Below, in pieces: positions 1 through 40,071 of a stretch of DNA of 40,071 nucleotides (positions within the stretch are counted from its first letter, which is position 1; each line of letters opens with the position of its first letter). The stretch is from an uncultured bacterium (lineage in GTDB: Bacteria; Patescibacteriota; Minisyncoccia; Phycocordibacterales; UBA9973): positions 1 through 40,071 of the forward strand of contig CAIYVW010000019.1 of NCBI GenBank assembly GCA_903929735.1. Reading direction: 5' to 3'. The notes under the pieces were generated by a model, which did not search any database, was not told where the DNA came from, and worked only from the letters and a program-made list of their open reading frames with translations. The position numbers and the translations under genes are program-made.

Positions 1-841
1 TAAATTTTCTAATTTCTTTTGAGTAACTCGAAATATCTCCTATCTTTTGAGAAATATCACTAATGAAAAATTTATTCCTTGCCTCTTCTATCGGTAGATT
101 CGTATCTAGTAATCCTTTCTTTAGAGCAAGTTCATCAGCAGAACCAGTAAGCCATAGTTGCCAAGAAAGTTCAGGTATACGACCTGGATTTATTTTATCT
201 ATATGTTTAGCAATACTAGATGTACAGTTCGAGAATAAAGTATTATACCAATCTGGCTTAACAGTAAGCTTATTCATAGTATTAAGCATATCTACCAGCA
301 ATAATCTAGCATTACTCTGTTTTTCTAAACGTACTGGATAAACATAGACTTTATCTTTCCTTATATTAGCACGTAGAAGTACAGAATCTCTCTCATCAGC
401 GGCTATATAAACAAGAGGATAAGTATGTATCATACCTTTCCATATATCAAAAGTCTGATCTTTAGTCTTGCGAGCTTCTATAGTAATAGACAAGAAATCT
501 CCATTTTTAAATTCGAAAGAAACAAAAGTATGAGCAGTAGCTTCATAATCATTAAATGGCTCTGTAACATACCAAACTCTTTTTATCAGACTAAGATTAT
601 AAGTCTTATCATAGTAGCCAGGATGCATATCTGACTCTGTAGGGCTATATCGGAAATTACGGACATTCTTAATCGTAACTAAATCTCCATTAAACTTAGC
701 AGTGGATAGAATAGAAAGCTGCTCCTGCCAGTCACCCTTTGTAGGAGGTCTCTTGAGTAGTTGCCAAGAAACAAGGCAAAGAAAAATAAACAAAATTACA
801 ACTAAAAATTTTTTAAAAATTATATTTTTTGTGAATTTCAT
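1..841 (-). CDS. DUF4105-like (Lnb N-terminal periplasmic) membrane/lipoprotein, 3' end truncated by window edge
   Basis: Own reverse-strand translation from ATG at 841: MKFTKNIIFKKFLVVILFIFLCLVSWQLLKRPPTKGDWQEQLSILSTAKFNGDLVTIKNVRNFRYSP...WYNTLFSNCTSSIAKHI..., no stop before window edge; YNTLFxNCT motif typical of DUF4105. Missing from the ORF track because it runs off the window. Confidence 0.8.
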   Translation of the reverse strand, partial: MKFTKNIIFKKFLVVILFIFLCLVSWQLLKRPPTKGDWQEQLSILSTAKFNGDLVTIKNVRNFRYSPTESDMHPGYYDKTYNLSLIKRVWYVTEPFNDYEATAHTFVSFEFKNGDFLSITIEARKTKDQTFDIWKGMIHTYPLVYIAADERDSVLLRANIRKDKVYVYPVRLEKQSNARLLLVDMLNTMNKLTVKPDWYNTLFSNCTSSIAKHIDKINPGRIPELSWQLWLTGSADELALKKGLLDTNLPIEEARNKFFISDISQKIGDISSYSKEIRKF

Positions 842-850
842 TTAATTTAT

Positions 851-2764
851 TTAAATTACTTTAAGACGATCTTTATATTTAACGTAAACAAATGATGCCA
901 CCAAAGCTATTACTCCAAGTCCAATAAATGAAATAATTCTATAAATTGTTCCTAGACTCCAGACGTCTATGAATATTTTAACAGCTGTAATTATAAACAA
1001 TGTTAAGCCGAAAATTCTTAAGCTTGAGCTCCTCTTAGCAAAGCCAACAGCGGTAAGAATGGCTGCATATATTGCCCAGAAAATTGAAACTGATGTATTT
1101 GATTTATTGGAATTAGAATCCTTCTCGGCTATCATAGCTGATCTTTCTTGTATCGTACTAGTATAATAATTAGTACCTTCTCTCTCACTATTAAGTGATT
1201 GAACTTTCATAGAATAATTACTTTCTAATATATAATTCTCTAGATTATAATAAAATATAATCTGGGAGCTGAAAGCATACAAAGTTAAAATATTGGCTAT
1301 TATAATAAAAGAGATAGCTCCCCTTTTTTGTATTTCAGCTGAGATACTTCCATACTTATAATAGATATAAGAAATAACATAAGCAGAAGCTATAGCTATA
1401 ATCAAAATACCAAATGCTTTATTAAAAATAGGAGAGAAATCTCTATTCATAGTACTATAAGAATTCCAACCAAAGAAATTAATTAATCCAAGTATATAAA
1501 CTGCTACTCCCATAACTTGGAAGCCTCTATTATTCATAGAAAGAGCTATCAGATATAGTAAGCAGGCCTCAATAAACCAGACAATAGCAATATACATACC
1601 TGAGAACTGAATAGGTACAGCCAAGGACAAGAAAGCAACAGCAAGCCCCGGTAGGAATATATTCAAAGTTTTATCTTCATTATTTTTCTCATTGGCTATA
1701 TAAGCTAGTATGATGTAGACTATCGCAATCATTAAAGTACATAAACCAAGAATAGACTCATGCTGTGGCTTCATAAGATTATAGAAAATACCAAAAAATC
1801 CAAAAGCATTCGCCAACAGCAAGAAATAATCAAACTCATTCGACTTCTCTTTCACTATTATAATTCTATAAATACTAGCAACAAGGAATATAAAGAAAGT
1901 TAATATTAAGAAGAATATTACAGAAGACAAAAGTGACTCATTATAATAACCAATCATCCAAGTGAAAAAATTAATAGCAGTACCAACTAATGCTAAAGTT
2001 ACTAATTCTGGCCATTTCTTAAATATAGTTATAGCCAGGACTCCAACATCTAAAATAAGAACATAAGCAAATACTTCAAACATATTATTACCTGTCGCTC
2101 CTATGATATAAGGAGTAGTAAAACCTCCTATTATAGCCAAAATAGCTAATTTATTATCATGATTTACAAAACTTAAAATGAAAGTCAGAGCTGTCACTAG
2201 GAACATAAGTATTCCTGTATTTAATGGATCGATAAGATTATAAAAGCTATGGGCTGCATAAAATGATAAATATAGTATAGCTATTCCACCCCCAAACATA
2301 ACTTCAGAAAAGACATCATACTTCTTACGGAAGTACTGACCTATACTTATTAAAATTGCCCCTATCAAAACTCCTACAAAAATTCTCCCAGTAGGACCAA
2401 TCCAATTATTATCAAATGCATACTTTAAGAAAAAGGCTACTCCCAAAACCAATGCTCCTATACCTATCTTACCTAGTATCTCCCCCGAAGAATCTTCATA
2501 AGAAATTCCAGCAAATACAGACAATTCTTCATTCTCAAGAATTGGCTGGTCTATATTTTGATTTAATTTGACTTCAGATGGGTTACTATCTATTGGATTT
2601 ACTGCAACTTCTGATTTAGAATCAGAAACTATTTTCACGGTGCTATTATTTTCAGAATTTTTAATATACTCACTAAGAGTCCTTTCTATTCTATTAATTT
2701 TATTATTCTGATTTGAAATTACGTAAAATAAAACTAGTCCTATCATTATTAGTAACATTTCCAT
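851..2764 (-). CDS. DUF2339 family multi-pass membrane protein
   Basis: 637 aa ORF, short coiled N-terminus followed by many TM segments, GKIGIGALVLGVAFFLKYAFDNNWIGPTGRI motif typical of DUF2339. Confidence 0.85.
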   Translation of the reverse strand: MEMLLIMIGLVLFYVISNQNNKINRIERTLSEYIKNSENNSTVKIVSDSKSEVAVNPIDSNPSEVKLNQNIDQPILENEELSVFAGISYEDSSGEILGKIGIGALVLGVAFFLKYAFDNNWIGPTGRIFVGVLIGAILISIGQYFRKKYDVFSEVMFGGGIAILYLSFYAAHSFYNLIDPLNTGILMFLVTALTFILSFVNHDNKLAILAIIGGFTTPYIIGATGNNMFEVFAYVLILDVGVLAITIFKKWPELVTLALVGTAINFFTWMIGYYNESLLSSVIFFLILTFFIFLVASIYRIIIVKEKSNEFDYFLLLANAFGFFGIFYNLMKPQHESILGLCTLMIAIVYIILAYIANEKNNEDKTLNIFLPGLAVAFLSLAVPIQFSGMYIAIVWFIEACLLYLIALSMNNRGFQVMGVAVYILGLINFFGWNSYSTMNRDFSPIFNKAFGILIIAIASAYVISYIYYKYGSISAEIQKRGAISFIIIANILTLYAFSSQIIFYYNLENYILESNYSMKVQSLNSEREGTNYYTSTIQERSAMIAEKDSNSNKSNTSVSIFWAIYAAILTAVGFAKRSSSLRIFGLTLFIITAVKIFIDVWSLGTIYRIISFIGLGVIALVASFVYVKYKDRLKVI

Positions 2765-2860
2765 ATATTTTAAAATTCTTATAATTAATGATTTAATTAT
2801 ACTATTTATTTTAAATAATAGTAATAAATCATGCGACTTTTTAGTAAAAATAAATTACAA

Positions 2861-3427
2861 TTATTCTTTTATTTTCATACCAGAAATAGGAAAAGTTATA
2901 TAGAAAATAGTACCTTTACCTTGTTCTGACTTAAACCATATATCACCCCCTGCCTTATCAATGATTAACTTGATAACATAAAGACCCAAACCAGTTCCTT
3001 CATTTTCTGATTCTTTTGCATTATCAGCTCTAAAGAGTTTAGTGAAAATTTTATCTTGCTGACTAGCAGGTATACCCATACCAGAATCTTCTATTGAAAA
3101 AACTAAGCAATCTTCTTTTAAATTCCTTTCTCCAAAATTTTGACCGGCCTTTAAACTAGCTAAATAAATTTTTATTAAACCTTCGGAATCTGTATATTTA
3201 ACAGCATTTGATAATAAATTCTGAAAAATAATTCTTAATAATTTTTCATCAGCTTGAAAATTTGAGATATCTCCTTCTTCTTTTTTATCTATTAATAATT
3301 TTTTATTTATTATTTTAGACTGATTATCTTTTATTGAGCTATCCATTAATTCAGATATATTAATAGATTTAGGCTCAATAACAAAAGTCCCCATATCTAA
3401 CTTGGAGAGTTGCCATCTCCCTTTCAA
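2861..3427 (-). pseudogene. Sensor histidine kinase C-terminal fragment (HATPase_c), 5' part missing
   Basis: N box (FQNLLSNAVKYT), G1 (EDSGMGIP), F and G2 (GTGLGLYVIK) motifs present; sequence begins at ...LSKLDMG with no HisKA domain or sensor region; start would be TTG. Confidence 0.75.
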
Positions 3428-3633
3428 ATGATTTAGAAAAAGCTGGTTTTACAAAATCTAAAACAGAGAGTAAGAAATCAAGTCCTAATCCTACTACTAT
3501 ACTCATAAAAGATAGTAAGAAAGATTATACTTCTTACATAGAAAAAGTTGTTAAGAATAAATATCCTAATGCTATTACTAAATCAAATCCTGAAAAATCT
3601 AAATTTGATGTTATTATAACTATAAGCAAATAA
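3412..3633 (+). pseudogene. LytR_C (LytR/CpsA/Psr C-terminal domain) protein fragment, 5' part missing
   Basis: Plus-strand reading: SLSNDLEKAGFTKSKTESKKSSPNPTTILIKDSKKDYTSYIEKVVKNKYPNAITKSNPEKSKFDVIITISK*, resembling the C-terminal half of a LytR_C domain; no start and abruptly joined to the histidine kinase fragment. Confidence 0.5.
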
Positions 3634-3679
3634 TAATTAACTTTTCTATATAAGTGAATTATTGATTTATGAACTGACT

Positions 3680-6322
3680 TTAAATCCAGTCATACTTTTT
3701 TATGAACCACAATTTCAACAATTGAGTTATCAAGAAATATAAAACAATACCTATAAATAATAATACGAAATACAAAGGAGGTAATGGAACAAATGATAAA
3801 GCACTAGCAAAAGGAGAAAATGGAAGGTAGAGGCCAAAAGCTATAACACAACAAGTAGAGAACATTAGAGGCCAACTTGCTCGACTCTGAAGAAAAGGTA
3901 CCTTGCTTGTTCTTATAATATGGACAATGAGTGTTTGAGTTAATAAAGATTCTATAAACCATCCAGTATGGAACAAACTCTGATGGAATACATCTGGAGT
4001 AGCCAGACAATTAAAAACATAAAGCATAACAAAGAATGTAGCATAATCAAATAATGAACTTATGGGACCAAAGAATATAATAAATCTTTTAATATTTTTA
4101 AAATTCCACTTTGTTGGTTTTAACAACCTTTCTTCATCTACATTATCTGTAGGAATTGTTGTTTGGGAAAAATCATAAAGCATATTATTTACTAAAATTT
4201 GAATTGGCAACATGGGAAGAAAAGGTAGAAAAATACTTGCACCCACAACACTAAACATATTCCCAAAGTTTGAACTCGCGGCCATTTTTATATATTTAAT
4301 AATATTATCAAATATTTTCCTTCCCTCTTTAATACCATCTTTGAGAACTAATAAACTTTTTTCTAATAAAATTAAGTCTGATGACTCTTTAGCTATATCA
4401 GCAGCAGTATCAACAGAAATGCCTACGTCGGCCGCAATAAGAGAAAGAGAATCATTTATACCATCACCAAGGAAACCAACTATGTGATTATTCTTTCTTA
4501 AACTTTTAATTATGCGTTCTTTATCGTATGGAGAAAGTTTGGCAAAAATAGAAATATTTTCTACTTCAATTGACAACTCTTCATCACTTAATTTCTCTAT
4601 ATCGCTACCTAAAAGAATCCTATCAGCTAATAGACCAACCTCTTCACATATCTTTTTTGTTACAATACCGTTATCTCCTGTTAATATTTTAACTTTTACT
4701 CCTAGTGACTCCAAATCTGAGATAGCCTCTTTAGCACTCTTTTTAGGTGGATCGAAGAAAGCTAAAAATCCAGACAAGACAAGGTTTGATTCATCTTCGA
4801 TAGAAAATACAGATTGCTCTTTGTCTACTTCCTTGTAAGCAACAGCAATAACTCGAAAGCCTTCTTTATTCAACTCCTCCTCCATAAAAGTTCTCTTATC
4901 ATCGCTTATATCACCAAAAGGTATTTCCTTGCCGTCTATTAATATAGAAGAGCATTTATTAAAAATTTCTTCGACAGCTCCTTTACAGATTAAAAGATGT
5001 GAATCATTGTTATTATCCGAAACAACAACAGAAAGCCTTCTTCTGTTGAAATCGAAAGGTATTTCATCTATTTTCTTATATTTAGCTATTTCTAATTTTT
5101 CTTTTATATCTTCATGTTTTAGAATCGCTTCATCTATAATATCTTGCATGCCTGTCTGGAAAAAACTATTCATAAATCCAAAATGTAAAGTTTTCTCACT
5201 GTCTTTACCATAAACATCTAAATATTTCTCTAAAACTACTCGTCCTTCTGTTAGAGTTCCTGTTTTATCAGTACATAGTATGTCCATAGTTCCAAAATTC
5301 TCTATCGCGTCTAAGTGTTTAACTATTACTTTCTTTTTAGATAAAGCTAGAGCTCCTTTATATAAATTCATCGCTACTATTGTAGTTACCATTTCAGGAG
5401 CCATTCCTACAGCTACAGCTAAAGCAAATAAAAATGCTTCGAACCAATTATGTTTAAAAATTCCGTTTAATAGAAAAACAGTAGGGACCATAAAAATCAT
5501 GAATTTCAAAATAAGAAGTACAAATAATTTTAATTCTTTATCAAAATCAGAGATATGATCACTAGCATTAATATCATGAGCTATCATACCTATATATGTA
5601 TTCTTACCTGTATTTAAAACAATAGCAGTAGCTACTCCACTCTCTACACTAGTACCCAAAAAACATAAGTTACAGAAATCTATAATATTCTCTCTGTCTT
5701 TATTTTGATCTATTACATGCTTTTCTATAGGCATAGATTCTCCTGTGAGCATAGCTTGATTAATAGAAAGATCTTTAGATGATAAGAGTCTTATGTCACC
5801 TGGAATAATTGCCCCGGAATAGAGATAAACTATATCTCCAGGAACTATATATTTTAAATCTATTTCCTCCTTTTTACCATTTCTTATAACTGTTGTTTTA
5901 GTATGGATAATCGATTTTAGTTTATTAGCAGCTAAAGAAGCTTTCGTCTCTTGATAGAAATTCAAAAGAACACTCAGTAGTACCATTATGATAATCACAA
6001 TAAAAGCTTTAATTTCTCCAGAAAAGAAAGAAACAAGAGCAAGTCCTATTAATAGGAGATTGATAGGACTTTTTAGTATATTAAAAAGCTTTAAAAAGTG
6101 ATTCGTGCTTTTTTCATCCACTATAGAGTTAACTCCATATATTTTAATTCTTTTTTTGACTTCTTCTGAACTAAGTCCATCATTAGAAGATTTCAATTCA
6201 TTAAGAGAAAAATCTGAATTATTCTTTGCGTAGACTGACAGCTTATCAAAAAGCTTTTTCTTTAATTCATCTGTTATTTGATTATCTTTATTATTTACAA
6301 AAATATGTTTAAACCAATTCAT
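3680..6322 (-). CDS. mgtA: Magnesium-translocating P-type ATPase
   Basis: 880 aa, DKTGTLT phosphorylation motif, TGES, GDGINDSLSLIAADVGISV, MgtA/MgtB-like architecture. Confidence 0.92.
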   Translation of the reverse strand: MNWFKHIFVNNKDNQITDELKKKLFDKLSVYAKNNSDFSLNELKSSNDGLSSEEVKKRIKIYGVNSIVDEKSTNHFLKLFNILKSPINLLLIGLALVSFFSGEIKAFIVIIIMVLLSVLLNFYQETKASLAANKLKSIIHTKTTVIRNGKKEEIDLKYIVPGDIVYLYSGAIIPGDIRLLSSKDLSINQAMLTGESMPIEKHVIDQNKDRENIIDFCNLCFLGTSVESGVATAIVLNTGKNTYIGMIAHDINASDHISDFDKELKLFVLLILKFMIFMVPTVFLLNGIFKHNWFEAFLFALAVAVGMAPEMVTTIVAMNLYKGALALSKKKVIVKHLDAIENFGTMDILCTDKTGTLTEGRVVLEKYLDVYGKDSEKTLHFGFMNSFFQTGMQDIIDEAILKHEDIKEKLEIAKYKKIDEIPFDFNRRRLSVVVSDNNNDSHLLICKGAVEEIFNKCSSILIDGKEIPFGDISDDKRTFMEEELNKEGFRVIAVAYKEVDKEQSVFSIEDESNLVLSGFLAFFDPPKKSAKEAISDLESLGVKVKILTGDNGIVTKKICEEVGLLADRILLGSDIEKLSDEELSIEVENISIFAKLSPYDKERIIKSLRKNNHIVGFLGDGINDSLSLIAADVGISVDTAADIAKESSDLILLEKSLLVLKDGIKEGRKIFDNIIKYIKMAASSNFGNMFSVVGASIFLPFLPMLPIQILVNNMLYDFSQTTIPTDNVDEERLLKPTKWNFKNIKRFIIFFGPISSLFDYATFFVMLYVFNCLATPDVFHQSLFHTGWFIESLLTQTLIVHIIRTSKVPFLQSRASWPLMFSTCCVIAFGLYLPFSPFASALSFVPLPPLYFVLLFIGIVLYFLITQLLKLWFIKKYDWI

Positions 6323-6375
6323 ATAGCAATAATGGCATTATATCAATAATTTTTCAACTTATAATGAATTGATAA

Positions 6376-6777
6376 TTATCTATTTAAAATAGTAATATTT
6401 AATTGCAAAACTGAAGCAAAACTAACCCACAAAAGATAAGGCATATTCACTAAAGTAACCCACATAATATAAGGATAAATAAATATTAAACTCAAGATCA
6501 GAGTTAACAATACTAATACAATATCTATAAAAGCTAAAACATTATTTTTTAACTTAAATTGAAAATAAGTAAAAGATAAATTAAAAATTAAATTCAATAA
6601 AAACGGCAAACCAATAATTAAAGGTATTTCATTATTTATAAATATCTGATAAAAGACTGTTCCAAAAGATGCAAAAATTATTATATATAAAAATGTCCAA
6701 ACCGGACCAAATAAATACGAAGGAGGAGCCCAAGATGGTTTAATAAGTTTCTTATACCAATTATATGTTTTACTCAT
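6376..6777 (-). CDS. tspO: TspO/MBR family protein
   Basis: WYKKLIKPSWAPPSYLFGPVWTFLYIIIFASFGTVF, LPFLLNLIFNLSFTYFQFKLKN; TspO signature. Confidence 0.93.
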   Translation of the reverse strand: MSKTYNWYKKLIKPSWAPPSYLFGPVWTFLYIIIFASFGTVFYQIFINNEIPLIIGLPFLLNLIFNLSFTYFQFKLKNNVLAFIDIVLVLLTLILSLIFIYPYIMWVTLVNMPYLLWVSFASVLQLNITILNR

Positions 6778-6802
6778 AATGAGTAATTATATCACAAAAA
6801 TA

Positions 6803-7324
6803 TTACAATTTTCTACTATCATAAGCCCAATGAAGAACAGCTTGACGTTGAACAGGTCGACAAAACATGTCACCTACTCTACAATTCTTACTTATCTGTG
6901 ATATATGTCTAACGATAGCCTTCCATCTTTTAATCTGACGATCATCTTCTTTGGGTAACCGGCGGCCATAATAATATCTACAATACCATTGGAACCAACC
7001 ACGTGGATCATCTTTATTTATCCATCCATTTTTCCTCCAAACACTAAGTGATGAGCTAGCATTAACTCCAAAATAATTTATTTCTGGATTATGAAAATCT
7101 GGACAAAGTTTAGCTTTACTAAACCAGTCTGATGGAAATTCTTTACTGCAATCTGTCATATACTTACCACCAAAAATACCCATAGCAAGCATTTGCTTGG
7201 GGCTTAAATCTGGGTTAAAATCTTTATGAAAATTTTTACCAATAGGCTCTACTAATTCATACTTATACCCTTTTTGCATTTTGTCATTTACGATGATAAT
7301 TTTCTTTGTAAATTTTTTGGGCAT
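6803..7324 (-). CDS. Conserved uncharacterised protein (GVNAS..VWRKNGWI..DPRGWFQWYCRYY.GRR family)
   Basis: 173 aa ORF with strongly patterned W/Y/R/C-rich conserved core. Confidence 0.75.
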   Translation of the reverse strand: MPKKFTKKIIIVNDKMQKGYKYELVEPIGKNFHKDFNPDLSPKQMLAMGIFGGKYMTDCSKEFPSDWFSKAKLCPDFHNPEINYFGVNASSSLSVWRKNGWINKDDPRGWFQWYCRYYYGRRLPKEDDRQIKRWKAIVRHISQISKNCRVGDMFCRPVQRQAVLHWAYDSRKL

Positions 7325-7338
7325 AAAATAAAAATAAT

Positions 7339-7641
7339 TTATTTTTGCATCAAACTCATAAGAGGAGCGAGAGCTTCCCTATGCTTCATTATCTGTTCTT
7401 TATATTTATTCATTACAAGTATAGCTGCATACTGCTCAGCTGTACCAGCCTTTTTCTTTTCCTCTATCTCATTTGTAATTTTTTCAAAAAGTTCTTTTAC
7501 TTCCTTATTAGAATCAAGAGCTTTAAGACTTTCTGCTATTTGAGGATTCTCTTCGAGCTGCTTAGCTATTTGCTCTGCTTGTTCAGAAGAAACTCCTTTC
7601 ATTTGTAATGCTTTTTTTGTTATATATGATTTAAATCCCAT
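7339..7641 (-). CDS. Small hypothetical protein, helical
   Basis: 100 aa ORF, charged helical composition, tight spacing to neighbouring genes. Confidence 0.6.
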   Translation of the reverse strand: MGFKSYITKKALQMKGVSSEQAEQIAKQLEENPQIAESLKALDSNKEVKELFEKITNEIEEKKKAGTAEQYAAILVMNKYKEQIMKHREALAPLMSLMQK

Positions 7642-7692
7642 AATTTTGTTATTATAGCAAAAAATTCATTTTTATGCGAATATAAAACTATT

Positions 7693-8598
7693 ATGAATAA
7701 TAAAATTATAGTCATACTAGGTCAAACATCTACAGGAAAGAGTGACTTCGCTGTAGAAATTGCCAAGCTTATAAATGGCGAAATTATTTCAGCTGATTCT
7801 AGACAAGTCTATAAAGGAATGGATCTAGGTACAGGTAAAATTACAAAAAAAGAGATGAAAAATGTAACACACCATTTACTTGATATTATCTCTCCCTCAA
7901 AAGTTTTCTCTGTAAATGATTTCCAGAAGAAAGCTAATAAAAAAATAGAAGAAATAATTAAAAAAGGAAAAGTTCCTATTATATGTGGAGGTACAGGATT
8001 TTACATAGATGCAGTTGTGAATGGTACTATATTCCCAAATGTTCCTCCTAATAAAAAATTAAGAGAAGAACTTTACCTACTCAACGCTATAGCGTTGAGT
8101 AGGTATTTAGAAAAATTAGATCCTGAAAAGGCTAAAATGATAGATAAAAATAATAAAGTTAGACTAGTTAGAGCTATTGAAATTGCTAAAGCTTTAGGAT
8201 CAGTTCCTGAAACTATTAACAACATATCAAAATATCAATTTTTAAAAGTTGGTTTAATATTACCTCCTGAAATATTAAAAGAGAGAATTAAAGTGAGATT
8301 ACTTTCTCGTATTAAAAAAGGAATGATAAATGAAATTAAAAAACTACATGAAAATAAAATATCATGGAAAAGATTGAATTCTTTCGGTCTTGAATATAGA
8401 CATGTATCATTATACCTACAAAATAAAGTCAAAAAAGATGAAATGACAGAAAAGCTCAATACTGACATATGGCACTTCGCCAAACGTCAAAATACATGGT
8501 TTAAACGTGATCTAAACATAAAATGGATAGACCTAAGAAAAAAAAGTGATGTATTAAAGATTAAAAAAGAAATAAAGGAGTTTTTGGTACACGAATAG
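7693..8598 (+). CDS. miaA: tRNA dimethylallyltransferase
   Basis: GQTSTGKSDFAVEIAK P-loop, EIISADSRQVYKGMDLGTGK, HHLLDI motifs. Confidence 0.95.
   Translation: MNNKIIVILGQTSTGKSDFAVEIAKLINGEIISADSRQVYKGMDLGTGKITKKEMKNVTHHLLDIISPSKVFSVNDFQKKANKKIEEIIKKGKVPIICGGTGFYIDAVVNGTIFPNVPPNKKLREELYLLNAIALSRYLEKLDPEKAKMIDKNNKVRLVRAIEIAKALGSVPETINNISKYQFLKVGLILPPEILKERIKVRLLSRIKKGMINEIKKLHENKISWKRLNSFGLEYRHVSLYLQNKVKKDEMTEKLNTDIWHFAKRQNTWFKRDLNIKWIDLRKKSDVLKIKKEIKEFLVHE
8074..8105. repeat. 32-bp perfect palindrome within miaA, in frame
   Basis: TACCTACTCAACGCTATAGCGTTGAGTAGGTA; encodes YLLNAIALSRY. Confidence 0.95.
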
Positions 8599-8643
8599 AA
8601 TAGTGGAAAATAAAATAGATTTATAGTATACTCTCTCTTACAA

Positions 8644-8714
8644 GGGCGATTAGTTTAGTGGTAGAACGAAAGTTTCCAAAACTTTTGGTGGGGGTTCGAT
8701 TCCTCCATCGCCCG
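8644..8714 (+). tRNA. tRNA-Trp (CCA)
   Basis: GGGCGAT/ATCGCCC acceptor, anticodon loop TTCCAAA in AAAGT/ACTTT stem, GGTTCGATTCC T arm; no encoded CCA tail. Confidence 0.9.
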
Positions 8715-8743
8715 CAAAAAAAGACAGCGAATAGCTGTTTTTT
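8715..8743 (+). terminator. Intrinsic terminator after tRNA-Trp
   Basis: ACAGC gaata GCTGT followed by T run. Confidence 0.7.
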
Positions 8744-8756
8744 GTTGGGCGATAGC

Positions 8757-8877
8757 AAGTAAACTGCTTTACTTACGTGGAGGAAGCAAAAACCTTTTCC
8801 ATGTGAGTGTACTCACGAACAGAAAAGGTGTACTGAACATGTAAGGTTCGATAAGCGTACTCGCGGTCCTTCATGTT
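8757..8877. repeat. Three tandem hairpins between tRNA-Trp and the APH-like gene
   Basis: AAGTAAA-ctgc-TTTACTT (8757-8774); ACCTTTTC-cat-GTGAGT-gt-ACTCAC-gaaca-GAAAAGGT (8792-8829); AACATGtAAGG...CCTTCATGTT (8836-8877). Confidence 0.7.
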
Positions 8878-8893
8878 ATGTTATAATTAATAC

Positions 8894-9862
8894 ATGGAAT
8901 CAAGTATTGTTTTCAAAAACGAGCCAAAACTATCTCCACATGAGGCAGATAATAAATATAACAAAAGAAGAATTGCTTTAATACCTCAAGTTGAAGAATT
9001 TATTTCTTCTAATATAAGATTCAAGGGGAAAGAAACTAGTGTCATTTTTGCACATGAAGGTGTTTCTTCTCTCATTTGTATAATTGAAACACAAGATGAA
9101 AAATTAGTTCTTAAGATTCATCTGAGCATACTTCGTTCTACGGATGAAGGTCAATTTCTAAGTGTATGGGAGCAGGCTGGTGTTAGTGTTCCTCACGTTT
9201 TAGAAGAAGGCATGTTGAATGGGCATGCGTATGTTTTAATGGAATATATAGACGCGCCGCTTTTGGGAGAAAAATCTACCAGAGAAGAATTAATTGATAA
9301 AGGATTGCGTTCTGAAATGGGTACTACTCTGAGGAGAATGCATGAACCTAAAGGAGAAGGTTATGGTCGTCTAATTTATGGCAAGGGAGAATTTTCTAAT
9401 TTCAAGGGATGGCTCGAGAGTGAAGACATGAAAAATAGATTTAAATACGTCAAAGATAATGGAGTCCTAGGAGAAGAACATGGCTCTTTACCACTAGCTT
9501 GTAAAATATTACTTGAATATGTTGGTGATAAAAAGAGTAGTTATTGTCATTTTGATTTTGGATCTAAAAATATATTTGCCACAAATCCTATTACTGTTTT
9601 TGATCCTAATCCAGAATTAAATAATGGGTATATGGATTTGGCTCGTAGTACGGTAAATAGCATAGCTCATGATGGTAAATTCCCAAATCAATTAGTTGAT
9701 GGATATTTTTCTAATGAATCATATGACAAGAAAGTTTTGCAAGCAGCAATTCTAGTTAACAGCTATTATAAGTTTAATTATTGGCATAAAACAAATAAAT
9801 TAAAAGCTATTAAAAATGTTCAAGATTATCTAATAAGAACAAAAGATCTTCTTAATCTATAA
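8894..9862 (+). CDS. Aminoglycoside phosphotransferase / kinase-like (APH/ChoK) family protein
   Basis: KLVLKIH, YVLMEYIDAPLLGE, YCHFDFGSKNIFA and VFDPNPELNNGYMDLA resemble APH fold Brenner (HxDxxxxN-like) and DFG-like motifs. Confidence 0.75.
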   Translation: MESSIVFKNEPKLSPHEADNKYNKRRIALIPQVEEFISSNIRFKGKETSVIFAHEGVSSLICIIETQDEKLVLKIHLSILRSTDEGQFLSVWEQAGVSVPHVLEEGMLNGHAYVLMEYIDAPLLGEKSTREELIDKGLRSEMGTTLRRMHEPKGEGYGRLIYGKGEFSNFKGWLESEDMKNRFKYVKDNGVLGEEHGSLPLACKILLEYVGDKKSSYCHFDFGSKNIFATNPITVFDPNPELNNGYMDLARSTVNSIAHDGKFPNQLVDGYFSNESYDKKVLQAAILVNSYYKFNYWHKTNKLKAIKNVQDYLIRTKDLLNL

Positions 9863-9956
9863 GAATAAAGTCTTGAAAAACACTATTACATTTAAAAATC
9901 ATATTTTCAAAGGTGTTTCAGTTCAAACTTTTAAAGCCCGTAGGTATATAAAAAAA

Positions 9957-9980
9957 TAAAAATCCCCAGTGGGGATTTTT
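9957..9980. terminator. Bidirectional intrinsic terminator
   Basis: AATCCCCagtGGGGATTTTT between convergent APH-like gene and rpmG. Confidence 0.8.
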
Positions 9981-9982
9981 AT

Positions 9983-10147
9983 TTAACCAGTAATTTTTGC
10001 TTCTTTGTGCATAGTATTTTTTACACAACCTTTACAAAATTTCTTTAATCCAAGCTTCTTTGGAACTAATTTTTTGTTTTTACTTGTATAATAGTTTGCA
10101 CTTTTGCAAACACTGCATTTTAATCTTAAAAGTCTATCTTGTGACAT
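9983..10147 (-). CDS. rpmG: 50S ribosomal protein L33
   Basis: Own translation: MSQDRLLRLKCSVCKSANYYTSKNKKLVPKKLGLKKFCKGCVKNTMHKEAKITG*; CxxC...CxxC; absent from ORF track due to size. Confidence 0.9.
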   Translation of the reverse strand: MSQDRLLRLKCSVCKSANYYTSKNKKLVPKKLGLKKFCKGCVKNTMHKEAKITG

Positions 10148-10203
10148 AATCCCTACAATACTATAAAACGCCTAAAAATGCAAATAAATATGGATGAGCT
10201 TGT

Positions 10204-11346
10204 TTAAACTATAACCCTTGGTAATAAAGAACTTATTTTAGTAGTAACTTCATAGTTTATTGAACCCATTTCTTTAGCCAACTCTTCTGTCGAGATTTTA
10301 CTCTTAACTTGAACCCCCAATATAACTACTTCATCATCTGATCTAACATCTTTAATATTTGATACATCAACTACTATCATATTCATAGCAACTCTACCTA
10401 ATATATTAGCCTTTTTCCCTTTTATTAGAACATAACCATTATTTGAAAGAGTTCTTATGAGACCATCAGCGTATCCTTGAGGTATTATAGCTATCTTAGT
10501 CGTTTTTTTAGTTATATAGGTAAGACCATATCCAATAGGATGGTTAGGAGGTAATACTTTAACTTGGGCTATATGTGTTATCCATCTTAATATGGGCTTT
10601 AAATTTATTTTATTTTTATTTAAAAACTCTAGATGACTACTTGGCCATAAACCATAAAGTCCAATACCAAGTCTTACAATAGTATGAAGACTATCACCTT
10701 TATCATAAACAATAATTCCCGAAGTAGCTGATATGTGTGTATTTATTTTTTTAAATCCATTTTCTTTAAAATATTCTAAACACTCATGATAAGTATCTAT
10801 TTGTTTTTGAGCATGTGTAAAATTCATAGTATCTTCTATGTTTGCAAAATGAGAATACACTCCATCCAAAATAATATTATTTAAATTTTTAATTTCTTTA
10901 ATTACAATTTCCACTTGAAATGGCATTATACCTTCTCTTCCTAAATATGAATCTATGGCTAGATGAACCTTCGTTTTAATTTTAAAATCTTTAGCTATAT
11001 GATTAATTTTTAAAAGATGTATTAAATCAAAAGCACAAATTATAGCCTTTAATTTAATGGCTCTCTTTATGCCATCTTCGTTCAAATAGCCAAATATGAG
11101 TATTGGTTTTTTTGTAAATTTTCTTATTCTCTCACACTCTTCAATGCTATCTACTTGGAAATAATCAACATAAGAATTAGCTATTTTAACTACTTCTATA
11201 TCACCATGACCATAAGCATTTGCTTTAACAACTGCCGCTATTTTAGTTTTAGAACCAACTAAAGATCGGAATTGTTTAATATTATTTATTAGATTCTCTC
11301 TAGAAATCTCTATGTATGAAAGTGATTTTTCTATCTTATTTATCAT
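10204..11346 (-). CDS. alr: Alanine racemase
   Basis: KIAAVVKANAYGHG PLP-lysine motif, RLGIGLYG, GRVAMNMIVVDVS. Confidence 0.95.
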   Translation of the reverse strand: MINKIEKSLSYIEISRENLINNIKQFRSLVGSKTKIAAVVKANAYGHGDIEVVKIANSYVDYFQVDSIEECERIRKFTKKPILIFGYLNEDGIKRAIKLKAIICAFDLIHLLKINHIAKDFKIKTKVHLAIDSYLGREGIMPFQVEIVIKEIKNLNNIILDGVYSHFANIEDTMNFTHAQKQIDTYHECLEYFKENGFKKINTHISATSGIIVYDKGDSLHTIVRLGIGLYGLWPSSHLEFLNKNKINLKPILRWITHIAQVKVLPPNHPIGYGLTYITKKTTKIAIIPQGYADGLIRTLSNNGYVLIKGKKANILGRVAMNMIVVDVSNIKDVRSDDEVVILGVQVKSKISTEELAKEMGSINYEVTTKISSLLPRVIV

Positions 11347-11420
11347 TTAGCCACTATACTCTAATTAAGACATATTTTCAAAATTGATTTTTCTAACTTT
11401 TCTGTTAGAATACTAGCATT

Positions 11421-11501
11421 GCCGGGGTGGCGTAATGGTAGCCGCACTCGACTCAAAATCGAGTCTCGCAAGAGGTGGAAGTTCGAGTCTTCTCCCCGGC
11501 A
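11421..11501 (+). tRNA. tRNA-Leu (CAA)
   Basis: GCCGGGG/CCCCGGC acceptor, anticodon loop CTCAAAA, long variable arm, GTTCGAGTC. Confidence 0.92.
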
Positions 11502-11506
11502 CAAAA

Positions 11507-11538
11507 AAAATACACAGACATCTTTGTCTGTGTATTTT
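11507..11538. terminator. Intrinsic terminator between tRNA-Leu and murB 3' end
   Basis: AAAATACACAGAC-atcttt-GTCTGTGTATTTT. Confidence 0.8.
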
Positions 11539-11567
11539 ACTTTATAATTTCCTAATTTAATTCATAA

Positions 11568-12602
11568 TTATAATATTTCTGGCTCTTGTTGTAGTTCTAT
11601 ATCAAACTTGTCTTTTACAATTTTTATTATTTCATTTCGAGTTTTTATAATATCTTCAAAAGTAGCATTTGCAGTATTTACTAATACTAGAGCATTCTTA
11701 TCATATACAGAAACAGAGCCAAAAGACTTACCTTTCAATCCTGAATTTTCTATAAGCCAACCAGCAGGAACTTTTATATGATTTTCATCTACCGGGAAAA
11801 ATTTAGCCTCTGGAAAATCTATTTTTATTTTGTCAGCTACAGCATTTAAAACTATTGGGTTTTTGAAAAATGAACCTGCATTTGGAGAGACTCTCGGATC
11901 AGGGAGCTTTTCTTTTCGTATATATATAATAGCGTCTCGAATCTGTGAAAGAGTTGGACTAACTATTTCCATATCTTCAAAATATTTTGCAACGCCAGGA
12001 TATTTAGGAATCGTAGGTAGAGATTTATTTAATCTATAAGTTACCGCCGTTATTATATATCTACCCTTGGCTTCATTTTTAAAAATACTATCCCGATATC
12101 CAAATTTACAATCTTTATTATATATCTTGGAAAATTCTCTTTTTTCTATATCAAAAACTTCTACTTCTTGTATAGTATCTTTTACTTCTGATCCATAAGC
12201 ACCAATATTCTGTACCGGACTAGCTCCTACTGTGCCAGGAATAAAAGACAGAGCTTCAATACCTACTAGATTCATATTTACAGTTTTACGGACAAAATTA
12301 TCCCAATTCTCACCAGCACCGACTTTGATATCAATATATTCAGATGTTTCATTAATAATTTCAAAACTTTTAATTTCGATCTTGAGAGTAATCACTTTTA
12401 AAACACCATCCGAAAAAACAATATTTGAACCTCCTCCTAATACAAAAATCGGTATATTTTTATACTTTCTTTCATCATACGCTATAGCGTAAAACGATGG
12501 AAGTTCTTCTTTATTAGAAATAACTGCAAAATATCGAAATTGCCCTCCTATTTTGAGAGTTGAATAATCCTTGATATCCATATATTCCTCTATCTTTATC
12601 AT
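11568..12602 (-). CDS. murB: UDP-N-acetylenolpyruvoylglucosamine reductase
   Basis: IPIFVLGGGSNIVFSD, GIEALSFIPGTVGASPVQNIGAYGSEV, GYRDSIFK, SPNAGSFFKNP. Confidence 0.95.
   Translation of the reverse strand: MIKIEEYMDIKDYSTLKIGGQFRYFAVISNKEELPSFYAIAYDERKYKNIPIFVLGGGSNIVFSDGVLKVITLKIEIKSFEIINETSEYIDIKVGAGENWDNFVRKTVNMNLVGIEALSFIPGTVGASPVQNIGAYGSEVKDTIQEVEVFDIEKREFSKIYNKDCKFGYRDSIFKNEAKGRYIITAVTYRLNKSLPTIPKYPGVAKYFEDMEIVSPTLSQIRDAIIYIRKEKLPDPRVSPNAGSFFKNPIVLNAVADKIKIDFPEAKFFPVDENHIKVPAGWLIENSGLKGKSFGSVSVYDKNALVLVNTANATFEDIIKTRNEIIKIVKDKFDIELQQEPEIL
12478..12491. repeat. 14-bp perfect palindrome within murB (TACGCTATAGCGTA)
   Basis: Shares the 12-bp core ACGCTATAGCGT with the miaA palindrome; flanked by CATCa...aaacGATG. 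Confidence 0.8.
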
Positions 12603-12609
12603 ATTGCAA

Positions 12610-12629
12610 TTATATCATATATGATATAA
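12610..12629. promoter_or_regulatory. 20-bp perfect palindrome in murB/murA divergent intergenic region; candidate operator
   Basis: TTATATCATATATGATATAA; lies between murB start (12602) and HTH-murA start (12680). Confidence 0.5.
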
Positions 12630-12679
12630 AATAGTAAATAGAATTATTAACAATTATTATCAGATAATAAAATAAATGT

Positions 12680-14194
12680 ATGAAGAAAGAAACAGAACAG
12701 CAAAAAATTGGGCTATTTATAAAAGAATTAAGAGAAAGAAAATTAATGACTCAAGATGAGTTTGCTAAAGCTTTAGAAACTTCACAAAGTGCTGTTGCTA
12801 GAATGGAAAAAGGAGAACAAAATTTTAGCACTGAAATATTAGGGAAAATTAGTGAAGTATTAAATCAGCAGATAGTCTCCTTAGCTAATTCATCAATAGA
12901 TTTTCAAATCACAGGAGGTAAAAAACTTCACGGAAGTATAAATACAAACTTTTCCAAAAATGGTGCTGTCGGTCTACTCTGTGCTTCCTTATTAAATCGT
13001 GGTAAAACTACTCTTCATGGTATTGCTCGTATTGAAGAAGTCTACAGAGTAATAGAGATACTTGAGAGCATTGGTGTATCTGTTAAATGGATAGATAATA
13101 ATTCTGTCTTAATAATTCCTCCTACTAAATTTAGCTTAGAAAAGATAAATATTGAATCTGCTATTAAGACACGCTCTGTCATTATGCTCATAGGACCTCT
13201 TATACACTTACTACCTTCTTTCTCTATCCCCCATGCTTCTGGCTGCAAGTTAGGAAAACGCACAATTTCAGCACACACTTATGCTCTTGAAGACTTAGGG
13301 GTAAAGATAAAAACCACAAATACTGAATATAAAATTGAAAGTAAAAAATTAAGAGGAGCAAATATAGTAATGTATGAAGCTGGAGATACTGCTTGCGAGA
13401 ATATTCTTACTGCTGTATCAAAAATAAATGGTACTTCTACTATCAGATTCGCTAGTGCAAATTATATGGTACAAGAGATATGCTTCTTCTTAGAAAAATT
13501 AGGAGTTAAAATAGAAGGAATAGGAACTTCTACTCTAATTGTTCATGGAATAAAAGATATTAATACGGATATCGAATACACAAATAGCGAAGACCCTATT
13601 GAATCAATGATGTTTATATCCGCTGCTATTGCAACTGATTCAGAACTCAAAATACTACGCTGTCCAATAGATTTTCTTTCTCTTGAGCTTGAGAAGTTAA
13701 AAAGAATGGGGTTAAAATATAAAATAACTAAACAATATAAATCATATAATAAAAGAACAAATCTAGTAGACCTACATATATTCTCTTCTAAATTAAAAGC
13801 CTTAGAAGATAAAATACATGCCACTCCTTATCCAGGTATCAATATGGATAATCTCCCCTTCTTTGTTCCTATAGCAATCAAAGCCAAGGGCCAAACTATG
13901 ATACATGACTGGGTTTACGAGAATAGAGCTATATATTTCACAGAATTAAATAGACTAGGAGCAAGTGTTACATTAGCTGATCCTCATAGAGTATATATAC
14001 AAGGTGGTACTCCTCTAAAGGCAGCACAAGTTGTATGCCCTCCTGCTCTAAGACCTTCAATGATTATACTTATTGGCATGCTAGGATCTAATGGTACATC
14101 TATACTTAGAAATGTTTATATGATAAATCGTGGATATGAAGAAATAGCTGAAAGGTTAAATTCTATTGGAGCAGATATTAAAATACTAAAATAG
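12680..14194 (+). CDS. murA: XRE-type HTH domain fused to UDP-N-acetylglucosamine 1-carboxyvinyltransferase (MurA)
   Basis: N-term IGLFIKELRERKLMTQDEFAKALETSQSAVARMEKGEQ (HTH_3), then EPSP-synthase-fold MurA with KNGAVGLLCASLL, SGCKLGKRTISAHTYALEDLG (catalytic Cys loop), RPSMIILIGMLG. Confidence 0.92.
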   Translation: MKKETEQQKIGLFIKELRERKLMTQDEFAKALETSQSAVARMEKGEQNFSTEILGKISEVLNQQIVSLANSSIDFQITGGKKLHGSINTNFSKNGAVGLLCASLLNRGKTTLHGIARIEEVYRVIEILESIGVSVKWIDNNSVLIIPPTKFSLEKINIESAIKTRSVIMLIGPLIHLLPSFSIPHASGCKLGKRTISAHTYALEDLGVKIKTTNTEYKIESKKLRGANIVMYEAGDTACENILTAVSKINGTSTIRFASANYMVQEICFFLEKLGVKIEGIGTSTLIVHGIKDINTDIEYTNSEDPIESMMFISAAIATDSELKILRCPIDFLSLELEKLKRMGLKYKITKQYKSYNKRTNLVDLHIFSSKLKALEDKIHATPYPGINMDNLPFFVPIAIKAKGQTMIHDWVYENRAIYFTELNRLGASVTLADPHRVYIQGGTPLKAAQVVCPPALRPSMIILIGMLGSNGTSILRNVYMINRGYEEIAERLNSIGADIKILK

Positions 14195-14267
14195 GATAAT
14201 AATAAATATGAGCTCTCAGAGAGAACAAAAGGTATTTTTCAGAGACTATTTTATAATTCGCTTATAT

Positions 14268-15035
14268 TTAAATATTTTTAATTTCCAAACACATAAACAT
14301 AGGGATCTCTTTACGGGCTTTATCTTCAGCTGATTGTCTAGGACCACTTTGACTTTGCTTGTGAGATATCCATTCTTCTAAGCGTGTAATAGCAAATCCA
14401 TTTTTAGAAAATAATTTAACATAATCTTGAATAGATCTATGAAATGAAATAGTCTTTATTTTCTTTTTTGGATTTTTCTCTCCTGGAGTCATATCTATAT
14501 ATATTTTTGAAGGAGATAAATATTGGCTAATTATTCTAGATTGTACGCCCTCAGAGAAATACCAATCACTTCCTTGTGGTACTCGAAAAGTAGGATGATT
14601 CAAAACTAGAACCATTCTTCCATCCTTTTTAAGAATTCTTTTACATTCAGATAAAACTTCACTTACATTTTCTATATTTTGGATTGCAAGAACTACTACA
14701 ACAGTATCAACAGAATTATCTTTTAAAAACGGAGCTTTATGAGCAGGAGAAATATAAAATGACACTTTCTCTTTAGAGTTTTTCTTTGCTGTTTCTATTA
14801 GATTTTTTGATAAATCAGAAGCTACAACCAAAGCACCTTCATGAGCAAAAACATTAGCAAAATAACCTTGGCCACAAGCTAAATCATATACTAATTCCCC
14901 TTTCTTTAAAGAAAGAAATCTAAGGATATTAGGTAAGACAACCTTAGCCTGATAACTTTCATCATCCTTAAGTAATTCATCATACCAACTTGAGACCTTA
15001 TTCCAAGAAGTGTCATTCTTTTTTGATTTATCCAT
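14268..15035 (-). CDS. Class I SAM-dependent methyltransferase
   Basis: LVYDLACGQGYFANVFAHEGALVVASDLS, NVSEVLSECKRILKKDGRMVLVLNHP. Confidence 0.88.
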   Translation of the reverse strand: MDKSKKNDTSWNKVSSWYDELLKDDESYQAKVVLPNILRFLSLKKGELVYDLACGQGYFANVFAHEGALVVASDLSKNLIETAKKNSKEKVSFYISPAHKAPFLKDNSVDTVVVVLAIQNIENVSEVLSECKRILKKDGRMVLVLNHPTFRVPQGSDWYFSEGVQSRIISQYLSPSKIYIDMTPGEKNPKKKIKTISFHRSIQDYVKLFSKNGFAITRLEEWISHKQSQSGPRQSAEDKARKEIPMFMCLEIKNI

Positions 15036-15076
15036 ATAGACCAGATTATATAATATATTAGTCAGAGGTCCAACCT

Positions 15077-16540
15077 CTATTCTATTATAGTCATATCTTT
15101 AGCGCTTATATCTTTTTCGACATAGTCTTGGTAATTATTTCTACGACGAATCAAAAACATACTAACTATTCCTATCAATATAATACCTATAAAAGATATA
15201 TAAATTAAGAATTTATTATTCACATTATCATTTGAGTTAATAACACTAGAACCAAGGTCATTTAAATTTATAACTTCCTTTTCTTTATTAATTTTTTCTA
15301 TTCCTGATTTTACTTTATTAAAATTATTATTAGCAGAATAACTTTTAGGATAATTTATATTTTTATTTGGATAGTTTGCAAAAATCTCTCCAGATGAATT
15401 AAGAATTGTAATCGAAGTAAGGTCACTCATATCAAAACCTGTAATTTTCGGTGATAGTTTAATTTTTTTATTGGGTAATACTATCAGACCTTCAGGAACT
15501 ATGAAAGTATGGTTATTCCCTTTTATGATCCATCCATTAAGAGATATTTCATAATTAGAATTATTCTCAAGCTCTATATATGGATCATTATAAGAACCAA
15601 CTGAACTGATGATAATACTAGAAGGTACAACTTTGATAACTACTCTATCTGTAGATTCAGGTTTAGTATCAAAAACTGTATTATAATATGAAAGACTTAA
15701 AACATAATCACCACTATACTGATATGTATATTCAAAAGTATCAGATGTTTTACTTTGAGTCTCTCTACCATCACCAAAATTCCAAACAAATTTACCAGAT
15801 AATAATTTCTCTTTTTTGTGTCCTGTAGTATTCTGATCTACAACAAAAGGTATGCCTGCTGTCACAATATTCTTTGTAATAATCTTAGTATTTATTTTAA
15901 AATTATCTGGTTCCTTTTTAGTTACTGTCACGGGGGATGATCCTCCACCTGAAGATGAACTAGTACTTATGTTGCTATTAATAATTGATGTATTGGTATT
16001 TGTATCTTGGGAATTATTTTGATTTTGAGATTCTTTATTCACTATTCCAGGAGTAGGGTTCGCACCAATCCAAGATCCATCAATAATTTGGATAGAATTT
16101 CCATCTCCACTACCTCCCATACTAGAATTAAAAGTAACAGTACTGACAATATTTAGATCAGGATCTTTAAGAGAGATTGAATCATTCTCATTATTTAATC
16201 CTATCCAACTACTATCAAATAGTAAACCTGAAAAATTAGGCCAATCTAATTTAAATTTAGAAACATCCTGACAAATAATGGCATAAGATTGAGCTGGAGC
16301 CATAGAATCTCCTTGTGGTATTAAGGTATGTTTAGAATTATCAGAGAATAAATACCATTTAGATAAATCAGAAGGCTCAGTGCCAGTATTCTGCACTTCA
16401 ATCCATTCACGACCAGTGTCTGTGCCAGAAAGATCATACATTATTTCTGTAATCTGAAAATCAGCATAAGCATATCTAGTAAAGACAAAAAACCCTATCA
16501 AAAATAAAATTAATAAGAATTTTTTATTTATATTAATCAT
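15077..16540 (-). CDS. Lamin-tail domain / PKD domain surface protein with signal peptide and C-terminal TM anchor
   Basis: FQITEIMYDLSGTDTGREWIEVQNTG (LTD), FVWNFGDGRETQSKTSDTFEYTYQYSGDYVLSL (PKD), C-terminal FLIYISFIGIILIGIVSMFLIRRR. Confidence 0.85.
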   Translation of the reverse strand: MININKKFLLILFLIGFFVFTRYAYADFQITEIMYDLSGTDTGREWIEVQNTGTEPSDLSKWYLFSDNSKHTLIPQGDSMAPAQSYAIICQDVSKFKLDWPNFSGLLFDSSWIGLNNENDSISLKDPDLNIVSTVTFNSSMGGSGDGNSIQIIDGSWIGANPTPGIVNKESQNQNNSQDTNTNTSIINSNISTSSSSGGGSSPVTVTKKEPDNFKINTKIITKNIVTAGIPFVVDQNTTGHKKEKLLSGKFVWNFGDGRETQSKTSDTFEYTYQYSGDYVLSLSYYNTVFDTKPESTDRVVIKVVPSSIIISSVGSYNDPYIELENNSNYEISLNGWIIKGNNHTFIVPEGLIVLPNKKIKLSPKITGFDMSDLTSITILNSSGEIFANYPNKNINYPKSYSANNNFNKVKSGIEKINKEKEVINLNDLGSSVINSNDNVNNKFLIYISFIGIILIGIVSMFLIRRRNNYQDYVEKDISAKDMTIIE

Positions 16541-16552
16541 AAAATTAAAAAA

Positions 16553-18760
16553 TTATTCTAAAACTTTACGTAATACATCTTCAGGAACTTCTCTTTTAGC
16601 TTTTGGTTTTTGCCAAGTTTTCTCACCCGAATCTGATATTGTATCCATATTTTCTGATTTTTCTTGTGGTGAGGTATTTTCTACTATTTCATCCCTAATA
16701 GGATCATTATTTTCTAATTTTTCATTTGGATACATATTTTCTTTAATTTCCTCACTGTTTTTTTCTAACACAGTATTAGGTAATTCTATTTTATTCTCTT
16801 CTTTTGTGATTATATTATTATTTGATACTCTAGAAAGTAAATCTTTAAGGGATGACTTTTTTTCATCTGAAGCTTCTTTCGAAGAAATATTAAGATTTTT
16901 CTTAACTTCTTTTATATCTCCATTTTTTAAAGACGAAAGTGACACAGGAGGAGGAACATCTTTTTTTATTTCTGTAACAGCTTCTTCTGTGGGTTTTAGA
17001 TCTCTAGTATTAGTTAATCCAATTTTTTGTAATAATCCTTTTAATAAAGGAGAGGGTCCATTATGCTTTCTTTCTTGTTTCTGGTAGTTATTTTTATCTG
17101 AAACAAAGTTATTGTTACTTTTATTATTAATATTATTCTTAAAATTATTCTCTTGCTTATTTCTTGCAAATGACTGAGATTGATTATAACTTTTCGAGAC
17201 TTTAAAATTTGGATCTGTTGCCTGAAATTCTATACCCAAAGCTGCCAGTGGTGCTGTAGAAACTTTTTCTTCTTGACGAGATGAGCGAGAAGCTACAAAT
17301 CCCTGTTCTGGTTTAAGTTCGCCACTTTTAATCTTGAACATGCAATCTTTACAATAGACAGGTCTGCCCTCTTGAGGCTCAAATGGAACCATTGTTGACT
17401 TACCACAATTAGAACAATCTGCTTTATATTTTGCATCTCCTTCACCTATTTGAAGCATTCCACTCCATTTAGATATCTCATCTTCAACTTCTTTACGTGA
17501 TCTGGTGTAAAGATTACGAGAAGATTCTATTATCTTGTCTTTCACACCTGAACTAGGATCTACTTTGATAGGGGGTAAAGTAGTAGCTGAAAATGGTCGA
17601 CTAGTAATACCATCTATCATTAATTTCAAATACACATGATAGTTTGGTAAATTAACCAAATCTTGAGCTGTGAATTCTGGTTCAAATTCTTTCTCTAAGA
17701 AGTCAGCATCATCTGCCCCTACACGAAAGATTATCATAGTCCCGACGTTACCGAAAACAGCATCTCGAACTTTTGAACCATCTTTGTTCTCAAGTTGCGA
17801 CGTATATTGATGAGCTACAGTAAGATTAAGTCTATACTTACGAGCTTCAGATAAAATATTTGCAAAAGAGTCTGTAGCAAAATTTTGGAATTCATCAACA
17901 TATAAATAGAAATCTTTTCTTTCTTCTTCAGGGATACGAACACGCTCCATAGCAGCTAATTGGATTTTAGTAATAATCATTCCTCCGAGTAATGCAGAAT
18001 TATCTTCACCTATTCTCCCTTTAGAAACATTTACAAGAAATATCTTCCCTTCATTCATTATCTTGAATATATCAATCGTAGATTTTGGTTGACCTACAAC
18101 ATTTCTAATTATAGAAGTAGAAAGAAATTGTCCAACTTTATTTTGAATTGGAGCAATAGCTTCATTTCTAAATTGTTCACGCCATTGTTCATATTCATGA
18201 ACCCAGAAAGCTTTAACTACAGGATCTTTCAAATTACTTATTATCATCTGGCGATAATCTTTATCTACTAGAAGTCTAGGTATTCCTAAAAGAGTAGTCC
18301 CAGGAGTATCAAGCAAAGCTAAGATAGAATTATTTAAAATGTATTCCATACGAGAACTCCAAGCATTAGCCCAAATTTTTGTGAAAATTCCCATCAATCC
18401 TGAAGCTACTAAATGCTTATATTTTGGATCATCTAGTTGTATAACATTAAATCCAATATGAAAATCAGTATCTGCTGGATTAAAATAAATAACATCTTTA
18501 GTTCTATTTTCTGGAATAAGGTGAAGTATCTCTTCCACAAGCTCTCCATGAGGATCAACTACACATACACCTTCCCCATTTTGTATATTTTGAACAATAA
18601 GATTCGAAAGAAGCACAGATTTACCTGTACCTGACTTACCAAGTATATACATATGCTGACGGCGGTCTTTACGTTTTATTCCAAAGATATTATCACTATT
18701 ACGAAAATTCGTCTTAGCAAAGTAAGTTATATCACGATTGTGTGGAATTTCTTTTTCCAT
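16553..18760 (-). CDS. VirD4/TraM-like type IV secretion-type DNA-binding ATPase with Cys4 motif and long disordered C-terminus
   Basis: HMYILGKSGTGKSVLLSNLI Walker A, VNVSKGRIGEDNSALLGGMIITKIQLAA, FYLYVDEFQNFATDSFANILSEARKYRL, CSNCGK...CKDC. Confidence 0.85.
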   Translation of the reverse strand: MEKEIPHNRDITYFAKTNFRNSDNIFGIKRKDRRQHMYILGKSGTGKSVLLSNLIVQNIQNGEGVCVVDPHGELVEEILHLIPENRTKDVIYFNPADTDFHIGFNVIQLDDPKYKHLVASGLMGIFTKIWANAWSSRMEYILNNSILALLDTPGTTLLGIPRLLVDKDYRQMIISNLKDPVVKAFWVHEYEQWREQFRNEAIAPIQNKVGQFLSTSIIRNVVGQPKSTIDIFKIMNEGKIFLVNVSKGRIGEDNSALLGGMIITKIQLAAMERVRIPEEERKDFYLYVDEFQNFATDSFANILSEARKYRLNLTVAHQYTSQLENKDGSKVRDAVFGNVGTMIIFRVGADDADFLEKEFEPEFTAQDLVNLPNYHVYLKLMIDGITSRPFSATTLPPIKVDPSSGVKDKIIESSRNLYTRSRKEVEDEISKWSGMLQIGEGDAKYKADCSNCGKSTMVPFEPQEGRPVYCKDCMFKIKSGELKPEQGFVASRSSRQEEKVSTAPLAALGIEFQATDPNFKVSKSYNQSQSFARNKQENNFKNNINNKSNNNFVSDKNNYQKQERKHNGPSPLLKGLLQKIGLTNTRDLKPTEEAVTEIKKDVPPPVSLSSLKNGDIKEVKKNLNISSKEASDEKKSSLKDLLSRVSNNNIITKEENKIELPNTVLEKNSEEIKENMYPNEKLENNDPIRDEIVENTSPQEKSENMDTISDSGEKTWQKPKAKREVPEDVLRKVLE

Positions 18761-18868
18761 ATATTAATTTTATTATACCTCTATTCTTTTAAATAAAAAA
18801 GTATTTATCTTAATAAATCTGTTGACAAAATAAGTATACAGGCTTAAAGTTTAAGCAAAGCTCATATT

Positions 18869-19486
18869 ATGAAAATAATTTTAGAAATGTCGCTTATCGA
18901 CTGGTTAATTTTCTGACTGGCCATAGGTGCACACGTGCCTTTAGTTCTAGGAACTTTTAGGCAAAAAAATGACAGAAGTCAAACTTTTGTTACATGGATA
19001 TTATATTTCTCTCTAGACATTATTACTTTTTTTTCTGCCATAGAAACAGAAAAAGATAGTAGTTTTGTGATACTATTTGGTTTTTCAGTTGGTTCATTTA
19101 TCATGTCTCTGATTCTCTTCTACCAGAAAAAAATTAAATGGACAAAACTAGAAACTGTAATAATATCTTTAGTGATAATTTGTATCTATTTATTCAAAAG
19201 TAGTGGCCCTTACTGGGCGTTAATATTTGGGATAATCTCAGAAAGTATAATTGGAGTTTACCTAATAATTCAAACATGGCAGAGGCCTAAAGTTAAATAT
19301 AACTTTACAGCTTATATCATTTTTTTAATTGTTAGCATACTAGCAACTATAAATGCTGAAGACTGGAGCATACCGAAAGTTGGGTATCCACTCTGTGAGA
19401 CAATTCTAAATATAATTATCATTATGCCGCTGATTAAAAAATGGCGAAGAAAAAGAATTAAAACTAAAAAATTAAAAATGGCTTAA
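18869..19486 (+). CDS. Small multi-pass membrane protein; conceptual ORF from ATG 18869 interrupted by in-frame TGA at 18914-18916 (ORF-track version begins at GTG 18935)
   Basis: MKIILEMSLIDWLIF*LAIGAHVPLVLGTFRQKNDRSQTFVTW...; promoter-like TTGACA-17-TAAAGT upstream of the ATG. Confidence 0.55.
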
Positions 19487-19499
19487 TTAAGCCATTTTT
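19474..19499. terminator. 26-bp perfect palindrome acting as likely bidirectional terminator and encoding both C-termini
   Basis: AAAAATGGCTTAATTAAGCCATTTTT; both convergent CDSs end -KMA-TAA within it. Confidence 0.85.
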
Positions 19500-19909
19500 T
19501 TGTTTAAGATAGATGAGTGTTGAGTATCAGGCTTGTAGGGTGTACCATACTTTATTTCTACTCTTTCCAAGAAGCCAGATTCTATAGATTTATTTAAACT
19601 TTCTCCTAGAGATTCTTGATCATAACCCAAGAAAATAATATCTGGTTTAACTTCCTTAAGTATATTATATGTTCCCATTTCTAAGTCTCCCAATAAAACT
19701 AGATCAACTTCTGGTATTTCTAAAATATTTTTAATTCGATCAACTTCATTATATTTGGGTAATTTACCTTTCATTTTTTCTACCATACTATCACGAGCAA
19801 CAACCACAACAAGGTGATCTCCCTGCTCTTTAGCTTCTCTTATGAAAGATAGATGTCCCTCGTGGATATTATCAAATACTCCAAAAATTAAAACTTTCCT
19901 TGAATTCAT
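19487..19909 (-). CDS. Cytidylyltransferase-like (nucleotidyltransferase, FAD synthase/TagD-like) protein
   Basis: VLIFGVFDNIHEGHLSFIREAKEQGDHLVVVVARD HxGH-type motif; PDIIFLGYDQE. Confidence 0.85.
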   Translation of the reverse strand: MNSRKVLIFGVFDNIHEGHLSFIREAKEQGDHLVVVVARDSMVEKMKGKLPKYNEVDRIKNILEIPEVDLVLLGDLEMGTYNILKEVKPDIIFLGYDQESLGESLNKSIESGFLERVEIKYGTPYKPDTQHSSILNKKMA

Positions 19910-19918
19910 ATTTTTAAA

Positions 19919-20224
19919 TTAAATGATTTCTTCCATCATCCATTTCTTATAAGGGTGATTTATACGACGAACATCAACACCAGCAATAAGAGGAACACTA
20001 TAAGTATGATTTTTAGAAATTATCTCATTTACATCTTCAAGTTTTGCTTCAAAAGTTGTCACCAAAAGCATTGCTTGAGATACACATTGAAAAGATCCTT
20101 CCCAATTATAGCAAGATGAAATAGGCCAAAAGTCTACACAAGCTGCTATTTTTTTACTTATAATTAAACCTCCTAATTTTTTTGCTTCTTCCATATTTTT
20201 ACATGTTGTATATATAAATACCAT
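19919..20224 (-). CDS. cutA: Divalent cation tolerance protein CutA
   Basis: EEAKKLGGLIISKKIAACVDFWPISSCYNWEG, FEAKLEDVNEIISKNHTYSVPLIAGVDV. Confidence 0.85.
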   Translation of the reverse strand: MVFIYTTCKNMEEAKKLGGLIISKKIAACVDFWPISSCYNWEGSFQCVSQAMLLVTTFEAKLEDVNEIISKNHTYSVPLIAGVDVRRINHPYKKWMMEEII

Positions 20225-20310
20225 AATATGTAGATAAATTAAGATTATTACGACCTCGTTGTATTAATTGTAACACCACACAAATATTTGTAAATATAAA
20301 ATAATCTATA

Positions 20311-21714
20311 TTATTGAGAATTTTCTACAGAAGTTGATTCGTAAAAAGCTATTAACTTTTGAGCTTCTTCAGCTGTAATTGAGTATTTACGACGAGAAGC
20401 TTCTAATACCTTATCTTTGTATGATGGATGAGTTGGTGGTAGAACTCGAAGAGTTTCTCCAGAAAAAGGATCATAACTTTCTCCATCGATTGTCATTTTA
20501 ATATAAAATTCACCAACTCCTAGATTTATCATATCCTTCACATCAAAAACTGGAGCAAATTCTGGTTTTAGTTTAGTAGCATCATCTCCGCCTATTCTAA
20601 AAGTAATAATAGAACCGACATTACCTAATACTGCTTGTTGAACTTTTGAAGTAAGCTGAGCGATATACTGATGAGCAATAGTAAGATTAAGTCCATACTT
20701 GCTTGCCTCTGAAAGAATATTTTCAAATGTATCAGTAACTATATTCTGAAACTCATCAATATAAACGTAACAGTCCGCACGATTTTTTATATCTAAGTTT
20801 GCCCTAGCCATTCCAGCCTGCTTAATCTTTGTAAGAAAGATTGAACCAAAGAAAGACGAATTCTCTTCTCCTATTTTCCCTTTAGAAAGATTAATGAGTA
20901 AAATTTTCTGATCATTCATTAATTTTTCAATATCAACTTTATTTTCTTTTTGACTGAATATATTTCTAAGCATCGGATCAGAAAGAAATTGACCTAGCTT
21001 ATTTACTAGTGGAATAATAGCATCTGTATCAAACTTTTCAGACCAATCAGCAAATTCAATTGCCCAGAAGCGTTTAACCATATCATCCTCTATGTACTCA
21101 ATTACTTTTTGTCTATAATTACGATCAGTAAGCATGGAAATCATTCCACGCATAGTAGCTAGAGGATAATCAAGTAAAGCAAGAACAGTAAATCTAAAAA
21201 CATGTTCTAGTCTAGGGGTCCAATTTGAAGCAAATTGTTTTCTTAATACTTCTATTAAACCTTGAGTAAGCTGATGTCTAAAAGTAGGATCAATATTTGA
21301 AAGTGGATTAAATGATACAGGAAAATCAACATCTCCAGGATCTATAATACAAACATCCTCTATCCTTTCTTCTGGAATAAAATTTATTATATCTTCGATA
21401 AGTTCTCCATGAGGATCTATAACACAAACTCCATGACCATATGCTATATCCTGCCTTATCATTAATTCTTGGAGCTTTGACTTACCTATTCCTGATTTAC
21501 CTATTATGTAAACATGACGTTTACGATCTATACGTTTAATTCCAAAAACAAACCTCTTTTCTTCTAAGGAGGCTACATAATTAGTCCTACCGATAAAAAC
21601 TACATCACTAGGATCTACTCTTCCTAAAGTAGGAAGATCTGGTGGTGGAGGTGCATACTTAATTATTTGAATTTTGTTTGGTTTATTTAGTGACATATCG
21701 ATTATATACAACAA
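20311..21714 (-). CDS. VirD4/TraM-like type IV secretion-type DNA-binding ATPase (paralog of 16553-18760)
   Basis: HVYIIGKSGIGKSKLQELMI Walker A, LINLSKGKIGEENSSFFGSIFLTKIKQA, CYVYIDEFQNIVTDTFENILSEASKYGL. Confidence 0.85.
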   Translation of the reverse strand: MLYIIDMSLNKPNKIQIIKYAPPPPDLPTLGRVDPSDVVFIGRTNYVASLEEKRFVFGIKRIDRKRHVYIIGKSGIGKSKLQELMIRQDIAYGHGVCVIDPHGELIEDIINFIPEERIEDVCIIDPGDVDFPVSFNPLSNIDPTFRHQLTQGLIEVLRKQFASNWTPRLEHVFRFTVLALLDYPLATMRGMISMLTDRNYRQKVIEYIEDDMVKRFWAIEFADWSEKFDTDAIIPLVNKLGQFLSDPMLRNIFSQKENKVDIEKLMNDQKILLINLSKGKIGEENSSFFGSIFLTKIKQAGMARANLDIKNRADCYVYIDEFQNIVTDTFENILSEASKYGLNLTIAHQYIAQLTSKVQQAVLGNVGSIITFRIGGDDATKLKPEFAPVFDVKDMINLGVGEFYIKMTIDGESYDPFSGETLRVLPPTHPSYKDKVLEASRRKYSITAEEAQKLIAFYESTSVENSQ

Positions 21715-21814
21715 CTGTACCCAGACATCAACAAATTAAATAATATTCATTTGTTGTTAAAAGTTACTATTATATTGTATCAAATTATAATAAAAAGTAT
21801 AATATAAAACATAT

Positions 21815-23272
21815 ATGAAAAAAGTAATATCCAGCAAAAAAGATAAATCAATTGATGATCAAGAAACTTTAATTGAGAAAAAGAAATTAATAGAGGAAAA
21901 AGAATCAATTATAAGAGAAGAAGAAAATCTGGTAGACAAGAAAGAATCATTATTACAAGAAGAAGAAAGACTAATAGACAAGAAAGAATCATTACTTGAA
22001 AGAGGAGAAGACTACATTAAAGAAGGAGAGCAATATATAGAGAAGTTAGGTCCAGGACTCATAACAGGTGCAGCAGACGATGACCCTTCTGGTATTGCTA
22101 CCTACTCTCAGACTGGTGCACAATATGGAACAAGCTTAATATGGCTCGCAGCTTGGACATTCCCTCTTATGGCTATAATACAAGAAATGTGTGCTCGAAT
22201 AGCCTTAGTTACAGGGAAAGGACTAGCAGCCAATATAAAACATTCATACTCAAAGAAAATACTATATGCCTGTACTATTATTCTATTCATAGCAAACACT
22301 CTTAACATTGGAGCAGATCTTGGGGCGATGGCAAAAGGCTTTCAACTGATTATTCCTTCTTTACCTTTTTTCATACTAGTAATAGTTTTTGGATTACTAG
22401 GATTAGTTCTACAAATATTTATACCATATCAGAAATATAGTAAATATTTAAAATGGTTAGTTATATCTCTTTTCTCATATATTGCAACTGGATTAATAAT
22501 TCACATGAACTGGTCTATATTACTAAAAGATCTTATTATTCCCAATATAACTTTTTCAAAAACACAAATACTTCTAATAACAGGAATACTAGGAACTACA
22601 ATTTCTCCTTATTTATTTTTCTGGCAAACATCACAAGAAGTAGAGCAAGAAATATCTGAAGGGAAAACTACGGTACATTTAAGAAAAGGAACAAACCCAC
22701 AAGAAATAAAAGAAATGAGAAAAGACGTATGGACTGGAATGTTCTTATCTAATCTTGTTATGTTTTTCATTATAGCTGTTTGTGCTAGTGTCTTATTTAA
22801 AAATGGAATCACAAATATAAGTACAGCAAATGATGCAGCTCTTGCACTTGCTCCTTTTGCCGGTAAATGGGCAACAACACTATTCGCAGTTGGAATCATA
22901 GGGACAGGAATGCTCGCTATACCTGTTCTAGCTGGATCAGCTTCATATGCTATATCTGAAAGCTTTGGATGGAAAGAAGGCCTTTACCGTAAGCTTAAAG
23001 AAGCAAGAGCCTTCTACGGTATTATTACAATTTCAATAATTATAGGAATAATAATTAATTTCATAGGTATCGATCCTATAAAAGCTCTTATCTACTCTGC
23101 TATTGCTAATGGAATAGTAGCTCCTATAATTCTTATTTTTATAGTTCACATAAGCGGAAACCATAAAATAATGGGCCACTATAAAAATTCACGATTAAGT
23201 AATATAGTAGGATGGACCACTACTATACTTATGGGCATTACTGCTATCGCAGCTATTTTTTCTCTTTTCTAA
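21815..23272 (+). CDS. NRAMP family divalent metal transporter with N-terminal coiled-coil repeat extension
   Basis: LGPGLITGAADDDPSGIATYSQTGAQYG, GTTISPYLFFWQTSQEVEQE; 14-aa repeats at N-terminus. Confidence 0.9.
   Translation: MKKVISSKKDKSIDDQETLIEKKKLIEEKESIIREEENLVDKKESLLQEEERLIDKKESLLERGEDYIKEGEQYIEKLGPGLITGAADDDPSGIATYSQTGAQYGTSLIWLAAWTFPLMAIIQEMCARIALVTGKGLAANIKHSYSKKILYACTIILFIANTLNIGADLGAMAKGFQLIIPSLPFFILVIVFGLLGLVLQIFIPYQKYSKYLKWLVISLFSYIATGLIIHMNWSILLKDLIIPNITFSKTQILLITGILGTTISPYLFFWQTSQEVEQEISEGKTTVHLRKGTNPQEIKEMRKDVWTGMFLSNLVMFFIIAVCASVLFKNGITNISTANDAALALAPFAGKWATTLFAVGIIGTGMLAIPVLAGSASYAISESFGWKEGLYRKLKEARAFYGIITISIIIGIIINFIGIDPIKALIYSAIANGIVAPIILIFIVHISGNHKIMGHYKNSRLSNIVGWTTTILMGITAIAAIFSLF
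21887..22012 (+). repeat. Three 42-bp (14-aa) tandem repeats in NRAMP N-terminus
   Basis: LIEEKESIIREEEN / LVDKKESLLQEEER / LIDKKESLLERGED; 20 bp tagacaagaaagaatcatta identical at 21933 and 21975. Confidence 0.8.
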
Positions 23273-23320
23273 AGTCTTGCAAAAAAATAAAAATACGGTA
23301 AGATAGAGAGATATTTAGCT

Positions 23321-23394
23321 GGGCCCTTAGCTCATCTGGCTAGAGCGCCTCATTTGCAATGAGGAGGTGGCAGGTTCGAGTCCTGTAGGGTCCA
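23321..23394 (+). tRNA. tRNA-Ala (TGC)
   Basis: GGGCCCT/AGGGTCC acceptor, CCTCA-TTTGCAA-TGAGG anticodon arm, GGTTCGAGTCC. Confidence 0.93.
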
Positions 23395-23402
23395 CAAATT
23401 TA

Positions 23403-23972
23403 ATGAAAATAACTTCCACAAAGTTTATGAAGGGTCTTGTCGGAGATGATGAGATACTAGCTGATGGTATTCCTCAGATAGCTTTTATTGGGCGTTCAAA
23501 TGTAGGTAAATCAAGCCTTATAAATGTACTAACAAATAGTAAGATATCTCGCACCAGTTCATTCGCAGGTAGAACTCAGGAGATTAATATATTTCTAATA
23601 AATGATTCATTTTATCTAGTCGACTTACCGGGCTATGGATTCGCTAGATCTTCTGGTCTGGGTAGAGAAAAGATAGGTGAACTTATAGACTCATATCTTT
23701 TTAATTCAATACATAGTCAAAAGAAAATTGTGCTTATCATAGATCTCTGCGTTGGTATGACAGATAAAGATGTCCTGATGTTCAATGAGCTTATAGACCA
23801 CAATAAAAATTTCATAGTAGTAGCAAATAAAGTAGATAGACTTACTCAATCAGAATACCACAAGAACATAACCTTACTTAAGAAAATGATTGGTGATGGA
23901 TATCCTATTGTTCCCTTTTCAACAAAAACTAAAAAAGGACTAGAGGAGTTAAGAGATTTAATATTTGAATAA
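23403..23972 (+). CDS. engB: Ribosome biogenesis GTPase EngB/YsxC (ORF-track start at 23367 overlaps tRNA-Ala; ATG 23403 preferred)
   Basis: IAFIGRSNVGKSSLINVLTN, YLVDLPGYGFA, VVANKVDRL. Confidence 0.92.
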   Translation: MKITSTKFMKGLVGDDEILADGIPQIAFIGRSNVGKSSLINVLTNSKISRTSSFAGRTQEINIFLINDSFYLVDLPGYGFARSSGLGREKIGELIDSYLFNSIHSQKKIVLIIDLCVGMTDKDVLMFNELIDHNKNFIVVANKVDRLTQSEYHKNITLLKKMIGDGYPIVPFSTKTKKGLEELRDLIFE

Positions 23973-23994
23973 AACTTGATAAAATTAATATAAT

Positions 23995-24150
23995 ATGTTA
24001 TGGTATTCTAGAATTTTAAAAAATTATTATGATGATGATGACGTTCATTCAAGAGGGAGTTTTGGTAGAATTTCCAGAAACAAATGTTTCTTTAGAAAAA
24101 GAAAACGAAATCCACTGGATCCTACCAGGTGTTCCGTTACACTAAATTAA
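23995..24150 (+). CDS. Possible 51-aa basic small protein
   Basis: MLWYSRILKNYYDDDDVHSRGSFGRISRNKCFFRKRKRNPLDPTRCSVTLN*, followed by terminator; no homology recognised. Confidence 0.3.
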   Translation: MLWYSRILKNYYDDDDVHSRGSFGRISRNKCFFRKRKRNPLDPTRCSVTLN

Positions 24151-24169
24151 CATCAAACTACCACCTAAG

Positions 24170-24193
24170 ACCCGTACTTGTACGGGTTTTATT
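24170..24193 (+). terminator. Intrinsic terminator
   Basis: ACCCGTACttGTACGGGTTTTATTTT. Confidence 0.8.
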
Positions 24194-24243
24194 TTATATA
24201 ATTTAGATACTTATTATAATAAATTATGTTATAATTCTAAGAT

Positions 24244-24876
24244 ATGATGAAACAATTTAGATTAGACCAGCTTGCCGATAGTATATTTGCTATTGTCATG
24301 ACTATTTTAGTTTTCGATATAAGAGTTCCTGAATTTGCTGGAGTTGTTACCAATGGAATATTAGTACACTCTCTTATCAATATGTACCCGCTCTTCCTAA
24401 GTTACTTACTTAGTTTCTCTCTCATCTTTACATATTGGAGAAGTCATCATTTCATAGCATCAGTTTTAGTAAAAAATATAGATACACAATTCGCAAACTT
24501 AAATGGAATATTTTTCTTCCTTGTTGGACTTGTTCCCTTCTCGTCTCATTTCTTAGGTACATACATATCTGCACAAGCATCGACTATATTCTTTGCAATA
24601 AATATTATTCTCATAGGACTATCACTTTCTGCTATGCGTAGTTATGCAATAAAGTCTCGAACAATAGAGAATACACCTTTCACAAAAGTTGAGAATGATC
24701 ATGCGAAGATGCACATACTCTTCCCTGTCATATCAGCGGTACTTGCAATCTTGGTATCATTCGTAAGTACAAAACTTGCTCTTGTTCTTTTTACACTAGC
24801 TATCCTTTTCAACCTCTCAAGCAAAGGTACAAGTTACCTATACTTCTTTGTAAAGATATTTAAGAAAAATAAATAA
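24244..24876 (+). CDS. TMEM175/DUF1211 family potassium channel-like membrane protein
   Basis: FRLDQLADSIFAIVMTILVFDIRVPE; FTYWRSHHFI. Confidence 0.85.
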   Translation: MMKQFRLDQLADSIFAIVMTILVFDIRVPEFAGVVTNGILVHSLINMYPLFLSYLLSFSLIFTYWRSHHFIASVLVKNIDTQFANLNGIFFFLVGLVPFSSHFLGTYISAQASTIFFAINIILIGLSLSAMRSYAIKSRTIENTPFTKVENDHAKMHILFPVISAVLAILVSFVSTKLALVLFTLAILFNLSSKGTSYLYFFVKIFKKNK

Positions 24877-24879
24877 TCT

Positions 24880-24939
24880 GAATTAAAAAACAGTATAGGA
24901 TTTATGCATATGCATAAATCCTATACTGTTTTTTAATTC
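24880..24939. repeat. 60-bp perfect palindrome between convergent TMEM175 gene and gpsA
   Basis: GAATTAAAAAACAGTATAGGATTTATGCAT|ATGCATAAATCCTATACTGTTTTTTAATTC. Confidence 0.95.
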
Positions 24940-24964
24940 TTAATTAGTAATTATTAATTAAGAA

Positions 24965-25804
24965 TTATTCTATCATGTCTGCTAATTTCTTAACTGCTTC
25001 ATCTACTAACATACCTTCAAAAACTACCCTGTGAATTAATTTAAAAAATCTTAAATCCATATTCAAAGTACCTTCCATTTTTAAAATATTTTTTAAAGAA
25101 GAAATCCCTTCTTTGGGGTAAGTCATCTCTTTTGAAACATCTTCAAATGCTCTTCCCTTACCTATCTCTATTCCTAGTATTCTACTACGTGATCTTAAGA
25201 ATAAATCTCCGGCACACGTAAATCCTAAAAAGGTATTAGGATTTGCACCTAAGCAAACTCCTATTTTTTGTATTTCTTGTAAACCTTTTGAATAAATAAA
25301 AGCCTGAGTATTCTCTCCAAATCCTGCTCCTTCTACAAGTCCTACAAATATACCTACTGTATTCTTCAGAGCAGAGCCTACTTGGACACCGATTATATCA
25401 TCAGAAAGTTCTATATATAGATTATCTAGTTCTATTTGTTTTTTAAGTAATTCCTTACCTTCTCCACCAGCAAGAACCATAATAGAGAAAACACCATTTC
25501 TTAATTCTTCTGCTAGTGTAGGTCCATAAAGAAAATATATTTGATTATTAGGAAATTCTCTTTCTATAACTACTGAAAATAATTCTCCACTTTTATCAAA
25601 ACCTTTTGAACAAATTATTATCTTCTGGTCTGTTATGTCGTTCTTATAAGACATCAACACACCTGATACAGCGTAAGAAGGTACTGCTACTAGTATAGTG
25701 TCACAATCTTTAATAGTATTTTTAATAATCGTATGACCATTTAATGCTAAACGAGATGATATAGCAGAACCGAATACTCCGTGACCCAAGATTGCAATTT
25801 TCAT
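24965..25804 (-). CDS. gpsA: Glycerol-3-phosphate dehydrogenase [NAD(P)+]
   Basis: IAILGHGVFGSAISSRLALNGH, FLYGPTLAEE, GSALKNTVGIFVGLVEGAGFGEN, TCAGDLFLR. Confidence 0.93.
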   Translation of the reverse strand: MKIAILGHGVFGSAISSRLALNGHTIIKNTIKDCDTILVAVPSYAVSGVLMSYKNDITDQKIIICSKGFDKSGELFSVVIEREFPNNQIYFLYGPTLAEELRNGVFSIMVLAGGEGKELLKKQIELDNLYIELSDDIIGVQVGSALKNTVGIFVGLVEGAGFGENTQAFIYSKGLQEIQKIGVCLGANPNTFLGFTCAGDLFLRSRSRILGIEIGKGRAFEDVSKEMTYPKEGISSLKNILKMEGTLNMDLRFFKLIHRVVFEGMLVDEAVKKLADMIE

Positions 25805-25855
25805 ATATTAATAGAATAAGACTGATTCTAGAATTAATTTCAGATTAAATAATAA

Positions 25856-26854
25856 TTATCTTTTTAAAGCTAAAGTAAGAATATGATCAATAAAAGTAGG
25901 AACATCTGATCCTACAGCATAGAGCATTTTAGGAATAAGAGAATGGTCAGTTAGTCCAGGTAGTGTGTTTACTTCTAGAGCATAAATCCCTTTATTTGGA
26001 TGAACAATAAAGTCACTCCTAGAATAATGATCTAGGTTGAGTCCTGTATGTATAAGTCCGGCTAGTCTTGAGAGTTCTTCCTTTTCTAAATTAGAAAAAT
26101 TTCCTGGACAAATATATTCAGCTGAAACATATTTTGCTTCGTAGTCAAAGAAATCTTTTTCTTTCGGAAGTTTTATTTCAGTTGAAGGTAACACATAAAC
26201 TTTTTTATCTCTAAAATTATTGATTACTCCGACAGTAGCTTCTTTACCTTCTATAACTTCTTCCACTAAAATATCTGTCTCTAGATTAATGCCTTCTAAG
26301 AAAGCATTCACAAGATCAACATAAGTCTTGCATATTTTCATACCGACAGAAGAACCACCAGATAGTGGCTTCAGTATCCAATAAGGAGAAAGCTTTTCGT
26401 GAATTTGTTTAGAAATATTCCTAGAGTATGTTTCTATAGGGCCATCTATCTCTTCTATATATCTAGAAACTACAAAATAGTTAGGCGTCTTAATTCCTAA
26501 CTTAATGAATTGTTCTTTTGCTAAAATTTTATTAAAACCAACAGCAGAAGGTAGAGCTCCTGAACCAGTATAAGGAATATTCCATATATTAAGATACTGT
26601 TGAACTTTTCCATCTTCTCCATAATCTCCATGCAAGGCGTTAAAAACAACATCGACTGAATTAGAAACTTCTTCCATGCTTATTGGCTTACCACTTATAT
26701 GCCAAGTTCCATCTTTATCTATCAATATATCTATTGCCTTATATTTATTATTCAACCTATCACTCCTCAGATGAGAAAGGACGTTACTACCTGTTTTAAG
26801 AGATACTTCATATTCAGAGCTTATACCACCACGAATAACTCCAACTTTTATCAT
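25856..26854 (-). CDS. ddl: D-alanine--D-alanine ligase
   Basis: VFNALHGDYGEDGKVQQYLNIWNIPYTGSG, KPLSGGSSVGM, ALEVNTLPGLTDHSLIPK. Confidence 0.95.
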   Translation of the reverse strand: MIKVGVIRGGISSEYEVSLKTGSNVLSHLRSDRLNNKYKAIDILIDKDGTWHISGKPISMEEVSNSVDVVFNALHGDYGEDGKVQQYLNIWNIPYTGSGALPSAVGFNKILAKEQFIKLGIKTPNYFVVSRYIEEIDGPIETYSRNISKQIHEKLSPYWILKPLSGGSSVGMKICKTYVDLVNAFLEGINLETDILVEEVIEGKEATVGVINNFRDKKVYVLPSTEIKLPKEKDFFDYEAKYVSAEYICPGNFSNLEKEELSRLAGLIHTGLNLDHYSRSDFIVHPNKGIYALEVNTLPGLTDHSLIPKMLYAVGSDVPTFIDHILTLALKR

Positions 26855-26879
26855 ATCAGGATATTATACCAAGTTATAT

Positions 26880-28235
26880 TTAATTTAAAAAGCTCTTATT
26901 TCTTTTTTGTTTATGAAATGTAATAGCAAAACGATGAGACTCATTATTCGCAAGTAAAATATTCTTCTTATATGTTTTAATTATAGATTCGTCCCCTACT
27001 ATAGCTTTCGGTCTATGGCGTTCATCCTTCACTACACCAACTATAGGTATATCGAATTGATAGCGATTTAAAACCCTCTTGGCCACATTTATCTGGGCAG
27101 TACTCCCATCCACAATTACAAGACTAGGGAGACCCCACTCTGTATGTCTTAGACGTCTAGAGAGGACTTCTTCGAGAGCTCCGGTATCATTGGCGCCATC
27201 TTGAGTACGAATTATAAACTTCCTATATTCATTCTTATTCACTTCTCCGTTCTCGATAACAGTCATAACTCCTACCATATTCTTGCCTCCCATGTGAGCG
27301 ATATCATAGGCTTCTATGCGAAACGTAGCGAGAATATTCAAATTTTTACTCGTGTAGGGCCCCTCTGGGGTAAAGCGAGAAAAATTTGAATACTCTCGCG
27401 GAGTGAAAAGTGCTTCTTCTTTTAATAAAGCTATATCATTTATATGTTCAAGTGCAAAAATTCTTTTTTTAATTTCTCCAGCTTTTTCAAATTCTTTTTT
27501 CTTGGCAAAAGAAAGCATCTCTTTCCTGAGATTTATAATAATATTTTTTTTCTTTCCTTGAAAAAATAATTTAAGATTTTTTATATTATTTTTATACATG
27601 CTTTGATGATCAGAAAAAAGCTTCTTTTCTTCGGGTCCTCGGATGAGGGAGGAATAGGGGCCAGACCAGCTTAGAAAAGAACTTTTCTTCTTCCCATTAT
27701 TAAAAACAAAGTCAGGTATGAGCCCTAGCTGTTTATAAAATTCAATATTATTCTTCTTGGCAGAATCATTATCTATATATGGGAAAATTCTACGAATAAT
27801 CTTCATAGCTTCACGTAGTTGAAGTCCATTTGGATACGGACCGTATACTTTACTATATTCTTTTTTATTCAAACCTCTACCTCTAATCATTAATACCTTG
27901 GGTAGTTTATCTTTTGTAATACAAACAAAGTTGAAGCTCTTATTGTCCTTTTCTTTTGTATTATATTTCGGCTTATATTTCTTAATTAAATTAGCCTCTA
28001 GAATCAAAGATTCTAGGACACTATCTGTCTCTTGCCACTCCACATTGTCAGCTTTTACTGTCATATCAAGTATCATAGGACCACGAGTAGAGATAAGGTC
28101 TTTCGAAAAGTAACTCCTTACCCTATCACGTAAAGATGTCGCTTTCCCTATATAAAGTATATTTTTGCCCATTTTAAAGAAATAAACCCCTGGTTTATCT
28201 GGCATTTTTAATTTCTTTAACTGTTGACTATTCAT
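26880..28235 (-). CDS. uvrC: Excinuclease ABC subunit C, short form without recognisable C-terminal HhH
   Basis: KPGVYFFKMGKNILYIGKATSLRDRVRSYF (GIY-YIG), KEFEKAGEIKKRIFALE (UVR), FRIEAYDIAHMGGKNMVGVM, LVIVDGSTAQINVAKRVL. Confidence 0.93.
   Translation of the reverse strand: MNSQQLKKLKMPDKPGVYFFKMGKNILYIGKATSLRDRVRSYFSKDLISTRGPMILDMTVKADNVEWQETDSVLESLILEANLIKKYKPKYNTKEKDNKSFNFVCITKDKLPKVLMIRGRGLNKKEYSKVYGPYPNGLQLREAMKIIRRIFPYIDNDSAKKNNIEFYKQLGLIPDFVFNNGKKKSSFLSWSGPYSSLIRGPEEKKLFSDHQSMYKNNIKNLKLFFQGKKKNIIINLRKEMLSFAKKKEFEKAGEIKKRIFALEHINDIALLKEEALFTPREYSNFSRFTPEGPYTSKNLNILATFRIEAYDIAHMGGKNMVGVMTVIENGEVNKNEYRKFIIRTQDGANDTGALEEVLSRRLRHTEWGLPSLVIVDGSTAQINVAKRVLNRYQFDIPIVGVVKDERHRPKAIVGDESIIKTYKKNILLANNESHRFAITFHKQKRNKSFLN
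27328..27399. repeat. 72-bp in-frame palindromic element within uvrC (copy C)
   Basis: Arms GCGAGAATATTCAAATTTTTACTCG / CGAGAAAAATTTGAATACTCTCGC (one mismatch, one 1-nt bulge). Confidence 0.9.
27612..27689. repeat. About 78-bp in-frame imperfect palindromic element within uvrC (copy B)
   Basis: AGAAAAAAGCTTCTTTTCTTCGGGTCC ... GGGGCCAGACCAGCTTAGAAAAGAACTTTTCTT; resembles reverse orientation of the uvrB copy D (CTTTTCTA..TGGTCTxG). Confidence 0.75.
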
Positions 28236-28289
28236 GGTATATATATTAGATTAAAAACTAGAATAGTACAAACCTTAAATTTTAATCCT

Positions 28290-28592
28290 ATGGACAGTAA
28301 GGAAAGTGTTGGGAAAAGTGGATTAGAAGTTTCTATCCAAAAAACTTCAAGGAAAGAAGGATGCAAATCTGGAGTAATGGTTGGTAATAAAAAGAAATTT
28401 ATATTACACAGTTCCATTAAACCCGGATATGAGATTATGGCATCAAGAGAAAGGGATTCTATTGACCCCCGAAATCAAAACAAGAAAATCCCCGTAACAA
28501 CTAGGGTTTTAGGAATCAAAGAAATTGAGGAAAATGTTTTTGAAGTAGAGACAGAAACTTCTTTTTACGAAGTAAAGCTTCACAAAAACTGA
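28290..28592 (+). CDS. Small hypothetical protein
   Basis: MDSKESVGKSGLEVSIQKTSRKEGCKSGVMVGNKKKFILHSSIKPGYEIMASRERDSIDPRNQNKKIPVTTRVLGIKEIEENVFEVETETSFYEVKLHKN-TGA followed by terminator hairpin. Confidence 0.6.
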   Translation: MDSKESVGKSGLEVSIQKTSRKEGCKSGVMVGNKKKFILHSSIKPGYEIMASRERDSIDPRNQNKKIPVTTRVLGIKEIEENVFEVETETSFYEVKLHKN

Positions 28593-28598
28593 ACAAAA

Positions 28599-28625
28599 AA
28601 AGGAGCAATTTTTGCTCCTTTTCTT
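28599..28625. terminator. Intrinsic terminator (bidirectional) between convergent hypothetical gene and uvrA
   Basis: AAAGGAGCAA-ttt-TTGCTCCTTTT. Confidence 0.8.
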
Positions 28626-31232
28626 TTATTTTTTTCTTAATACTTTTTTCAAATATTTACCAGTGTGACTACCTGGTGTATTTGCAACTTCTTCAGGAGT
28701 ACCTCGAGCTACTATCTTTCCTCCTTTCAAACCGCCTTCAGGTCCAATGTCTATAATATAATCTGAACTTTTTATTATATCCATATTGTGTTCTATCAAT
28801 ATGACACTATTACCTTTATTCACTAGTCTATTTAAGACTTCAAGTAATTTAGAGACATCATCATAATGAAGACCTACAGTTGGTTCATCTAGTAGATAAG
28901 CTGTCTTTTCTAAATATGGCTTATATAGTTCTGAAGAAATTTTAACTCTTTGTGCTTCACCTCCTGAAAGTGTAGTTGCTGACTGTCCAAGCTTTACATA
29001 ACCAAGTCCAACATCCATAAGAGTTTTCATTCGATCATAAACAGCGGGTATCTCTTCATAGAAAACTATAGCTTCTTCTATGGTCATTTGAAGAACTTCA
29101 TAAATATTTTTCTTTTTATATTTTACAGTCAAAGTCTCTTTATCGAATCTTTTACCATTGCAAACATCACAAGTCACATAAACTGTTGGCAAGAAATGCA
29201 TCTCAACTGCAACTTCTCCGTTACCTTCACAAGCTTCACAGCGGCCACCTTTTACATTAAAAGAGAATCTATTGGCTTTCCATCCTTTCAAACGAGCTTC
29301 ATCACTTAAAGCAAAAAGGTCACGTATATGAGTAAAGGCTCCTGTATACGTAGCAATATTTGAACGAGGAGTTCTACCTATCGGAGACTGATCAATAAGA
29401 ACAACTCTAGATAAATATTCTGAACCAGTAAAAGAAGCACAATTGTAAATCTTTGCACTTCTAAACTTTCTTTCATATCTAGCTTGCAGATTCTTATGTA
29501 AAATTTCATACATAAAAGAACTTTTCCCTGACCCTGAAACTCCGGTAATAGTTACTAATTTACCTAATGGAATTTCTGCATTTAAATTATTTATATTAAA
29601 AATATTTCCACCTATTATTTTTAATGAACCTTTATCATTTATTCTTCTTTTTTCTGGAATCTCAATTCTCGCTTCATTTCTAAGATATGCTAAAGTTCGA
29701 GATTTTGAAGGATTTGTAGGAGCATTAAGTAAAGTCTCTAAGTAATCTGATACTATAACTTCTCCTCCATGGACTCCTGCCTTAGGGCCAATATCAATAA
29801 TATAATCTGAAGCATAAATAGTGTCTTCGTCATGTTCAACTATAATGATAGTATTACCCAAATCACGAAGATTCTCTAATGTCTTAATAAGACGATCATT
29901 ATCTCTCTGGTGAAGTCCAATAGTAGGTTCATCTAAAACATAAAGAGCTCCAACTAGACGAGAGCCTAGCTGAGAAGCAAGACGAATTCTTTGAGCTTCT
30001 CCTCCTGATAGAGTATTAGCTTTTCTATCTAGTGATAAGTAATCGAGCCCTACATTTAATAAGAACTGCAATCGAGCTTCGATTTCTTTTATTACTACTT
30101 TCGATATTTCTTTTTCTTGATCATTTAGTTTAAGTTCTATAAAGAAATCTGCAACATCTGATATAGACAAACTAGTAACTTCTACTATATTTAAGCCATT
30201 CTTTTTATCTTCTTTTGAAGAACTTCCTAAATATACATGTAAGGCTTCTGTTCTTAATCTTAATCCATGACAATCATCACAGGCTTCTGTCCCTCCAAAA
30301 TATTTAGTCCCAAGTCCATTACATGTAGGACAAGCTCCATTAGGAGAATTAAATGAGAATAATCTTGGTTCTATCTCAGGAAAAGCAAAGCCATCATTGG
30401 CACAAGAAAATTTCGATGACATTAGGTATTCATCTTCATCTACTTTAATAATAACTAAACCATCAGATTCCAATAACGCTCTTTCTACACTTTCAGCAAG
30501 ACGAGAGAAAGAATCTTTCTCATTATCTTTAAATTCATGAATAGCAAAATTATCTACAATAACTTCAATGTCATGCTTTTTTGTTTTAGTGATATCTATT
30601 CTTTCTCTTAATTTTTTAATTTCTCCATCAAGACGAACTTCTGCAAAACCTTTATTAAGTAAATCATATAGAAGTTGATAATACTCTCCCTTTCTACCTC
30701 TTACAACTGGTGAAAGGATAGATATAGGAGCTTCATTCCACTCTACTCCCATAACTTTCTTTTTTTTATTATCTTTTTGAAAATTTTTAATCTTATCTAT
30801 TGCAAAATGAAGTATCTCATCATTCGATAATTTCTTTATTTCTGTACCACAAAGCGGACAGTGTGGGTGTCCTATGCGTGCATACAAAACACGAAGATAA
30901 TCATATATCTCAGTGATAGTAGCGACTGTCGAACGAGGGTTATTGGACCTAGACTTCTGGTCGATAGATATAGCAGGAGAGAGCCCTGTAATCTCATCCA
31001 CATCAGGCTTTGGCATTTGATTTAAGAATTGACGAGCATAAGCAGAAAGACTCTCTACATAACGACGCTGGCCCTCAGCAAAAATCGTATCAAAGGCTAA
31101 AGAAGACTTCCCAGACCCTGACATACCTGTGATTACTACCATTTTATTACGAGGCATCTCAACATTAATATTCTTTAAGTTATGAGTTCTTGCTCCTTTT
31201 ATTATTATTTTTTCATTCGTTTCTTTTTTCAT
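28626..31232 (-). CDS. uvrA: Excinuclease ABC subunit A (ATG at 31232 preferred over extended track start 31355, which runs to the tRNA)
   Basis: [58 protein letters not shown]; Zn fingers; LSGGEAQR x2. Confidence 0.96.
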
Positions 31233-31355
31233 GACTAAATATATTCCCCACATTTCTCTTAGAGGGGGTCTATCAATATTAAACTGTATTAATGATAACA
31301 CGAATATTAATACTTGACAAACAAAAGAAAATTGGCTAATATCAATAAAAATCAT

Positions 31356-31426
31356 CGGGATTAGCTTAATGGCTAGAGCGTCTGATTCTTGATCAGGAGA
31401 TGGGAGTTCGAATCTTCTATTCCCGA
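31356..31426 (+). tRNA. tRNA, probably Lys (CTT), slightly irregular
   Basis: CGGGA.../...TCCCG acceptor, TCTGA-TTCTTGA-TCAGG anticodon arm, GAGTTCGAATC T arm; acceptor has a T-T mismatch and position 37 is G. Confidence 0.65.
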
Positions 31427-31461
31427 CATTTTATTGTCCTTTTGTTCATAGTTTCTCAATA

Positions 31462-31477
31462 GGTGGAAATTTCCACC
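31462..31477. repeat. 16-bp perfect palindrome GGTGGAAATTTCCACC
   Basis: Intergenic between tRNA-Lys and uvrB. Confidence 0.8.
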
Positions 31478-31483
31478 ACCACG

Positions 31484-31513
31484 AAAAGCTGTCGTTAACT
31501 CGGCAGCTTTTTT
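31484..31513. terminator. Intrinsic terminator
   Basis: AAAAGCTGtcgttaactcggCAGCTTTTTT. Confidence 0.75.
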
Positions 31514-33785
31514 AATTTGTATTTGAATTTTGATTTAATTTATCCATCTTACTTTTCAATACAAATATTTCATCTCTTAAAATAGCAGCTGTTTCAAAGT
31601 CCAACTCCTTGACTGCTTTATTCATTTCTTTGTCCTTAATTTTAATTATTTTATCATAAACAGATTTATTCCTATCTTCATCAGAAAGAAGTAAATTCTT
31701 TATAGATTCTCTTTCACCCTTTCCTTTATTACTTTTACTTTGACCAAAAGCTTTTTTGAATAATTCTACATCTAGATCAAGCTCGGTATTCACTGCTTTC
31801 TCATGTTTATTTTCAAGTTCTTCTGTAATATCATTAATCTTTTTAATAATAGTTTTTGGAGTTATACCGTGCTTTTTATTATAAGCTATCTGAATATTTC
31901 TTCTTCTAGTCGTTTCTCCTATAGCACTATCAAGTGCCTTTGTCATATGATCAGCATATAGAACAACTCTACCTTCTACATTTCTAGCTGCACGTCCAAT
32001 AATCTGTATAAGCGAAGTCTCTGAACGTAGGAAGCCTTCCTTATCTGCATCAAGAATTCCTATCAAAGCAAGTTCTGGTAAATCCAAGCCTTCACGAAGA
32101 AGATTGACCCCTATAAGAATATCAAAGTCACCTTTTCTAAACTGAGTCAGTATTTGAATTCTCTCTATCGTTTTTATATCACTATGTAAATATTCAGCCT
32201 TATAACCTTTATCTTTTAAAAATATAGATAAATCTTCTGCCATCTTTTTGGTTAAAGTTGTAGCGATAGCACGGAAACCTTTCTTAATAACTCTATCTGC
32301 TTCTTTAACAAAATCTTCTATTTGACCAGGGTATGCACCCTGTCGTTGCTGGGGAAAAACTTTTCTAGATGGTCTAGTACCGCTATCGCCCCCCAGGTCC
32401 CTAGACCTCTCAAAAAGCTTTTCCCCAGCAGAGACTGATACTGGCTTCACTATTATCTCTGGATCTATTAATCCCGTTGGACGAATAATTTGTTCAACTA
32501 TTTTATCACTAGTAGTTCTTTCCAGTTCACTCGGAGTTGCAGATACATATATAACATCACCAATTCTCTCTTCAAATTCATTATACTTTAGAGGTCTATT
32601 GTCTTTTGCAGAAGGAAGACGGAAACCAAAATCTACTAATGTCTTCTTTCGAGAAGCATCACCTGCATACATACCTCCTAGCTGAGGTAAAGTCACATGT
32701 GACTCATCTATAACAGTCAAAAAGTCTCCCTTGAAATAAGATAATAAAGTATCAGGAGCCTCCCCTTCCTTTTTGCCAGACAACTGTCTAGAGTAATTCT
32801 CTATACCATTACAATAGCCAACCTCTTTAATCATCGCTAGGTCATAATTGGTCCTTCTTTTAATTCTTTCGGCTTCTAGAAGTTTTCCTTCTTTCTCAAA
32901 TTTTTTCAATTGTTGTGTAAGTTCTAGCTTAATATTTTTAAGAGCAACTTTAACCTTTTCGTCTTCTGTAATAAAATGCTTCGCTGGAAATAAGAAAATA
33001 CCATTCTCATTTTTCAAAACATGAGCTGAAACAGGATATACTTTTAAGATTTTAGAAATATATGAATTCCCCGAGGCAAGGCCTAGGGACTTCTCTTTTC
33101 CACTATTTACCCCTAGGCCTTGCCTCGGGGAAGAAGAAAATTCAATTTGATATACAAATGTTTCTGAGATTGGCATTATTTCTACCCTATCTCCAATAGA
33201 CCTAAAACTACCTGGATTTAAATCTGCATTAGTTCGTTCAAAATGAATTGCTAATAATTTACGCATTAAGTCAGTTCTATTAATCTTGGAGCCAATTTCT
33301 AGTTTTAAATTAACTTTTTCGTATTCTTCAGGACTACCAAGTCCATAAATACAAGAAACAGATGCTACAATAATAACATCAGGACGAGTAAGAAGAGATT
33401 GGGTTGTAGCATGACGAAGTCTGTCTATTTCTTTATTTATTTGGGCATCTTTTTCTATGTAAGTATCAGTTACAGGCATATAAGCCTCAGGCTGATAGTA
33501 GTCATAGTATGATACGAAATAGTGAACAGCAGCATCTGGAAAAAATTCTCGAAATTCTTGAGCTAACTGAGCAGCTAATGTTTTATTGTGGGCTATAATT
33601 AAAGTCGGTTTATTCCACTTCTCTATAACGTTAGCTATTGTAAAAGTTTTCCCTGTTCCTGTAGCACCTAGAAGAGTTTGCTTTTTCATACCCTTTTCTA
33701 ATCCACTTACCAACTGAGAAATAGCCTTAGGTTGATCACCGGCTGGTTTATAATCACTCTTTAATTTAAAAAATTTATTTGACAT
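31512..33785 (-). CDS. uvrB: Excinuclease ABC subunit B
   Basis: TLLGATGTGKTFTIANVI, HYFVSYYDYYQPEAYMP, GVNLLREGLDLPE, C-terminal UVR motif; contains two in-frame palindromic inserts. Confidence 0.96.
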   Translation of the reverse strand: MSNKFFKLKSDYKPAGDQPKAISQLVSGLEKGMKKQTLLGATGTGKTFTIANVIEKWNKPTLIIAHNKTLAAQLAQEFREFFPDAAVHYFVSYYDYYQPEAYMPVTDTYIEKDAQINKEIDRLRHATTQSLLTRPDVIIVASVSCIYGLGSPEEYEKVNLKLEIGSKINRTDLMRKLLAIHFERTNADLNPGSFRSIGDRVEIMPISETFVYQIEFSSSPRQGLGVNSGKEKSLGLASGNSYISKILKVYPVSAHVLKNENGIFLFPAKHFITEDEKVKVALKNIKLELTQQLKKFEKEGKLLEAERIKRRTNYDLAMIKEVGYCNGIENYSRQLSGKKEGEAPDTLLSYFKGDFLTVIDESHVTLPQLGGMYAGDASRKKTLVDFGFRLPSAKDNRPLKYNEFEERIGDVIYVSATPSELERTTSDKIVEQIIRPTGLIDPEIIVKPVSVSAGEKLFERSRDLGGDSGTRPSRKVFPQQRQGAYPGQIEDFVKEADRVIKKGFRAIATTLTKKMAEDLSIFLKDKGYKAEYLHSDIKTIERIQILTQFRKGDFDILIGVNLLREGLDLPELALIGILDADKEGFLRSETSLIQIIGRAARNVEGRVVLYADHMTKALDSAIGETTRRRNIQIAYNKKHGITPKTIIKKINDITEELENKHEKAVNTELDLDVELFKKAFGQSKSNKGKGERESIKNLLLSDEDRNKSVYDKIIKIKDKEMNKAVKELDFETAAILRDEIFVLKSKMDKLNQNSNTN
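32347..32430. repeat. 84-bp in-frame palindromic element within uvrB (copy D)
   Basis: Outer arms TGCTGGGGAAAA..CTTTT / AAAAGCTTTTCCCCAGCA; contains 28-bp cccccaggtccctagacctctcaaaaag (32390-32417) identical to tgt copy. Confidence 0.92.
33067..33132. repeat. 66-bp in-frame palindromic element within uvrB (copy F)
   Basis: Perfect 22-bp arms TTCCCCGAGGCAAGGCCTAGGG / CCCTAGGCCTTGCCTCGGGGAA with 22-nt loop. Confidence 0.95.
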
Positions 33786-35085
33786 ATTTATCTAAAAATT
33801 CTTTTTTAAAAATAAAAAAATTATTATCGATAATAGATTGGCGTATTTCTTTAACTAGATTAGTTATAAAATAAATATTATGTATAGAAGCTAAAGTAGC
33901 AGCTTCCATCTCTTTTACTCTGAATAAATGGGATAAGTAAGCACGACTGTAATTCTTACAAGTATAACAATTACAATCTTCTATTGGGCTAAAATCTTTC
34001 ACAAATCTAGCATTCAATATATTTATTTTACCATTCCTAGTAAAGAGAGTTCCATTACGAGCTGTGCGAGTAGGACCAACACAATCAAAAAGATCTACAC
34101 CGTTCTCAACACCTGAGAATAGATCTTCTGGTTCACCAATACCTAGTAAATGACGAGGCTTTTCTTCAGGCAAGATTCCATTTACCCATTTAACAGCCTT
34201 AGACATATCTTCTTTAGCAAATGAGCCACCTATACCATAACCATCAAAATCCATTTCTCCGATAACTTTTGCTGATTTCTTTCTAAGTTCTTCTGACCTA
34301 CCACCTTGAACTATACCAAATAAAGCTTGAGGTAAAGTATTTTGAGTCGAAATCTGCTGTTCTTGTTGAGATGATCTGGCACTGCTTTCATCCCCCAGGT
34401 CCCTAGACCTCTCAAAAAGAATTGCAAATGAAGTCTCTTTTATTTCTTCTCTTTTTTTATGTTCTATTAAACTTCTTTTTGCCCAAGAGTGAGTTCGAGA
34501 TAAAGCTTCATCTTGATAGATGTCGCTCTCAGTCGGTGAAGTACATTCATCAAATGCAAAAATTATATCTGCTCCTAGATTATGTTGTATCTCTATTGAT
34601 TTCTCTGGAGTAATATAATGTAAAGATCCATCTATATGAGAGCGAAAAGAAACTCCATCATTACCTATTGTAGCTAATCTAGGTACTCCTTCTAGAGCAC
34701 TTGAACGTTCTGGAATTTGTAAACTAGGATCAGTTATAGAAACCACTTTAGAAAGTTCTTTTCCATAAGCAACTCCCAAAGAAAAAACTTGAAAACCTCC
34801 CGAGTCTGTCATCATAGGACCATGCCAATTCATAAACTTATGAAGTCCTCCAGCCTCTTTTATCAATTCATCTCCAGGTTGTAAATATAAATGATAAGTA
34901 TTTGCAAGAACAACTGGAGTGCCTAATTCTTTTAATTGTTCTGGAGTCAGAGATTTGACAGTACCTTTAGTACCTACAACTACAAAAGATGGAGTTTCTA
35001 TAACTCCATGAGGAGTAGTAAGTATACCAGCACGACCCAAGTATCCTTCTATTTTTTTTTCAATTTTAAAATCTATAGCTTTCAT
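33775..35085 (-). CDS. tgt: Queuine/tRNA-guanine transglycosylase
   Basis: MMTDSGGFQVFSLG, FAFDECTSP, LFGIVQGG, RHLLGIGEPEDL, NCYTCKNYSRAYLSHL; overlaps uvrB start by 11 bp. Confidence 0.95.
   Translation of the reverse strand: MKAIDFKIEKKIEGYLGRAGILTTPHGVIETPSFVVVGTKGTVKSLTPEQLKELGTPVVLANTYHLYLQPGDELIKEAGGLHKFMNWHGPMMTDSGGFQVFSLGVAYGKELSKVVSITDPSLQIPERSSALEGVPRLATIGNDGVSFRSHIDGSLHYITPEKSIEIQHNLGADIIFAFDECTSPTESDIYQDEALSRTHSWAKRSLIEHKKREEIKETSFAILFERSRDLGDESSARSSQQEQQISTQNTLPQALFGIVQGGRSEELRKKSAKVIGEMDFDGYGIGGSFAKEDMSKAVKWVNGILPEEKPRHLLGIGEPEDLFSGVENGVDLFDCVGPTRTARNGTLFTRNGKINILNARFVKDFSPIEDCNCYTCKNYSRAYLSHLFRVKEMEAATLASIHNIYFITNLVKEIRQSIIDNNFFIFKKEFLDKYVK
34361..34420. repeat. About 60-bp in-frame palindromic element within tgt (copy E)
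   Basis: 28 bp (34392-34419) identical to uvrB copy D, same strand and reading frame; imperfect inverted partner TCTTGTTGAGATGATCTGGCAC. Confidence 0.88.
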
Positions 35086-35088
35086 TAT

Positions 35089-35886
35089 TTAATTACGTTT
35101 TACAAAAACCCATTTTAGATTTTGAATATTTACAGGAGAACTTAAAAGAATTTTTTTTGCAGGATCATTTGGACTTGAAATAACATCTTGCATAGTAGCA
35201 ACTACTTCAGATGAAAGATTAGGTAAATACACAATGGTGCCTTTTACAAAAGGTAGATCTATCGGTATTGTCATTTCAAAATTACCTCCACCTCTTCCGG
35301 TTAATTCAACACTAGTATTTGTACCATCTATCATAGCTTCAGTTGTTTCTCCTGGACTAGAATATAGGGAAACTAACGATGTATTCTTGTATACAACACT
35401 TATTTCGCCTATAGGAATAATCATATCAGAGTAAACAATATCTCCAACTACTGCCCCCACATTATCCCCTACATCTATAATAATAGTGTCATATGGTGAA
35501 TAATTTGGCTTTGTTAAAATATCCGCTAATACCATATCGCGTCCTTCTGGTTTACGACCCAAAGATTCTTTCAGCAATACATTCTCAGATTTTAAGATTT
35601 GATAATCAGTCATAGCCACCTTCAAGTCTGTATTTTCTTTTAAAAGATTTTCATTCTCTTTATAAACTGAGGCTTTTGTTTTAACAACGTAACCAACTCC
35701 TTCTAATTTATTTGTTATAGAATTTTTCGCCTTCCATATAGGTCTTCCTATAAAGTATAGAAAACCATTAGAGTAAGAATAAAAACCTAAATAGGCAATA
35801 ATCAAAAAAATAACTAAAAAAATTGAATTTTTTATTAATCTTCTTTTTCTTGCTATTTGTTTTTTATCTCGGAACTGATGAATCAT
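35089..35886 (-). CDS. mreC: Rod shape-determining protein MreC
   Basis: N-terminal TM, coiled coil, PNYSPYDTIIIDVGDNVGAVVGDIVYSDMIIPIGEI. Confidence 0.88.
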   Translation of the reverse strand: MIHQFRDKKQIARKRRLIKNSIFLVIFLIIAYLGFYSYSNGFLYFIGRPIWKAKNSITNKLEGVGYVVKTKASVYKENENLLKENTDLKVAMTDYQILKSENVLLKESLGRKPEGRDMVLADILTKPNYSPYDTIIIDVGDNVGAVVGDIVYSDMIIPIGEISVVYKNTSLVSLYSSPGETTEAMIDGTNTSVELTGRGGGNFEMTIPIDLPFVKGTIVYLPNLSSEVVATMQDVISSPNDPAKKILLSSPVNIQNLKWVFVKRN

Positions 35887-36910
35887 CTGTATTTAATAAA
35901 ACCTCTTGATAAGTATCAAAATCATCTAATATTACTCCTGTACCACGAGCTACGGCAGTCAATGGATCTTCTGCTATGAATATAGGAATCTTCAAAGAAT
36001 TATGTAATAAAACATCTAATCCTCTTATTAAAGCTCCACCTCCTGAAAGTACGATACCTCTATGTATAATATCAGATAAAATTTCTGGAGGAGTAGTTTC
36101 AAGTACTTCTTTGACTCCATCTACTAAACTAAGAATAGATGGTAAAATAGCTTCTCTAATATCAGAGTCAGTAACTATCACCTGACGAGGTAATCCTGTA
36201 ACTAAGTCTCTACCTCTAACTTCTGCTTCCATAGGATCTCCTTCTATTGCTGAACCAATTGCAATTTTCACACTCTCTGCTGTTCTTTCACCTATTAATA
36301 ACTTGAACTCATCTTTCATATAATTAATAATATTGGTATTTAGTAAATCACCAGCTATTTTTAAATTTTTGGATCTAACTACTCCTGAAAGAGATATTAC
36401 AGCTACGTCAGTTGTCCCACCTCCGATATCTATAATGACTGAACCGATAGCATCTTTTACAGGCATACGTATACCGATAGCAGCCGACATAGGTTCTTCG
36501 ATAATATAAACTTCACGAGCACCAGCAGAACGAGCAGCATCTTCAACTGCTCTAATCTCTACATTTGTAATTCCAGTAGGAACTCCTAAGACAACTCTTG
36601 GACGAATAAACTTTTTAGATATTTTTTCAGCTTTACCTATTAAGTAAGAAAGCATCTCTTCTGTAACTTCAAAATCAGATATAACACCATCAACTATAGG
36701 TCTAATAGCTCTCACGTGTCCAGGAGTGCGTCCAAGCATTTGCTTTGCTTCAGCACCGACTGCAACAATCTGTCCAGTTTTTTGATTTACCACTACCACA
36801 GACGGCTCATTTATAACAATACCGTGCCCTTTCAAATAAACCAGTGTATTAGCTGTTCCAAGGTCAATGCCGATATCATTAGAAAACATTTGGTAAATTT
36901 TTTTAAACAT
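35864..36910 (-). CDS. mreB: Rod shape-determining protein MreB (ATG 36910 preferred over track start 36997)
   Basis: SNDIGIDLGTANTLVYLKGHGIVINEPSVVVVN, IDIGGGTTDVAVISLSG, LSGGGALIRGLD. Confidence 0.95.
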   Translation of the reverse strand: MFKKIYQMFSNDIGIDLGTANTLVYLKGHGIVINEPSVVVVNQKTGQIVAVGAEAKQMLGRTPGHVRAIRPIVDGVISDFEVTEEMLSYLIGKAEKISKKFIRPRVVLGVPTGITNVEIRAVEDAARSAGAREVYIIEEPMSAAIGIRMPVKDAIGSVIIDIGGGTTDVAVISLSGVVRSKNLKIAGDLLNTNIINYMKDEFKLLIGERTAESVKIAIGSAIEGDPMEAEVRGRDLVTGLPRQVIVTDSDIREAILPSILSLVDGVKEVLETTPPEILSDIIHRGIVLSGGGALIRGLDVLLHNSLKIPIFIAEDPLTAVARGTGVILDDFDTYQEVLLNTDDSSVPR

Positions 36911-36914
36911 AAAT

Positions 36915-38372
36915 TTAATAAGACTTTGCAAAAATAACCCTGCCTGTCGAAGTTTTACCAGACTTGATACATAGTCCACTTTCTTCTTCTTGATCAAGAG
37001 GAATACAACGAATTGTTGCTCCAGTTTCTTCTTTTATTTTAGCTTCTATATCTTTATCTCCTGACCAGTGAGCTTTTACAAACTTGCTTGATTCTATCGC
37101 TTTAACAAAATCTTCCCAATTATCTACAGAAACTGTATTGTTTATTAATCTAAGTTTTGCTTGTTCAAATAAATTATTTTGAATTAAATCCAAAATATTT
37201 GAAACTGAATCATTAAGTCCAGGTAAGGATACTGTCTTCTTCTCTCCTGTATCTCTTCGAACAAATACAACAGTATTACTTGCTATATCTTTAGGACCTA
37301 TTTCAATTCTAAGAGGAACTCCCTTCTTTTCCCATTCATAAAACTTTTCTCCTGGTCTTATATTTCTATCGTCATACTTAACACTAAAACCAAATGATGT
37401 TAGATTTGCAAATATATTCTTTGATTCTTCTTCTATTAATTGTCTATCCCATTCCTTGGGAATTATAGGAACTATTACTACCTGTATTGAAGCTATTTTA
37501 GGAGGTAAAACTAAACCTTTATCATCACTATGAGACATAATAAGACCTCCAATAGTTCTAGTAGATAATCCCCAACTAGTTTGCCATCCAAATTGTCTAG
37601 TATTTGATTCATCCAAGAATGTAACATCAAATGCTTTTGCAAAATTTTGACCCAAATTATGAGAAGTGGCATACTGCAATGCTTTACCATCCTGCATCAT
37701 TGTTTCTATTGTATAAGTTGCCTTTGCTCCTGCAAATTTTTCTGAGTCAGTCTTTTTCCCTGGAATTGTAGGTATTGCCATATAATTTTCAGCAAAATCT
37801 TTATATATATTTAGCATCATTAAAGTTCTTTCCAGCGCTTCTTCCTCTGTGGAATGTACAGTATGACCTTCCTGCCAAAGAAATTCTGTTGTACGAAGGA
37901 AAAGACGAGTACGCATTTCCCATCTTATAACATTAGCCCATTGATTAATTAAAAGGGGTAAATCACGATGTGAACGAATCCATTTTGAAAAAACTTCATA
38001 CATAATAGTCTCTGAAGTAGGTCTTAAAACTAATGGCTCTTCTAATTTCTTACCACCAGCATGGGTAACAACAGCCACTTCTGGAGCAAAACCCTCAACA
38101 TGATCTTCTTCCCTTTTCAATAATCTTTCGGGTATAAGCATAGGGAAATAAGCATTCTCTACTCCAGTTGATTTGAATTTATCATCAAGAATTCTTTGTG
38201 TTTTCTCCCATAAAGCATAACCGTATGGTTTTATAATCATACAACCCTTTACTGGAGAATTCTCAGCCAAATCAGCTGCATCTATAACGTCTAAATACCA
38301 CTGACTGTAATCTTCTGCCCTACTTGTAATCTTTTTTTCTTCAAATTTAGCTTGTTCCATATATAAAGCCAT
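36915..38372 (-). CDS. proS: Prolyl-tRNA synthetase
   Basis: PLVLRPTSETIMYEVFSKWIRSHRDLPLLINQWANVIRWEMRTRLFLRTTEFLWQEGHT, GWQTSWGLSTRTIGGLIMSHSDDKGLVLPP. Confidence 0.96.
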   Translation of the reverse strand: MALYMEQAKFEEKKITSRAEDYSQWYLDVIDAADLAENSPVKGCMIIKPYGYALWEKTQRILDDKFKSTGVENAYFPMLIPERLLKREEDHVEGFAPEVAVVTHAGGKKLEEPLVLRPTSETIMYEVFSKWIRSHRDLPLLINQWANVIRWEMRTRLFLRTTEFLWQEGHTVHSTEEEALERTLMMLNIYKDFAENYMAIPTIPGKKTDSEKFAGAKATYTIETMMQDGKALQYATSHNLGQNFAKAFDVTFLDESNTRQFGWQTSWGLSTRTIGGLIMSHSDDKGLVLPPKIASIQVVIVPIIPKEWDRQLIEEESKNIFANLTSFGFSVKYDDRNIRPGEKFYEWEKKGVPLRIEIGPKDIASNTVVFVRRDTGEKKTVSLPGLNDSVSNILDLIQNNLFEQAKLRLINNTVSVDNWEDFVKAIESSKFVKAHWSGDKDIEAKIKEETGATIRCIPLDQEEESGLCIKSGKTSTGRVIFAKSY

Positions 38373-38409
38373 ATTACCTTAAAATAAGCTCTCAGTCAAA
38401 GAAATATAT

Positions 38410-38438
38410 TTGCAAAATAATGGTTTTTCTGGTATTAT
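38410..38438 (+). promoter_or_regulatory. Candidate sigma70-type promoter for rpsB-tsf
   Basis: TTGCAA (38410-38415), 17-nt spacer, TATTAT (38433-38438). Confidence 0.55.
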
Positions 38439-38443
38439 GTGAC

Positions 38444-38515
38444 TACTTTCCGTGAGGAACTTTTTTATTTAAAAGACCCTTGTAAATAGGCTGGAATGCT
38501 TAAAAACGGAAAGTA
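38444..38515 (+). ncRNA. Candidate structured 5' leader upstream of rpsB
   Basis: 10-bp perfect closing stem TACTTTCCGT / ACGGAAAGTA enclosing about 52 nt, with internal CTTTT..AAAAG hairpin; located right after predicted promoter. Confidence 0.5.
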
Positions 38516-38564
38516 TTATAATTAATTAACCATAAAGCTAAGGCAAGTCCCTAGCAAAATAAAT

Positions 38565-39263
38565 ATGAATACACAAAACGGTATTATAGAAGAAATGTTT
38601 AAAAATGGTACTCATTACGGGTACTCAAAAAGTCGTCGTCATCCTACAACTACTCCTTACGTCTTTGCGACTAAGAATGGAGTTGACATTATAAACATAG
38701 AAAAGACTCATGAACTTTTTGAGAAGGCAATGGAAAAAATTACAAATCTTGCTCAAGCTGGTAAAACAATATTATTTGTTGGAACCAAAGCTGAAGCTCG
38801 TCAACAAATAATCGAAACAGCTCTTTCTTTAAACATGCCTTATGTTTCTGAACGTTGGGTAGGAGGTTCACTTACAAATTTCCCAGAAATTAAAAAGCGT
38901 ATAACTAAACTTTTAGATTTACGTGACCAAAAAGAAAAAGGTGGACTTGAAAAATATACAAAAAAAGAAAGACTTCTAATAGACAGAGAAATGGAAGATA
39001 TGACTAAAAATTTCCAAGGTTTAACCGGTATATCACGTACTCCAGATGCAGTTTTCGTTGTTGATCCAAAGAAAGAACATATAGCAGTTACAGAAGCTCA
39101 TAAAATGAAATTGCCTGTTATTGCTCTTATGAATACTGACTGTAATTTAAAACATGCTCAATTCCCTATTATTGCAAATGATGCTTCAATTTCAAGTATA
39201 ACTTTCTTTTTATCTCAAATAAAAAGTGCTTACAATAAGGGTATTACTGCCGAGAAGAAGTAG
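38565..39263 (+). CDS. rpsB: 30S ribosomal protein S2
   Basis: NGTHYGYSKSRRHPTTTPYVFATKNGVDIINIEKT, FVGTKAEARQ, YVSERWVGGSLTNF, PDAVFVVDPKKEHIAVTEAHKMKLPVIALMNTDC. Confidence 0.97.
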   Translation: MNTQNGIIEEMFKNGTHYGYSKSRRHPTTTPYVFATKNGVDIINIEKTHELFEKAMEKITNLAQAGKTILFVGTKAEARQQIIETALSLNMPYVSERWVGGSLTNFPEIKKRITKLLDLRDQKEKGGLEKYTKKERLLIDREMEDMTKNFQGLTGISRTPDAVFVVDPKKEHIAVTEAHKMKLPVIALMNTDCNLKHAQFPIIANDASISSITFFLSQIKSAYNKGITAEKK

Positions 39264-39305
39264 TTAAATATTATTTATTAAGGTCAATTTGACCACCAAT
39301 CTATA

Positions 39306-40071
39306 ATGAATATGTCTATAAAAATAACAGCTGAATTAGTTAAAGAATTAAGAGATAGTACAGGAGTTTCTGTAATGCAATGTAAAAATGCGTTAGAAGA
39401 GGCAGAGGGCGACATGGAAAAAGCTCTTATAATTTTGAAAAAGAAATCAAGTAGTATAGCAATGAAAAAGGCAGACCGTGTAGCTCATGATGGAGTTATT
39501 GTTATAATAGAAGAACCTGGTAAATCTCTACTTCTTACTCTTCATTCAGAAACAGACTTTGTAGCTAAAAATAGCGACTTTGTATCACTAGCAAATGAAT
39601 TAGCAACTCTTGCTTGGAAAGAAGGTATAGAAAGTATGAAGGCTAAATCTCTTGATATCATTAACCCAATAGTACAAAAAGTTGGAGAAAAAATTGAACT
39701 AGGAAAGGTCCAAATAGTAAATGGATCAATATTAGGAAGTTATGTTCATGGAGGAAAAAGTGCAGTTATAGTATCACTTACTGGTGGAAGTACTGAACTA
39801 GCTCGTGATATAGCTATGCACATCGCAGCTATGAAGCCAGCATTTATAGAAGCAAAAGACATAACAGAAGATGATAAATCAAAGGTAATAGAAGTATTCG
39901 AGAAAGAAGTTGCAGCCTCTGATAAACCAGAAGAAATAAAAATGAACGAAAAAATTAAACAGCATCTAATTAAATTCAATCAATCAAAAGGTTGGAAAAT
40001 TACAGATAAAGATTTAATAGATACTATTAGAGATGCAGATATAATTTATGAAGAAGATTGTGGTAATAGCA
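39306..40071 (+). CDS. tsf: Elongation factor Ts, 3' end truncated by window edge
   Basis: Own translation: MNMSIKITAELVKELRDSTGVSVMQCKNALEEAEGDMEKALIILKKK...LTLHSETDFVAKNSDFVSLANELA...; not in ORF track because no stop in window. Confidence 0.95.
   Translation, partial: MNMSIKITAELVKELRDSTGVSVMQCKNALEEAEGDMEKALIILKKKSSSIAMKKADRVAHDGVIVIIEEPGKSLLLTLHSETDFVAKNSDFVSLANELATLAWKEGIESMKAKSLDIINPIVQKVGEKIELGKVQIVNGSILGSYVHGGKSAVIVSLTGGSTELARDIAMHIAAMKPAFIEAKDITEDDKSKVIEVFEKEVAASDKPEEIKMNEKIKQHLIKFNQSKGWKITDKDLIDTIRDADIIYEEDCGNS

Follow-up and report, generated by a model that had tools for sequence, protein, structure and literature searches.

Can an enzyme that carries its own DNA-binding domain serve as the switch of its own gene? 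The question is raised by a locus in a window of 40,071 nucleotides (the whole stretch of DNA that was analysed), where MurA, the enzyme that starts cell-wall synthesis, is joined to a helix-turn-helix (HTH) domain. MurA proteins with a DNA-binding domain occur in many ultra-small Patescibacteria. The host genome (763 kb in 52 contigs, completeness 100) has Ca. Nomurabacteria/Paceibacterota MAGs as its nearest named relatives, and HTH-MurA is its sole EPSP-family enzyme. In a comparison of related sequences, the built-in domain and one short palindrome before murA evolve in step, and this points strongly to the enzyme being its own genetic switch as well. The gene and its parts are positioned as follows:

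12680-14194, plus strand: HTH-MurA fusion gene, an open reading frame of 504 amino acids (Pfam, NCBIfam)
12680-12886, plus strand: N-terminal XRE/HTH_3 domain, residues 1-69 (Pfam HTH_3, AF2 helices)
12779-12808, plus strand: recognition helix and its N-cap, residues 34-43, TSQSAVARME (S35 codon at 12782-12784)
12863-12895, plus strand: linker between the HTH and MurA domains, residues 62-72
12902-14185, plus strand: MurA (EPSP synthase-fold) catalytic domain, residues 75-502 (profile and fold matches)
13244-13246, plus strand: catalytic Cys189, equivalent to E. coli C115

The fusion of an XRE HTH to the N-terminus of MurA, claimed in an earlier note on this DNA, was confirmed by Pfam matches to HTH_3 (residues 14-62; 47.5 bits versus a cut-off of 23) and EPSP_synthase (PF00275; residues 78-493) in the one open reading frame. 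A DNA-binding domain and an enzyme thus share a single chain, as in trigger enzymes. In the AF2 model (mean pLDDT 87), helices of the HTH part span residues 6-20, 25-32, 36-43, and 51-61, so that profile score and helix pattern both correspond to the XRE/HTH_3 family; the closest solved structures are XRE repressors and antitoxins. The MurA part of the model resembles MurA crystal structures (TM ca. 0.85-0.90 over the target). Linker residues 67-70 have a pLDDT below 50, and the linker is probably flexible.

The catalytic part was assigned to the MurA type by PF00275, by a match to the PDB fold, and by the NCBIfam MurA subfamily PRK09369 (313 versus a cut-off of 297), while the stricter equivalog TIGR01072 was not reached (304 versus 392.7). 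The catalytic cysteine is retained, as the earlier note had stated: this residue (C115) and K22, N23, R91, R120, D305, R331, L370, R371, and R397 (E. coli MurA numbering) are invariant in 143/143 HTH-MurA proteins, the exceptions among catalytic residues being D369, which is replaced by A, and R232, which is replaced by P. Canonical E. coli MurA (PDB 1UAE) has the same fold and most of the same active site but no HTH, and the HTH-MurA clade differs from it by R232P, D369A, K48E, and W95M. The R232P and D369A replacements are a paired change, fixed throughout this MurA clade in HTH-bearing and HTH-less members alike. They place catalysis by HTH-MurA in some doubt and, with the score below the TIGR01072 cut-off, would be expected of a regulator that no longer has enzymatic activity. 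We consider such a loss very unlikely, since the cysteine and the remaining catalytic residues are invariant, HTH-less members of the clade have the same two replacements, murB is kept adjacent in the window's genus, and almost all genomes checked have no EPSP-family enzyme besides HTH-MurA. Among 61 relatives, each genome with a match had a single such enzyme, except for one that had a small extra fragment.

murA and murB are divergent, and the spacer between them is 77 bp long. The following features were placed in and around it:

10204-11346, minus strand: alr (alanine racemase), downstream of murB (open reading frame, NCBIfam)
11568-12602, minus strand: murB (open reading frame, Pfam, NCBIfam)
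12604-12632, plus strand: predicted murA promoter, with TTGCAA at 12604-12609, a 17-bp spacer, and TAAAAT at 12627-12632
12609-12617, minus strand: predicted murB extended -10 TGATATAAT, in the other palindrome arm
12610-12629, no strand: 20-bp perfect palindrome TTATATCATATATGATATAA, the predicted HTH-MurA operator, with a 16-bp core at 12612-12627
12654-12670, no strand: second palindrome TTATTATCAGATAATAA, 17 bp, judged to lie outside the system

The perfect 20-bp palindrome that the earlier note had reported in this spacer is present, and it appears to fill the 17-bp spacer of the murA promoter. Transcription of murB would be leaderless, with its extended -10 located 6 nt from the murB ATG; alr and murB are possibly carried on one transcript. 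A motif flanking the operator is conserved in the window's genus. The distance from the murB ATG to the site is 6-11 bp in most murB-adjacent loci, and that from the site to the murA start codon is most often 9-13 bp among relatives. In simulated 77-bp spacers of matching composition, a 20-bp even palindrome arose in 0.7% and a 17-bp odd palindrome in 3.5% of cases. At a chance rate of ca. 0.7%, the palindrome in the window alone is only suggestive, and conservation decides. The second palindrome, to which the earlier note had also drawn attention, was rejected as an operator: it was conserved in 0 of 42 other loci, including that of a 94%-identical relative. The 16-bp core has a single copy in its own genome; the scan revealed no further copies at one mismatch or fewer, two-mismatch sites at background level, and no regulon site beyond murA/murB. 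Other perfect palindromes of the window, at 8074-8105 (32 bp), 19474-19499 (26 bp), and 24880-24939 (60 bp, unusually long), are probably bidirectional terminators.

HTH-murA was traced through relatives, and a 300-bp stretch before each gene was scored for the general pattern ATMNCAYATRTGNKAT, with up to two mismatches allowed and dinucleotide-model shuffles as controls. The pattern was found at 136/140 HTH-murA genes versus 3/52 murA genes in that clade that lack the HTH (2-3% in shuffles), and the strict pattern ATAKCAYATRTGMTAT at 133/140 versus 2/52 (0.2-0.5% in shuffles). The site was absent upstream of all 9 distant HTH-less MurA genes scored. HTH-murA genes from elsewhere in the phylum, which are 44-62% identical, had the site in 29/40 cases. 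The palindrome is thus conserved beside HTH-murA, and the claim of the earlier note withstood the phylogenetic footprinting that had been proposed as its check. We conclude, by comparison alone, that the XRE/HTH_3 domain has a cognate palindromic operator at its own gene, and that both the fusion and this operator are genuine, with a conservation that extends far outside the window's genus.

The exceptions were as follows. Locus L006 lies on a short contig, with unrelated sequence upstream of murA; L210 has a degenerate recognition helix; L211 carries HTH-murA without a site within 300 bp, murA being now directly 3' of another gene; and L262 has a variant palindrome, ATACCTTATTTGGTAT. Perfect sites were found at L169 and L171 despite an HTH-less murA, and the genera of these two contain relatives with the HTH or with a decaying site. 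Genome G145 has two HTH-MurA genes (L113 at C6:16216-17700 and L106 at C9:4388-5872), each with its own site. The contigs of L210, L220, and L238 carry a Nomurabacteria-type MurA under Prolixibacteraceae, delta proteobacterium, and Burkholderiales labels, and are probably mislabelled or contaminated MAGs.

A tree was built from the MurA catalytic domain with the HTH left out (195 rows), and presence of the HTH switches ca. 30 times along it. Supported independent pairs in which one member has the HTH and the other lacks it numbered 17; the site was concordant in ca. 15 of them and opposed in 0 (sign test, p ~6e-5). After HTH loss in the genus to which L169 belongs, the left arm decays but the right half TGATATAAT, i.e. 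the -10 box, is retained, and the operator is therefore separable from the promoter. This decay series, together with the symmetry of the arms, contradicts a reading in which the palindrome is a promoter feature only, formed by back-to-back TGATATAAT extended -10 boxes with no repressor bound. The murA -10 is overlapped by the right arm and the murB -10 by the left arm, and the persistence of the -10 arm after HTH loss also agrees with this reading. However, most loci of the order keep both arms despite lacking a divergent murB, and the arms change jointly to other letters (ATAGCA..TGCTAT, ATCTCA..TGAGAT); at L039 and L164, an HTH-less murA with a divergent murB has no palindrome. We therefore regard a promoter-only palindrome as extremely improbable.

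The operator arms vary symmetrically (both ATATCA, both ATAGCA, or both ATCTCA), and mixtures also occur. S35 pairs with ATATCA arms, T35 with ATAGCA, and S38/P40 with ATCTCA. Operator position 4 shares more mutual information with residue 35 than with any other HTH column (S-T 77, T-G 28, S-G 2, T-T 0); this residue opens the recognition helix, at the position of Thr27 of 434 repressor in our own alignment. Residues 38/40 pair with operator position 3, and S38/P40 helices accompany ATCTCA in both arms in 10/11 cases. After correction for ancestry, 3 supported pairs with few independent transitions were left for the residue-35 code, which is not significant alone; the case for such a specificity code is strong but not proven. 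No site was present at L210, L309, and L323, whose recognition helices are degenerate, and an extra site in genome G284 is of the ATAGCA type, in line with that genome's own TTQS helix and own murA site.

The perfect sites at HTH-less L169 and L171 could be taken to mean that a different transcription factor occupies the palindrome and that the head of HTH-MurA has another role, e.g. protein-protein contact. With HTH and site lost together, recognition helix and operator paired, and the site nearly unique to murA in most genomes, such a factor is highly improbable. Co-loss on the tree, arm symmetry, the recognition-helix/operator pairing, and the decay series thus pair the HTH itself with the palindrome. 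Comparison among relatives establishes that the fusion exists, that it persists as the sole MurA, and that site and HTH are tightly coupled.

MurA proteins are usually described as monomers, so a dimer must come from the HTH or the DNA. We propose that HTH-MurA would bind as a dimer, its XRE head reading ATATCAYATRTGATAT. In the predicted murA promoter, this palindrome covers the spacer and the -10 region, and in the window it also covers the -10 of the divergent murB. With a dimer bound there, both promoters would be blocked, which argues for repression. When plentiful, HTH-MurA would occupy the site and shut off murA (and murB-alr where divergent), so that the committed step of peptidoglycan synthesis would be under negative feedback. 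A single-chain enzyme-repressor that autoregulates via its own operator is the best explanation and, in our judgment, a highly probable one; it includes the inferences that HTH-MurA binds directly, dimerises, represses rather than activates, and is an active enzyme.

The earlier note had inferred that the enzyme responds to the state of its substrate. In this version the repressor could in addition be gated by ligand: UDP-GlcNAc/PEP or the product would close the MurA lobes and alter DNA binding, so that transcription follows flux. The HTH precedes, at the N-terminus, a catalytic domain that is intact and has an invariant active-site set; two known analogues, BirA (PMC4016012) and PutA (PMC6978683), each combine enzyme and repressor in one protein. 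However, gated and ungated repression are not separated by any comparative signal, and the HTH was lost repeatedly while the MurA domain continued, which argues against a strong structural dependence. Given a linker that is modelled at low confidence and probably flexible, concentration-dependent autorepression without gating appears at least as likely, and we put ligand gating forward tentatively. It is doubtful that HTH-MurA is a flux-sensing cell-wall homeostat, in which ligand occupancy would directly govern how strongly murA and murB-alr are transcribed and, in certain lineages, also murC-type operons and the gene of a small membrane protein.

PutA has a ribbon-helix-helix head on a flavoenzyme, unlike HTH-MurA, and its targets are a divergent pair, as murA/murB are here. 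PutA of enteric bacteria is a trigger enzyme that represses its own put genes (PMC6978683), as is proposed for HTH-MurA, but it belongs to a catabolic pathway and is redox/membrane-gated. The group II BPL BirA, like HTH-MurA, has an N-terminal HTH on an essential metabolic enzyme, which occurs with or without this head depending on lineage, and represses its pathway genes at palindromic operators (PMC4016012). BirA differs in having a winged HTH and a biotin ligase fold, with no homology to HTH-MurA, and in acting on the biotin pathway, not the cell wall. HTH-MurA is not a group II BPL, its catalytic domain being MurA by Pfam, but would work like one. In B. subtilis, operator binding by BirA required both biotin and ATP (PMC4016012); no such gate is known for HTH-MurA. 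XRE-family autorepressors share the HTH_3 fold and bind as dimers to a palindrome that precedes the gene encoding them (PMC12565409), but a MurA fusion is not described there. HTH-MurA thus appears to be kin in kind to the trigger enzymes BirA and PutA and, as far as the literature was searched, a new unrelated fusion; no report of it was found in that literature, which was mostly outside subscription journals. If the proposed mechanism is true, HTH-MurA would be, within the same literature, the first committing peptidoglycan enzyme (the fosfomycin target) to act as its pathway's transcription factor. It is widespread across Patescibacteria, where gene regulation is little known, and it brings an evolving protein-DNA specificity code and natural knockouts (HTH losses), which make it directly testable. 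For Saccharibacteria, a genetic system is available (PMC10633639).

At most HTH-murA loci of the order no murB is adjacent, yet the site persists, and the constant target is therefore murA itself. Regulation of murB, as claimed in the earlier note, is plausible in the window, where a single symmetric site spans the -10 boxes of the two divergent genes; it is, however, confined to certain lineages, and was rejected as the main purpose. In 40 HTH-MurA genomes, the strict site had 40 copies versus 1 for a reversed control pattern, and 12 of the 40 were outside the murA promoter. Several of these extra sites, in other genera, have an FtsX-like ABC transporter on one side and a Mur-ligase (murC/mpl-type) operon on the other: at L067 (2983-2998) the site precedes a Mur ligase together with GNAT and glutamate racemase, and at L061 (3019-3034) and L266 (4397-4412) a beta-lactamase-fold protein and a Mur ligase. 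Most of the remaining ones precede a conserved small membrane protein of ca. 57-75 residues, near tgt or ftsEX. Its genes, each with an operator copy upstream, include:

L062, 2986-3210: small membrane protein gene
L264, 4035-4256, minus strand: small membrane protein gene
L064, 3498-3683: small membrane protein gene
L269, 4305-4514: small membrane protein gene
L271, 4648-4815: small membrane protein gene
L272, 4817-5017: small membrane protein gene

The protein matched no Pfam family. Its gene has a leader of 150-300 nt, with a G-rich/C-rich stem and inner hairpins just 5' of the ATG and no Rfam match at that position; this leader may be an undescribed structured RNA.

Loss of the switch follows a recurrent arrangement. 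In 25/52 cases, HTH-less murA lies 2-52 nt behind tRNA-Leu(CAA) and the operator is gone, versus 3/139 HTH-murA genes in this position. At intermediate loci, the HTH and operator are kept in a gap of ca. 37-104 nt after the tRNA gene. The simplest story would be that murA exchanged its promoter for read-through from tRNA-Leu(CAA), upon which the HTH became dispensable. The murA loci of the tRNA-Leu(CAA) set are L080, L082, L083, L224, L230, L231, L253, and L256-L260.
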